The position numbers and the translations under genes were made by a program. From Symbiodinium natans (taxonomy: Eukaryota > Sar > Dinophyceae > Suessiales > Symbiodiniaceae), in assembly GCA_905221605.1 (NCBI GenBank), contig CAJNDS010001646.1, positions 212,001 through 276,000 on the forward strand: a stretch of DNA of 64,000 nucleotides, read 5' to 3'. The notes below the pieces were generated by a model. That model ran no database searches. It was not told the DNA's origin and saw only the letters and a list, made by a program, of their open reading frames with translations. Shown piece after piece: positions 1 through 64,000 of this stretch (position 1 is the stretch's first letter; the number at the start of each line of letters is the position of its first letter).

Positions 1-61
1 AGGGACAAAAACCCACACTCCAAACCTGAAACACACCGAATTACACTAATTTCCTCGCAGT

Positions 62-345
62 TGCAGGTCGCAACCGGTTGCTATCTGCATTTTACTACAC
101 AGAATCTACAAGGATCGTTCCACTTTGATGTTTGGGCGAAGGGGCAGGTCGCAACCGGTTGCGATCTGTGTTTTCCATGCAGAAACTAAGAACGGTTCGT
201 TCACTTTGGTTTTTGGGAGACAGTACAGGTCGCAACCGGTTGCGAACTGTGTTTTCGCACAGATTATTATAAGACACTGTCGTTTGAATTTGTGTTGGTG
301 AAGCTACAGGTCGCAACCTGTTGCGTTCTGTGTTTTTCGCTGAAT
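62..345. repeat. 82-bp satellite, four copies, with palindromic core
   Basis: Four copies of a unit containing AGGTCGCAACCGGTTGCGAT followed by a TCTGTGTTTT-like tail start near 65, 146, 227 and 309, a period of about 81-82 bp. The centre GCAACCGGTTGC is a perfect palindrome in the first three copies; the fourth has CCTGTTGC instead. The intervening spacers share a weaker pattern (CAGAATCTAC, CAGAAACTAA). The array probably continues to the left of the window. No coding potential is evident. From 346 to about 1230 I see only mixed sequence with no convincing exon. Confidence 0.85.
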
Positions 346-1238
346 CTATGAGCAGCCATTCATGAAGATTGTAGATAAAAAGGTAGCGACCTCCCCAGTT
401 TGCTTAAAGTTTAGGCCGAAACAAACAGAACCAGGTCACCCATGGTTTCATGCCGAGCCTCCGCGTGCCTGGAACTCGGTTCTGCAGGACGAATCCTGAG
501 ATGGCTTTAAAAAGCCGCAAGTGATCGCAGCCGGTCGTGTCTGATCAATGCTGACCTACACAACTTTTGTTTAGCTGCCTAGGGGCGAATTGACAATTTA
601 ATGTGCCAGCCACTGACTGTAATAACACGCGGAACTTGGACCCCTCCGAAATCAAGCCCTGAGCAACGCAATCCGTCCCATTCAGCCCAGGGACGTGCTC
701 GGGATGATCGCCACCACAGCTGCAGTCGGAACTCACATACATTAATTAGACATCCTAGCTACACGTGGAAGTTAGTTCATTACAACCCCTGGCTACACAT
801 GGAAGGTAATTACAAGGCCTAGCTACTCTAACTAGCAGCTAAATGCCGGGCAGCTGACTAGTTATTGATCAAATACACAACTTGTAATCGCCACTGCCCC
901 ACCGTGCTGAATTCAGCTTTTTGCTGCCAATGAATTCTCACAAAAACCTGCCAATGATTTGAGCAACAAAAAAAACAAATGTCGCGCAAACCCGTTTCTT
1001 CCGCGAACGGGTTCCTGGCGACTACTACATGTGCAGTCAGTATGTTATACGTCGCATTTAGTTTAAGGCACTTGGTTCCTGTAACACGCTACGTCATACC
1101 CCTTTCTGAGGCTACCCCCTTCCTGGTCCTCAATGAGTGATTCGATCTTTAGTTTTTTGCCGATGGAATTTCGAGGAACTAGCTGCAATTTCAGGGTCGT
1201 CTTTTGCCAAGTGTGGGTTCTTTGAGTTGTTTTTTTGA

Positions 1239-1330
1239 TGCGAAAACTTTGAGTCTAAAGGGCGAAAACTTTGAGTCTAAAGGGTGTTGAAGTTGCGAAA
1301 ACTTTGAGTCTAAAGGGTGTTGAAGTTTTT
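1239..1330. repeat. Short tandem repeat, about 33 bp
   Basis: The unit GCGAAAACTTTGAGTCTAAA occurs three times in close succession, at about 1239, 1262 and 1295. The last two are followed by GGGTGTTGAAGTT. It lies just beyond the 3' end of the reverse transcriptase fragment that reads on the minus strand, so it may be part of that element's tail or an independent minisatellite. Confidence 0.7.
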
Positions 1331-1376
1331 TTTGTGGCCACTACAATCCATGACATATGAACAACATCCCCCCCTC

Positions 1377-1640
1377 TTAAATCCCGCTAAGAAGAACCCT
1401 ATCCCCGAACTGCAGACGAGTGGGCTGCTGGTAACACCACGTGGCCCAGCGCGCCAGCACAGGGAAGTTGGCGCAGCACTGTTGGAGCACCGCAGTGCGG
1501 TCGACACAGTTGAACGCGTTACTGAAATCGAGCTTAACCAGGACTTTGTGGGTGGAGCCCATATGCCGCTGCGTCCAGGCCCGCGCCGCATGCACTGCCG
1601 TTTCAGCTCCGCCCTTGACACCCAGAGGGTCCAGAGACAT
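1377..1640 (-). pseudogene. LINE-type reverse transcriptase fragment (palm motif)
   Basis: The minus-strand frame contains GVKGGAETAVHAARAW, then KVLVKLDFSNAFNCVDR and LARWATWCYQQP. The LVKLDFSNAFN string is the first catalytic aspartate motif of non-LTR retrotransposon reverse transcriptases. Only about 85 residues of the palm remain. The fragment lacks the second catalytic (YxDD-type) motif and runs into unrelated sequence and a stop at 1377. Its left edge (GVKGGAE) corresponds to the point where the larger fragment at 6373-8113 breaks off (QVGVAVP), so the two could be pieces of one disrupted copy or two independent decayed copies. It would copy its own RNA into DNA if intact; it is certainly not functional as seen. 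Confidence 0.8.
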
Positions 1641-1699
1641 CACAATTATGGAATTGGGTGGATCCATTCGCAGGCATGGCATTTGTTGCATTCATGGTC

Positions 1700-2930
1700 T
1701 TACAACTGTAAGTCCATCCCTGCGAACATGTACCTTACAGGGTGATGCGCTGGGCGGGGGTTACATTTTGCAATCAAGTTTTTTTCGACTGCGGAACTCT
1801 CGATATCATAAATTCTAGGAGCTTATGTGGAGCTTATAACAAAACGTGCCGGTTCAACACCGGCAGGCTGTAACTTTTGAAATTTGCCTTTAAGAGACAC
1901 CGGCTGGCTCTAACTGTTGAAATGTGGGCTTTAGAGTTAGTGTAGGGATCCCCTGGTTTGGGCGCAATCGCGCTGGCGTCCCTTGCTGGCTTTTGCTCAG
2001 GACCTATTTTTTTCGATCAGGGTCACAGCAGGTGTTGCGACGAAGTATCGGTTCATGGATCTAGCAGGTGTGTTTGCTCTAGTGGGTTTATCTTCTCCGA
2101 CTCGGGCGAGGTTTCGTGCCCACCTTTTTGTTTGCTGTTATTACTTTTACTATTATCATGATTATTCTCATAATAATAATTATTATTATTAGTAGTAGTA
2201 GTAGTACGATTTCCCCACCCCCCCGGTGCGGCGCCAAGAACGCTACTTTTTCGCACGTGTTTTGTCAAACCACGCGTTTGGAGGGTCGTTTGTCAAACCT
2301 TGCGAAAGCGTTTGGTAAAACATGGTTGGTTTTTTTGGGCGTTTTTCGATTTTGTATGCAAACGTGCTGTAAATACCAGCATTCGTGTTCGACATTTTTT
2401 CACATTTGTTGGCCATTTTCGAGTTTCGTCAAATTGTACAAAAGAAACCACGTTTTAAATTGAGGCTTCTCATGTCAACTTTTCCGATTTTCTGTATCTT
2501 TTTGGTTGCGTTGCCGAAACTGCTGTAAATAGCAGCATGTTTGCTCCTGTTCCGGACGATGACTGCTTTTTCGCCGCCAGCAAATACTTGCATTTTTCCT
2601 GTTGGAGAGATCCATGTTCCCTTCTATCTATGTCTTGTCTTGCGGGGGTGGGGGGGTACTTACGTTCGAAAGACGTGCGTTAAATAACCCACATTCGCTT
2701 TTTTTGGTTTTTGAAATTTATTTTCGTAATCACACAGTTTCCATGCACCGGGTGAGGAGGGCGGGCTAGCTGTCTTTTCTACATGCCAAGTCTTTGGCGT
2801 GCGCAACATTCGGGTAAGACCTCTCTTCCTTGCGTGAGCTCTTTGCCTCTGTCTGTATCTCTCGAACTGTTCAGGGAAGCATCCCCCCCCCCCCCCCCCA
2901 GTGCGACGGACGCCGCTTCAACACTTTAAG
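1700..2930. other. No gene seen; low-complexity spacer
   Basis: This stretch has T-rich tracts, an ATT/AGT microsatellite at about 2148-2208 and poly-C runs at about 2216-2224 and 2883-2899. A paired phrase 'CTGTAAATA(C)CAGCAT' recurs near 2368 and 2521. Reading frames here are short and simple in composition. I see nothing I would call an exon. Confidence 0.5.
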
Positions 2931-2931
2931 A

Positions 2932-3249
2932 TCAAGATACAGACGGGCCACCGTCCCTCAACAGTTTGATACAGACGGGGCAATTTGCCTGAACACTTGA
3001 AGAGATACAGACGGGACACCTTCCCTGACCAGTTTAAGAGACACAGACGGGGCACCTTCCCTCAACAGTTTTTTAAGAGATACAGACGGGGCGCCTTCTC
3101 TGAACACTTTAAGAGATACAGACGGGGCACCGTCCCTCAACAGTTTGAAGATACAGACGGGGCCACCTTGCCTGAACACTTTGGGAGATACAGACGGGGC
3201 ACCCTCCCTGAACACTTTCAGAGATACAGATGGGGCACCGTCCCTCAGC

Positions 3250-3250
<1 letters not shown>
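2932..3250. repeat. Minisatellite, nine copies of a 32-39-bp unit
   Basis: Units of the form GATACAGACGGGGCACCTTC followed by CCTGAACACTTTAAGA repeat nine times with small length changes. Two alternating half-versions exist, one ending CCTGAACACTTT and one ending CCTCAACAGTTT. The last copy runs directly into an AGT microsatellite. The long open frames on both strands here are a consequence of the repeat and are not genes. Confidence 0.9.
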
Positions 3251-3323
<73 letters not shown>

Positions 3324-3387
3324 AAGTAGTAGTAGTAGCATAAATGTTAATATTATACAAAAAGTTCTAATATTTCTTAATATCTAC

Positions 3388-3423
<36 letters not shown>

Positions 3424-3424
3424 C

Positions 3425-3464
<40 letters not shown>

Positions 3465-3466
3465 CG

Positions 3467-3559
<93 letters not shown>

Positions 3560-3560
3560 G
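3246..3560. repeat. AGT microsatellites with a head-to-head foldback
   Basis: A first AGT run covers about 3249-3335. After a 53-bp AT-rich gap, a second TAG run starts near 3389 and switches at about 3463-3468 (AGTACGACT) into an ACT run that continues to about 3559. The second block is therefore a near-perfect inverted repeat with arms of about 75-90 bp able to form a long hairpin. Poly-serine, poly-leucine and poly-valine frames across it are artefacts. Confidence 0.9.
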
Positions 3561-3639
3561 CAGGTATAGCAGGAGGATCCCCGTAAAATGTATCCAGAAA
3601 CCGAGGCACCAACGCCAACCCTTAACGTGAGAGCCGCTT

Positions 3640-3905
3640 CGAGCTTATAATCCTTCCCGTAAGTCCTGAAACCATAAATACGAGGTCCCAGCCTCACGCC
3701 GCCCTGCGTAAACAATGCCCGGAAGCCCTGAAACCATAAATGCAAGGTTCCAGCCTCCGCCACCCTACGTAGAAACCTTCTCATCGTGCCCGGAAGCCCT
3801 GAAACCACAAATATACGAGGTCTCGACCTCAGGCCACCCTACGTAAAAGCCTCTCAATCGTGGCTTTGAAGCACGAAGCCGTAAATACGAAGTCTACACC
3901 CGCCC
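3640..3905. repeat. Degenerate tandem repeat, about 60-70 bp
   Basis: Four diverged copies contain CCTGAAACCATAAATACGAG or close variants, then GTCCCAGCCTC and a CCACCCTACGTA-like end. Copies start near 3663, 3728, 3797 and 3872. It continues loosely toward 3990-4100, where a shorter GCGTGACTTG motif is repeated five times. No gene is seen from 3905 to 4480. Confidence 0.65.
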
Positions 3906-4479
3906 TAAACCCAGAGACAGGCTTCTTCCGGAGGCTTGAACCATCTAAAAACACACAATTACGCAATTCTCGTATACTGGGCTGGATTTAAGGGACGTGA
4001 CTGCGCGTGACTTAGCGTGACTTGGGCCTCAAAAACCATCCTCTGGAGTGCTTTGGGCAGGTTTGCGCGTGACTTGGCGTGACTTGGCGTGACTTGCGAA
4101 AAAACGTGCCCGGACAAGGTCATTTTGAACAAATCTTGTCATGTGTGGTTTTGGAGGTTAAAAGTGTGCCATGCTCCTCGTACCGGCCCCTACGCACGAA
4201 GGTCCTACACGCTTAAGCTCCCCAACTGAGTCTCGAAACTCACTGCTCCCAGAGGTTTCCTGGCCCACGCAACAGGGTTCGCTTTGAAATTTTGTGTTTT
4301 GTACGAGGAAACATGCTAATGCGCAGAACGGCGGTGGCATGCCTCTGTGGACCCTTTTGAAAATTGGAAAATTTCAGACAAGTACCTGCTTTGTGGAGGT
4401 CCTGGGTCCTTATTGGCAATCGGTGCCTCCATGAAACATACGTATTTTGGTTTTACAGAACAAGTAAAAAGCTAGTCCT

Positions 4480-4690
4480 AGCCTTGTGGGATCCAAGGGA
4501 CACTTAAGCGAGGATAAAAAAAATCTTTGCGAGAATCCAAAGGACGGTTGAGCGCAGGTGGAAAAGCTAATCCGAGCCTGGTGGGAATCCAGGGGACAGC
4601 TCAGACAACTCAGAGAGAAGGAAACAAAACCAATCTTTGCGGGAATCCACGGGACAGCTGGGCACGAGTAAAAAGCCTTGCTTCCTTGCT
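4480..4690. repeat. Diverged tandem repeat around GGAATCCAGGGGACA
   Basis: Near-copies of GGGAATCCANGGGACAGCT, each followed by an AAAAAGCTA- or AAACCAATCTTTGCG-like stretch, recur about every 60-80 bp at about 4488, 4533, 4583 and 4643. A TTCC/CTTC-rich tract follows at 4680-4735. No exon is evident from 4690 to 5720; that part holds a CGA microsatellite near 4990 and AT-rich sequence. Confidence 0.55.
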
Positions 4691-5719
4691 TCCTTGCCTG
4701 CTTCCTTCGTTCCTTGCTTCCTTCCTTCCCTCCCTCCACAGTAGGAAGAACAGCAAATCACTTTTTGATCCATTTTTTTATCCGCATGCCCTGAATATTG
4801 TGCATCTCCAGGATCAGAGCTGGGTTTCGGGACGGAGTTGCGGAGCAGGGTGAGTTTCACAGCCCACCTGTTTCCCCTTCTTTCCCCCCCTGATTTGGTG
4901 GGCTTAGGGATTAGGAGTAAGGGATTAGGGTTCAAGGTCTAGGGTGTAGGGACGACTACTGCCATGATTATGACTATACTACTACTTCGACGACGACGAC
5001 GACAACTACAACTATGTACCCGCGGTCGCAGCAGCTAACACCAGGCGCACACAGGCCGCTTATCTTGTATAAACAAACATGACAAGTTCACAGTATGAAA
5101 GCATTTTGTGATTAATATTACAGAATAATCATATCACACTAGCAGGTTAATATCACACTAGCAGGTTATACGCATGTAACAGTGCAATTAAGTTTTAAGA
5201 TGTCCCAATAACAATGTCTAAGTAGGAAATATTTAGTTAAAATTTATAGTCAGGAAAAAACTGCACCTCTCTCCCCCAATAGGCAGCCATACCCGGTGTA
5301 GGGGCCTTCCCCCACCCCACCCACCCCTCCCGGCCGGACAAGCCTTCCAAGCCTTCAACAATATTTTGATCTCCCTAGAAATAGAGGCTTCCAAGCCTTC
5401 AATAAGCTCATTCTGATCCCAAATAAGATGTTTTGATCCCCTTAGCAATAAACTATTTTTTGATCCCAAATAGTTTTTTTTTTTAATCCAGTGCCCGATT
5501 CAGGGCTCCTGATTGAAATCTAAACATCTAAACCCAGTCAACATAGGGTTCAGGGAATAGGGTTCAGGGTTTCGGGACCTTAGACCCTACATCCGAGAGG
5601 CTAGCCAGCCCACGCCTTGTGGATTCTCAGGATTTGGGCTTGAGGTCGGGGCAAACTTGACTTCGATAAATATGCGGGGGGGGGGGGGTGTCTGGCCTAG
5701 GATTTTCGCCTGTTAGCAG

Positions 5720-6135
5720 GCTCCCCCTTCAAAAAAAGCCATGCCCGAACTCAATCCCCTTCAAAACCGAAATGCAGTTGGCCTGATCCCCAGACTTAAG
5801 CCAGGCGAAGCTAAAACCTTGCAGCTCCCGAACTCAATCCCCTTCAAAACCGACATGACGTTGGCGAAATCCCCAGACTTAAGCCCCTAATCCCACGGCC
5901 CGAAGCTAAAACATTTACCTTGCTCGAAGCTTAAACCTTGCAGCTCCCGAAGTGGATGGGGAGTGCGTGTTGTGGTGTGGGGGGTTGGGGGTGGGGTTTG
6001 GGGGAGGGGGGTGGGAGGGGGGTCGGAGGCAGCTCCCGAACTCAATCCCGGCCCTTTGAACACCAAAATGAAAATGGCCTGATCCCCAGACTTAAGCCCC
6101 TAATCCCAAAGCCCGAAGCTAAAACATATATGTTT
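5720..6135. repeat. Three-copy direct repeat, 75-100 bp
   Basis: A unit running CCCGAACTCAATCCCCTTC, AAAACCGAAATG, GGCCTGATCCCCAGACTTAA and ending GAAGCTAAAAC appears three times (about 5750-5820, 5828-5910 and 6034-6127). The last copy is separated from the second by a G-rich insertion at about 5955-6028. No coding region is supported in 5720-6370. Confidence 0.8.
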
Positions 6136-6372
6136 GCTCGGTCTGAAAACCTGTGCGCGCGATGGGACTGGGTAATTTAGAGCTTCCTGGCCTAGGGTTT
6201 TCGACTGTTTTAGTTTTTTGACGTGCGTGCCGCATAATCCTGCATCCTAAACTCATGTTTTCCTGCCTAGCGAAGAGCCAAATTTTGGCCCAAAGGCAGG
6301 TTACATAAGCGTCTTGCAGGCCGGCAAATTTTAAAAATACTCACCTATGCTACAACATTCAAATACGTGGCA

Positions 6373-8113
6373 TTACGCCAACATTTTTTTGTATACATGG
6401 TTCCTGTCCTGTAATGCCACACCGGCGATACATGTAGGATCCTCTGGGACAGCAACACCGACCTGCGCCGGCCAGAAAAAGGCTCGAGCTTCCTCGCGGA
6501 CCAATGTCATCAAGCACTTGCCTGTGAGGCGGCGCAACAATTCGCCCACAGCAATGGGCCTTAAGCCTCCAGCAGGTTTTGCCAAAGCAACTAGGCCGGC
6601 TCCAGCCAGCACTGGCGCAATGCTAGCGGGCGCGCGGCCCTGAGCTAAGACATTGACAACAGCTGTGAGCTGGGCAATGAGGCTGTCAACTCCCCCAGCC
6701 ACACAGGCATCACGGAGGTGCTGTACCTTTCCGGGCGGAAAGCACGCAAACTGCGGGTGACGAGTTCCGGAGCCACCTCTGGCGCCACAGGCAGGGACTG
6801 CACAGGCTGAGAAGCCGGGGGCGGGCTGTGAGGATGCAAGGCGGCCAAGGCAGCGGCAGACTCAGCAGTTGGCGGGCACAGGCCTTCAGCCAACAAGGCC
6901 TTGCACGCCTTGTGGTCGAAACCCTCTCTGGCCCAGCCAGTGGCCAGGTCCCGGCGTTCCTCCGGTGTCAAAGAGGGGGTGGATTTGCGGTTGTGTTTCG
7001 GCCGAGAGTCCCAAAGGCGCAAGCGCTCTCCCTCCGCCCAGCGTTGCAGGCGATCGGAGACGAAAGCAGCAGTGGCCCGGCGGTGCTTGCGCCCGCCACG
7101 GAGTGGAGCACAAAGCACACATTGTGGAAGCATATAAGCAGCTCAATCCAGGACTGTTCGTCATTGACATGAGCTACCGCTGACAAGGCACGCACGAGGG
7201 CCTGGTGCCACGCATGCCGGGCGCTGGACGGGACATGCCTGAGAGTTGGGGTCCTGGCAGTCTGGATGTCAGCCAGCGACGGCAAGTGCAATGCAGGCAC
7301 CTGCGCCGCTCCACAAGCGTTGGCATCACGCGCTGCAGGACGGCATGTGGGGTGAACCTCAAGGCGCTGGGACACAGTGCATCCACAGACCAGGCACCGA
7401 ACCAAGCCATTATGTTGGAGCCAGGCAGGCGGCACTTCCCCAACGGACGTCCCCAGTAGGTGCGTATTGATGTGCGCACGCATGGATGCAAGGCTCGTCC
7501 ATCCGCGTGCCTGCTTGGGGTCCGAATGCGGGCACTGCGGCACCGGGCAAAAGACACGGCCGGCAGGACAAGGGTCACCACTCGGTGCAGCGGCGGACAC
7601 TGAGGAGGCAGGTGCATCAATTTCCATGGCGTGGGCGCCAGCATCTGGTGAGCGCTCACGGCGGCGGCACCCAACAGGATATGGCCGTTCGCCCCCGAGT
7701 GGCGTGCCCGGAGCGGGCGGGCCAGGCCGCTTCGCCTCACCAATGCGAGTTCCCCTCAAAGGCCATCTGGACCAAGTTTGTTTGGGCGGAGGCTGCCGTG
7801 TCCACAGGCGACGTTGCCGCTCGTAGAGGCGGCGTCCGGCTCTCCGCGGTCGAAAAGACGGAGGAGGTTGACACCCAAAGCCAGCCAACGGGTTCCAGCT
7901 CACAACCGGTGGTGGGAAGGTCCAAGGGGCATTGAGGATATTTGTGAGCTCTCGGCGTCGGCGTCGCCCACAAGCCGGTGGCAGGGGTGCAGGAGGCTCA
8001 TCCCGGCTGTGCTCCCACAGGATGTGTTGATGGCCAGAACAAGCGGATCCGCAAGCCACGAGAAGGCACCACCAGTAGGCGAATCGGCGTCGCGCGCCAG
8101 GATCAGGGGCCAT
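6373..8113 (-). pseudogene. LINE-like retroelement, 5' half, frameshifted
   Basis: Read on the minus strand. The first frame (8113 to about 7100) holds GTRIGEAKRPGPP and two zinc-finger-like clusters: CPVPQCPHSD with a following HINTH, and CLVCGC with a following HPTC. The reading then shifts into a second frame near 7100-7130 (CVLCAPLRGGRKHRRATAAF to about 6740). It shifts again near 6735 into a third frame carrying LVALAKPAGGLRPIAVGELL, RRLTGKCLMTLVREEARAFF and WPAQVGVAVP, the N-terminal fingers part of a reverse transcriptase. The sequence stops matching any such protein after QVGVAVP at about 6440. Two frameshifts, a small deletion at the second shift and 3' truncation make it a dead copy. 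GC content is higher than in the flanks. Confidence 0.85.
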
Positions 8114-8209
8114 GGCGAGGGAACGAATTCCTCAACAGAAACGCGGCTCCTTGAGCCATCATAAATGAGATAAATCTCAGCTCACACAGCCTTGAACATG
8201 AAACCTCCG

Positions 8210-8704
8210 CTAATGCCAACTCTTTCGTTGGATCCCAGCTTGGCCCCTACAATTGGGGTCATACACCCTCTTCGACTTATAATTCCTATTAGGGTAATAT
8301 GAACATATATGAACCATAAATTCCCTTTGAGGGTTGATTTCGTCCCCAAGGCTCTGGGAAGCCCAGGAACCTTTCTGCCGAAGCAACGCCACCGCCTCCT
8401 TCACTGTGGCATGGCCAGGCCTCACTCACACTCCACCGGCAAAAAAACGAACATTAGATCAAGTAGAACCACAGTAGAACCACTTAGAACCACAGGTGTG
8501 AAAGCTGATGGATGCGTCTCTTGAGGGGAAACTTTGGGACCAAAGCGCTGCCGCCGTCCGAGAGACAAGGGTAGCTCCAAGATGCCCTCGCCGGGAAGTG
8601 TGATGCACACCATGGCCGCGCATTCGTGCGTTATCGCGCGTTCCAGCGGTGAGATTCAAAGCAACTCACGGGTTTACGCCTATAGATGCCTGTAGCCCCG
8701 CCAT
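8210..8704 (-). CDS. Small spliced gene of unknown function, one introner
   Basis: Proposed start ATG at 8704 (MAGLQASIGVN) is followed by a GTGAGT donor at about 8670. A second exon around 8525-8635 reads AAMVCITLPGEGILELPLSL then RRQRFGPKV. A third (8353 to about 8430) reads GHATVKEAVALLRQKGSWAS, and the last (8210-8238) ends TGIQRKSWH-stop. The 114-bp intron between the last two exons is a family A introner with a GC donor; joining keeps the frame. Boundaries of the first two introns are not resolved. No family is recognised. It sits directly upstream, on the same strand, of the decayed LINE copy, which may have landed in its 3' flank. Confidence 0.4.
8239..8352 (-). mobile_element. Introner, family A, 114 bp, GC-AG
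   Basis: On the minus strand the element begins GCCTTGGGGACGAAATCAAC and ends GGGGCCAAG. The middle contains the family landmarks CCCTCAAAGGGAATTTATGG, AATAGGAATTATAAG and CCCCAATTGTAGG. The exon ends at 8353 (CCCAGA) and resumes at 8238 (CTGGGATCC). The inverted ends (CTTGGGGA and a degenerate CCAAG) match other family A copies. Confidence 0.75.
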
Positions 8705-8789
8705 CGAATTGATTTTCTCACCGCGACAAGTGCTGTGGTCTCTTCGACTCTTGCTGCTTGAGCCACTGCCAACGCATCATCAGCCTGGG

Positions 8790-11050
8790 TCCCAAAGCCG
8801 AAGCACAAAACACCTAAACCCTCTAAGCCCTCTGAACCCTGTAAACCCTCTAAACGCTCTAAGACCCTCTGAGCCCTCTAGACGCCCTCTATATAGGCCT
8901 TTAAAACCCACAAAAACCCCCAAACTGCCAAGCCCCGGAACCCTCTGAACCCGTACTCTAAAAAAAGCCTTCGACTCCCACCCAAAAAACAACCTCAAAC
9001 CACCCAAGCACTGGTCCTACACCCTTGCGCCCTCAAACCTCTCGACCACTAAGCCCTTAGACTGGGGTTTCATTTGGAGTTTGTGGGTTTCCAGCTCTTG
9101 CCACGGAGGTGCCTTTCGACCCCTACGCCCCTACATCAAAACCTTTAAACTCCTCATCCCCCTACCAAACAACTACAAAGTTCGGGTCTCAGGGTTTTGG
9201 GATTTTGGGATTTAGGGTTTAGGGTTTAGGGCTCCGCCCAAACCCCCCACTCAACACCGGTGTGGGTACGTGTGATTTGCCTAGCCACGGCTTAAGGGGC
9301 GTAATTGCAGCGTAATTTGGGATAGTAGCCCCGATTATAATTCCTTTCTAGGACTGTTAGTATAAGGGGGGAACATCCCAGAGCATGATCAAGGTTCAGG
9401 GGCGCGGGCTCAGGGTGCCAAAACTCCCGAAACACTTGAAGCCCCCGCCCAAAACAAAACAGTCTCAAACAATCGGTTTCATGCTTCCATCACGCTTGTT
9501 CGTAATCAAGACTTCAACACCTGGCTTATCAGGAACTTCACACTTGGACTTCAAAGGGAGCCGCCCATGGAGCTGGCCGCATCTAAGAAGCAGCTTTCCT
9601 TCCCTGAGTAAGGCAGGCACAGGGTGTGGACTTTTTTTGCTTTCCTAGCCATGCCGCCTGCCGGATGCTCACAAGGCTTTCGCTTTCAAATGTGAGAAGC
9701 CCTGTGCAAATCGGCGTCCGTGGCCTTGGGGAGAGCTGTCCTCTCCTGAGCCAGAACTCGCTGCTTTTGAGCATGTCGGAAAAATTCCTTGCTGGCCCCA
9801 TGTGACCACCGAGTAAACCGTGAATTGCAGCAGCCCTCCGTCTCAACCGGACTGTACAAAGCTGTACATGACTTTGCTGCAGAGCCTCAAATCCACAATG
9901 GCAAAAACTGACTTATGTCGGCCTCTGTCAGCTATTCTGACGATTCAGCCACCAGATCCGACACAGAGGTGTAAATCCCCGCAACCATGCCTTGGCTTTT
10001 CATCTTCCATGTGGAGAGGTTTGCTTCAGGTCTTTTGAAGGTCAGTGCATCGAAGGCGCAGAGAAGGCTGAGGAGCAAGATAACGCCTCAGATTTGTGAT
10101 TTGTGCAGACGAAGGCATGACACCAGCAGCGATGCAGGCTGGACGAAGGGCAAAGTATCTGGTCAACGATGCGACTGGACACATCAGACCCCAAGTGCCT
10201 CAGCGAACGAGGACAGTTGAAACACACGCCTTTCCAACAATGAAGCTCAACTGCGTGGACTTCTTCGGATGGAAGCTAAAACTACGTAGTCTGAGGTCAC
10301 CAAACCTCGACGCGCGTTTACAATTAGTACCCTTAACCTCGCAACCCCATGTCGCCAAAGCAACATCAAGGCCCCTTGCAACCCCTTAAACGCCTATAAG
10401 CCCCCCAAGATCCCTTTATCAATTCTCCCCCCAAACAAACCGCGGAATCTGAAACCAAACCCCTTGGGAGGATCCAAAAAAGTAGATCCCCTGAAGGGTT
10501 CCTAAAAATGCTCCCATAGTAGTAGAAAGTAGTCTAGGGTGTATGGGTACAATGGGTACTACTTGGGGGATCTACTGTACTTGTTGCATCCTCCCAAGGT
10601 CCTGGAAAGGTGAGCAGCCGTGGAGTCCCTTGCGCCAGGGACTTTGTGCCACGCCACAGCGCCGCAGCACCGCTCCTCGTGTAAGCCACACTTGGGGGGA
10701 GGGCTGATGGTGTTTAGGGGGGTTCAGAGTTTAAGGTTTAGGGGGATCAGGGCCAAGGGAGGGGAAAGGGAGATAGGGGAGATTTGAAGGGGGTTCAAGT
10801 ATGAAATGCAGGGGTGGATGAGTTGCTGCCTTGCAGAAGGACAGCCAACCCGTTGCAAACCGGCAAACAATCCCAACACAACTTTACGCCCATCCTGTGG
10901 GCCTGCGTTTTCGCCAATAAGCCAGTTGACCGTTGACCTAAGAACCCCGCATGAAGCACCAACAATGCTATCCCAATCCTTTGGCTGGCAGGTGTTGCAT
11001 TTTGCAAGTCCGCCAGCTGCCCGGACAACCCCCCAACAAGCAACAGGAAC
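8790..11050. other. Repeat-rich spacer, no confident gene
   Basis: From 8800 to 9060 the sequence is a degenerate CCCTCTAAACC array, and 9190-9235 carries three perfect TTTAGGG units. Open stretches exist on both strands between 9840 and 10390 (for example plus strand TPAAMQAGRRAKYLVNDATG near 10120 and minus strand AGIYTSVSDLVAESSE near 9960), but I could not build a model from them. The segment 10400-10800 is G-rich and noncoding in appearance. Confidence 0.4.
9318..9388. mobile_element. Family C element, partly degraded
   Basis: The right end GGACTGTTAGTATAAGGGGG followed by GGAACATCCCA matches the right inverted end of the better-preserved element at 37628-37707. The left end is degraded (GGGATAGTAGCCCC versus the expected GGGATGTTCCCCC). 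It lies in noncoding sequence here, so it cannot be tied to an exon junction. Confidence 0.6.
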
Positions 11051-11051
11051 G

Positions 11052-13148
11052 CTAAACCAATCGGCACATGTTACATGTTGCAGATCCCCCCGACAACTTT
11101 ACCCGAATCCCGGCTGACAGTCCCTGCAAGCCCTCAACAAACAACTTCACTGCAGCCCAAACAATGAACCCGCAAAGCCCGCCTGAGAAAAGAAGTGGAA
11201 ATGCCAGGGAGACGGCAGGGGCAGCCACAGCGCAAAAGAAGCCGAAGACCTCAACTCCACGACCATTTTGACAGGTTCCTGCTCTGCGCTGCTCCTATTC
11301 GAGTAGCAGCAGCGGCTCGAGGAGTAGGAGCAGCCAACAACCCCATGCCTCACTCTATGCTGCGATAGCCACTGTACTCATGCCATGAGATCAGGGCCTT
11401 GGCACACTGTCTCTATCTCTGCATAGTAGGCGATGAATGCCCCTCCCGGTCCATTCACATGCCCGGTCTCTAGTGCACACTTCCACACGGCTTGTGCCAA
11501 GTTCTGCCGAGAGGCTAACGTGAACTGCGGTACGCACATGGCGGTGACGATGGCAACTGCAGCGCAGAGACTGCTTGCACTGACCCTTGCAGATGTCATG
11601 GCTGGCAGCCACGATTCATGGGTTAGTGTTAGTCTGTTGCAGACGAGGGGCTCGAGACCAGGCTCACGCGCATGACCCGATTCGCGCATGAGCCAGCCTT
11701 TACGCGATCGCCAAAGCTCTTGAAGTCTTGAACTGAGTAGAAGATGGCCATCATGATGATGGGCATGCCTGATGAAAGAAGAGATCACTAGTGCCACTAG
11801 GGGCGACTGGGGGTCCCTTCAACCTTGAAGCCTCAACCGCCTCAACCGCCTCAACCGCCTCAACTTAACCGCCTGAAAGCGTGTGCGATCTGGTCAATGC
11901 CAAGCTGCTCAAGACGATGTTTACGAGCACGAGGCTGGAGACCAGCGCTGGCACCCAAAGGCTCTTTTCGCCGGTCCACTCCCACACCTTCTGGTCAGAG
12001 AAGGCTTCGTTGAAGTTAGCCGGCGAGTAGGTCATGGACTGCACAATGTCCTGGCTGATGAAGGTGCCGTAGCCGTAGTAGCCACAGAGCATCACGGTCA
12101 AATAGAGGCTGCCGCAGGTGGCGATGGCTGCAAACATGGCGCGCGGAAACTGCTCCGGCTGCTTCATGTCCTGCTTAAGTCGTCTGAACCTCTGCTGCAT
12201 TCCCACTCCCAAATCCCAAACCCCCAAATCCCGCCCCCCAATACTCCCCCCAATACTCCCCCCTCAAGTGGTCCTGCAGGATGGCAGGGACCATGGGCTG
12301 GTAGGTGACTGCACCGATGCAAGTCGCCAGGACGATCCCCAGGGACATCCAGGACTCCTTCTCACAGAGAAGCTTTCTGAAAGTTTTATGGGGCACCCTT
12401 TTTTTGGGAGGGGGGGAGGGGCTTTGCTTTGTGAGAGGAGCGCCTCCGGCCAGGCCGAGTGCAGGTCTCGGCGCTGCTCCTGGTCCCAGGCCTGCCAGTG
12501 GTGGGCATCGAGGATGGACTTGCCGATGATGACGGCCGCCAGCCCACAGGCTGCTAAGAAGCCCAGAGGAACCAACCTCGAGAGGCTGGAGAGGTCTCTG
12601 GTGAGTGCAAGGCACACGAAGACGGGATAGAGGATCGGGATCCAGAAGCGTTTGTCCAAGGCTTGATGGCTGATGTTCTCAAGCTGCATGCCAATCAGGA
12701 CCGCGTAAGCTGAGTAGACGCCGAAAAGAAAGATGTTGGTGACCACAGCTGTGAGGATTTGACCCACGGGGCCCCATGCCTCCCGGCCCAAATCTTCGTA
12801 GGTGGACATGGGGATTCTCCCTTGGCTTGCCTGGCTTGCCATGAAGGCCTTCCACATGTAGAGGCCGCTTTCCATGGAGCAGACGACGACCAGTAGAAGG
12901 ATCAAGGAGCTCATCAACCAACCACCCCGAAGCGGTAGTTGAGGTAAGGCCATAATCCCCGCTCCGATCACGACCGTCACCAGGTTCACGTACGTCTTGA
13001 ATGTGCTCAGCTTTCCCTTCTTCCCCTGTCCCATCGGCTCCGTGGGCTCTGTGTTCTGGTCTTTGCTCAGGGACGGTGAGCTTTGAGGGCTTCCAGCCTC
13101 AACTCCAGCAAAATTTGGAACTATGGAGACAATCTCGTCCATGGCCAT
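11052..13148 (-). CDS. Amino acid/auxin permease family transporter
   Basis: Start ATG at 13148 (MAMDEIVSIVPNF). Exon 1 (12444-13148) has a charged N-terminus, then STFKTYVNLVTVVIGAGIMA LPQLPLRGG, the family's first membrane segment, and four more. Exon 2 (12266-12372) reads LGIVLATCIGAVTYQPMVPA and exon 3 (11909-12183) LKQDMKQPEQFPRAMFAAIA, a conserved family signature. Exon 4 starts at 11768 (MPIIMMAIFYSVQDFKSFGD). Candidate C-terminal exons are near 11490-11585 (SLCAAVAIVTAMCVPQF) and 11052-11272 (FGFFCAVAAPAVSLAFPLLF). Introns 1-3 read as GC-AG, GA-AG and GC-AG, each restoring frame. The protein should move amino acids across a membrane by proton coupling; substrate and membrane are unknown. 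The last two junctions are unresolved, and the 11378-11599 frame might instead be a separate small ORF. Confidence 0.85.
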
Positions 13149-13567
13149 ATTGGTGCAAAGTGGAGCAGCTTGATGCTTGAGGGGGGAAGCTGGTGCAACA
13201 CACCGATGCAGCTTGAGCAAGCACGCAGAAGAGGCAGCAGGCGAGCGCAACAACACAACGTTCTGACCAAAAGTGGCAGGGGGTTGCTCTTTGAGGTTGA
13301 CAGCTGCTAATTACAGCCTTTCGGTCGAATAAGCAACGCGTTCGAGCACTGGGTACGTGAGACTCCGTTGGTGACAATTGCCTAGTCTCGACATTGCTTG
13401 ATCCTATGCTGCAGGTCCCTGATTTGCGTTCTGTTTTCTGATTCCACCGAGGGGCTCAGGACTTCAGGACTCAGGGCAGTAGGTCTCAGTAGGTCAGTGG
13501 CTAGGACTCATGGTTACAGAGCCACGGACTGGTGTTGGGCATTAGGGCTCCTGAACCTGTTTCGTCT

Positions 13568-13697
13568 CAGGGACTGGTCTTGCTTTGTTGCCTCGGACTG
13601 TGCAGAAGCGGTCGCGGGGCACATGCCTGTCTTCCTTTTTCGCGCCGAGGACAACAGCTTTTGCTACACAAGCGCTCTGAAACGGAGATGCGAGTAG
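13568..13697 (+). CDS. Possible plus-strand terminal exon
   Basis: After a TTTCGTCTCAG acceptor the plus frame reads RDWSCFVASDCAEAVAGHMP then VFLFRAEDNSFCYTSALKRR and stops at 13697. Composition is protein-like, and the frame is better than the minus-strand alternatives. The upstream exon was not found; the sequence just before it is a loose repeat of AGGACTCAGG-type words (13450-13520). Function is not recognised. Confidence 0.3.
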
Positions 13698-13937
13698 GCC
13701 GAAATGCTGAGCAGCCAATTCCAAAGGCACAGCTGTCTTCAGCGCAGCTAGACCACTGCAGCACACAACCCTAAAAGATTCCCAAAAGCCCCACACATCA
13801 AACCATCGGAATCAGAAGTCGCCCCAGAGCCTGTCGGGCTTCTTTCGGTTTCCGGAGGTCAGCGCAGCAGGGGATCAGACCACAGCGTCACGGGACCTCC
13901 TTCCAGAGCGGATGATTCCGACACGCTGCTTGTGCTT

Positions 13938-16478
13938 TTACTTCCCCGAATGTTCAGTCTCGTGGATGTGATCTACTAGTAATGGTAGTAGAAGTACTGT
14001 GCAATCATGTATAGTAGGAACAGTGATATCAGTCATCCTTTTTCGGTTATCGTGATAGCAATAGTACGTGTAATCGTACTCAGAACAGCAATAGCAATAT
14101 GAACTGTACTGACCATAGCAGCAATAAGAACCGTTACAGTGCGAATCAATCCTCATCGCAACCAGAGCAGTCTTATCATGAGGAAGGACCATGCCAATAT
14201 TCGTATGGCGATGAAAGGTAAATGCCATACTAACAAGCTCCATGCAGGGCACGATGGAAATCATACTGACATGAGGATGGCGAAAGAGTCTGTGCTCTTC
14301 TGGGGTGGCTGTGAGGCAGGCAAGCCCCTTTTCCTGGTGCGTTCGTGCGATCTGGTTTAAAACAGAACAACCAGCCTCGTTGTTGGGGCATCCGGGCATT
14401 CCCGTGTGCAGCCCATTCGGCTGCTCACGAGAAAGACGGAAAGACAGGTCAGTTGGATCGGCAAGTGACAGGTGCAGCTGCTGCAATTCAACGTCAACCT
14501 GCACTCAAAGACTATATAGCAGCACAGAGCGGACAGAGGTTTTCTCTGTCTCATACAAGGCCGTAGTCATGCATGGAGGACTCCTTGTACTTGTCTAAGC
14601 CAATTTTCTTGAGGGGCCTGGAAATCCCATCTGCTGATTTCACCTCCTGGTACTTGGCGTTGGCGATCTGCAATGCCTCTTCGTGGCTCTTTCCCTCCAT
14701 GCGGTGGTGCGAATAGCGAACTTCATGTGCGAAGACAGGGATCCATTCGTCGAAGAACCTGGGTTGGAACTTCATCGTTTTTGCAGCCAAACAAAACAAA
14801 GGAAGGCAGCCGACTTGCAGTTCCCCCTTCTAACTGCCAACGCCGAGGAGCTTGTCAATAGAGCCTGGGCCAGTCATGCTGGTACGCTTCGAGGTCAAAG
14901 GGGACTTGGACCCCACCAGCCACATGGGATGCTCTCCGCCATCGGCTTTGTCGAGTTGCGACGGTTCACCTGTAGATGGGTGAGCCTCCACCCAGCCAGT
15001 GAAATGGTGGTAGGGGTTGTTGTACCACAACATGACGCGATAGACGGGGACTTTGCAGCAATTCGAAGCCACGTGCTGTTCCATCGAATTCCCGTCGTTT
15101 CGGTTTGCATGCGTGGTGTGCACCATCAACATGCAGCTCTTCAGCCCACTTCCCCCTTGCTGCATACCCATGGCATAGCGCCGCCCAGGCGGCGGGTACG
15201 GGTAGTGCGGGACGAAGTGCCAGAGATCCACCTTCTGGGCACGGCCCGGGTAGTGCTTGCCCCGGGAGATGATCTCCCTGCTGATCTTCGAGCTGCGTGT
15301 CGGGTCTTGCTCGTTGATGTCCGCGCAAGTGGTGCTGATTTGGTTCACAAAGCGATGGTCCAAGTCATCCAGCCATGGATTGCAGTTGATGTAGTACTTG
15401 TACCATGGCATGATGAGCCACATTGTGGAAAGGATCCACATGACCTCGAGCATGCCCTGTCGGCAGGTCTGGCCCATGACCGACACGTAGATGTCAGGAA
15501 GGTGCAAGATGATCCAGGGGCCGTTTCGGTAAGGATCAATCGCCCTCATGCTCCGCCACACCGCGCCGAAGCGGCAACTGCAAATGCAGAAGGTGATGCC
15601 GAAGATCCAATAGAAGACCTGCGTTCTCAGAGAAAGTACGCCAAGTCATTCTTCGGGTGTCTCCTACCTTATAAACGCCCACCAAACCAAACAACTCTCA
15701 ACAACAAATACCCCCAAAAATATTGGGGCAAGAAGCGTAGTCCAACATCAGCGACACAAGGGCCAGGATTCCAGCAGGCAGGTAAAGGACGAAGACCAGC
15801 ATGAAGGACACCCAGAACATGGCGGTGCGCTCAAAGGAATCTGTTCCAGCCTTCACACATGCCACGTAGGATCTCACCACGACCATTGCAGGAAACTGGA
15901 GCAGGAGCATCGGCAAGAAGAGCACCTTGAGGACCGAGTGAACCCAAACATTGGGGTACACAAGCCTTATAGACTACTATACAAATTCCCATCAAGGTCA
16001 TATGACCCAGGAACTATAACTCCTACTGAGGTCATATGACCCCTGAGCCCTTCTAGGGCTCATTTCTCGTCCCCCCAAGGCACAAGCATCTTGGGAAGCA
16101 TCCAAAGAGCGGTGGTGATCATGGCGTAGCGAGCAGCGCATGCTGCCAAGCCCGACTCGTCAGTCCTTGGGGCGCCGAGAAAGGAACCCTCAAAGGGTTT
16201 CGAGGTTCAGAATACCTTGAAACGGATATGACCCCAATTTTAGGGTTCATTTGGCTTTCAAGGGTCGTCCATGCCTGATCCTTGCTTGTGTCTGAGCCGT
16301 CCGATTCCTGGAGTGACACGCCGCCCGCTTTCTTGATGGCGCGGATGTGGGCCATGCATCGTGCCGACTCGCCATTCAAACGCATGCGCGTCGCCTCATC
16401 TACGGTAACCTTCTCCCACTGCCGCTCCTCCACAGACACCTCCGCCATAGCTTGGACTGAGGACCCCCCAGTTCCCAT
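13938..16478 (-). CDS. Multi-pass membrane protein of unknown function, six exons
   Basis: Start ATG at 16478 (MGTGGSSVQAMAEVSVEERQ). Exons: 16267-16478, 16084-16165, 15737-15925, about 14890-15618, 14557 to about 14812, 13938-14498. The joins at introns 1-3 and 5 restore the frame with donors GA, GT, GC and GT. Exon 3 carries two hydrophobic segments (VLFLPMLLLQFPAMVVV and MFWVSFMLVFVLYLPAGILA) and exon 4 two more (VFYWIFGITFCICSCRF and MLEVMWILSTMWLIMPWYKY). A soluble part follows with WHFVPHYPYPPPGRR and FAHEVRYSHHRMEGKSHEEA. The last exon is rich in Tyr and Cys (YCCYGQYSSYCYCC) and His. An N-terminal MG could be myristoylated, but this is speculation. I do not recognise the family. The junction between exons 4 and 5 is ambiguous. 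Confidence 0.7.
15926..16083 (-). mobile_element. Introner, family A, 158 bp, GT-AG
   Basis: Fills the second intron of the multi-pass membrane gene exactly. The minus strand begins GTGCCTTGGGGGGACGAG and ends GGTCCTCAAG; the next exon base run is GTGC, duplicating the donor. It contains two copies of the internal word GTCATATGACC and both ACTCCTACTGAGG and TTCCCATCAAGG variants, suggesting an internal duplication. Confidence 0.85.
16166..16266 (-). mobile_element. Introner, family A, 101 bp, GA-AG
   Basis: Fills the first intron of the multi-pass membrane gene. The minus strand begins GACCCTTGAAAGCCAAATGA and ends GGCGCCCCAAG. Exon TGGAC joined to GACTGACGAG gives WTTDESG in frame. GAC is present at both edges, consistent with a 3-bp target duplication that also provides a GA donor. 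Relative to the copy at 15926-16083 the element is inserted in the opposite orientation: its ATGAACCCTAAAATTGGGG end is at the donor side here. Confidence 0.8.
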
Positions 16479-16984
16479 CCTTGAGAATCTGAGAAGCTTC
16501 CATCACATGGGTTCGGTTTGAGGCAACACTCACTTCTACAGAAGGGCATGTTGCCGTTGGGTTAAAGGAGTTTCTTAGACATCACAACTGCAAGCTCACA
16601 GAGCTGGCAACCTCCAGCTGGGATGGTCCGAAGGAGATCTTAACGAACCGCACCAAGCGCACACAGCAGCCAAGAGGTGCGCCTCCTCGTCCCCTCAACC
16701 CTGCATTTTTTTCCTTCCCTCCGAGGAACAGACCCTCTTAAACCATCCTTTTAAGACAACGATGGCGATTTGGGGTCTAGGACCTTGGGATGTTTTCCAT
16801 CCCTGGAGGCCAAAATCCCCAACAGCCCATATTATGGCTCCCCATCTGCATCCCTGCCTTGGAGATCGCAGGGATGCACTTTGTCCCATGGACCTCGTTC
16901 GGGGCTTCGGACTTTTCAGGATCCTAGAGAAAGAGACCCCAACATACCCCAATCATCCCAGCTACAGACCGGGGGCCTTTTATA

Positions 16985-17195
16985 TTAGGGGGAAGGGATC
17001 AACGCTGCAGTGACGTCTGGCATCTGTGGGCGAGGAGCGTAAGGGCCGCTGTGGCATTTGCCGGCATCAGCGACACGCTCGCGCCATGTCAGAGGGGATT
17101 GCAAGGCTTGCTCGAGGCTCTCAAAAAAATTGCGAGTACATGTTGTCAGGCGATGCACATCTGTCTTCGCGTGCTGCAAGGCCCACTTGATTCAG
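16985..17195 (-). CDS. Terminal exon, unknown protein
   Basis: The minus frame reads KWALQHAKTDVHRLTTCTRN then FFESLEQALQSPLTWRERVA DAGKCHSGPYAPRPQMPDVT and stops at 16985. Amino acid composition is protein-like over 66 residues and the other frames are poor. The upstream exon is not identified; a possible piece lies near 17460-17560. The separating DNA (17230-17450) is AT-rich with a TA microsatellite. Function unknown. Confidence 0.4.
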
Positions 17196-17814
17196 AAAGA
17201 AACAAACGTGGACAAACGGAGCTTTGAAAATGCTTACAATAGGCTTTTTATGAGTTAAGTCATGACCTGGTCCTGCAGAGTAGTTTTGAGCCAGGGGGGC
17301 CCACGGTTAGATGAGATGACATTGTCGATTGACAATACTGGTAAACAATATGTATGTATATATATATATATCTATATAAGAGTATAGTGTATTGGTAAGA
17401 AGAATACTGTATCTCAGTAAGAGTTATAGAAGTATTCATAAGAATACCAACGATAATCATGACCTTGACAAGTCGGTTGTGGCATGTCGTATTACCATTA
17501 TCAGCAGAAGCTTCGGGCCGTGCGAGTTTTGGTCCACCGCCCGGGCTCACTGCAGCATGGCAACCGCTGCGTCCCGGGCCGAGTCCGGTCGAACACCTTT
17601 ATTCCGTGTGACTCACCCTAAACCCTGAACCCTACACCCTCCTGTGACTCACCATCCTAGTCGACGAGGCCGGCATGGACTAAGCTTGGGCTGCAAGCCA
17701 AGCAACGAGCCCCAAAACTTCGTGGAAAACAAGTGTGTGCGCACGCCCCCCTCCTCCCCCCTCCCTCTCCCCCCCAAAAAAACAGCAAAAGAAACAAAAA
17801 CGCCACCCGAATTT

Positions 17815-17975
17815 CAAACAACTGCTACGTCTGCAGCATCATCTTTCACGGCAGGTCTGCGGCCGTTCTGAGAGACGGGCTTTGGCCTCACTATGTACAG
17901 CTGCTGGGCGTGCCTGGTGTGGAGAACACTTGCAGGCCGTACGAGTACGTCTTCGCCAGCGAGTCGAAGGGGGAC
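17815..17975 (+). CDS. Exon fragment, weak resemblance to IP3/ryanodine receptor tail
   Basis: The plus frame reads NNCYVCSIIFHGRSAAVLRD then GLWPHYVQLLGVPGVENTCR and PYEYVFASESKGDFLT. The order NxCxxC, then a W-x-Y segment, then T-x-x-YEYV loosely recalls the C-terminal zinc-finger-like segment of inositol-trisphosphate and ryanodine receptor channels. The resemblance is by eye only and may be chance. No pore segment was found nearby. The neighbouring poly-C/A tract (17740-17790) is noncoding. Confidence 0.25.
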
Positions 17976-18413
17976 TTCTTGACGCTTGCCTGCTACGACT
18001 TTAATCTCACAGAAATTAATTTAAAAACGATTCGAGTGCGTGCACAGCGCCAGGGTCTCTACGGTCAGAGGGTTTGAGCTAGCGGGGCTTCGGTTAAGCG
18101 TAGTTCCTACTTTCGTACCAATAATAACGAAAGCAAGAGCCGCATCAGCGTCTAGTTGATGCGCCCATGGTTCATCGAACACTTCAAGTCTTTGAACATC
18201 CCAATTTTGAACATGCCAAGCTTTCTCGACCCTTTGGCCACCTCCTTTTTCGCTACACAAAGCAGTTTCAACAGCTGACCTTTCCCTTTTGGGCATAGCG
18301 CCTTCGCTGTAGGGACTGCATGTTGAAATGCAAGACATTTCGCCCTTATCATCATCCTAAGCCCTTGAAGTCCCTTGATACCCCGCGGTCTTCCGCCTCA
18401 GGAGAAGGTATTT

Positions 18414-19195
18414 TCAGGTGACATCCACCGCATCACGAGAAGCTGCAGCGATCATGATGAGCACGGTGAGGGTTGGGATGACCCATGGCTGGTCCTGTTA
18501 GACTCTAGGTGCCATTGCAGGGGGGCGTGCTTTTTAGGCATGTGGAAGTATCACCCGAGCTTGCATGCTCTATGCTGCGAACCTTCGTCGCCAGAAGCAG
18601 GGAATGCCCCTGAATATGCGTATTTTGCAACGTAGGGGTACCCCTTTTGATAGACCAAATTGAATAGAATCCCGTTGAAAGGACACCCAAAAAGGGTACC
18701 CCCATGCTTCAGGTGAAACTTGTGCCCTGGTGAGTCCTTGAGGATGCCGAAGATCATGCCAGCAGTAGCCGACGCCACGAGCGAGAGTGGAGAGCTCCTG
18801 GCTTCTGTACCCTCACTGTGACCAGGGTTACACATTGGAATGGGCACCTGTCTGAACAACAAAAAACTGCTGTGGCGCAGCCTCACTGCAGTGTCCACGT
18901 CGTCGCTGGTGTCATGGGAGCTGCCAGCGCCATCAAACAGACTGACCATGAAGCCGAGAAGGCACCCGATCAGGAGGACCGTGATGGACCAGGCCACAAG
19001 AGCCCCGATGATGATAAAGGAACCTAGGATGGCCCCTGAAAGCCCGCTAAAAAACACCTGAGAATAGAAACCTCTTAAACCCATAGGGGGGCAGGGGGGG
19101 GGGGGGGGAGAAAAAAAGTCCCAAGGGCCTACCTAGGAACCAAGCACAGCGCCATGGTTGATGCAGAGGTCGCGAATGAGCCGAAGTGGGCCCAT
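18414..19195 (-). CDS. Small membrane protein of unknown function
   Basis: Start ATG at 19195 (MGPLRLIRDLCINHGA, exon 19148-19195). A 90-bp GT-AG intron containing a poly-G run follows. Exon 2 (about 18711-19057) begins VFFSGLSGAILGSFIIIGAL, a hydrophobic pair of segments, then an acidic loop (DTSDDVDTAVRL) and SLVASATAGMIFGILKDSPG. A family G element lies next. The last exon (18414-18488) reads PWVIPTLTVLIMIAAASRDA VDVT-stop, another membrane segment. About four membrane passes are predicted. The middle junction is approximate. It is transcribed away from the plus-strand ORF at 19361, with 165 bp between their start codons. Family not recognised. Confidence 0.55.
18620..18712 (-). mobile_element. 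Element, family G (GGGGTACCC type)
   Basis: On the minus strand the sequence GGGGGTACCCTTTTTGGGTG, a middle part, and AAAAGGGGTACCCCTACG followed by TTGCAAA resemble the copies at 32306-32402 and 50936-51000. The two GGGGTACCC words and their complements give the element partial inverted symmetry. It sits between two exons of the small membrane protein gene. Confidence 0.6.
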
Positions 19196-19360
19196 GGCTG
19201 AGCTCACTGCCTTCGGCAGCCCTACAAGCCCTACCCAGTAGGGTTTCGAGCAGTTCTCACTGGAGTCTTGTGCTGCTGGTGCAAAACCTTGCAACAAGTT
19301 GCTCTGGATGCTTCAGTCTCGGCTGTCTTCCCCGGGAACCGTTTTCTCTAATTGTGAACC

Positions 19361-19744
19361 ATGAATCGCTGGCTCTCCTGGATGCTGGTGTTCTATGCCA
19401 TGCTGTTCAGTTGTCCTGGATATGAACATGAAAAATATGACATGCCAGGGCACATGGATTCCTGCCTTGTGGAGATGTGTCTGCAGAAGGTTGCAGAGGC
19501 ATCCAACTATGCAGAGGCCCATAAAATTCTCAGCCCGGCTCCCAGAGCATTCAGGGCCCTCGGCTGGCATTCGGCACTGCAGCTAAGCATCCAATTCAAT
19601 CAAGAACTGACCGAGTGGCGCTCTTTTAACTGCGAGGGTGCCGGCCGCCGGAAGGTACACGAATTGGGTATGTGCGGCTCTATGGTGCACTACGCAAAAC
19701 AGACAAAACAAGTACAAGAGTTCCAGAGATTGGGTCTTAGCTGA
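19361..19744 (+). CDS. Putative small secreted protein
   Basis: An uninterrupted plus-strand frame of 127 codons starts at an ATG in good context (GAACCATGAA). It begins MNRWLSWMLVFYAMLFSCPG, a plausible signal peptide, followed by EHEKYDMPGHMDSCLVEMCL and a helix-rich middle (LQKVAEASNYAEAHKIL). Four cysteines fall after the predicted cleavage region. The stop at 19742-19744 overlaps by a few bases the stop of the large minus-strand gene (19737). It diverges from the minus-strand gene starting at 19195. A single-exon ORF of this length is unusual here and supports a real gene, but a frame continuing into undetected introns is possible. No family recognised. Confidence 0.5.
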   Translation: MNRWLSWMLVFYAMLFSCPGYEHEKYDMPGHMDSCLVEMCLQKVAEASNYAEAHKILSPAPRAFRALGWHSALQLSIQFNQELTEWRSFNCEGAGRRKVHELGMCGSMVHYAKQTKQVQEFQRLGLS

Positions 19745-22700
19745 ACTTCACTTCCGGGCTCTTGCCGACGGGCTCGCTCGCCTGGCCTCCAGATCCGACG
19801 ATGACGATGCGGAAACGCTCCTGATTCCAGTCGTGGGGGAAATCTTGCACGGACATGTGGCTGCTGGAATCGGCAGTGTGCGCTGTCATGCGAATGAAGC
19901 GGTTGTGCTCCGAGTTGTGCAAGCCGATGACTCCGTCGAAGAGGTCGCTGGCAGGTACCACGGTGAATGACTCCCACTTCCAGTTATGAGGGAAAGACTC
20001 ATGGTAGCCCCTCTTTGGGCTGACGCCCAGGTCCCCGCCACCCCTCATCGACACATACTGGTTGTGATGCGCGTTGTGCAGGGCAATCTGGCCATTCCCG
20101 GCATCCTTCACTGTGAACTTCTCCCAAGTCCAGCCCGAAACAGGGTAGTCACTGGCAGCTTTCGGAGGGGAGCGTCCCATGTCGGTAGGGTGCATGTTCA
20201 GGAACCGGTTGTGTACCTTGGGGACCAGATGAACCCTAAAAAATGGGGTCATCTTTACCCTCTATACTACTATACTTCCTATTAAGGTCATATGAACCAT
20301 AAAACTAGTATCATTCCTGTTAAGGTAATATGAACCATGAAACTACGATAATTCCTATTAAGGTAATATGAGCCTTAAACCCTGTTAGGGCTCATCTCGT
20401 CCCCAAGGTACTTGGCAGTGTAGGGCGACAACCGTGCCGGGCTCCAGGTATGGCTTCACGGGCAGCACATGGAAGCGCTCCCAGGCCCAGCCTATTCGTA
20501 CTGTTGGTTTTAATCCCTAAACCCTATAGACCCTAAACCCTACATTCCCCTATAGACCCTTTAAGGGAACTTGAAAACCCACAGTTAGCCTTGGGAGTGC
20601 CAGATGCCAGCCGGAGGATGGTGGCTGTAGCCGACGCCATCGTTGCGCATCTGAAGGAACCGGTTGTGGTCGTGCCAGAGGCCCACGTCCCCACCAAAGG
20701 CAGGCCACATTTCAAACTTCTCCATGCCCCATCCGGCAGGAAACCGATCTGGGTCCCTGTGAGGGCTGACACCACCCAGCTTCACGAAGCGGTTGTGCCT
20801 GCTGTTATGCAGTGCAATGTACTTATGATCCACGTGGACCACCGTGAAACGCTCATGGGTCCACCCATCAGGGAGCTCCATGGGCACCTCCCCGGTACGG
20901 TCCAGATGGTCACGTCGCATGGCCAGGAAGCGGCGGTGGTGCTTGTTGTAGAGGGCCACCGTGGTTCCAGGCACGAGCTTCCTAGACTAAATTTTGCATT
21001 TTTTGCTGCTTCTTGGGAATCAAAGTACCCAAAAATTAAAATGTTCCAAGTATCCCCAAGCTTCGGTGTTGCGTCCACAACCGTGAAGCGCTCCCACGTC
21101 CAACCATCTGGAATATGATCGACGGGCCCCTTCCAGCCAATCCCATTCCCGGACAGCTGCATCCACTTGTTTCCACGGGACTTGAGGCCGACCTCTCCAT
21201 TTCCGAGATCCACCACATTGAAGCGCTCTGCTCCCCATTCGTGGGCAGGCGGGAGGTCGTTCACGTTTCTGTGAGGGCTGACCCCACCTGCGCGACTTAA
21301 TTTTATATATGCATATATACGTGGTACCCCCTCCCCCAAAAAAAATACCACACTTCCCTATGCTTTGCCATGAGGTCTGGTCCTAATCCTGATGCATTGC
21401 CGTCATTCAAAGCTGCAAACTGAACACTTTAAAGTTACATACTCATATGTGGCTATCTTGTCCAGATTCGGACTTTTTTTTCCGGCTCCCCAAATCCAGA
21501 ATTCCAGTTTTTTCGGCCCCCCCAATTGCAGAACTCCAGATTTTTTCTGACCCCTAATTCCAGAAATCCAGGTTCTGGAATTCGGGAATTAGGGGTCTGA
21601 AAGAAACTGGAATTCTGCTATTAGGGGGTTCTGGGATTCGGAATTATACGTCTGAAACAATTGGAATGGTTTCTTTCTTAATGAACACGAAATAGCCCTT
21701 ACTTAAATGAACCAAACCCATGTACTAATGAAAGAATTGAAAGTAGCAAGTCAAACAAACTGCATGTTAATGTTACAAACGAAAGCAACTGCATGAAGCA
21801 ACTAATTTACTGAGCTGAGCACCGCTTAAATAAAAGTGCTTGAATACCTCAGCATTCGCAAGAAATACCATCTAACTGATGAAATGAGCACAAGTTGAAC
21901 TTACTACATTTTACATTCGGGCATAGCGTAACTTGATGCATGTGGTCTCAAAAAGAAGAAGTTAGTCCACATAGGGGCCATTACAATAAAGGTCGTGATT
22001 TAACTAGTTCAGTGGGCAACTGGCCCTTAGACATTAGGGCATAAGTGGAATTTAACAAATTAGGGGTTAATGGAGTCAAGTAGTGTAAATTGGTGCATGT
22101 ACGGTCTTAAAGAAAGTTAATCCACATAGGGGCCAGTTCAATAAAGGTCGAAAATTTAGTTACTTCAATGTGCAATTAGCCCTTAGACAAACTAGATGAA
22201 CTGAATTTTTTCTTATCAGGAAACCTCAGCATCATTGAAACTAATCGCACCACTTCAGTTATTCTTTAAAGGACAGGATTCTAGGTATTCAAGTCACTTA
22301 ATTCTTTTAGCTAAGGGCCCAGTGATTTTTTTCAGCTGATCATAAGCCTTACTAAAATGAATTACATGAATGGAATAATGGAAAATACGTAGACTAAACA
22401 AGTTGATTCAGCAATTCATCCAAGTATTTGGAAGCATGATTCAATTAGTTGAGTTAAACGGTAATTAAATACGAGAGGTTTAAGAAAAGGATTGGAATCT
22501 ACTTAATTTAGATCACGGAATTTCTTTTACTCGCACGTGAATGCAACTATTTCAGTTAATTAAGTTGCGGTCCTTCAACAAGTACTTCTAAACATTTTCA
22601 TTGACCCTCCACTCCCTCCACGCTGAAAACAACAAACGTTGCGCATGAGTGGCCTAGTAGCTGTCCTTTATTCTTTGCGTATCAGCTCATGATGCATCTG

Positions 22701-25700
22701 TTGTAAGTCTTGCTTCTCGGGGGATGTCTTTAACCTTGCCTATTCAGGGGCCTGTTCAGCTCTGCTTATTCGGGATACCGGTGCCGGGTCTGGGGTCTTG
22801 TAAGTTGTGCTTATTGGGAGATACTCGTATATTTAAGTCTTGCTTATTGGATGATGTTACAGGACAGTCGCTCTTCCTAGGGTTTGGGGCCTTGTAAGCT
22901 TAAAAACAAATAATTTATCTAGTATAGCCGATTTGTTGAGTTTACTTGGTTCCATTAAACTCCTTAGCTATTTTGATGTCCGACTTACAGAGGGACCATA
23001 TTATAGGAAGATATCGGTGTCACAATGCTTCTTATAGTTTATATGAGCAAGGGGTGGAGAAGAGGGACAGTGAAAGAAAGGTGTGGATCCTGGGCGGGAG
23101 TGGGGGGGGGGGACCTTGGATCTGCAAATTTATACTGCGAGCATCCATCAATTGACTTTCCAAATTCCCAGCCTCCATCTTTTTGAATTGTTTCTTCGGA
23201 CCCACAATTTGATTGGTATCATATCCAGAGGTTTCATAGTGGGATACAGAAAAAAACAGGGTGTAGCATATATATGTACATATATATGCCTGTAGAAATA
23301 AATAACATAATACATAAATAAATGAAGAAAGAAACAAATAAATAAATAATATATATATATATATGTATAAACATGACTCATTTGATTTAAGGCAACGTCT
23401 CTCAGCAAAAAGCGGGGGGGGGGGGGGGGGCATGTCTCAGAAAGAGGGCCAATCACAGGGCCCCGAGCCTTCCTTGACGAAGCGGTTGTGCTGCGCGTTG
23501 TGCAGGGCGATCTGACCGCCCCCGGCATCCACCACCTTGGGGACTAAAAGAACCCAAAAGTTGAATTCGTATATCTATATATATATGTACATAAACAGGT
23601 ATACACTCTACTACTATAATTCCTATGAAGCTATATGGACCATAAACCCTTTGAGGGTCCATTTCGTCCCCAAGACACGGTGAAGCGCTCGTGCGTCCAC
23701 CAGTCACGAATGCCGTCAGGAGTCGCTTCCGGGCTCGTCCAAAGCTTATCAGGCCACATGCCCATGTAGCGGTTATGGGCCTTGTTGTGGAGGGCAATGA
23801 CCTCAGGGACTAAGGACAAACCCTAAACGGCTTGCTGTTCCCTAGAAATCTAGGGTTTGTAGATTATAGCATATTCGGTTGATGATCACAATTACAAAAG
23901 GAAGAACACTTCATTTTTTTCAACATGCCCAAAACCCCTACCCCTGATCCCATAAGTTCTTTAAAAGTATATATATATATATATAGAAGTATTGTACCAC
24001 ACCCCCCGAAGTTTCGCTTGAGGGGGTATGCCCTTATGGGGTACGTTGAAGATTTCTTACAAGAGTACGACGCTAAACCCTAAACCCCAAAACCTCACAA
24101 CCCTAAGCCCTAAACCCCAAAACCCCTAAACAAAACTCGTCCCCGAGGCACCGATCCGGGCCGAAGCTCGAGTCCCTTCACGCGGCCAGCGTCCTTGGTA
24201 GAGAAGTCGGAGAGGGCGCGGATGGCAGTCTTCTTGGTCTCCTTATCTTCTCCAAGAACTTCAACAGGAAGAGTTATAAAAGGCTAAGCTTCAACTCTGC
24301 TATGAGCTTATGATCCTTCCTAGAAAAGCAAGGAAGCCCCTAAACGAGGCTTCAACCGCTCAACTCTTCTGTAAGTCTCCACGGAGATCCATGGGATGGC
24401 GCTCAAGATGACAGCAAACTGCACCCCGATGTCCGCCAGAGGGGCCCTTTTCGTTGGGCTTTGGTACGGCCCGAAGCCCATCCTGAGGGGAAATAGAGGT
24501 CTAGACCTTCAGAATGGGGATTCGGGATCCATACAAGGCTGCAAATGTTTGAATTAGGCACATCTGCAAGTTTTGCGTAAAAACAACTTCAAGGATCTGG
24601 ATCCCCAACTCCAGGCTGTTGCCGTCGAGGAGGCCTGAAATCTCGAAGTTCGACATCCCGGGCTTCTTGAACTTAAAGATCTCGATGACGCTGTCCTTGC
24701 CCTGGCCTATGCTGAACTTGGAAACCTAGCAGAACTTATAAATTGTATAACCTAGCAGAACTTATACAATTTTAGCTGGTTTCTTGGCGGGAATTATAGT
24801 ACCAAAAAACCAACAAACACTTATACTTTTTGCTGGTTTCTTCTAGGAATGATAGTACCAAAAAAATGAAAAGAACATGATTCCCAGAAGTATCCCAAAA
24901 AGTGGCCTTGGGCCTCCTGCATGGCGCTCAGGTGCCGCAAGGCCTCGGGGCCCCGGAGCTCCCAGGTCTTGTTGGCCTCGGCTTGGTCGCTGTAGTCGAT
25001 GGAGGCCATGTAGAGGTCCTCAGACTCGGTCCTGCAGTCGAACCCTTGACATCCCTTGACCCTAAACCCGAAACCCTAGACCCTAACCCTAAACCCACAG
25101 ACTCCGTCCTCCAGTAGTAGGAGGACTCGGCCTCTGCCACATCGGAACTTTCTTCGGCTTCTCCCTTTTCGGCTTCCCCTTGCTCACTGGCACTGTAAGA
25201 GACGTTGCTCTTTCTCTCCAAGAGCTTCATGGGGGCAAAAGCGTGCCTCGATTCGCCCTTGGCGATGCCGATCGGGGATCTCCATGTTTGATAGCCTCCC
25301 TGGAGGTTTTCTTTCACAAACTTCGTGTGGTCGCCGAAGCGCTTCGCAAGGCGCAGCGTCCGGCTGAAAAGGAGGTGGCCGCCCCCAGTTTTGATCTCCG
25401 AGCGCAGCACTGTGAGGTCCAGGCCGCCAGGCATATGGTTTGGCCAGCACACTGTGGTGATCAACCTCCACTCTTCCCTTAGAACCTTCAAAAACTAGGA
25501 CTCTTAACATTCCCTTGCGTTTATATACAACAAATAGAAAATGATTCGTAAGGGGGCTATAGCAACTTGAAGAGAGGCTTTGGCAGAAGCTCGACAGATA
25601 AGCCTGCAACAAAGGCGACCACTGGCTGAATTGAGATCGCAAAGGACACTGAGATGCACTTCTCGATGTCCGTGCGGGCGGTGTAGAAGGAATAACCCTG

Positions 25701-28700
25701 CCACTTGTCCCAGTTCTCTTTCATCCAAGCATTGTCGCAGGGCACCGCCCAGGGCTCCAGCTTCACGAAGTCCTCCTTCTTGGCTGACTGCCAGTCAGCT
25801 TTGGTGGCCTGGCGATGATTCTCCACCTGGGCGCCGTTCTTGCTGCTTGGGGCAAAGGCGAGGCAGGAGCCAGTGTCGGCCTCCCTGCCATCGAACTGGG
25901 TGATCAGGTTTGTGACTTCCGCACTTCCGCCCACCCCCAGCTTGAACTCTGGCGCTCCTGCCTCCGCATTCATGGAGTACTGCAACAGCGAAGGGTGCAG
26001 AAGCTGCGAGTGTGCCTCCACAAGAAGATGGTCGTCCTGGTGGTGCACCACCGGCATCTTGCCGACCGCCGGGAACTCGGACACGCTGGCCTTCTGCACA
26101 AAAGAAGTACCGCCCTTCAAGGCCTTTTTCATCACAGCCGTGGCCGCCTTCGCGAAGGTCTCAATCGTTTCGCCGATGATCTCACCCAGGTGGTTCAAGA
26201 AGTTGAGGGGAGGGACGCTCCCGATGATGTTGTTGCCCAGGCACTTCGTCACCTCTGTACCTGACTCAAAATGCTGGCAGCGCATCAGCTCGTTCCCCAT
26301 CGCCAGCACGCTCTTGATGGAATTGACGTGCGTGCCTGCAAGAACCTTGACGGGCGAGGGCAGGAAGTTCAAAGGGGGTTCGAACTCCATGACGAACCTG
26401 CCCAGTCGCTTGGCAAGGCAGTGGAACGGGTTGTTTTGGTCGCAGTGATGGGTGTGGTGCAGGAGGTCGTTCATGAACCACCACATCCGCTGGATAACGT
26501 TAAAGGGCACTTTTGCCAGCTCACCCAGCTGCCCTGGTAGCCAGTTCAAAGGGGGTTCGAACTCCATGACGTGCCTGGCCACCCGCTTGGCGAGGCAGTG
26601 GAACGGGTTGTTTTTGTCGCAGTGATGGGTGTGGTGCATGAGGTCGTTCATGAACCACCACATCCGTTGGATGACCTGAAAGGGCGCGTGCGTAAGCTCC
26701 CTGATTTGGCCGGGCAGCCAGTCCAAGGGATTTGGAAAGTGCACGTCCCTGTGGCCGAAATTGCTATTGAAGAGAACGACCGTTTTCCCCACCAGAGTGA
26801 CGGAGCAGTACAGGGAACCGAAGCCAATGCTAAGCCTTTGTCCATGCAGCTGGGCACTTGGGACCCCTGTACGGCAATTTGAAGTGAAGGAGAAGCCCTT
26901 GAAGTTCATGAGGATTGTGGTTGCCTTCTCGACCGTATCGATCACGGTGTTCTGAATGAACTCAACAGCCTTGCCCTTCTCCTTCACCTTGTTGAAAGCA
27001 TCCTTCAAAGCGCCACCAGTCAAGCCAGAGCCATCGACGGCGTCAACGGCTTTATTGACTGTCCTGGTGATTGGGTCGAGCCACTTGCTGGCCACAGAGT
27101 GGTCCAAAGAGTCCGACTTCTCCGAGACACTGCGCTCCTGTCCGGTTCTCTTTCGGGATGGTTGGGTCTTTTTCCAGATGTTGGGCAGGCAGGTCCCCAA
27201 GGTCCCCAAACCCCAAACCGGACCATAAGACGGTGCCCCAATAGATCCCAATAGCCCTTATAAGACTCCCTGCCTGACGCTGCAGCAGCGCCTCCGCAGT
27301 GCTTGCGGCTCTTTCTGAGGCTGGCTCAGCCGGATGCCTCTCTTCCTCTGGAGTCTAGACGGGTCTTCAAGTCAGGGGCCTTCTTTGGACCTCTAGAGAC
27401 TCTGGAGCAGTGGAATAGGGCGCTGGGTGGCATAGGATGAGGGCCAGTCGTTTCAGCAGTGACACGGGGAAAAAATTGCGGTGCTGTCAGGCACGCCTTA
27501 TTCCCTACTTGTGTAAGGCCAGATGATCTGGATCATGTCAGATCCGCCACGTGCTGCGGCTATCTGCGGCTGCTACTGAGACGTGCCCACGCGGCATAAG
27601 GCAATCTTAAAAGCTTGCTGAACCCAACACTCACGCCGTCGTTGCTGTCCTCGTGACCTTGGTGGTGGTACTCGCGCGTCTCACGCTGGCGGTGGTGCTT
27701 GTCAAAGACTCCTTTCCTTGGGGGACCAAAGGAGCACAAACCGTACTATAAGATGCTATAAGTCCTACAAGTATGAAAGTTGAACCCACAAACCCCTTTC
27801 ATGAAGGTATCTGAAGCACTATCAAACCTTTTTAAACTAGACTTGTCAACTAAGGAAGCCTCTGCTTGTTGAGTTTCCCCCCCCCCCCCAAAGGCCCAAG
27901 GTTCAAGACATGCTGGACAGCATGAGGATCCCGGGAGTGCTTCCGTGCCATTTCCACGTGCTGGGCCTCCAAACCTTAGACGTGGCTTCCAGTATTGGGA
28001 GCGGTGTCCTACTGCATCTCTCTGCATTCTCCAGTACTCCTGGGATAGGCGGTTTCGGCAAAATGCACGATAAGGGCAGCGAAGAAGCCTGTATGCTTCT
28101 TCAGAGACTCGATCTCGAGCTGCTGGGCGTTGATCTCGGCCTGCTGCAACTGCACCACCGTCTCGAGCTGTGCCACCTCCGACACAGGTTTTGAAACTGG
28201 AGTGGGGGACATAGTGGTTGTCTCGTCTCTGCTCTCACGACAGCACCTTCATCGCGCCTTCATGAAGATGAACTCCAGATTTTGCGCCAGCGCGCCCATC
28301 CCTCGAGTTTCGTTGGTGGCATTGCCTTCCTGGCCAAGGGTCTTGAATCAACGCTGGGCCGGGAGACTTGAATTCACAGCTTACAGCGGAGCTGTCCCTG
28401 CAGTTGCCACACTGGACGGTAAGACGCGGCAGAGGGCATTCTTCTACATCATTTACTGGAAGTCGATTTCAAGCCCTGCATCTCCACTGACTCACTCACA
28501 AGACTCTCAACACCCGCGAGGTGCATTCATAAGATATCTGCACTATGTCAGACTATGTCATTGCAATTCTCTGGGAACTCATGGGGCCTACTGTATACGG
28601 CGTATACGGCCTCCTTCGGTTCCGGCATTGCGTTCGTGTCGCCGGCATCATGCAACAAGTTCGTCTCGATCAACTTCTCCACCTGCGCAGCTGAAATTTA

Positions 28701-29033
28701 TAGAAGCGGTGCGTTCTGGCACTTACCAGGATGGGCCATTAGACCCTATAACCCTGCCCTTGGAAAGGCCCTTTAATAGGGTTGATTATGGGGATTATAA
28801 GGCCGAAGTAGCCTATCCTTTTAAATACTGAAGCAGAAGCTGACAACTGGAGTCGCCGTTAGAAATGTCCTCACCTTCTCAGCCACCGTTGGGTCGTTGG
28901 AGTTGGTAATGTCGATTGGTGTCTCCGACAACTTGTAGGACTGGGCAAGGGGAGGCATCCCAAGCCAAACCACCGCCAGAATGAGAATGCGCGAAGGCGC
29001 CCACATTGCGGTGGCAAACCAGAATTGCTTCAT
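19737..29033 (-). CDS. Large secreted protein with fascin-like C-terminal repeats
   Basis: ATG at 29033 opens MKQFWFATAMWAPSRILILA, a signal peptide. Exons on the minus strand: 28875-29033, about 28595-28682, 28257-28341, 28035-28226 (coiled coil VVQLQQAEINAQQLEIESLK), 27905-28012, 27635-27716, 25564-27167, 25109-25477, 24914-25031, 24598-24725, about 24375-24482, about 24135-24250, 23679 to about 23812, 23469-23535, 21065-21287, 20590-20981, 20412-20500, 19737-20216. The 1.6-kb exon carries a tandem repeat built on LNWLPGQLGELAKVPFNVIQ. The last six exons hold nine units like IALHNSRHNRF alternating with WTWERFTV, as in fascin-type beta-trefoils, which bind actin or glycans. The joins from 23812 to the stop are all in frame. 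Function is unknown; a surface or secreted binding role is an inference. Exons 2-5 and the junctions around 24.1-24.4 kb are less sure, so two adjacent genes are possible. Confidence 0.65.
20217..20411 (-). mobile_element. Introner, family A, 195 bp, GT-AG, internal triplication
   Basis: Fills the last intron of the fascin-like gene. The minus strand starts GTACCTTGGGGACGAGATGA and ends GGTCCCCAAG before exon GTACAC, so GTAC is duplicated. The ends CTTGGGGAC and GTCCCCAAG are perfect inverted repeats. The inner word AATAGGAATTATCGTAGTTT with CATATTACC appears three times with variation (about 20273, 20310 and 20347), making this copy about 80 bp longer than its relatives. Confidence 0.9.
20982..21064 (-). 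mobile_element. Introner, family E, 83 bp, GA-AG
   Basis: The minus strand begins GAAGCTTGGGGATACTTGGA and ends AAATTTAGTCTAG; the following exon starts GAAGCTCGTG, so GAAGCT flanks both sides. Joining ACACC to GAAGCTC gives DATPKLVPGTTVAL in frame. The words GGGATACTTGGAACAT and GGTACTTTGATTCCCAAGAA recur in the larger copy at 24726-24913. Confidence 0.8.
21480..21660. repeat. Inverted repeat (foldback) in AT-rich intron
   Basis: TCTGACCCCTAATTCCAGAA on the left is matched by TTCTGGAATTCGGGAATTAG then GGGTCTGAA on the right, around a centre near 21574. Outer arms extend the symmetry (CCAGAATTCCAGTTTTTTCG versus AAACTGGAATTCTG). The arms are imperfect, total about 85 bp each, and could mark a degraded foldback transposon. 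Confidence 0.75.
21927..22190. repeat. Direct duplication, period about 155 bp
   Basis: TCCACATAGGGGCCA, then CAATAAAGGTCG, CTTCAATGTGCAA and AGCCCTTAGACA occur in the same order at about 21966-22032 and 22122-22188, preceded in both by TGCATGTNNGGTCT and an AAAGAA-rich stretch. About three-quarters of the positions agree. This supports the intron having grown by internal duplication. Confidence 0.75.
23536..23678 (-). mobile_element. Introner, family A, 143 bp, GT-AG
   Basis: The minus strand starts GTGTCTTGGGGACGAAATGG and ends TTTTAGTCCCCAAG before exon GTGGTGGATGCC. Removal gives ERFTVVDAGGGQIALHN, matching the repeat pattern of the host protein. The middle holds the family word ATAGGAATTATAGTAGTAGA plus an inserted TATATA run. 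Confidence 0.9.
24726..24913 (-). mobile_element. Introner, family E, 188 bp, GC-AG
   Basis: Related to 20982-21064 through TTTTTGGGATACTTCTGGGA and TTGGTACTATCATTCCTAGA. This copy has an internal near-duplicate: GGTACTATNATTCC, AGAAACCAGC and TATAAGTG-like words occur twice, and the terminal CTAGGTT-proximal unit AACCTAGCAGAACTTATA is present twice near 24722-24768. The exon resumes at 24725 with GTTTCCAAGTTC after CTGCTAG. Confidence 0.7.
26378..26731 (-). repeat. 177-bp in-frame coding repeat
   Basis: GGGGGTTCGAACTCCATGAC and the following 120 bases recur exactly 177 bp apart (26374 and 26551). The DNA copies are nearly identical, so the duplication is recent. Each unit encodes 59 residues with VIQRMWWFMNDLLHHTHHCD and NNPFHCLAKR. 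Two weaker units beginning PPLNFLP and PPLNFLN follow downstream in the protein. The HHTHHCD...HC pattern could bind metal; that is an inference. Confidence 0.9.
27717..27904 (-). mobile_element. Introner, family A-like, 188 bp, GA-AG
   Basis: The minus strand begins GAACCTTGGGCCTTTGGGGG and ends CTTTGGTCCCCCAAG, then exon GAAAGGAGTC. Joining GTCTT to GAAAGG yields HVLKGVFDKHH in frame, with GAA duplicated. The interior has CTTATAGTACGG and a 12-G run, and differs from typical family A copies except at the ends. Confidence 0.65.
28683..28874 (-). mobile_element. Intron carrying a family B introner
   Basis: GT-AG intron between TVAEK and VEKLIETNLL of the large secreted protein. Its middle (28739-28812) matches the intron at 47706-47806: GGCCTTATAATCCCCATAAT then CAACCCTATTAAAGGGCCT and GGGTTATAGGGT with AATGGCCCAT. 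The flanks outside the match are unique, so the element may be nested in an older intron. Confidence 0.7.
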
Positions 29034-29164
29034 TCAGGTTGATGGAAGATGATTGAAACTTAGAGGCTGCGTAGACGATTGCAGATGAACGCTCGAAACG
29101 CTCGACACGCTCGTTCCCGCAACTCCTGACACTCTGGCGGCTCTTGCGGTTCTGCAACCCTTGC

Positions 29165-29248
29165 AGACGACAAGAACCCTAAAAGGGTTTCTGGTTCCCC
29201 CATGTTCCCCCCAAGTTTAGGGTTCATGTTGGTCCCCAAGGACTGCGA
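29165..29248 (-). mobile_element. Family A introner, short copy upstream of the start
   Basis: The minus strand has CCTTGGGGACCAACATGAAC then CCTAAACTTGGGGGG, and ends CCTTTTAGGGTTCTTGTCG followed by TCTGCAAG. It lies about 130 bp upstream of the ATG at 29033 and is probably a 5' untranslated-region intron of the large secreted-protein gene. Confidence 0.6.
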
Positions 29249-29249
29249 A

Positions 29250-30370
29250 GCCCGGGCTCGATGTGAGCCATGGGTTCCCCCTAGCCTGGATGTTTCTTTG
29301 CTAGGCCCCGGTCCTGGTTAACCCTGAAACCCTGGTGCCCCTGGGGACGCTTTTGCTGGGCCGGGTTTCTGGCTTGGCGGCCGTGAAGCCCTAGCTTTTC
29401 TGGACCCTTTTGCGAGCCCACATTTTCCTGTTGTTGGAGCCATGAATTCCAAGGCTGTTACCTTCAACGATTTCCTGCGTTTGGAGCCACGAAACCCCAG
29501 GCTCTGGACATATTTTCAAAAAAAAAGGAAGTGGTTTTGGAATGTTTTGGAATCTCGGAACCATGAAGATTTCCTAAGCATCTGCTATGCATATGAGCTT
29601 GTCCCGATCTGATGTGCAGACTTCCTAGGTGCAGATCTTCAACTGATTAAAACTGGTTGCATTTCGGGGAAAGCTTTTGGAAAGCCTGCGACGAAGCGGC
29701 CAGCAAAGTACTTCTTGCAACATCAGTTCGATGATTCTTCCCGGAGGGCCCTGGTATTTTGCGAAGTCTCCCGGCGCGCCCCGAAAGCCTTTTGCAGACA
29801 CCGTTCGAGCAGCTGGGTCTTGAAGAAAGGGGCTCTGATCCCTGATCTCAATTTGGCTCGCCCCGCGATAGTCCTTTCAGGGTCTCGGGCTTTTTGTTGA
29901 AAATGGCTCCTAGACACTGCGTTGACAAAGCCCGGTTTCGGCTGTTGTGGAACCGGTGCCAAGACGCCGTCGAACCGGTGCCACGGAGCCCGCGAATCGA
30001 TACGATCCACGGAAAGGTCTTGAAGTCAGTTTTCGCATGGGCCTGGCGGAGTGCACGATTTCGAGCCCGTGTCCCAGCGTTTTTTTTGGGTAATTTTCGC
30101 GCTCTCGGGTCCAAGAAAAAACGGAGGGTCTGCCGGACCTGAGCCTTTTCAGGGTGCGGCGGGGTCTACGGGTGGGAGGGGGGTTTAGGATGGGGGAAGG
30201 AGATGCCCCGTGATGCTCGCTTTTTTCCGTTTGTTTTTGGTAACGGTATTCTAGCTCGCTTTGGGCCGATGTTTTCGCCGTAACGGTTTTTATCTAGAGT
30301 GCTTTTGCGTGGGTTCCCTTCCCCGGTTTCCTTCTCTAACCCTTCAGGGCGTAAAGGGCACCCGAACCCC
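29250..30370. other. No confident gene; degenerate repeats
   Basis: Between 29260 and 29520 a phrase of the kind GAGCCATGNNTTCC, CTTTNNTGG, GGGTTTCTGG recurs loosely every 70-80 bp. Frames of about 60-95 codons on both strands between 29715 and 30142 overlap each other and show no preference by composition. I would not annotate a gene here. Confidence 0.4.
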
Positions 30371-30371
30371 T

Positions 30372-30725
30372 TCAATTTTCCGGTTCCTCACAGCTGCCCT
30401 GCGAGCGTCCTGTAGTTCCATGTCCCGCGCCCGCCTCATGTTCAGGAGTTGCTCCTTTAGGCAGGTGCAGTTGCAATTCAGTCTCAAGCCTGTGTGCTGT
30501 TGTGGGGCCAGGGGGCACATCGCCGGAGTGATTGACACCGCCACCCTCGCCTCCCCCGCTCTGCTCTCAAACTCCGCACACACATGCAAGCAATGATTTC
30601 AGCTCTGACAGCAGCTGCCGTTGCTGACTCTTCTTGGCGATGGCTTTGCCGGCACATGCTGAGACGCCCAGCACAAGCCCAAGGATCCAGTAGCCCCCAT
30701 GGGTGGTAGGGCTTAGGGTTTACGG
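30372..30725 (-). CDS. Exons of an unknown membrane-anchored protein
   Basis: The minus strand from about 30710 reads GGYWILGLVLGVSACAGKAI AKKSQQRQLLSELKSLLACV, a membrane segment followed by a basic helix. After a probable short intron ending GAGAGCAG, a second exon reads SGGGEGGGVNHSGDVPPGPT then TAHRLETELQLHLPKGATPE and ends EEPEN-stop at 30372. An alternative frame (AEFESRAGEARVAVSITPAM) also stays open through the second part, so the second exon's frame is uncertain. It is transcribed away from the plus-strand gene starting near 30780. Function unknown. Confidence 0.4.
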
Positions 30726-30779
30726 CTTCTAGGGGTTTTTAGGGTTCAGAGCCTCTTAGCGGAAGCCCACTCCGCAAGG

Positions 30780-31250
30780 TTGAGGCCCTTTGCGGAGCAC
30801 GTCAAGGCTAGACCCTGGAATATCTCAGAGGCGCATGGATCCATGAGAATGTGGTGTCTCCTTCCTCCTACACCTACAACAACTATGTACACGATTGTAA
30901 ACACTTTGTTCGACACCGGACCGAAGACTCAAGAAGAGCCTGGAGGACTGTTGAAGTCCCTGAGGAATGCTCCTTTTAAGGACAAGCAATTCTCTCCGCT
31001 TGACCTCTCTCTTCTTCTCCGCCGAGTGTTTTCCTCTCCCTCTTTCTCCTTCTCCTTCTCTTTCTCTTTCTCTTTCTCTGTCTCTCTCTCTCTCTCTCTC
31101 TTTCCTTATTTCTTTCTTTCTTTTTTTCTCTCGTTTGGGGGGGCTCAGGGGCCGCAGCCCCCTGATTCTGTCTCCCTTCCGTCGCTCTCCCTCTCTTCTT
31201 CTTCTTCTTCTGCACAGCGGAGAGGGCCCCCCTAGGGAAGGCCACGGCCA

Positions 31251-31298
<48 letters not shown>

Positions 31299-31485
31299 GT
31301 GTCTCCCAAAGAATGACGCTTTGAGACTGAAGCTCTTGGCCCAGACTTGTAACATAAAGAAGCGCTTACTCAAGCTTCTTGCTAAGCTTGGCCAGGACTA
31401 CCAGCCTGAAGGCATAGAACAGTATCACAGTGTATCAAAGTTCCATGCATCGAAAAAAATGTGCATCCACAAGTGGTTCGGATGA
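30780..31485 (+). CDS. Two-exon gene split by a CT microsatellite intron
   Basis: The terminal exon 31312-31485 reads NDALRLKLLAQTCNIKKRLL KLLAKLGQDYQPEGIEQYHS then VSKFHASKKMCIHKWFG-stop, clearly protein-like and basic. It is preceded by about 300 bp of TTC/CT microsatellite ending TCTCCCAAAG, an ideal polypyrimidine tract and acceptor. A likely upstream exon (about 30780-30980) contains MYTIVNTLFDTGPKTQEEPG and GLLKSLRNAPFK. The exact donor is not fixed. No family recognised; the basic tail could bind nucleic acid or membrane, but there is no direct evidence. Confidence 0.5.
31008..31306. repeat. CT/TTC microsatellite tract
   Basis: Runs of CTTCTC, TTTCTC and CT extend from 31008 to 31140. 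A 110-bp G/C-rich island (31137-31250) follows, then an uninterrupted CT run from about 31253 to 31293. All long serine/leucine or arginine/glutamate frames over this tract are artefacts. It lies within the proposed intron of the gene ending at 31485. Confidence 0.9.
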
Positions 31486-31742
31486 ATCTTGTGACGCGCC
31501 CATTTTGGCTTTTTGGCCCCATATCCTGAGCCCATATTGACTTAACATCAAATTCGGATAAAAACTCATAAGGATCAGCATCTCCGGTGCCAGGTGACTA
31601 CATGAATGAAGCACCCTGGCCCTCGAGCCTCCATCCCTGCGGCTCAGCTTCCTCTTTAAATGCTGCGTCCAAGCGAAACCTGAATGCCATGCACATTATG
31701 CCATTCGACAGTGAGGCAAATTAAAACCTAGCAAACCTCAAA

Positions 31743-32671
31743 TCAAACTGTGCAACCGCAGAGCGGAAAGCCCTCTGAACCACAACTGCATTCCTGAACT
31801 GACTTTGAGACCCCTTGAACTCTTGTTCGCACGCCACAGGGCATCGGGTGAAGGGCGCAAGTGCATTTGACATCGACACCAGCCATGGTCTCGACTAGAC
31901 ACATGTCCGATTCTGGACGAGGGCGCTCCCCAAATTGTTGTTCAAGAGTAAGGGTTGGATGGCAAGTGCCGTTAGGATGCCTTGCCAACTTCTGCAAGAC
32001 GTGGCGAGCTACTCTGCCTAACGGCTAGTGCCTCGCTATGCCCCTGCCTGCTAGGACCACTTCATGTAGAATAGAAAGCAGGGTACCATGGCCTTGACGG
32101 GCTTAGATGCCGAGCATAGTCCATGGACTTCCTCCCTTGGTGACGGCTTGAAGATTAAGGCGCGTCTTGTGGACTCTTGTGGATTCTGCACTTCCTGCAA
32201 ACATACTACTTTTAGACCTCTCGGAGCGCCATTGGCTGTAGCTGTTTCTGCACCCTTGCAATGAAAGAGCAGGACGTCGTACACAGAGGGACAAGACTTC
32301 AGACCGCTTTCTTGCATACGGGGGTTCCGTATAGGGGTAGCCTTTTTGGGGGTTCCTAGAATCAGGGTACCCCAGTTTTGGGAAACCATATCTAGTATGA
32401 TGATTTTTGAGTGGCCTGAGCAAGGTGAGCTAGACTGCAATGAGGACAACAGACCAGTTGTGAGAACATCTACCCTATGCCACGCTACAAGCAGGAGGTC
32501 CTCGTAAAGTTCTCTGAAGGGCGCATTTGGGCCCACATAAAAGCCCCCAACCGTGATAGGGCTTTGGGCTCCGGGGAAAATCGCCTCCACAGCCTTCTGG
32601 GCTTTGAATGGCTGAGATGCCGGAGTGCGTCTCAGTGACTCGGAACGCATGTATCCACTCCGATCCTGCAT
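31743..32671 (-). CDS. Unknown protein, cysteine-rich C-terminus
   Basis: ATG at 32671 starts MQDRSGYMRSESLRRTPASQ. Exon 1 continues IFPGAQSPITVGGFYVGPNA and LYEDLLLVAWHRVDVLTTGL down to about 32403. A family G element occupies 32306-32402 and happens to be open in frame. Exon 2 (about 32057-32305) reads SVYDVLLFHCKGAETATANG then KVVCLQEVQNPQESTRRALI. After a short intron ending GTCTTGCAG, exon 3 (31743-31991) reads KLARHPNGTCHPTLTLEQQF and VDVKCTCALHPMPCGVRTRV, ending CSCGSEGFPLCGCTV-stop. An alternative is termination at 32051 without exon 3. Family not recognised. Confidence 0.5.
32306..32402 (-). mobile_element. Element, family G, within an exon junction
   Basis: The minus strand holds ACTGGGGTACCCTGATTCTA then GGAACCCCCAAAAAGGCTAC and CCCTATACGGAACCC before GTATGCAAG. 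GGGGTACCCTGATT is shared with the copy at 50936-51000, and the CCCCTA...GCAA end with 18620-18712. The element has no stop in the host frame, so retention would only add about 32 residues. Confidence 0.6.
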
Positions 32672-32794
32672 ACGGTACTTCTGCTTCGCAGCTTTCTAAA
32701 AAACTCTTGGGGGATCAGTTTCAGTGAGTAAAAGGGGGAGACAATCACAGGATGCACCAGGGAACAAAAAGCATTGACAGAGGACCTCCCCAAA

Positions 32795-32835
32795 AGCCTA
32801 ACCCTAAACCCTAAACCCTAAGCCCCCAAACCCTA
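32795..32835. repeat. Interspersed telomere-type heptamers
   Basis: CCTAACCCTAAACCCTAAAC and following units give four TTTAGGG-type repeats (reverse orientation) in noncoding sequence. Similar short clusters lie at 9211-9232, 34157-34180, 34316-34362, 36226-36256, 42862-42930, 45840-45860, 50570-50600, 61168-61195 and 63080-63113. Confidence 0.8.
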
Positions 32836-33406
32836 AAAACTCTTCGGCTTCTTGCGCCGATCCGCAGATCGGAAGCAAGCGGCCGGGTGCAGGCATTTGA
32901 GTCACAATGTGGATGTGACGTACATGTAGTGTTTATGGGGACATTTAGAGTTTAGGGTTTAGAACAATAGACAGTGAGTGGCCTGCATGACACTCGCTAA
33001 TTCGTGCCTATGCTGCTTTGATACACAAGCCGGACCGGCATCTCCGAAGCCCAACGGCAAGCAATTGGGCAAATTGGCCCCAAATGGGCCAACTGCCGAA
33101 AGATGGATGTGTCCCAGCCACCAAGGACGCGTCCGACACAACTACACTTGTGTTTTAGACCTCTTGCATTCACATTCGGGGGCCTTGATGTTGAGACAAA
33201 AGCGGAATGGCCAGATGGTCGAATGAGGAATGCAGATGGGATCCAGGGCATGCCCGGATGCTTGAGTCTCTAATGACGCCAAGATTGTCCGTATCTGCCT
33301 TCATGTCTGCAGGGTCTCTCTATGAAGGACCCAGAGATATTCACTTGACTTGCGGCGCTCGTTGACGCACACAAGCCGGGCAACTTAAAACAGCACACAC
33401 ACGCCA

Positions 33407-33549
33407 TTGCAAGCAACCGCCGACTGGAAAATGTGTGAGGCTGCGCAGCTTGCGATGCGGCTTAGCAGCTTGGTTTCAAGACCTGAAGCAGTGACCATAC
33501 TGTCGAAAGACTCGACTGACCCTCTGCTTCATGATCTCCTGCTCCAAGT
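33407..33549 (+). CDS. Internal exon, unknown protein
   Basis: The plus frame reads TADWKMCEAAQLAMRLSSLV then SRPEAVTILSKDSTDPLLHD LLLQ and ends at a strong GTAAGC donor (33550). It begins after TTGCAAG. It is helix-rich and protein-like. A following plus-strand exon may lie near 33930-34070, but two frames compete there. The minus strand over the same bases is poorer. Function unknown. Confidence 0.4.
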
Positions 33550-34482
33550 AAGCTGCACCTTGCAAGGTGTGATTGTTGTCTGTAAAGAATTCTGGCCTCC
33601 CTCGTGCATGTTGCATAGCGGCATAGCACGAACGGTTGTACTCTCACCTGCGAAGCCTTGATGCTATGAAAAGGGTAGAACTGCGACTAAAAATGCAGAA
33701 CAGCACTTCACCATATCCTGCTCAGAATATCTGCACAGACAGATCGGCAGGCACACGCGCACACGGGAACAGACGACAGGCTAAGCCTGTGTGTGATGCC
33801 AGTAGTCCTAATGGTTCCAACAGCAATGCCTTTTCCAATGCTACCAGGAGAGGTCAAGAAAGGAAACAAAACCCAAGCATCACACAAACAAACAACGAGG
33901 GGATTCTAGATGTTTTCTACGACTCAAACCGGTGAGCACGGGCAGGAGTATTGGTTCCTTCTTGGCGACACTGCTCACTGGACAGCAGGAACGGACCCGT
34001 GGAAACCAAGGAATGAAGGCTTTCTACTGGGTCCAGGGGGTCGACAATTGTGAAGATGTTAATGCGAAAAAAGGTTGCTGGCCTTCTGAAGCGTGTATAT
34101 ATATATATATATCTATGTATATGTTTTTTATTTTTTAAATCACGTATATTATGTACAAACCCTAAACCCTAAACCCTAAAGCTGGATCGACCCCTCATGA
34201 ATTCCGCCTTAAACCGCCATGCCCTGGAGAAGATTGCGGAACCGCTTGCAGGCCGCCGGAGACATGCCGAGCTTCCTTAGGCATGCCATGCTTGGGTGCT
34301 TTACTTTTTTTTGGGTTGAGGGTTTAGGATTTAGGGTTTAGGAGGGTTTAGGATTTAGGGCTTTGGGGGGGGGGGGGGGTTCCCATCGAACACCTTCAAA
34401 ATTCGGACGCCGTGGAAACTCGAAATATTCAGCTCAGAGGTTGGTCGACTTGATGATTGCACCCTCGGAGCGCCCAGCACCA

Positions 34483-34839
34483 CTACACCTGCTCCCCCGA
34501 AAGAGGCCTGTTGGGACTTAAGCTTGCACCTTCGTTTGCATCCAAGGCATTTCCTGCTCCAGTTGGGCTTGATGTCAACCCCAAAGGATTTTGTACCATT
34601 TCGTACGGAACTGATGCACATCGCGGCCCCTTTCCATTCCTTCCCACACTTGTTGCGCTGCCAGGGAATAGCGATTTCTTATCATGGGCCTTTGGGGCTA
34701 GACGGGGGTCGTGGCATCCCGGTACCCAAAGCGGCTTGTTGTGCAGGGCAGTAATTGTGCTCGCACACTCCTCAAACCCCTCTCTCAAATCAAGGCATAC
34801 CTTGACTAGTGGACTGCGCTTGACGCTCCTCAAATCCAT
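34483..34839 (-). CDS. Candidate exon(s), unknown protein
   Basis: ATG at 34839 opens MDLRSVKRSPLVK, followed by a possible GTATGC donor; the same frame continues open as CLDLREGFEECASTITALHN KPLWVPGCHDPRLAPKAHDK. The plus strand over the same interval is also open for 175 codons, so strand choice rests on composition alone. No family recognised. Confidence 0.3.
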   Translation of the reverse strand: MDLRSVKRSPLVKVCLDLREGFEECASTITALHNKPLWVPGCHDPRLAPKAHDKKSLFPGSATSVGRNGKGPRCASVPYEMVQNPLGLTSSPTGAGNALDANEGASLSPNRPLSGEQV

Positions 34840-34952
34840 GGAGAAATTGGGCGTACCTTGGACTGATCAAGCCTGGGGTGAAGTGAAGCTGAGCCCATGT
34901 AGGATGTTGCCAAAAGGCACCCTCCTTACCCCCCCCCCCCGGTGCCGATATC

Positions 34953-35310
34953 CTAAACGAAAATGTCACTCTGCACCACGATGAAACCAAGGAGAAGCAG
35001 CACAAACCCTACCGTCAGCTGCCAACCGTACTCCACTGGTAGTACCAGCAATACTCGTACTTCTAGTGCTGCTTGAGAGGGTCCCCGTGTGGGTCTGTGT
35101 TTTCGACAGCAAAACACCCGCCTTTTCGTGAGCTTCGCATCTTTTACAGGTTCTTATCTGTGTTTCCAAGCCAAGTAAGCCGTACAGTTGGGGATCTGTA
35201 TGTCCACCAAAACACATGCCGAGCAACGGCTTCTCTAGCAAATCTGGAACACAGTAGTTCAATTCGGATGGGCCGTCTCTCTGGCAATCAGGCATTCGAC
35301 CCACGTAGTA
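34953..35310 (-). CDS. Exons of a C-terminally membrane-anchored protein
   Basis: After a GCTTCAG acceptor the minus strand reads AFVETKEYYVGRMPDCQRDG then YCVPDLLEKPLLGMCFGGHT and YGLLGLETQIRTCKRCEAHE. A different frame further down ends VEYGWQLTVGFVLLLLGFIV VQSDIFV-stop at 34953, a strong single membrane segment at the C-terminus. A small intron or frame change near 35050-35110 must link them and is not resolved. Tail-anchored topology is an inference. Family unknown. Confidence 0.4.
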
Positions 35311-35550
35311 TTCCTTCGTTTCCACAAATGCACTACCACTGAAGCATCATCCTCCCGATCAAAAGTCTGACAAAAATTTCGGAAGCGGGGGTTTGCCTAG
35401 GCCTGGTACTGTAGGAGACAAAAATGACACTTGCAGGCCTGGCCAAAGAAACCCAGACTACTGTAGTAGTGCCAACGCCCATGTTTACATCAATGGAACC
35501 GGTTGGCGAGGCCGGGTTTTTGATTTATTTGCCCGTGAGTCGTGAGGGTC

Positions 35551-36957
35551 TTACATGAATTCGAGGCCTCCTCTTTGAGAAATGGTCTGGTTGTTGTAGG
35601 GCTTGTTACCCATGGAGATGAAATTCCCCATTTGTATGGGCTTTGAAGGGGCTGGTGAGCGTCGGGGTCGCTTTGCCGAGTTCATGGTGTTGCGCATAGA
35701 TGCTGCATTCACCTTAGGGCCGGGGCATCTGCCCGAAACCCTTAAAGCCCAAGCCAAACTCAGCCAAGCCTCTCATTTACCTGATCGAGGAGCTGTTGCA
35801 CCTCTGGGTCGTCTACGAAGGAAGCGCAGTGACCTGTGAAGAATTCGACTACATGCGCACACCCCTCTCTCATGCCTGCTTGTGCTGCTTAGCCCCTGAA
35901 GAGAGCTCTCAAAGCGAGCTCAAGAAGGTCTGGTGCAAAGACGAGTTCTCCGTCAGCGGACGCAGGCAGCATCAGAAATCAGTTCAGTAGCAGCTCAAGT
36001 CTGAGGCCGCAGCGGATCATTTCCAATACGCCCTCCTTCGACAGGGAAGTTGGTCCTACACTATGCCAATGAACAACTGCAAGCTGTGTGTGACACTTCC
36101 TGTTCTCCGCATCCGTCATAGTTATTTGGCACAAAATGACGTGCTTGCGAGAACAAGATCCTCTGCTTTTTTGTTCTCAATTAGCAGCGACAACACCGAG
36201 TTTCAAAGGAATCGGCAAAGTTGTAAACCCTAAGCCCTAAACCCTAAACCCCAAGCCCTAAGCCCGAAACCTTTTGAAGTCTCCCCAAAAACCTCCCATG
36301 TCTGCACCTTCGTAGGAGCGAACCCGTACTCTGGCAGCAGCACTTGCTGCACAATGAAGGCGAGCTCGCTACCTTTTTGCTGTTCGGGAGCTGAGGGCCC
36401 CGAGGATGGGCACAGGGGGGTAGAAAGGGGCATACAGGGGGTAGAAGGGGGTAAACAGGGGCGGGATAAGGGGGTAGAAGGCATGTGGGACAAGCTTAAG
36501 TCACGACCTTGAGCAGAGGCCAAACGGCTCATACACTTCTCTTCCTCTATCGGTTGGTGGCTCTAAGAGCAGCTCGTGACAGTCCCAACTCAACGCATCT
36601 CGGTGACGCCTCGACACCAGATCTCCCTGAACCCCTATAGCCACGACAAGAAAGACATCTGTCTAGGCCTGCCCGTCCGAAGCCTCTGCAAAGTCATAAT
36701 CCCAAAAATGTGTCGCGAGGGCCTCCGCCACAAGCACTGTATGAGACCCTAATTAAGCCCTTTGTAGCTATGTATTGTACAATGTGTATATATATATATA
36801 CATATAGATATATACCTCTCCAAGGGTGTTCCAGTTGTGGCAAGGCGCGCCCCTTGAGGTGGAAGTAGCCGTCGGGATCCTCCTTGCCATCCTCCCTGCC
36901 ACCTCCAGGGTTCACAACACGCTTCGGCGCTCCCCGGGCGGTGGTTTGGGGCCTGGG
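35551..36957 (-). CDS. Multi-exon gene, possible C10-like protein
   Basis: Ordered minus-strand exons: VVNPGGGREDGKEDPDGYFH then LKGRALPQLEHPWR with GTATAT donor (36816 to about 36957); VLVAEALATHFWDYDFAEAS (about 36680-36765); KGSELAFIVQQVLLPEYGFA PTKVQTWEVF (about 36290-36410); TSLSKEGVLEMIRCGLRLE (about 36005-36060); ADGELVFAPDLLELALRALF (about 35895-35970); SFVDDPEVQQLLDQ with GTAAAT donor (35783-35830); and KVNAASMRNTMNSAKRPRRS to a stop at 35551. The series IVQQVLLPEYGF, EGVLEMI, DDPEVQQLL recalls the small C10 protein family, where a YGF helix is followed by EGVLKF and DPEIxxL. This is a by-eye match. Several introns are not delimited, and the first two exons could belong to a separate upstream gene. 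Confidence 0.4.
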
Positions 36958-37119
36958 GTTTAAGGTTTCTGGATTTAGGGCCTTAAGGGCTTAGGGCTTT
37001 AGGACCTTAAAGCCTTAGGGATCACAGCATGCCAGCAGCATCCCAGCCGAATCTCTCAGCCTTCTTCACGCAGCCTTTATCGCACCACAGAACAGAGAAC
37101 CCCAAGCCCCCAAGCAAAG

Positions 37120-37225
37120 ATGTCTGAAGCGCTCGCGAAGCCAAAGTTTCCCAGCAATCCAGTTGCCTCTTCGGGCTCTATCCCGGGTGACCTGACTCAG
37201 CGACTCAAAGTTGGGGGTAACATCG
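37120..37225 (+). CDS. Possible plus-strand first exon
   Basis: ATG at 37120 in AAGCAAAGATGTCT reads MSEALAKPKFPSNPVASSGS then IPGDLTQRLK before the sequence turns into TTTAGGG-related noncoding DNA. It lies upstream of and divergent from the minus-strand gene whose first exon ends at 36957, which would fit a head-to-head promoter. Support is limited to one short frame. Confidence 0.25.
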
Positions 37226-37286
37226 ACTCGGACACCCCCCCCTATACTGGGGCTTTGGGCTTAGACCGGTTTAGGGCTCACAGGGC

Positions 37287-38391
37287 TCAAGGTTCAGAGT
37301 TCACGGCTTCAAAGATAAGGAAGGCACCCCGCCAGGTGTAAGGAACAAGGTTCAGTTTCGCGGGTTGCCAAGGCTTGGGGCACTTCACGTGCTGGAGAGT
37401 TCGCATGTCAACTGGCATGCCGCATGCCAAGCTCAGCACCCTAAACCCTGACAAGAGCTTCTCACACGTATTTGCAAGTGACATTGCCCTCCTTTTTCGT
37501 CTTTCAGTGTGTGGACCTCTCTGGCTCTTTAAACCCTCTGAACAAACTCTCACTGCAGATCCTCTCGCAGCCTGCCAAAACTTCACACAAACTGTCCCAA
37601 CTTCCAAAGGCCTGAACTGCATCTGGGATGTTCCCCCTTATTCTAACAGTCCTTAACAGGTACTAGAATCCTTAATTTCAGGATTGTTGGTGTAAGGGGG
37701 AACAATCCCAAATCTGCATTCTCTCCATGCGGTTCAGAGGAGCTCTGCCGCTGGTGATGTCGGCGTGCTGCTTCAGGCTCCTGACGTCGGCCTGGGTTTC
37801 CAAGGCTTGAGGATTGACAAGGATCTTTCGCCAGAGGCAAAAAACAGCTCCAAAAGTCCCCAAAAAGGCAGCGAGCTTCGAGCCAGAACCTCCCAAGTTG
37901 ATTCCACAGCGGCCTGGAAGGGTGCCTTGCTGAACTCGACAAATTGCGCCCGAAGCCTTGGCGGGCTTCTGAAGCAGAGGTCTCGCTGTTGCGAATCCCA
38001 GATCGGAGTCCCTTCTAGAGGGAAATAGCAATAGTTTAGCTTGAACGCAGTTGAAAGTAGGCTTGGGGTTCTCAGGGTGTAGAGTCAAAGGGGCACCGGC
38101 CGGGGGCGCCCGGGAGGGTTGCTCCTATAGGATCAAATATCTCATCGGGATCAAATATCTCATCGTAGTTCATCTAAGTCTAGATCTTTTTTTGGATCAA
38201 CCTAACATGCCTACGGCTGATCCTAGAAGGACCAATAGCTCATCATATCTCCCCGAGCCCGTAAAGGAACACAGACTCGCTGTTACTCGCTTCCCGCAGT
38301 GCAGAGCCCCGAAGCGGCTTCTACCCAGCGGCAGGTCGACGACCACGAACTTGGTCAGTGGCTTTTGGACCATCCTCCTTTCCTTCAGCAA
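37287..38391 (-). CDS. Unknown gene with membrane segment; family C element in an intron
   Basis: Minus-strand exons: KPLTKFVVVDLPLGRSRFGA LHCGKRVTASLCSFTGSG (about 38235-38391); KASGAICRVQQGTLPGRCGI NLGGSGSKLAAFLGTFGAVF then CLWRKILVNPQALETQADVR, ending SGRAPLNRMER (about 37710-37990), with one hydrophobic segment; then, beyond the family C element, either AVQAFGSWDSLCEVLAGCER or the alternative frame PLEVGTVCVKFWQAARG; and VLSLACGMPVDMRTLQHVKC PKPWQPAKLNLVPYTW (37290-37440). An element of a further kind (38110-38240), with two copies of GATCAAATATCTCATCG, separates the first two exons. No family recognised; it may be part of the same transcription unit as the exons at 38590-38885. Confidence 0.45.
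37628..37707. mobile_element. Family C element with inverted ends and CTGCAT duplication
   Basis: The left end GGGATGTTCCCCCTTATTCT then AACAGTCCTTAA pairs with the right end TCAGGATTGTTGGTGTAAGG then GGGAACAATCCC over about 32 positions with few mismatches. CTGCAT is present on both sides (37617-37622 and 37714-37719), consistent with a 6-bp target duplication. It separates two exon-like stretches of the minus-strand gene. Features match a miniature inverted-repeat transposon acting as an intron. Confidence 0.85.
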
Positions 38392-38589
38392 GCAAGGAGG
38401 CGTTTTTGGGGGCTGAGGCCCTCACATTCCTGGCTCCTTGAGGGGGGAAAGGGTGCTGCTGGGCATCCACGGTGACGAACGCCTAAGGAGCCGTGACCCA
38501 CGAACGGCAATCTTTTTGCTAGCCGTTTGGCGTCGTTAGCCCAAGCCCTCAAACCAAACCCCCAAAGCCCTGAACAATGCTCACAAACC

Positions 38590-38885
38590 CTCGATGGTCT
38601 GTGACCCATCTCTGCCTCCTCAAGCGGTGCCGGTGCTTCTACGGACAGTAGATCCTTGATGGCTTCGGCATTGACCTGCAGCATTGAGGAGTTGGGGGTT
38701 GGGGGGGGGGGGGGGGCGGGATTTAAGGGACGAGAAAGTCCCCTACACTGAAGATGCATCAAGGTTACAAGGTCTACATTGCCATATGTCTTAAGGCCAA
38801 GCTCTGAACCTGGATATCTGGATCCGTCTCGAAGACTGCGAACGCACGCATCATCAGCTCGACACCCTCGGCGGAGCTGTCGAAA
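38590..38885 (-). CDS. Exons with armadillo/HEAT-like helices
   Basis: The upper exon (about 38785-38885) reads DSSAEGVELMMRAFAVFETD PDIQVQSLALRHMAM. The lower (about 38590-38690) reads SSMLQVNAEAIKDLLSVEAP then APLEEAEMGHRPSR. Between them is a 17-bp poly-G run (38700-38717) and AT-poor spacer. The first piece has the spacing of a helical armadillo- or HEAT-type unit (AVFETDPDIQVQSLALRH). The protein is incomplete, and a link to neighbouring exons on the same strand is likely but unproved. Confidence 0.4.
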
Positions 38886-39377
38886 CCTGGCGTTCGGGCT
38901 GTCGGTTTCGGGTTTAGGGTCTATAGGGTTTAGGGTTGGGGGCTGATGGGTTTAGTGTACGCTTTTTTCACGACCGTCCTCTTCAACTCTGCAAGCAAAT
39001 GCGTTCCCAGCTCATGAGCTCAAGAAACCTACAGCCTGAATTGACCCTTGGCCTGTCCCCGAGCCGAACCCTCCGGAAATCTCCCGGAGCCCAACAAACC
39101 CGAGAAACCCCAAACCCTCCCTGCTCATCCTAAGGTCAAGCAGCCGTAACGCGGGATGACTGCAGCTTGAGCCCGACGTATCCTAGGCTGCTCCATGATG
39201 CCGGTGTGGTCTGAAATGGAGAGTCCGAGTCAGCGTGTGTGATCGGTGCAGGGATTGCATTTGATGGGATTGCTGGGGCGGAGCCTTGGATAAAGACATG
39301 AAGCTCGCTTATTGAAATGGCCACGAGCCAAGGTGGTTGAGAGCGGAAAAGGGTCCAGAAATGCGTTCCGGTGCCTG

Positions 39378-40262
39378 CTACGAAAGGCCTGAGGCCTGCA
39401 TGAGCCTGGTAAAGCTCGCCTCGGCCAATGCGCGTTCAAATGGAACCCTTCCTAGCAGAACATGTTCAACTCCGATGTTTTTTTGCGATCTGATGGCTGT
39501 CGTTCTCATGTTTCTTATGGTACCCTGCGCATCCATATGAGGCAGAAACAAATTGGCCGCGCCCTGGGCCGCGGCCAACATTTGACATGCCTCAACAACC
39601 CACTCGAATCGTACAGCGTCTATGAGGCCCATTACCTCAGAATCGCCAAACAACAAGAGGGGAAGAACTACCCCTTTGCCGCAGCACCCATGAAGCCGTT
39701 CACAATACATCTGCCCATGACCGTACAGTGGATTATCATCATGACTCGGCTTGAAGCTCTGAAAACCCTAAACTCCGTAAACTCCGTAAACGTGCCCAGC
39801 TGCAACTTGTGTCGCTCCTGGCGGAAGCCGTTTGAGCGCGGCCTCGCCGGCTGCGGCACCCAGTTCTAGAGTTCTATAAAGATGCAAGGCCTGTTTGGAG
39901 AGCCGTGCTAAGGGAGTTTTGCGGAAAAGGTCATCTGCACGTCCCCCTTGCGTATCTTCTTGGGTTGAGCGAGCTAGCTTACCTTCGTGGAGTGGCGTTC
40001 CTGAAGCTTCAACACCAGACAACCAGTGGCTTGGGAGAGCTTTCCGAGCCTGGATCCTGTCTCCCCGAAAAGGCGCTCTGTATCCGCGGCCCAACAAAGC
40101 AACTTGAAACTCGAGCCCTGCCAGGAAGGCGCAAACCTGACCCTCAAGAGCCACAACATGCCAACAACACCAACAACACCCTTTGAGTCCCTCACAGTCC
40201 CCCCCACCCCCCCCCCCCCCCCCCCCCCTACCCGCCCTCCTCATCCCTGCAAATGCAGACAA
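39378..40262 (-). CDS. Unknown gene, two or three exons
   Basis: The upper exon (about 39800-40165) reads VVALEGQVCAFLAGLEFQVA LLGRGYRAPFRGDRIQARKA, then HWLSGVEASGTPLHEGKLAR and LFRKTPLARLSKQALHLYRT LELGAAAGEAALKRLPPGAT. A small middle piece near 39690-39740 (MGRCIVNGFMGAAAKG) ends at a GTAGTT donor. The lower exon reads DAVRFEWVVEACQMLAAAQG AANLFLPHMDAQG and continues to ALAEASFTRLMQASGLS-stop at 39378. Exact joins are not fixed. A poly-C run at 40201-40229 precedes the first exon on this strand. Family unknown. Confidence 0.45.
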
Positions 40263-41022
40263 CGTGTCTCAAGACGAGCAGCTGATGCTTTCGGCCAAGC
40301 TCGTGAAGATGTTTCCTGGGGCGATTAGGGGGGGAAGGCTACCCCTAAAGCCGTATGAGAGGCTACCGGGAGTGGCTGCGGGTCAGACGTCCCGACCGAA
40401 TCTAGCCAGCAAGGCTCAGGGTTTTTTGTAAATTTGGTGGTTGTTTTTGTTGGCAGGTTTTCTTTCGGCAAGATCTTCTTGTTAGGGTTGTTTGTGGTTT
40501 GACGGGGGCTCCCTTGTTCTGCGTGTCCGTGCTGCGCGTGTTATCCTTGAGCACTTGTTGACAACCCAAAGCCGCCCTTGCAAATGCAGAAGCACCCCAC
40601 TTGTCGCACTACCGCACTACGTCTTGCCCAGAACTCCCTGAAACTGGGCCGCAATCCTCTGGATCCCAAAACTGCTGGCGCAGAAAGTGCATGCCAAAAT
40701 GCCAGCGAATGTCCAACTCCATCTATTTCGCAAACATGTTGCGAGTTGCACTTCGCCGCTTGCAAGAATGGAGGACATATACAATGTTCAGTCTTTGGTG
40801 TTCGTTCTGGTATCGTGCACGTTCGAAAGGGGAGCATGTCTTGTTTTCGTGCTCCTAATCTGTCATGCACGTAGGAAATTTAGGAAGTGGACTACGTTGA
40901 CGATTATAAAGACGATACGTGTGTGTACGTTTCCCGTAAAGCTCCAAGTCTGCGGGCTATGCCTGCAGCGATCGCATTTTGCAGGGTTTGTGGAGGCGGC
41001 GTGGGGGGTTCGACCGGTGGGG

Positions 41023-41835
41023 TTAAGAGCCATACATGTTAACAACAGCATCCGGTCCATATAGTTCCCATATAGTCATCTTCAGTCTTCGGCTCAGGCT
41101 AAGAGTCTGGAACGCCGGCGAGCCGTAGGCAGCCATGAGCTCCAATTGCAGCGCCAGTGCCCTGGTGTCTGTGGGGACAGGGATGCCATTAGATGGCATT
41201 TTCGTGGGGAGTTGATGCTCTCTTGGCGCCCAGGGCGTCATGGTAAATCCAGAACCGGGCTTGTTGCGTGGGGGGCCGCTCAGGAATGTCAGTCGCGGAA
41301 AGGGGACGGAGCAAAAGCTTCCACCATTGCACAAGACTCCACAAAGCTGGAACCCGGCCAGCCTCTCACGCGACAGTTCAATCGCGGGACTTTCAACAGC
41401 TTCTTCAGTCGTCCTTAGTGGTGGATGAGTGGCCCAAACTCACCTGCAGGCCTTGCAGCGCCCCAAGATACCAGACACTTCCGACTCCAAATCCCCAACT
41501 CTTGCTCAGCACACGCGAAATAGAAAGCATCGGGGCCATGCATACTGAAGGCCACCAGTGTTTCTCGGAACGATATAGGGCTGTGATCCAATTCAGATAT
41601 GAATAACAGCAGCCGTCCTACTCCGCTTAATTAAATCACGAATGCCTCCCTCAAGAAGTCCCAAGCCCAGCATCTCTTCGTTGCACTCGCTGGAGCTGTC
41701 AGCGATCGAGGGCTCACTTGGTGCATCCTGACAAACGAGCAAGAGTTTGATGCTCCGTGGCCGACAAATGCGCCGAGGACTCGGGCCTGAGGTGTACTTG
41801 GTACCCACATTCGGGATTTTTCTTGCTTCCCACAC
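41023..41835 (-). CDS. Candidate exons of an unknown protein
   Basis: Two minus-strand frames look coding. 41593 to about 41760 reads KLLLVCQDAPSEPSIADSSS ECNEEMLGLGLLEGGIRDLI KRSRTAAVIHI-stop. 41023 to about 41230 reads LPTKMPSNGIPVPTDTRALA LQLELMAAYGSPAFQTLSLS RRLKMTIWELYGPDAVVNMY and stops at 41023. The stop at 41593 argues for either two genes or an unrecognised intron. Neither resembles a family I know. Confidence 0.35.
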
Positions 41836-42429
41836 TTGGGGTGCCTGGTCTAGTAGCCTGCATGGTACAACAGGGCTTCACACCCGCGATCTCCGGTTTG
41901 GGCTGCGCCTCGCAGGCTGCGGCGACTCACGTAGCGCTAAAATTAAGCTCAAGCCAGGGCCGGAAAGTCATCTGCAGGCTGGTGAGGGCTCTTGTCTGAG
42001 ATAAACTGGTTTTGTTTGTTTACTAGGCAAAAAGTCCTTCCTAGAAACCGCTAGTCTGTGCACGAAGTCCTCAACGAAAGTTTGTTCAACTTCTTTGCAA
42101 GAAGCCCTGTGCCAGCACAGAAGCCCCTATCAGAAGGCACACAGAGGTCTTCTTCGGCATGCGCCGTTGAGGACTCGAACCAGACTCTCACAGAATTTCA
42201 CCAAAACCCAAGAAAGAGCCGCGTCCTGGCAAAGCAGTCTCGCGGGAGCAGCCTCCTCGTCCACGGTCTCGGCCCGGGTACTGATCCTTCGACACTTCAG
42301 ACCAATATGCGGCCAATGCGACCCCAGAAGGACCCGCCTACGGAGGTTGCTTGTCTGTCTTCTTCTTTTTTTTGAGAGGGGGGGGGCCTTTAATTGAGAC
42401 GGAAGAGGCAAAGTGCCAACAATGTCAAT

Positions 42430-42538
42430 TTGGGGGCTTACGAACATAAGGGACCCCCAATATACATCCCCCACATTGCCTTAAGATAAAGACCCCCCAG
42501 AAAGTACCCCTAATTTCGGAACACCCCCCGCCCCCCCA
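42430..42538 (+). mobile_element. Family D element
   Basis: TTTGGGGGCTTACGAACATA then AGGGACCCCCAATA and AGTACCCCTAATTTCGGAAC closely follow the element at 55780-55890. The middle, containing CCTTAAGATAAAGACCCC, is less similar. No flanking exon could be assigned with confidence here. Confidence 0.75.
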
Positions 42539-42654
42539 ATTATTAACGCATCTTCAAAGCTCCGGTGGCATGTGGTTCTGCCAGGATTCGGACTCACCTC
42601 CTCTTCCAGCTGCTTCCAGAGCCCGCGTCCTGTGAAACTTGGAAAATGTAATCT

Positions 42655-42778
42655 GGAAGGTAGAACTAACAGTTACATGGGGCCCTGTTGACCTGCAGCT
42701 TTATGGGTTCTACCACCTAAGGGGTAGTTAGCACTAAACTGTAGGAAAATCGAGTCCCTGGTGTACTTGAGGTTTCAA
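42655..42778. mobile_element. Family F element
   Basis: CTGTTGACCTGCAGCTTTAT then GGGTTCTACC and CACTAAACTGTAGGAAAATC then GAGTCCCTGG match the copy at 52460-52556. TTGACCTGCAGCTT and AACTGTAGGAAAA are partly complementary, giving a weak foldback. No exon is assigned to either side. Confidence 0.7.
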
Positions 42779-42861
42779 GCTTCGGTCTGGTCCTACAGAC
42801 CTACACGAACCCTTGCCATGAAGGCTGAAAGCGATACCACTTTCAAGGCGACCACAGCGTT

Positions 42862-42930
42862 AGGGTTAAGAGGGTTAGGGGTTTAGGGGTTTAGGGGTTT
42901 AGGGGTTTAGGGATTCAGGGGTTTAGGGGT
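42862..42930. repeat. TTTAGGGG heptamer/octamer array
   Basis: Seven near-consecutive copies of GGGTTTAG or GGGGTTTA occur, related to the TTTAGGG telomere unit but mostly eight bases long. This is the longest such run in the window. It is noncoding on both strands; the wider interval 42000-43600 shows only weak frames. Confidence 0.8.
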
Positions 42931-43607
42931 GTTCAGCCAGGGTACGCTGGGCAGCGCTGGGCGCAATGGCTGGAATGGCAGGGTTGTCCATGGCAGCACT
43001 CAGAGACATTGAGCAAGGGCTGACGACCCCACAACCACGGCACTGTCAAACAGCTGCAAAAAGGGAACTGCTCTGAGAGAACCCAGCCTTTGTCGGTGGT
43101 TCCGAGCGGCCTTTTGCTCCCTTGATTTTGTTGGTTTGGCTACTGGCTACTGCTTTTTGTTTGCGGCGCAGCTTCGTCCTCTACATTCGATGAGGAAATC
43201 CCCTCTGCCCTCTAGATTCCGGAATGGAAAACTGCCATTTTCCGCTGTATGTTACGAGAGGATGAAGAGGACGAGGGGGAGGATGGTGGGGCCTGTGCTG
43301 AGCGGAAGCAAAACTCTCGAGTGTCAAGCTCCCGAAGCCAGAGGTGTGTTAGCCTGGAAAAATTGAGCAACGCCTCCCGCGCGCGTGACATTCCTTGTCG
43401 AAGAAGACAACACACCAATCATATCCTAGTGCACACACTCGTGCAGAGGATTCTGGGTATTTGAAGAGGGCCCAATCGTTGTCGCAAGCTCCCAACAGTC
43501 TGCCCGCATCCTCCTTCCCCTGGCTGCTCCCCCGGGCTCAGGGGTCCAGGGTTCATCCCAAACCCCAACCGCACAAAACCCTACATTGTACCTACATCCT
43601 CCCCAAG

Positions 43608-43832
43608 GTGCTGAACGTGTTTCTGGTTCACGGGTTCACGTGGTACACTTGCCAAAATTGGATTTGCATGTTGGAACCAGCGCAGGATTCTGAGAAACTG
43701 CCTGAATTTTGGTACGCAATGGTGGGTGTTGTCGAAGGCTGCTTTGCAGCACAATTAGGGCCTAGATGGCCTGGTTCACTGGTGCGGTGTGGACCAAGCA
43801 AAGGGTCATTCTTTTTGACCGACTTTGCTTGA
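43608..43832 (+). CDS. Plus-strand terminal exon, unknown protein
   Basis: The acceptor CATCCTCCCCAAG is followed by GTGCTGAACG. The exon reads VLNVFLVHGFTWYTCQNWIC MLEPAQDSEKLPEFWYAMVG VVEGCFAAQLGPRWPGSLVR CGPSKGSFFLTDFA-stop, 74 residues, rich in Trp, Cys and Phe, and clearly protein-like. The TCCCCAAG just before it is the 3' end typical of family A introners, but the rest of that element is not recognisable upstream. The 5' exons were not found. Function unknown. Confidence 0.5.
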   Translation: MLNVFLVHGFTWYTCQNWICMLEPAQDSEKLPEFWYAMVGVVEGCFAAQLGPRWPGSLVRCGPSKGSFFLTDFA

Positions 43833-44309
43833 TGCACGCCGCGGACTTTCCAGCACCTTTTCCCCCCCCGAAATCTTGTGGTTTCGGGGATGCAGGGTAC
43901 GGACATGGGTCCCAATCCCCGTTGCTAGGCTTCCACAATTTCGCAGTGAAAGGTGCCAGGCTCGGCTTTACGTGATCAAGCGAGGCGCCCGACTCTGCCG
44001 GAATCAGCCTCAAGAAGTTGCGCGGGCTCCGCATCCACCAGAGAGGGAAGGGCCGCTTATGGCTGCTTCAAATCAGCTTCTTTGTTTCGAGCCTTCTCCA
44101 GGAGGCATGTGGAGGCCTACATAGGCGGCCCAAGGGTTAGTGAACCCTACTTTGGAGCCATAGCAAACCCTGGAAACAAAAGGCATATACTGTTTAGGGA
44201 TAAGTATAGCTACAATGGGGACCGAGAGCCAAACAAAAGGTATTTAAGTACAGTACTCCTAGAGTTAAAGGCTTTAAGGACTCAAATGACTCAAGATGAC
44301 TCAAGTAAC

Positions 44310-45190
44310 TTAAGGCTCGACTCCGGGAGGGAGAGGGTGGAGGCAGTGGAGGCGCTCGGCAATCTGCTGAGCAATCTCCTGCACCTCCAGCGTGCGGCAG
44401 TCCAGCCTTCGAACGCCCTCGTTGAAGGCGAACCTTGGGACCAAATGAACCGTTCAATTGGGGGTCATATACCCCTATACTATAAGTCCCTGAACCACAA
44501 AGCCCTTTTACAGTAGGGCTCATTTCGTCATATTTCGTTTTCAAGGAACTGGGTGAGGCTTTCACCCTCCCCGTCCTTGTCGAACATGTGCTCTGGACCG
44601 CTTGGTGGCTCGGGCGGGAAGGTGTCCGCCACTTGGAGCGGCAGCAGATCCAGCCCTTTCGAGTTCGCGTAGCGGAGCTCCTCGTAGGAGCTGAACTTGG
44701 AGGCCGTCACCTCCGCGTAATCCTCCGAGCACACACAGAGCATGATCCCGTTCTCCCTCCTCAGCCGGTTCAGGAACTTCCTGGTGGCCTTGCCAAAGTC
44801 ATCGCCAAGTCCGGCATCGACCATCAGCACATCGTACTTGTGATCCCTCAAAACTTTGTGAACTTGCCGCATCTTCGTCTCGGTCTCTTTGTTCTTGGCA
44901 TTGAACCGCGCCGAAAACATTGCCAGCCTGGTGAACGCCACCCTCACCACTAAACCCCGGTCGACCCCTAATCTCAGGCCCTGAAGGCCTCAAAACGTAA
45001 GACCGCAACTCAAAACGATTCCATAGGGTTTCAGGGTTTAGTTCCACCCTATCAGCCTTCAACCCTAAACCTTATAACCCCCCACCCCCCATCCCGCCCC
45101 TGCCAACAAGAAAAAGAACTTCAGAGCCGACACGCCTGGAGCCGGTTCCATCCTTCAGAGCGATGGGAGCGGCCTCGCGCAGCTGGCGCG
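44310..45190 (-). CDS. TIR-domain protein
   Basis: The main exon (44550-44949) reads RVAFTRLAMFSARFNAKNKE, then VLRDHKYDVLMVDAGLGDDF, ENGIMLCVCSEDYAEVTASK and FSSYEELRYANSKGLDLLPL. This is the beta-alpha order of a Toll/interleukin-receptor fold: an opening FSARF strand, a YDVLMVDAG strand, MLCVCSEDYAE, and an SSYEEL helix where catalytic TIR enzymes carry their glutamate. The last exon (44310-44433) follows a family A introner and reads FAFNEGVRRLDCRTLEVQEI AQQIAERLHCLHPLPPGVEP-stop. An upstream exon near 45115-45190 (REAAPIALKDGTGSRRVGSE) probably belongs to it. TIR domains act in signalling, as adaptors or NAD-cleaving enzymes; which applies here cannot be told. The start codon was not located. 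Confidence 0.7.
44434..44549 (-). mobile_element. Introner, family A, 116 bp, GT-AG
   Basis: The minus strand starts GTTCCTTGAAAACGAAATAT and ends CATTTGGTCCCAAG before exon GTTCGCC. GTTC is duplicated at the two junctions, and removal gives ESLTQFAFNEGV in frame. The interior has GACTTATAGTATAGGGGTAT and CCCCCAATTGAACGG, as in other family members. Confidence 0.9.
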
Positions 45191-45225
45191 CAGGAAGGGG
45201 ACACGGTGTTTAGGGTTTAGGCTTG

Positions 45226-45620
45226 GGATGTAGCAGTCCTTAATTGTCAGTATAATTCGCCTCGGCTTCCTGCCGAGAAGCGTCTGGAACAAGCAGACCC
45301 TACCGACGGGCCCCCCCCAATCGCTTGGAGGAGCTGCAAACCGATGCCGTGGGGGGTCCATGGGGGTCCCGCCTATAGACGTGGCGCTCCAAAACGTGCG
45401 AATTTGGCGTTTGGACCTTTCTGGGACCTGCCTGGAACCCCCCCCTTCCCCAGGGAGTCTGGCACCCTGCAACGCCCTTCCCCCCCCCGCAAACCCCCCC
45501 TAAAACCTTTCCTCCTTTCCTGTCCGTGGGCCGGCCCGGCTGCCGAGGCGGCACGCGCAAGCGTTTAAAATGTTAATCTCTATATTAAGGACTGCTAGTA
45601 TAAGGGGGAACATCCCAAGT
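45226..45620. mobile_element. Family C element, long copy (about 395 bp)
   Basis: The right end ATTAAGGACTGCTAGTATAA then GGGGGAACATCCCAAG is a near-perfect family C terminus. The left end CTTGGGATGTAGCAGTCCTT then AATTGTCAGTATA matches its complement except for a loss of about 13 bases. The interior (45260-45560) is C-rich and unlike the short copies. It lies upstream of the TIR-gene exon at 45190. Confidence 0.65.
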
Positions 45621-45872
45621 TTAGGGTTTACGGTCTTGGGTTAAGGGTTTAGACTTTATGTGCTTGTCTTTAGGTTTGGGGGCTTTTCGCTGTTGGGGCG
45701 TCGGGCGGCTTGTGTGACCCAGATGTACTCCAATTGAGACCCCTTCGGTCTGTCAAGACAACAAGCTGTAACTTCTGAACGCAACCCGCACATGTTGATA
45801 GACCTTCGACCTTAGGGGCCTTGCATCCGCACAACAAAAAGTTTAGGGTTTAGGGTTTAAGTTCTATAGGGC

Positions 45873-46076
45873 CTATAGGGTAGAAGCCAAGGCCTGGCTG
45901 TCGCCCGCGGGGACCTCGGGCTCCTTGCTGCTTTCATCCTCGCGGGGGGCGATGACTGCCGTGAGTCCTAGGCCTCGCAACATGTTCAACATGGCCTCCA
46001 AGTCGCCGGAGGAGAAGTCGCCACAGATGAACTTGAGCTCCTGCGACTTTACTTTCTTCTGGAAACCCACCCGGAC
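45873..46076 (-). CDS. Terminal exon, unknown protein
   Basis: After a GGCTAG acceptor the frame reads VRVGFQKKVKSQELKFICGD FSSGDLEAMLNMLRGLGLTA VIAPREDESSKEPEVPAGDS QALASTL-stop. The exon has 68 codons counting the stop and looks soluble, with a beta-alpha pattern. Upstream on the same strand, at 46137-46240, is a family A introner followed by a possible exon near 46250-46310 (KAVVLQVESCNTSC with a GTAAGC donor). It lies upstream of the TIR gene on the same strand; whether they are one gene is unclear, since this exon has its own stop. Confidence 0.5.
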   Translation of the reverse strand, partial: VRVGFQKKVKSQELKFICGDFSSGDLEAMLNMLRGLGLTAVIAPREDESSKEPEVPAGDSQALASTL

Positions 46077-46136
46077 CTAGCCTTCAGAGCTTCTCAGCTA
46101 AGCTCTCCGTTTCTGCTGTGAGCTGGAGATGCAGAC

Positions 46137-46240
46137 CTTGGGGACGACAAGAGCCCAGGTCTATGGTTCACCTTGATACGAGTCCAGGAATTCTGACCCC
46201 AATTGTTGGGGTTCATTTCCCAAAGGAGATGTTCTTGGCT
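46137..46240 (-). mobile_element. Introner, family A, about 100 bp
   Basis: The minus strand ends CTCTTGTCGTCCCCAAG before GTCTGCATCTCC and contains AATGAACCCCAACAATTGGG and GGTGAACCATAGACC. The acceptor edge is clear, but the donor edge near 46235-46240 is not. Confidence 0.7.
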
Positions 46241-47039
46241 GTTGGCTTACAGCGTCTTCTGCTTCTGCAACTCGTGTTGCAGCTCTCCACTTGCAGCACG
46301 ACTGCCTTCCCTCAATCCCGGTCACTATGTAACCGGTTCAAGATCTTGCAACTGTTGTAACCCTCAACCCTAAACCACACCAATCACTTCCATGCCGTGC
46401 CAGGCCTCCAAAGCATCCTGGACCTCCTGTAGGCGCATTGTGCGCAACAGGAGGAGACTTCGGGATTACACCCCAAAAAGGCTCTCTCAAAATGGGTTTA
46501 GGGGTTTATAGGGTTTAGGGTTAAGGGTTAGGGGTTTAGGGTTGCAAACTTCAACTGATGGGCCCGAACTGACGCAACCCGATACCACACATGCACAGAA
46601 TCCTGAGCCCTCAGAAGTCGCAAGGCGACTAAAAAAGCCCCAGGCCGAATCCTTGACATCCCTCAGCAGCGAACCTCAAAAAGCAACACGAAACCAAAGG
46701 AGCCGTGGATGCTGAAACCCGCCTCAGACTTCTCAAGGGAGGCCGCCCGCAACGCGGCGACCTGGCCACCAGAGAAGCGGGGTACTATGCAGATAAGTAG
46801 CAAGTATTGCAACTCATAGATTGACACATGTTTATAATTATGTATATATCTACATTAATCACTCTCTCTCTCTCTCTCCCTTTCTTGATTCGTTTTGCAT
46901 GGCAAGGCATACATGTACGGCGCAGACGACCACGCAAATAGGTGGGTAGATCAATCGGGGCTGGCACTCCCGTGTTCTTGATTGAAACTCACCGAGGAAG
47001 TCGGGAAAAGCAGCAGCGCAGCGCACCCGAAGCTTCCAT

Positions 47040-47145
47040 GAAGACTGAAAGGGTTTATGGTTCATATGCCTTAATCGGAATTGTAGTAGTAGAGGGTACA
47101 TATGATCCCAATTTTGGGGTTCATTTGGTCCCCATGGCTTTGGAT
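47040..47145 (-). mobile_element. Introner, family A, at 3' end of armadillo gene
   Basis: The minus strand reads CATGGGGACCAAATGAACCC then CAAAATTGGGATCATATG, CTACTACTACAATTCCGATT and CATATGAACCATAAACCC. The ends are less regular than in other copies (CCATGGGGACC at one side, TTTCAG at the other). It lies after the codons KKAPIERIQS. Confidence 0.75.
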
Positions 47146-49436
47146 CCTTTCAATCGGGGCCTTCTTGATCTCCTCAGCGTTGGCGCTGTTGTTCGCCAGG
47201 ACTTGAAGAGCTCCCGAGGCTGCTCTGCTTGCCGCTTCCTCGGCGCCTAGGAAGAGGTGAACCAGTGGAGTGATGGTCCCGGCAGCCGCGATGGCGACCT
47301 GGTAGTCCTCGTTTCCGAAGGCTAGTTGCTCAAGAGCTTTCGCAGCTTTCTCCTGAGCACTGGTGCAGCCACTCTGCAGGAGCTCAGCCAGGGGCTGGAT
47401 GGCCTCAGCCTTAACGATTTCGGCTCGGAGGTTGGAATCGTTCAGACTCAGATTCACGACGAGCTTGGCCGCTTCCTTCTGGAGCTCCACGTTCCCACTC
47501 CTGAGGAGCTCAACGATGTGCGGGATGGCGCCGGCTTCAGCTATGGTGCCCCCAACCTTGGGGGCCAAGTTTACGAGAGCTCCCACAGCAAGCATCTGGC
47601 GCTCCACGTTCCCAGTTTTGAGGAGCTCAACGAGGAGCGGGATGGTGCCGGCGTCAGCGATGATGCTGCGGAGGTTACCGTGGCGGGCCAAGTTTGAAAG
47701 AGCTCCTGTCTACATGGGCTATTCTACCCTATAAACCCCCTAAAACAGGCCCTTCATAGGGTTGGTTCGGGGATCAAAGGCCCAATCGCGATTCGCGCCC
47801 ATGCTCCTATGGGCATCTGGAGCTCCACGTCTCTGCTTTTCAGGAGCCCTGCCAAGAGCGGGATGGCGCCGGCTTTGGCTATGGTGGCAGCCAGGTTGGC
47901 GTCGCGGGCCAACATTGCAAGAGCTCCTGCGCCACGTGTCTGGAGCTCCCCATTCCCGTTTTTGAGGAGCTCAAGTAAGAGCGGGATGGCGCCGGCTTCT
48001 GCTATGGCGGTAGGAAGCTTGTCGTATAAGGCCAAGTTCGCAAGAGCCCTTGCAGCAGGCAGCTGGAGCTCCACGTTCCCGCTTTTGAGGAGGCGAACCA
48101 GCGGCAGGATGGCAGCACTCACTATTCCAGTTCCGGCACGCTCTGCGCCCAAACTCAAGTTGGCAACAGTTCCGGCAGCAGCTGCCTGGGCCTCGGCGCT
48201 TCCGGTCTGCAACAGCTGAATCAGTGGCTCGACAGCACCGGCCTGAGCTTGCGCACGCTTAGCACTGCTTCCTGCTTTTCAGCATCCTGACAACGTACCG
48301 TAAGCACAAAAGGGCAGGCCGCTTGCATGATCACCTGTCACTTGCTTTCGCAGGCTTTCGTCGATCTCGAGGGTGATGGAGCTACGATTTACTGGTTAAA
48401 CACTATCGGTAGTCTCTGCGACGGAAAAATCGGACATGCATGATTTCTCGTGTCACAAGTTTGTGGTTCTTCTATATGCATGAACAATACCACTGCCGTC
48501 CGCATCCAATGTTACCGTGATGTCGCGCATGGCAAAGGCATCTGGTCCAAAGCAACAAAACAACGAGTGCGGACACATGCAGCACCGACAAGCTTTACAC
48601 ACACTGCGAGGTCGAAACAATGAGATCCCCCCTTGATCTGTTTTGAGCTGCGCTTTGTGCTAGATCCGTGCCCTTGGTGATTCAGGTTGCCTGGGTTTTC
48701 ATTAGGATTTCAACGAAAACATGTCCCCTGCACTCTTGCCCATTACAAATAATGATATCGAGATGTCAAGAAGTCACAACGGCACTCTTCCGATGCGGGT
48801 GCGCTTGCTTAAAGGTGACGGAAACAAAAAACATCAAAAACCCAAAGCCGGCCTCGAGGACGCGCTTCTTGTGACCGACGTTGGGATCCGAAACGCCAAG
48901 CAGCTTTCGGGAGCCATCCTTGCCGATGGTCACCCTCTGGCCATTCAGCGCCAAATTCCGGAGAGCTTGGACTGCGCACTCCTGCTCGTGTGCACTGCCC
49001 TCCTTCAGCAGCTGCACCAGAACCTCGACGGCACCATTCTCGACCACGGCAACACGGGCATTCTCATTCCGAGCCATCCTCTCAAGAGCTTCGGCGGCGT
49101 GCGCGACAAGCTTGCCAGGCTTGCCGATGCCGGACTTCAGCATCTCCACGAGAGGAGGGACGGCACCTTCCCTTGCCATTGGCTCCTGGTTCTCCTCATT
49201 GCTGGATAAGTTCCGAAGAGCTTGCACGGCACTCTCGCGGGCCTTGACACTTCCAGCCAGCAGCTCAATGAGGGGTTGGATGCCACCTTTCTGGACAATG
49301 GCGACCTGGCTGTCGTGGTCGGCGGACTTCTGCTCCAAAGCCGCCGCAGCCGTCTCCCGATCCTGGTCTGTCCCAGCCAGCAGCCCTGCGAGCAGCTGCG
49401 GGATGGAGCTCGAGCAGCTCGCCTCCTCAGTGCTGC
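47040..49436 (-). CDS. Armadillo-repeat protein
   Basis: Exons 48915 to about 49436, 47807-48271, and about 47150-47705. Units such as VAIVQKGGIQPLIELLAGSV, REGAVPPLVEMLKSG, VVENGAVEVLVQLLKEG, IAEAGAIPLLLELLKNGNGE, IADAGTIPLLVELLKTGNVE and IVKAEAIQPLAELLQSG repeat every 41-43 residues, about eleven in all. Each has the armadillo signature of a G-A-I-P-x-L-x-x-L-L helix and an A-L-x-N-L-A helix. The join at 48914/48272 is GC-AG over 643 bp (KDGSSAKRAQAQAGAVEPLI) and the join at 47806/47706 is GA-AG; both keep frame. The 3' end runs into a family A introner near 47040-47145, so the final exon is not certain. Armadillo arrays bind other proteins; partner unknown. Confidence 0.85.
47706..47806 (-). 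mobile_element. Introner, family B, 101 bp, GA-AG
   Basis: The minus strand starts GAGCATGGGCGCGAATCGCG and ends CCATGTAGACAG; the exon resumes GAGCTCTTTC, so AGGAGC is duplicated. The interior matches 28739-28812: TTGATCCCCGAACCAACCCT, AAGGGCCTG, TTTATAGGGTAGAAT. Removal gives QMPIGALSNLARHG in frame. Confidence 0.85.
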
Positions 49437-49439
49437 CGG

Positions 49440-49530
49440 GGGTTTTTAGGGTTCATCGGGTTGGTAGGGTTTGTAGGGTTGATAGGGTTTATAGTGTTTA
49501 TGGGGTTTATAGGGTTTATAGGGAATGCCA
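49440..49530. repeat. Degenerate heptamer array TTTATAGGG
   Basis: About ten copies of GGGTTTATA or GGGTTGATA related to the telomere unit lie upstream of the first recognised armadillo exon, ending close to its GGCAG acceptor. A similar array occurs at 53660-53705. Frames in 49540-50170 exist on both strands but none is convincing. Confidence 0.7.
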
Positions 49531-50752
49531 ACTGCTGGGGACATTTTTGAGGCAAATCTTTTTGGCCCCTGGCGCAAAAGATTCAAAACAATTCTGGGAC
49601 TCAAGAGATGCAATGGGGCAAGAGCCACAGGTATGGAGAGAGGACGCAGACAACCGGGGTGTCCCACCCCGTTTCAAGACTTAAAGAGGAAACTCCTGAA
49701 ACTCCTGACATCTTGATCCCAGCAGCAGAAGGTTCCGGGCCAGGCTGGCTCGGATCCTGCGCTGCCAAAGAAATGTTCAGTAGTTTTCGGCTGGAGTTCT
49801 GCAGGAACAGGTACTTTGCGGTTCTAGGAGCTGCTAGGAGTATCCCCCTGTGATCCGAAACCGATCCGAAACCTACACGAATTTCCCGTCAAATCCCCAG
49901 TGCCCCTCAACAGAAGCTGATGGCCGCAAGCCGAGCAGCTGCAGGGCTTGTCAAGGCATTCGGGTTCGAGAGCTTCGGGGAATGCAGCGAAGGGAATGGG
50001 TCCTGGAAAATTCACAGCTCCAATCGCTTCACAGAACAGTTGTGATTACTGGAAGCGTGTCGTAACCTACCGCCTGTTTTGTAGAACTGCGATGCCACCC
50101 ATCGCAACCGCACGCACTCATCGGAAGCTTGCAAAACACTCAAACCAGCCTTCGGAGCTGGCGACGTAGGCTTCGCTCTTGCACGTGGGTCCTGTTATGC
50201 GCGTAGCGCTCCACTCATGTTCTGGTCACCGAGACACTCCATTCAGGTCTGGGGCTTCTTGAGATTGCTTCGCCTAGTAACGCATCGTCTCGCTCATCTC
50301 AGGTCGCTGTGCCGCAGCCATTGTTCGCCAACTACGCTACAGCTCACAGACCCAAGTCGGAAACCACAAATGCAACACCTGGATGCCGAGAGCCTTTTGC
50401 ATACATTGAGGTCACGGCTTGCGTCCAAACCCACTTATGGCACAAACCACCAAACCCACGCCACATCTCCACACAACGCACCTTGCGACAGCCGGAAAGA
50501 GGCTCAGCTGAACCTCTGCCCCCTGAAACCAAAACCTAAACCCTTAACCCTTCTAACTTGTAAACCAACCCTAAACCCGAAACCCTAAACCCTAAATCCC
50601 CAAACCCCTAAACCAAGCCGACTTGTGGGGGTCCTCGGTCGGCCCCGAGGCACCCAGCACCTTGAGTCGAAGTAGAGTGAGCCACGTAGCTAAAAATAGG
50701 ACGGGCTGGGAGACTTACACGATTCAATAGTGGGGAGTGCTTCGGATTCATA

Positions 50753-53304
50753 TTAGTCGGGGCTTGAACAGTCAGAGGGCGCCTTCAGTGTTTGAAAAGC
50801 CTGAAGGTGAAATGCTGGATCGTTGTTGACGGCCAGCACCAGCAAAGCGAGCACTTTGACGTCACCTCGACAGGTCGAGCCGTTGCACAGCTGGCGATTC
50901 ACTCCGTGGGTATTTCCCAGAACAGGGGAAGCCCTGTGAAATAGCACCCCCTTAAAAAGAACCAAATCAGGGTACCCCTCTTGCCGGAACCCCCTCCCCA
51001 ATCTCCAATCAACCTTTTCTTCGCGGAGTGTTCCGGAGAAGGGATGGATCTCGTGCTCAGCATGAGCTTGGCCTGCTTGGGTGGCATAGAACAGCGCCGG
51101 TCGACCGAAAACATCAGCCTGAAAGTCGCATCACTCATTCCCACACTCACAAGGAGCCGGCTCTTAAGGCACCCAAAACAGACTGACTCGTTGCTTTCCA
51201 GCCTGGCTGGCACTGGACTTCGCCTCCAAGAGCAACTTGACCACCTCCAGCTTCGCTTCCTCGTCGTTGTTGCCCATGGCGTAGAAGAGGGGATTGCGAC
51301 CCCGGGCGTCCTGGCGAGTGAGGCAGCTTGTGCTCACGCCAAGATCCCAAATCCCGAAACCCAAGCACCCAGTCGCCCAGCCTCCAGGAATGCGAAACCC
51401 CGGCTGATGCGCAGCAAGTCGTACACGACCTCTGGGCTGCCGCAGCATGCCTGAGCTTGTTACTTTCCGTGTGCTCAAAGTGAAGCTTCGCTCTCTCGCT
51501 GAGTACTGCAGCATGGGTTTACGTGCGATGTTCATCAGCCGCGATAGCTACTTAGGGGCAGGGGGGGGAGGAAGTGCCGCAAGAACGGAAGAAGGACGGC
51601 CAAAAAAAAGACTAAGCGCAGCGCAAACCCTGAAACGAAAGCCCACAAAAGGATTCTTTGCGAGGGCGGATCCTCGAATGTCCGAGGTGCACAGTGGAAG
51701 GCAGTCCTTGGAGTTGTGATGGGCAACAGGAGGGTGGCTTGGGAAGTTCGACATTGTTTGAACCCTTTGAGAGCCCCCCCCACCCCCCATGAACCCCGCA
51801 AGCCCTAAGCCCCCCCGTGTCCCTAAATCCTCAACCCTAAACCCTTAAAGAAAAGCGAAGGAACTGAACACCGAGCGGCCGGCCCCCTTGGTCCACCTGC
51901 TCCGGCCGCGCGCCGTGCTGAAGCAGGCAGCGCACAGCGGCGAATTGGCCATACCTCACCACCGAGAATTTACTTGGAGGTTCAGGGGACTTGTATCCCA
52001 ATTATAAGTGTAGTGATAACCCACTTATAAGCCCGTTAAGCACCCTAATGGGGTTATAATTTGGCCATACGTGCAGTTTTAATTGGGTTACTAAGTACCA
52101 TGAACCTCCAAGTAGTCATGCAACGAAGGACTGCACGAGACATCATTTCGGGAGATCCCTTCCTAGGATGATGAAAGCCGTTTTGGCTTGGTTAAAAGCC
52201 AGTCATGCAAAGAAGACAAGGGTGCGTGAGGGCTTGGGGTTTTGGGGTCGTTTCAGCGTTTATAAGGCATATATATATATATACACTCACATACAGCTTG
52301 TGGCCCAATGGGGTGCGAACCCAAAAGACTCTTTAGGTCTCTCAAGTCTCAAGGTACAGGCAAGCCAGTGTCAGGGCCGTGCCGCCGGCACCTGGTCGGA
52401 GCACATCCAAAAGGGCCGACAAGGAACAGCCGGCCAGGGAAGCTTTGCGGTTTCGGGTTTAAGGTTGAACCTGGGACACTGTTTACCTGCAGTTTCATGG
52501 GTGCTACCTAGTTACTACTAGACTGTAGGTAAATGGAGTCCAGGTAGGGTTTAGGTTTTCGGGTATGTGGCAACGTGCTTGTGAAGGGAGCCTTCCGCAG
52601 CGTGGATGTCTGCTCGTAGCCTCAAGAGCATGTGACAGACCTCCGGGCACCCAGCGACTTGCATGCTCGGCCTGAAACAACATGTCATATACCCCAATTG
52701 TAAGCCTCATCTGGTCCCCAAGGTATGGAACTCCCAAATTCGCAATTGCAGTGCACTTGCGCTTTGAGATGCTTTTGGGACATCGCGTCACGTAAGCTCC
52801 ACGCGAACCCCCCCAGGAGCCCTAGACGCAGCATTCTGTAGCTTCCGAAAGGGTTTAGGGTTTTGCGTTTAAGAGGGCTGAGGGTTTAGGTGCTCAATGT
52901 ACTCAAGTGTACCCTGACACGGCAGATGGGCCTGGGCGTGCCCGTGCCTCGCTGCGCAGTGCAGGGGTGTACGGCCGCACTGGTCCCTGGCGTCCAAGAG
53001 CTCCACGAGGCCATCCTTCGAAGCAGATCGCGCCCCTTGTTGTTTCGGATCCGTCCTTCCCGAATAATTGGAAGCTTTCTACAGAAGAACAAAACTCCCA
53101 GATGCCCTCATCAATCCTAAGCTGGGTTTGGGTCTGTGGCAGGATCCAGTGCTCACGAATCCCTGAGACAAAGAAGCCCTCACTCCCGGCACAGGTCCTC
53201 GGAGGCCTTGCGAAGAATGCCCTGAACTTCCGCAGCGTCTCCTCGCAGTCCCTCTTTGAAGTTCTGAGAGGCCGTTTTGGGGATTCCAATAAGATCAAAG
53301 GCAA
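50753..53304 (-). CDS. Ankyrin-repeat protein
   Basis: Successive minus-strand exons carry ankyrin-type units: DARDQCGRTPLHCAARHGHA (about 52920-53050); VAGCPEVCHMLLRLRADIHA (about 52590-52660); YGQFAAVRCLLQHGARPEQV (about 51880-51960); SPEVVYDLLRISRGFAFLEA (about 51370-51445); DARGRNPLFYAMGNNDEEAK LEVVKLLLEA (about 51215-51330); ADVFGRPALFYATQAGQAHA (about 51010-51120); and a last exon NTHGVNRQLCNGSTCRGDVK to KAPSDCSSPD-stop at 50753. An N-terminal exon may be 53130-53304 (RDCEETLRKFRAFFARPPRT). Each unit matches the D-x-x-G-R-T-P-L-x-x-A consensus or its following helix. The introns hold elements of families G, H, F and A. Exact splice sites were not all read. Ankyrin arrays bind partner proteins. 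Confidence 0.75.
50936..51000 (-). mobile_element. Element, family G
   Basis: The minus strand GGGGGTTCCGGCAAGAGGGG then TACCCTGATTTGGTTCTTTT and TAAGGGGGTGC shares GGGGTACCCTGATT with the copy at 32306-32402. It lies between the last two exons of the ankyrin gene. Confidence 0.55.
51971..52114. mobile_element. Family H element with perfect 14-bp inverted ends
   Basis: TACTTGGAGGTTCA at 51971-51984 is the exact complement of TGAACCTCCAAGTA at 52101-52114. The interior is AT-rich with a further partial symmetry (TATCCCAATTATAAG versus TTTTAATTGGGTTAC). It abuts the ankyrin exon ending at about 51960, and its CCTCCAAG end supplies the nearest AG on the minus strand. Confidence 0.85.
52460..52556. 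mobile_element. Family F element in ankyrin gene intron
   Basis: CTGTTTACCTGCAGTTTCAT then GGGTGCTACCTAG and TACTAGACTGTAGGTAAATG then GAGTCC match 42655-42778. TTTACCTGCAGT and its near-complement ACTGTAGGTAAA form an inverted pair about 40 bp apart. Confidence 0.75.
52676..52724 (-). mobile_element. Family A introner, truncated copy
   Basis: The minus strand has CCTTGGGGACCAGATGAGGC then TTACAATTGGGGTATATGAC. Only one half of the family A consensus is present. The next ankyrin exon follows after TTTCAG. Confidence 0.65.
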
Positions 53305-53925
53305 GCAGTGAAACAGGGCTTGGGATTCAGTGTTTCGGGTTCCAGAGTGAGATGCCCTGACAGCGACATCCTTACAAACCCTACGTGCCCCTCGAGCCTT
53401 ACGACCCTGAACTGCATGATCTTATCGCCCCCCCCCCCCCCCCCAAAGGAAGCCAGGAAGCCTCGTGTCGCGGCGTTCAGCAATGCTCTGCGGAGCATAG
53501 CGACCACCTGAGATGGGATTTATCCTCGGGGACATGGAATAGTGTCTTACCATGACAACCCGACACTCTGAGCTTCACATATCCAATATCCTGAAGACCC
53601 TACAACTTCCTAAAATCTAGGGCTTGGGGGGGGGGGGGGGGTGGTTGGGGATTTTCAATTCAGTTTATAGGGTTTATAGGGTCTATAGAGTTTATAGGGT
53701 TTGGAAGGGTGTTAAAGGTTTAGCGCTTCGGGCTTCGGGAAGCTTTGTATTGTTTCAGAGACCACCTCCCGGCTGCCGAAGCGGTGCATGGATGGGCTCA
53801 ACGGCCGTCCTTAAGCACCACTTTGCCGGGTCTCGGAACGGTCAGGTTCTAGAGGGTTTAGGGCTTAGCAAGAGGATTTATATGGGAGCCCCCTAAATAG
53901 GATCAAACAATGGCCGTTCTGCTTG

Positions 53926-54300
53926 TCAGCCTGCAGGTTGAAAGAGGCGATGGTGAGGTTTGCTGTTGAGAGTTTGACCCGCCGAACCGCAGCAAAACAA
54001 ACCCAAAACCTGACGACCCCCCGGGGGTCCTGTGAAGGTGAAGCGCGATGAGGGCGAGGAGGGCGAAGACGGCGAGCGGTCTCTTGGCTGAGGTCGTTTG
54101 TCTTGCCCTCGGAAGTCCAGGTTATAGGTGGGCCATGTTCGTTCGGCATCCAGACGTCCTGTTCCCCAGTGGGACCGCCAGGGGCTCCGGGATGAAGCGC
54201 GCGGCGACTTGCCCCGGTGTTGAGATGGAGATCGCGACCGGGACGCGGACCGGGAGCGTAGGGACTGCATATACAGGTCGAGCTGCCTCGTTTGGGTCGA
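53926..54300 (-). CDS. Serine/arginine-rich exon
   Basis: The minus frame reads LYMQSLRSRSASRSRSPSQH RGKSPRASSRSPWRSHWGTG, then RDRSPSSPSSPSSRF. SR and SP dipeptides are dense over about 80 residues, as in RS domains of splicing factors and other nuclear proteins. No RNA-recognition motif was found nearby, so membership in that group is not shown. An alternative frame is open at the 3' part. Exon limits are not fixed. Confidence 0.4.
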   Translation of the reverse strand, partial: STQTRQLDLYMQSLRSRSASRSRSPSQHRGKSPRASSRSPWRSHWGTGRLDAERTWPTYNLDFRGQDKRPQPRDRSPSSPSSPSSRFTFTGPPGGRQVLGLFCCGSAGQTLNSKPHHRLFQPAG

Positions 54301-54683
54301 CACAGATCGCAAAGCAGCAGCTGCTACGCATTTTGGAAGGATTACTTCACGGGGTCCAGCACTACACCAGAAACCAGACATCCCAAAATCCTAATCAATC
54401 TTCTGCCCTCCACCATCTTCCTTCCAGCTTAAAGCATAGTCCAACTTCTCGTGTGGGCAATTTGCATCGCTTTTCGCCCGGTGGGCCTCGGAGAATGCCC
54501 CGAACGTGCCGCTCGAAACTGCCGCACCAAGCCCACAGGACTCTGCCGCGTGCTGCTCCTGACTGCAACTACTCTTCTACTCCTTTCCCCCGGCACCTCC
54601 TTGACTTGGACCCATTGAGCCCTCTAAACACCTACAAAGCTCTACGCCGCAATTGAAGAACGCCGATGTGGGGGCTTCAAACT

Positions 54684-55117
54684 CTAATTCTCTAGAAAGG
54701 TCGAGGCTTTGGAGGGGAACAGGAGTGCGTAGGTCTCGGAGTCAATGCCCGCCACGCGGAGTTCAGTAGACTTCCCAATCACTCCTCTCGGTCTTCGCAG
54801 GACCAAGAAATTCATCGCCCAGAGCTGGCACCCCTTCCACAGCCTGATCGCTCGAGGTTTAGGATTTCTTGATAAAGCAGAGGGGTCTCTGTTGGCATAG
54901 GAATGTGCTTTCCTGACAGGCCGAAGCCAACAAAAAGCCGCACAAGCCCACACAGCCCACCCCATAGCACCCGGAACACCCAAACCTCCACGCTGTCGGG
55001 GCCAAGCTCCAGGGCGGCCACTTCGGCACTAAGCTTCAAGGGATTAAGCCACCCCCCAAGGTTGTACCCCTGAAGGTTTCCCTGAGTAAGGCTTCCTTTG
55101 AGAGATTCGGCCTTCAA
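54684..55117 (-). CDS. Two candidate exons, unknown protein
   Basis: The upper piece (about 54990-55070) reads GGWLNPLKLSAEVAALELGP DSVEVW. The lower (54684 to about 54850) reads RLWKGCQLWAMNFLVLRRPR GVIGKSTELRVAGIDSETYA LLFPSKASTFLEN-stop. Both look protein-like and lie on the same strand about 140 bp apart. No family recognised. From 55120 to 55530 only short frames are seen. Confidence 0.35.
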
Positions 55118-55537
55118 TCTTCAACCGCTTCAGGCTGAACAAACAAGCTGCAATTCCAACACCCAGCCGTAGTCATGCGAGACATGCAGACTCCTACTAC
55201 GGCCCTTATATTCCCTTAGAGGATCTTTAAATAAACAGGGTCACCAAACCCAAGGGTACAACCCTATAGGGTTGTACCCTTGAGAGGTCCAAGGTAGAAC
55301 GGTAGAATCCCATGAAAGCTCGAGCACTGTGTCTGGGGAATCCGTAGCTGAGTTAACTCCGCACATGCCACAACACCCAAAGATCCGAATAGCCGCAACC
55401 CCCAAACGCAGTACGCACCTAAGCACTGCAAGCCCCAAAATCCCGCCCGCTAATGCCCGAAGCGACTAGCCAAAACAACCAGCTGTTAAAGACAACTGCA
55501 ACGGGAAGTTTTGAAACCCTCAGCGCCAAAAACAGCC

Positions 55538-55622
55538 TGGGTCAACCGAGCATTGTCCGCACGGAGATGCGCCACCTCCTCCTGCTGCGCTTGCAGCTGC
55601 GTAATCAAGTGCATGTGTGGAT
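55538..55622 (-). CDS. Coiled-coil exon
   Basis: The minus frame reads MHLITQLQAQQEEVAHLRAD NARLTQAVFGAEG. Leucine/isoleucine heptads (ITQLQAQQEEVAHLRADNARL) predict a coiled coil. Such short coiled coils occur at the N-terminus of many dinoflagellate proteins and of some retroelement capsid-like ORFs, so the gene type is open. No neighbouring exon assigned. Confidence 0.4.
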
Positions 55623-55779
55623 GAATGTATGTATACCTCTACATGTGCGTACACATACGTACTTCTTGCCATTGAGTATTTGTTCTCATTGACAAGAGCT
55701 AGGTGAGGGAGGCGTCGGGCGTTGGGGCCCGTTGGACAGGTCGTGAAGCCGGTGAGAAACTCAAGACATTTGGGTCATT

Positions 55780-55890
55780 GGGGGGTTTACGAAAATAAGG
55801 GACCCCTAATTGGACCCCCAAATAGTAGGATTCCCTAAACATACGGACCCCAATAGAGTACCCCTAATTTCGGAAACACCCGTTTCAGAC
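55780..55890 (+). mobile_element. Family D element supplying a splice acceptor
   Basis: GGGGGGTTTACGAAAATAAG then GGACCCCTAATTGG and AGTACCCCTAATTTCGGAAA match 42430-42538. The element ends AACACCCGTTTCAG, immediately followed by a coding-like plus-strand frame. A partial third copy in opposite orientation is at 58126-58160. Confidence 0.75.
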
Positions 55891-56070
55891 TCAGTCCCAG
55901 ATCAACCATTAACCGGAGCTGGAGATCGAAACCGCCCCAGAAGCCGACATGATTCCTTCAAAGTGCGCAACAGCACGTACTTTGCTGAGGAACGCATGAA
56001 ATCTTACAAGGGCTTCTGTGTACAGCATGTAAGACGGGCGCTCGAAGTCATCGAATTATTGCCCGCATAA
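55891..56070 (+). CDS. Plus-strand terminal exon, unknown protein
   Basis: Following the TTTCAG of the family D element, the plus frame reads DSVPDQPLTGAGDRNRPRSR HDSFKVRNSTYFAEERMKSY KGFCVQHVRRALEVIELLPA-stop. The second half is helix-rich and protein-like. The upstream exon was not found. Function unknown. Confidence 0.4.
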   Translation, partial: SVPDQPLTGAGDRNRPRSRHDSFKVRNSTYFAEERMKSYKGFCVQHVRRALEVIELLPA

Positions 56071-56089
56071 CCTCCCACAATATTATGTT

Positions 56090-57900
56090 GGGGGCCGCCG
56101 TGCTCTTGTTCCCACTAAATTGAATTAAACAATTTAAGGACCTTCGGGGCGCATGAGTTTTAGGTATTGACTTACAGGAGTTCGCGCGGCCCCTTAAGTC
56201 ATATTGAGCCGCAAACTTCTACATGGGTGAGTAAAAAAGAATGAACTAATGAGCGCATTTTTTCGGGGCTCGATTCTGTTTCCAAGCTTACTGTAACTGC
56301 TGGAGAAGTCCTAAAACAAAAAGGGGAGCGTTTATGTAAAGTTTATGACCAAAGTGAACTAGCGTACAGAAAAGGCGCCATTAACTCGATTACTGTTGCT
56401 TCTTGGCACCTTGAAAAACTTTCCTGGGGCCAAAGAACCTCTTTGCATTTAACACAGTCGTTTGGGAATCTGCTAAAGATGCAAAAGCCCTGTTTTGGGC
56501 CGTTCATTTCGTGTCATTTGTGAGGGTTTTTAAGCGCCCCGCAAAGATCATTGTAAGGGGCTCTTCTAAAAATTCTCAGTTACGCAATCTAAAGGAGATC
56601 AGTGAACTAGCCTCACGCACACGATGAATCATTCGTTTTCTTACTGTGCGTTTTTGACTTTAGCTGCCGCCTTTGGGGATTGCATGTACAGCGCCCTGCA
56701 AGCAAAAAAACATGACTCCTCCAGCTGGATGAGCCGCTGGAAGACAGCAGGCTCCTTGCAGCGCTGGCAGCCGAGCTTTGAGAGTTTAGGCTTTCGCGGG
56801 TCCGGGATGTTTTTCTTGGAGGGATTCAGGGGTTGGGGCTTGAAAGGCTGAATCGCCACTTTGGGGTCTTCGGGATTCGGGCGTCGGGGGTCCCAGGTTC
56901 GACGGCGTTCATGGCATCTTAAGGGCTCCAAAGCGAAGGGGCCTTCCCTCGAGCCCTGTAGCTAGGGGCCACGCAACTTCAAGGCAACCCTCGCAACCGC
57001 GCCCTGACCCTGAACCTGCACCTAAAACACCGAAGAGCCGGCCTCTCCCGCCCAGGTAGCCCTGCCATGGCTGTCAAAAAGAAAGGAGTGCAGGTGTTCG
57101 GGAAGTTTCGGGTTTAGGGTTGCTTCAGGGCATGGGTATGTTCAGACTTCCAAAAAACGTTGGAAGGTTTTTGGGGTGTGTTGCTGGGTTGTTGGGGCAT
57201 TTTGCGGCTCAAGACTTCGCTGGGAAACTTTGGATATTTGTCTTGAACTTTTCAACTCTGTGTAGAAGTCTTGGGGATTGGGATTTTTGGGCAGGGTCAG
57301 GACGCGCTCTCTGGAGGGCAAGCCTGTTGTTCGAAGGCAAATGCTCTGACAGGTTGACAGGTGGCGAGTTGCATGGTAATTTGTAAGTATCACGGCATGA
57401 GTTGAATATGACTGTCCTAGACGATGCGTCTAATGCCCGTCATACTAGCCATTTGTTTTTTCTCACATGTTGAGTTTTTGATAGCGTAACAAATAAAAAC
57501 AAGACAATATGAGCTATACATGGCTATGAAATGACAGGTTGAATGACGGGCTGCATGCAAGTGAAAATGAGTTATCATTCTATATGGTTGATTGCCGGGA
57601 AGAAATACTTAATTTAGTGTATTGTTCATTGTTTGTAAATATTTCCTCGTCTTTTTTGAATCTGGCCAATCACCAACACCATCCCAACATGCGTTCACTT
57701 GCTCTGTAATTATATAATCGGCCCGACACTACTCACCCGGTTTCCCCGCTCAGCTCTATTGCAGGCAAGTTCGGTACAAGCCTCCGAGACACTTGTCAAG
57801 GTTAGGCGTAGGATGGAAGGCTTGGGGTTTAGGACGTCAAGTATAGTTTTGAGGTGCTGATTCTGATATTGAGGGACCTTGACGCTTCCCAAAAAAAAGA
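56090..57900. other. AT-rich spacer without confident gene
   Basis: 56090-56620 and 57390-57720 are AT-rich with no long frames. Between 56620 and 56950 both strands are open (plus MNHSFSYCAFLTLAAAFGDC; minus RCKEPAVFQRLIQLEESCFF) and I cannot choose between them. TTTAGGG-related words occur around 57110. Confidence 0.4.
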
Positions 57901-58007
57901 CCAAAACCGGCTCCACAACGTAGAATCACTCGCCTCATGGCCCCTCCCGCACACACCTGGCGGCTGAAGCTCCTGCCATAGGTCGCTGGCTTTGGAGGTT
58001 GCAGGTT

Positions 58008-58036
58008 TGGGGGGGGGGGGGGGGGGGGGGGGGGGG
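58008..58036. repeat. Poly-G run of 29 bases
   Basis: One of many homopolymer G or C runs of 10 or more bases in the window (others at about 2883, 5678, 19090, 23414, 34364, 38700, 40201, 53426 and 53628). It flanks a minus-strand frame with KPATYGRSFSRQVCAGGAMR (about 57910-58000), which may be an exon but is too short to support. Confidence 0.85.
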
Positions 58037-59191
58037 AAGCCAGGAAGCCCCCCCACCCACCATCACCCACCACATTTCCAAAAGTTGGCATTCGCCGTTC
58101 AAGATTCTCCAGCCCCCCACAGACCCCCCCCCATTTAGGGGTCCCCTATTCTCCTAAACCCCCAAATCCCGGGCTGTTGCTACATCCGAAAGGCTCCTCC
58201 TGCCGGCGGCTTAGCCGAGGCTGTGGAAACCTGGCAGGGCTGGCAGGGCAGGGAGACAAACCTCCCAGTTGGTTGAGCCTTCGGAAACTCGACCCCAAAC
58301 CCTAAACTCTAAACCCTCGACTTGCAACTTCCGACCCAGACTTGACCTCTTGAGCATTGGACCCTTGCTCAGGGGGGAGCCGTTTAGCAGAAGCTTCAAA
58401 GGTCGGATGGTCGGCTTAAGGGATGGAGGGGGGCTTCGGGCACCTTCTGAGCGGAAGCTCCACGGGTTTGCAAAGTTTGGGGCACTTGTCCGGGTAAATC
58501 TTGTTTCGGCTTCTTGGACTGAAGCCAACTCCTGAGGCCCTTAAACATCCCCCAAAAATCCACAGTCCTGAGCCCTGACGAAAAAGAAGGGGGATCCGCA
58601 AAGAAGGGGCCGAAGCTGGCAGAAATCTCCCTCAGCCCTATAACCCTAAACCCTAGACCCTCAACCTAAACTAGGACCCTCTTTGGCGGCAGGAACTTCA
58701 GCAAGGGGTACGCTTGACAGTGGCCGACGTCTCTGCAGGGTTGTCCATGGCAGCGCAGAAGTGGGGCAGTGCAAGGGCTAATGACTGCAGAACCGCTGGC
58801 TAGTCAAAGACCTGCGCCCCAATAAGTTACTGTAACTGTTCTGCAAGAGCAGGGCCTTTTGTCAGTTGTTCCGAGCGGTCCGCTTTCCTCTGGCTTTGTT
58901 GGTTTTGCACACGCCTTGGTTAGAAAAAAACCAAATCCTCGTGTCTTTCTTTGGGGGGTTAGAGTGGAGCCTTCTTTGGGGAAACGCTCGATTTGACCCT
59001 TCGTTTCCTCTAAGACCCTAACCCCTAAACCGTAAAACCTTGGAGGATAATGATGATGTTGCAATGATGATGATGATGATGGTGGTGATGATGATGATGG
59101 TGGTGGTGGTGGGTGGGTGGTGGTGAGCATGATTGCTACTAGCACGGCTTCTTTGATTGATGTTGCAAGACGTGCTCCCATGCTAAGCAGA

Positions 59192-59386
59192 CTACTTCTT
59201 GAGCACGAAACTCAGACGTGACGCGAGTTCTGCCGATTCAAGGGGAGCTCGCAGGCTTGAACCGAATGGGTACACTCCTTTCCTGGAGTGGTCGTGAGCC
59301 CTAGCAAAGGCTCCATCTACATGCCCCTTCTGGAACCATAACAACTTTGGGTTCCTCCGAATCCGAAGAGAAGCAACAATGAACAA
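59192..59386 (-). CDS. Possible exon, unknown protein
   Basis: The minus frame reads LFIVASLRIRRNPKLLWFQK GHVDGAFARAHDHSRKGVYP FGSSLRAPLESAELASRLSF VLKK-stop. It begins with a hydrophobic stretch and has a protein-like composition. The region just downstream on this strand (59040-59130) is a GAT/GGT microsatellite. No second exon found. Confidence 0.3.
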   Translation of the reverse strand: MFIVASLRIRRNPKLLWFQKGHVDGAFARAHDHSRKGVYPFGSSLRAPLESAELASRLSFVLKK

Positions 59387-60073
59387 GACGCCCTTCAGGA
59401 ACCAGTGTGGGACCAGCTCCTGGCAGGCTTAAGTACAAATCCGTAGTTTAGGAGCCTGAATAATTCGAATATGGTTTTGGGGGTTCTTATGTTAGAATTA
59501 TATAGGGACCGTAAGGAAATTCTACTAGTAATTATCCCGACCGCTATAGTACCGTTTTTGCAGATGGTGCTTTCAGACCTCTGCCTTCAGGGAAGAGGAG
59601 GGTGTGGTGCGATGAGCCCACACCGCGGTTTCCGAGCTTTTTTGCTGCTACTCGCTGAAGAGGTCGGCGTAGAAGAGCAAATTGATCGACGTGACCACGC
59701 CTTGAGTGAATCTGAATGCTGGGGGTCTTGCCCTCGCAGAATCTGTGGCCTACAGTACCCCACAAGGTTGACACAATTGTACTGGCATCCAGACAAAATG
59801 GAAAGAACCTTTTTTGACACTACTTTTGAGAAGCCGTGGGCAGTGCACTCGACTGCTTTGAACCGCCCTTACTAATGCACGTGCTCAAACCCCACATCCT
59901 TGCCACCATTCAGTGTTGGGGCTCGACTCTTGTACTTGAATGTATCATATCGCCCCCGAAGACTAAGCCTCTGGCAGAAAGTGCTCCCCGGTGAGTTTGC
60001 CAGGCCGTAGCACGGCAGCGCCGCAGCCTAAGCAGAGGGCCGGATCCTGCCTCATGCACTCTCGAAAAAGCCT

Positions 60074-61010
60074 TCAAGCCTGCGAACTCCAGCCCCTGTT
60101 TAGGTCAGGAACCAGGCCCTCCTGCTCTCTGACAAAGGTCGTGACAAACTCAACAACCACCACCACGAACCGAATTGGCACAGAGGCCTGAACGGCTAGC
60201 ATTTGGAGTGTCTCGAGTCTCAAGCCCTGAAAATCATCGCTCTCATCTCTTCGGCCTAGCTGAGAGCCACTGCCCAAATCCAAATGAAGCAGCAACTGAA
60301 GTGGGGCTCCTGTTTTGACCCAGTGATCAAGCCATGGATCAGCCGCATCTTTGGCGGCTTGCAGAGAAAGGCTCCGGGTTAGGGGGCAGGGTGCAGCGCA
60401 GCTCAGGACTCCCAGGTTTTTTGGATTTGGGCTTGGGCGTAATGGCCTTCGGGCCACGGGTTTCCAGGTCGAGGAGGATGCCTGCGACCTTCCCGAATTC
60501 CCTTGCAGAGCGCATGTCACTTGAGGGGTTCTGCTTCTTCCGGATCTGGATTGCTGTCGAGATGACAGCAAGCAACTGCCTCTCACGGCAGGGGATGCGG
60601 TGCGGGGCTGATCGAATCCGGAGAAGTTGAACATCAAAGCGACATTTCAGCAAGACTGCTATAGCATGACGTTGCAGCACACATCCAGCATATATATATA
60701 TATATACATATTTATATATATATATATATATATCGAACATGTGCTGAAACACACCTGGGTCCTTGCCCACCTCCTCCCCTCCCCCCCCACACTTCCCTTG
60801 CCATAAAGTATCTGCCCATATACCCCACATTCGGTTCTGGGAATCGTACTGAAGCCACGTGAGACTCTGACTCGCCTTGGGCACCAGGTACATATACCAT
60901 CCTGGAAGGACGATGATGGCCACAACGGCGGCCAAGATGACCTTTCGGGCTTCTGGCTTAGGGCGTTTGGGATTTGAGGGGCCGCGGCTTGAAGGGGGGT
61001 CTGAGGGCAT
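60074..61010 (-). CDS. Single-pass membrane protein, three exons
   Basis: ATG at 61010 opens MPSDPPSSRGPSNPKRPKPE then ARKVILAAVVAIIVLPGWYM YLVPKASQSLTW, a signal anchor with a basic cytosolic flank. An AT-rich intron with TATATA runs (60690-60735) follows. A second exon (about 60480-60660) reads AVLLKCRFDVQLLRIRSAPH RIPCRERQLLAVISTAIQIR then DMRSAREFGKVAGILLDLE. A third, in another frame (60074 to about 60370), reads DAADPWLDHWVKTGAPLQLL LHLDLGSGSQLGRRDESDDF and VPIRFVVVVVEFVTTFVREQ, ending GWSSQA-stop. Splice joins are approximate. No family recognised. Confidence 0.5.
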
Positions 61011-62056
61011 TTCTGCGCACGGTGTGGAACGAACGTCACAGTTGGCCGCTGCGCGTTATTTTAAAGGGTGCAAGCGCAAAGGCACCGGGCGACAACGTGG
61101 AAATTTGGAAGCTTGGGACGGGTTCTTTAGACGTTAGTGTGCGCAGATTTCCGTTCAGATGATACAACCCTAAACCCTAAACCCTCAACCCTAAACAATA
61201 TGCTTTTGAGCAAGGGCAGAGGGCGGACTCCTTGAACCACAGTAACATATGATATCATGCGAAATAAAGCTACACCACAAGTACCACATATCGTATCATA
61301 TGGCACCTGCAATGTATGTATACATAGTATATCCACATCAATACCATCCATATATGCATTGCACATACATATATACAAATTATATACTTTATATGTGTAT
61401 ATATATATATATATGCAACATGGAAAGTCTCTTCTTTTGAATACGACCTTGGAAGAAGAAATAGAACTTCAGTTTATCTGAATGAGACATGGTTGTTGAG
61501 CGGCAACAGAAGTGGCAGACGCAGCCGTCCCAGCTACCACTACCCCCAACTCCTGATAGGAAAGAATTCTACAAACACCTCTTAGGGACCACAATCACTG
61601 CAAGAGTCCGCGTATAGAGACCTTGCTTCCTTCCCGCTTGTCGGTGCCAAAAACAACGGACAACGGTTTGACCCTCTGCAAGAGGAAGAGCAAGGCAGAA
61701 TGATGATTCTCTCATGTAGCTATGTCCCCAAACGAGTCGTGACATGGCCCCTCAACCCTAAACATCCCTAAGCCCTGAACTGAAATCTTATCATGGAGTT
61801 GGAATTGCACAGGCAGACCTTCGCGATCACGTAGTGCCCATACCATCCTGACGTCATATGTACCTGGGTCATCCACATTTACTTAGTTCAGGGCTGTTTT
61901 GGGGAGTTAATCCCGAGCCTAGCTTTTGGAAGAGGGAGCCCCTGAAACTCGACATCCAATTTGCCCTAATGACCTTAGTATCCCTAAACCCGAAACCCTA
62001 AAATGCCCTAATGACCCGAATATGACCCCAGCCATGAACCCAATATGACCCTAAAA

Positions 62057-62373
62057 CGGACTTCGGAGTCGCCGTGAGTGATTCGAAGGCTTTGTCCCAC
62101 ACGAGGCCCGTGACGATGGCGGCAGCACTGGCGATGGTGTGCTGCACATCCTCCCTTCCATGGTCGGTGAGGATATTCGGAAGGTGCGTGTGCGCGAAGA
62201 CCTGGCGGGAGGAATTCAGAGCACTCAGGGCTCTGCCTAAAAAAATCTCATTTGAAGAACAAAGCCACAAATAAACGCCCAAACTGCTGAAGGAAGAGCC
62301 CAGAAGGCTGTTGCTAGCAAGGCCAGCCAAGTAAGGGGAAAGGCCACCACGACATAGGTGTCCATCAGAGTGC
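62057..62373 (-). CDS. Membrane protein fragment, two exons
   Basis: Exon 62285-62373 reads GTLMDTYVVVAFPLTWLALL ATAFWALPSA. Exon 62057-62201 reads VFAHTHLPNILTDHGREDVQ HTIASAAAIVTGLVWDKAFE SLTATPKS. The 83-bp intron between is GT-AG and the join (PSAVFAHTH) is in frame. Two hydrophobic segments and an AIVTGLVWDKAFE motif suggest a multi-pass membrane protein; similar WExxF segments occur in unnamed dinoflagellate membrane proteins as far as I recall. Flanking exons were not found within 61150-62050 or 62400-63120, which look noncoding and contain TTTAGGG words. Confidence 0.55.
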
Positions 62374-63472
62374 CTTGGTGGGCTGGCGTTCTTGAGACTG
62401 CATATACAGAGAAGAGTTGGCCTGTGTTTTTGATGGCTTGAAGTGCTTAGATTGGATGTCCTTAGCACAACTGTGGGCTCAATGAAGCCCTAACAAGTGT
62501 CTAAACCTCACTAAACTCCTAAGCGTCGAACAGCTCGAGTCAAAACCCCAAGACACCCTAAGAACCTTAAACGTTCAAAAGTCCTAAAACATGCACGTCA
62601 AAAAAAGGGGTGCCTTTTTTGGTGTAAATGGGCTTATCAGGGAACCGAAACCCGGGCCTGCTCTGGTCCTAGTAGCCCTAAACCCCAAACCCTAAACCCG
62701 GAACCCTAGTCAATGTTAGAGCGATGCCCAAAGTGCAATGCGGCCGCACTGTCAGGGCGGCACCTCGGAGGAGGCACCAGCCGAATGCGGCCGAGAAGGA
62801 GCCTCCCACATAGGGTGTTTAAGTTTTTTTTAAATGGTTTTTAGGGCTTTTAGGGCTTTTAGGGTTTGGGCAAGCAGTCTGCGGACACTTCGGACGAAGG
62901 ATTCGGACGAAGAAAATAGGGAATTGAATTAATGAGATATCCAGCGCAGGTGTCAGTGCCTGCCTTTCCTGTAATAAGCATTCCAAATTGCCTGGAGCGG
63001 TGCCTGCTGCATGGCACGCGGGGCAGGCGTTACATGTGGGTCAAAGCGTTTCCTCAGGAAACTGCCAAGTGACGTTTTGGGTTTAGGGCTCAGGGTTTAG
63101 GGTTTAGGGTTCCGAATCGATATCTACTTTTGGGAACTTGTGGGGTTCAAAGGGCCAAAAGGGCTGAGGGTTGAGGGTCGGCTCTGGTGGTACTTTGGGG
63201 CGTCTTCTTTCAGAACTTGGGACGATTCAGCGAAGGCTGGGCCTGCCAACATCTCCAAATCTGGAGCCAAGAAGGGCGGCAAGTGGTCCGTGACAGCCTC
63301 CACGACGACCACCAGCACTGAGAAGCCTGGGTGGCGCCACGTGCGTTTCAGGCCACACGGGGTTGAAAGCGACTCTCGAGACTGAAGGGGCTATGACTCG
63401 AGACTGTGATCTGTGTAGAGGTTCTCTTTTGCAGCTCAGAAGTAGAAAATCCTTCTGGCAAAGGGGTTAATG

Positions 63473-63538
63473 TCAATCCCGGTAGCCGAAGCTCCAGCCC
63501 AGCACTGCGAAGGTGAGCATCCAATCCCAGTCATCCGG
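63473..63538 (-). CDS. Terminal exon, unknown protein
   Basis: After a TTCTGGTGCAG acceptor the minus frame reads PDDWDWMLTFAVLGWSFGYR D-stop (22 codons with stop). The Trp-rich composition makes chance unlikely. A possible upstream exon at about 63857-63940 ends GGAGGCAG before a GTGTTG donor and would give KVPIDSASLFSSCTLATCTP RRQ. Function unknown. Confidence 0.4.
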   Translation of the reverse strand, partial: PDDWDWMLTFAVLGWSFGYRD

Positions 63539-64000
63539 CTGCACCAGAAGTCCCTCCACTCACAGGGGGGGAGGTGGGTTGGGGAGGGGGGTGTGTGTGT
63601 GCGTGTGTGCGTGTCGGAATTGGGGATATGCTTCTGTCTGGCGGGGTTTCTGCTTAAACTCCCCGGAACCTTCTAAGCCCATTGTAAGCCCTTCCCCCAA
63701 TTCCCACTTGAAGGCTTTTTTTTCGAAAGCATCCAAAGTTTGAGGGGTATCCCTCCTACCTCTAGAAGGGACCCTTAATCTTATTCCCTATAGTCCCTCT
63801 ACACCTAAGCCGCCCCTGAATACCCCCTAAATGGTTCCTCCTTTCAAACCCAACACCTGCCTCCGTGGAGTGCAGGTAGCCAGTGTGCAGGAGGAGAACA
63901 AGCTGGCAGAGTCGATGGGGACTTTGGGGCCGGGGGTGTGCTCTGTGGGGAAACAAGATTCGGCTGCTTTTTTAGGGCGTTTGCGGGCCCTGAACCCTAA

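Follow-up and report, generated by a model that had tools for sequence, protein, structure and literature searches.

Passages of PMC9860276 describe introners of Symbiodinium microadriaticum that have inverted ends and 4-bp duplications, carry the 3′ splice site within the element and take the 5′ splice site from the duplication; recruitment of splice sites partly from neighbouring exon sequence is also mentioned there. Dinoflagellate introner families that each account for many introns were reported by Roy et al. (2023, Curr Biol; as cited in PMC11453091), and the introners of Prorocentrum cordatum and Amoebophrya are described with inverted repeats near both ends and are defined by short direct repeats of 3–5 nt (PMC10666404, PMC7789003), those of Amoebophrya often using other splice letters.

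The elements analysed here are, judging from their sequence, an introner family of this already known kind. They resemble S. microadriaticum family 1, as described by Gozashti et al. (2022, PMC9860276), in having terminal inverted repeats, a flanking duplication, an element-borne 3′ site and a 5′ site drawn from the insertion site, and they resemble the introners of Roy et al. in forming a family with many introns. Unlike family 1, for which 4 bp are reported, 2 bp are duplicated here and the G of the donor is an exon base outside the duplication. The Prorocentrum and Amoebophrya introners share the terminal inverted repeats and the short direct repeats but differ in repeat length, since the duplication here spans only 2 nt and appears longer because of a shared G. 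As the comparison with the published introners was one of descriptions, the family may already be described: it could be the same as S. microadriaticum family 1 or possibly be among the introners of Roy et al. A limited literature search, of main article texts, returned no mention of a 2-bp introner duplication. The present analysis contributes a family consensus in this genome, a filter for a preceding G and a 2-bp duplication, the last resolved by including copies that lie beyond known coding sequence.

The window, a stretch of 64,000 nucleotides of a Symbiodinium natans contig, contains the following members and candidate members of the family.

8239..8350, unstranded: copy with one end damaged and without duplication (profile and flanks)
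15926..16083, minus strand: predicted second intron of a gene for a small membrane protein; the exon G is followed by the duplication TG and C, then by the element (element proper CTTG..CAAG, 15926-16079)
16166..16266, minus strand: predicted intron 1 of the gene holding the 15926 intron; GA-AG donor, duplication AC, opposite orientation
20217..20411, minus strand: predicted intron of a gene built from WERF/ALHN repeat modules; three inner units of 38 bp, TA duplicated
23536..23678, minus strand: predicted intron that follows FTV in another repeat module; TG duplicated, with a mutated terminal G
27717..27900, unstranded: doubtful member with similar ends and TT/TT flanks (profile E 0.46; core score within shuffles)
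29160..29240, unstranded: copy with 2-bp duplication AC and no G on either strand (profile E 2.7e-9)
44434..44549, minus strand: predicted intron in a gene with a weak, below cut-off TIR-domain match (PF13676); duplication TT
46137..46225, unstranded: copy with truncated right end (profile)
47028..47136, unstranded: decayed reverse copy adjoining an armadillo-repeat gene (core reverse score 85 against a shuffle maximum of 33)
52675..52722, unstranded: right-end fragment (profile E 0.018)

A 20-nt end motif, with up to 4 mismatches allowed, occurred at 10 places in the window and at none in five simulated windows. A profile matched nine copies at E≤3e-9 (8239, 15926, 16166, 20217, 23536, 29160, 44434, 46137 and 47037); since it was built from the same nine copies that it recovers, the motif count is the independent support. 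The sequences quoted in the preliminary description were all present where it had placed them, and nine of the copies it listed are backed by the profile, but 27717 is doubtful and 52676 is only a fragment. The family ends are CCTTGGGGACGAAATGAACCCTA and its reverse complement, and with the outer C and G included the element ends read CCTTGGGGAC...GTCCCCAAGG. In the two best window copies 17–18 of the 20 end bases pair as terminal inverted repeats, and fewer pair in the others. There are two size classes, a short one of about 110 bp and a longer one whose inner units are repeated. Window copies are 73–95% alike over their aligned parts, and identity within the ~110-bp class reaches 95.5%, so that some copies may be fairly young. 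By core score, 15926, 20217 and 23536 lie one way and 16166 is reversed (41 against a shuffle maximum of 30), while the orientation score of 44434 falls within the shuffles (34 against 36). RNA fold z-scores, with a background of 60 random stretches (mean −0.26, SD 0.96), were −5.5 at 20217, −6.3 at 15926 and −4.2 at 29160, and weak at 46137 (−0.2) and 47035 (−0.9); folding of the element may help but is not required.

Beside the decayed reverse copy, armadillo-repeat ORFs occupy positions 47071-49452 of the window on the minus strand, with armadillo (Arm) Pfam matches on the 47074-47709 ORF. The WERF/ALHN repeat gene has another short intron at about 20980-21070 on the minus strand, a CTTGGGGAT...TTCCCAAG hairpin seemingly set between GAAGCT repeats and perhaps representing a separate introner family. 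The window also holds an amino-acid transporter ORF (PF01490; 12264-13310, minus strand) and a long TAG/CTA trinucleotide run that forms an inverted repeat (3246-3560). No transposase Pfam match was obtained among 46 of the 54 window ORFs of at least 150 aa, and a search of the window against Rfam at gathering scores together with a tRNA scan returned nothing.

The genome searched comprised 759,417,921 bases in 2543 contigs. With the 20217 copy as query it gave at least 57 matches, the copy itself included, a lower bound with 40 of 1114 candidates scored. Two contigs sampled for paired copies had 3 and 18 per 100 kb; because both came from the match list of the 20217 copy and differ sixfold, we give no genome-wide copy number or density. 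The introner load is strongly uneven between genomic places, as these densities and one locus (L030) illustrate; L030 carries at least five copies in 3.2 kb across HEAT, DUF4116 and kinase frames. On another contig (C1280:567898-568682, loci L005 and L013) element matches recur every 75 bases, the inner unit of one copy having seemingly expanded into a long tandem array. The end motif was absent from viral contigs, and the host gene had no relative in viral and prokaryote contigs.

The length of the target duplication was determined on 42 copies with both ends within 4 mismatches over 19 bases, which were not selected by their flanks; the locus of the window itself, copies whose flanks contained N and copies repeating another's flank were left out. 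The two inner flank positions matched in 32 and 33 of the 42 copies, against about 13 by shuffling, whereas the outer positions, 1 and 4, matched at chance (15 against 15.4 and 11 against 11.8, respectively), and the base beside the left end was C in 37 copies and that beside the right end G in 39. With the inner two positions matching and the outer C and G nearly constant, the duplication is 2 bp long and the C and G belong to the element. The duplication was perfect in 29 copies, AA or TT making up 14 of these pairs, and the remaining 13 lacked a perfect one. The result was retained when one mis-paired span was removed (inner 31 and 33, outer 14 and 10 of 41) and when L030 and a second locus, L002, were left out (inner 25 and 27 of 34 against about 10; outer 8 and 9, as at chance). 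In the window, seven of eight two-ended copies have a perfect 2-bp pair; 29160 has one and yet fails a 4-bp test, and the flanks of the doubtful 27717 carry a 2-bp duplication too. The short duplications noted in the preliminary description (GTGC, GAC, GTAC, GTTC) are 2 bp and not 3–4 bp long. An earlier reading of our own, a 4-bp duplication with decay, was rejected on the outer positions of the 42 copies, and the 4-bp duplication of S. microadriaticum family 1 was likewise not found here.

In the window, five elements, taken on the plus strand, lie in minus-strand genes; the left flank supplies the predicted donor, and the putative acceptor is the AAG at the end of the element. Open frames across the junctions had been offered as evidence that the host frames close exactly, an argument that is weak alone, since 52% of 1500 random deletions keep at least 80 open residues; the junctions were therefore scored against homologues (P0007–P0009 for 15926, P0007–P0010 for 16166 and P0006 for 44434), with 961 donor/acceptor shifts per element. 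The predicted junction was the best G[TCA]..AG junction at all five introns. When splice letters were ignored it ranked first, with ties, at 15926, 16166 and 23536, fourth at 20217, and 64th of 961 at 44434, for which a single, distant homologue was used. In agreement with this, tblastn matches to homologues split at or near the element ends at 15926, 16166, 20217 and 23536, and the match at 44434 ended before the junction. These results support the five copies as predicted edge-to-edge introns; the sixth copy so described before, 8239-8352, has no duplication and one damaged end. The host genes, previously counted as four, are possibly three, because 20217 and 23536 may share one repeat gene.

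Named protein relatives of the window genes include models of Breviolum minutum, Fugacium kawagutii and Prorocentrum cordatum, the model-name prefixes symbB and Skav being ones that we take to denote B. minutum and F. kawagutii, respectively. At four window sites the intron is absent in relatives at the protein level. The alignments of P0007, P0008 and P0009 have no gap at either the 15926 or the 16166 junction; P0009, an F. kawagutii model, has a stated span of 597 bases, which is exactly 198 codons plus a stop and therefore one exon, and its coordinates are where the absence, otherwise read from proteins, reaches the DNA level. P0010 (87% identity over 54% of the query) also continues through both sites, 16166 and 15926, passing the second in a shifted frame that follows a short difference. 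This shift comes immediately upstream of the site at 15926, as though a few bases had been added; an excision footprint and a sequencing error are both possible reasons. P0001 aligns without a gap over 20217, and in sister modules of the repeat gene the homologous codons are uninterrupted at the 23536 and 20217 positions. Two further entries, P0005 and P0012, are the same genome's own frames running straight into elements, which suggests that unnamed protein entries may be unspliced ORFs.

Similar sequences form predicted introns at unrelated gene positions elsewhere in the genome. Eight further copies, four each in L030 and L002, interrupt kinase, HEAT, DUF4116 and ankyrin frames; for two of them the right end was set 1–2 bases off the motif match so as to read AAG/G. 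Removing the copies gave joined proteins with a CDK-like kinase domain (PF00069, E 3.7e-59; junctions VAI^KKM and HPN^VVQLL), DUF4116 (E 1.8e-24), HEAT (E 2.1e-5) and ankyrin matches, part of the ankyrin ones falling below the Pfam cut-off. A copy on contig C446 sits in an ABC-transporter-like frame whose ABC_tran match (E 1.1e-9) falls upstream of the junction. This copy is preceded by the G, but its flanking pair is mismatched and its predicted donor is GC. Nine other coding-frame candidates, of 22 listed, had no Pfam match.

Together with the five window introns, these eight copies make 13 in coding sequence, and in 13/13 the exon base before the duplication, on the coding strand, is G. Among the other 19 intact copies, G stands on 10 of 38 sides, and nine have it on neither strand. 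The difference between coding copies and sides gives a Fisher P of 2e-6, a generous value because L002 and L030 were picked after their G had been seen and the copies are possibly not independent. Taken by themselves, the five window introns, which were likewise first recognised by donor-like flanks, have G in 5/5 (Fisher P 0.003 per side); counted per copy, 5/5 against 10/19 splice-competent copies is not significant (P 0.12). The predicted donors of the 13 coding copies are GT in nine, GA in four and GC in none. GC makes up 58% of donors in S. natans according to Table 2 of PMC10666404, and its lack here would follow if the second donor base came from an A/T-rich pair. As only two bases are duplicated, an insertion seemingly gives a clean intron only where the exon already supplies a G, and selection would be the cause of the G before the duplication. 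Similar copies occur elsewhere in the genome, but the intron-confined pattern named in the preliminary description does not hold: nine of the 19 other intact copies are unable to yield a lossless intron. Such copies fit a transposon filtered by selection.

The preliminary description had interpreted the elements as a DNA transposon that creates introns on insertion, and this is the reading best supported at the sequence level, because of the inverted ends, the target duplication, the coinciding element and intron boundaries, the intron-less homologues and the similar copies elsewhere. In full, the best explanation, to which we assign a probability of roughly 0.85, is a non-autonomous, MITE-like DNA transposon family that makes a 2-bp duplication and yields a lossless intron when it lands after an exon G. 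The element, presumably mobilized by a partner transposase, would insert with the observed duplication of 2 bp of target, and in an exon after a G the transcript would read G-NN-C-CTTGGGG...CCCCAAG-G-NN. The donor would consist of the exon's G and the first base of the duplicated pair (GT or GA), so that the duplicated pair would set the donor type, and the acceptor would be the AAG of the element's end, boundaries that homology supports and at which we infer splicing in the cell. The element's last G would replace the exon G that stays in the intron, leaving the message unchanged, and either orientation could work because the ends are inverted repeats. Insertions without a preceding G would give no lossless intron and would be expected to persist only outside exons.

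A variant of this explanation keeps the introner but supposes that the target duplication is genuinely 4 bp long and that its outer bases decay, as 4-bp duplications are reported for S. microadriaticum in PMC9860276 and three of the eight two-ended window copies match over 4 bp. We consider it improbable, given the chance-level positions 1 and 4 and the near-constant left C and right G in the 42 copies, and a position 4 that matches in only four of the 13 coding copies. Somewhat less probable still is that transposons lie inside older introns and that boundaries coincide by chance or through later trimming: dinoflagellate genes are described as intron-rich (PMC10666404), but element and intron ends coincide in 13/13 coding copies examined, and at four sites in the window the homologues run on without interruption. 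A spread of the introns as spliced RNA through reverse splicing, instead of DNA transposition, would account for elements that fill introns exactly and of which several fold better than shuffles; the inverted ends, the 2-bp duplications around copies unable to be lossless introns and the predicted intron made by at least one reversed copy (16166) argue against it, and it is the least credible of the three, with very little chance of being correct. We therefore retain the MITE-like transposon with a 2-bp duplication.

Introners are a leading explanation for bursts of intron gain. Separating the act of the transposase, the 2-bp duplication, from that of selection, the preceding G, makes aiming at splice sites something that can be counted, by comparing exonic with intergenic copies within one genome, and warns that duplication lengths taken from intron-forming copies alone can come out too long. 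We put at about even odds the idea that the 4-bp duplication reported for Symbiodinium is itself a shadow of selection: the transposase would duplicate 2 bp, the outer G/C would be the element ends, and only insertions after an exon G would persist in coding sequence, because the donor G+N and the acceptor AAG/G restore the message exactly. If this is true, introns would arise without any aiming at splice motifs, and which insertions do no harm would be decided by the tolerance of the dinoflagellate spliceosome for GA and GC donors.
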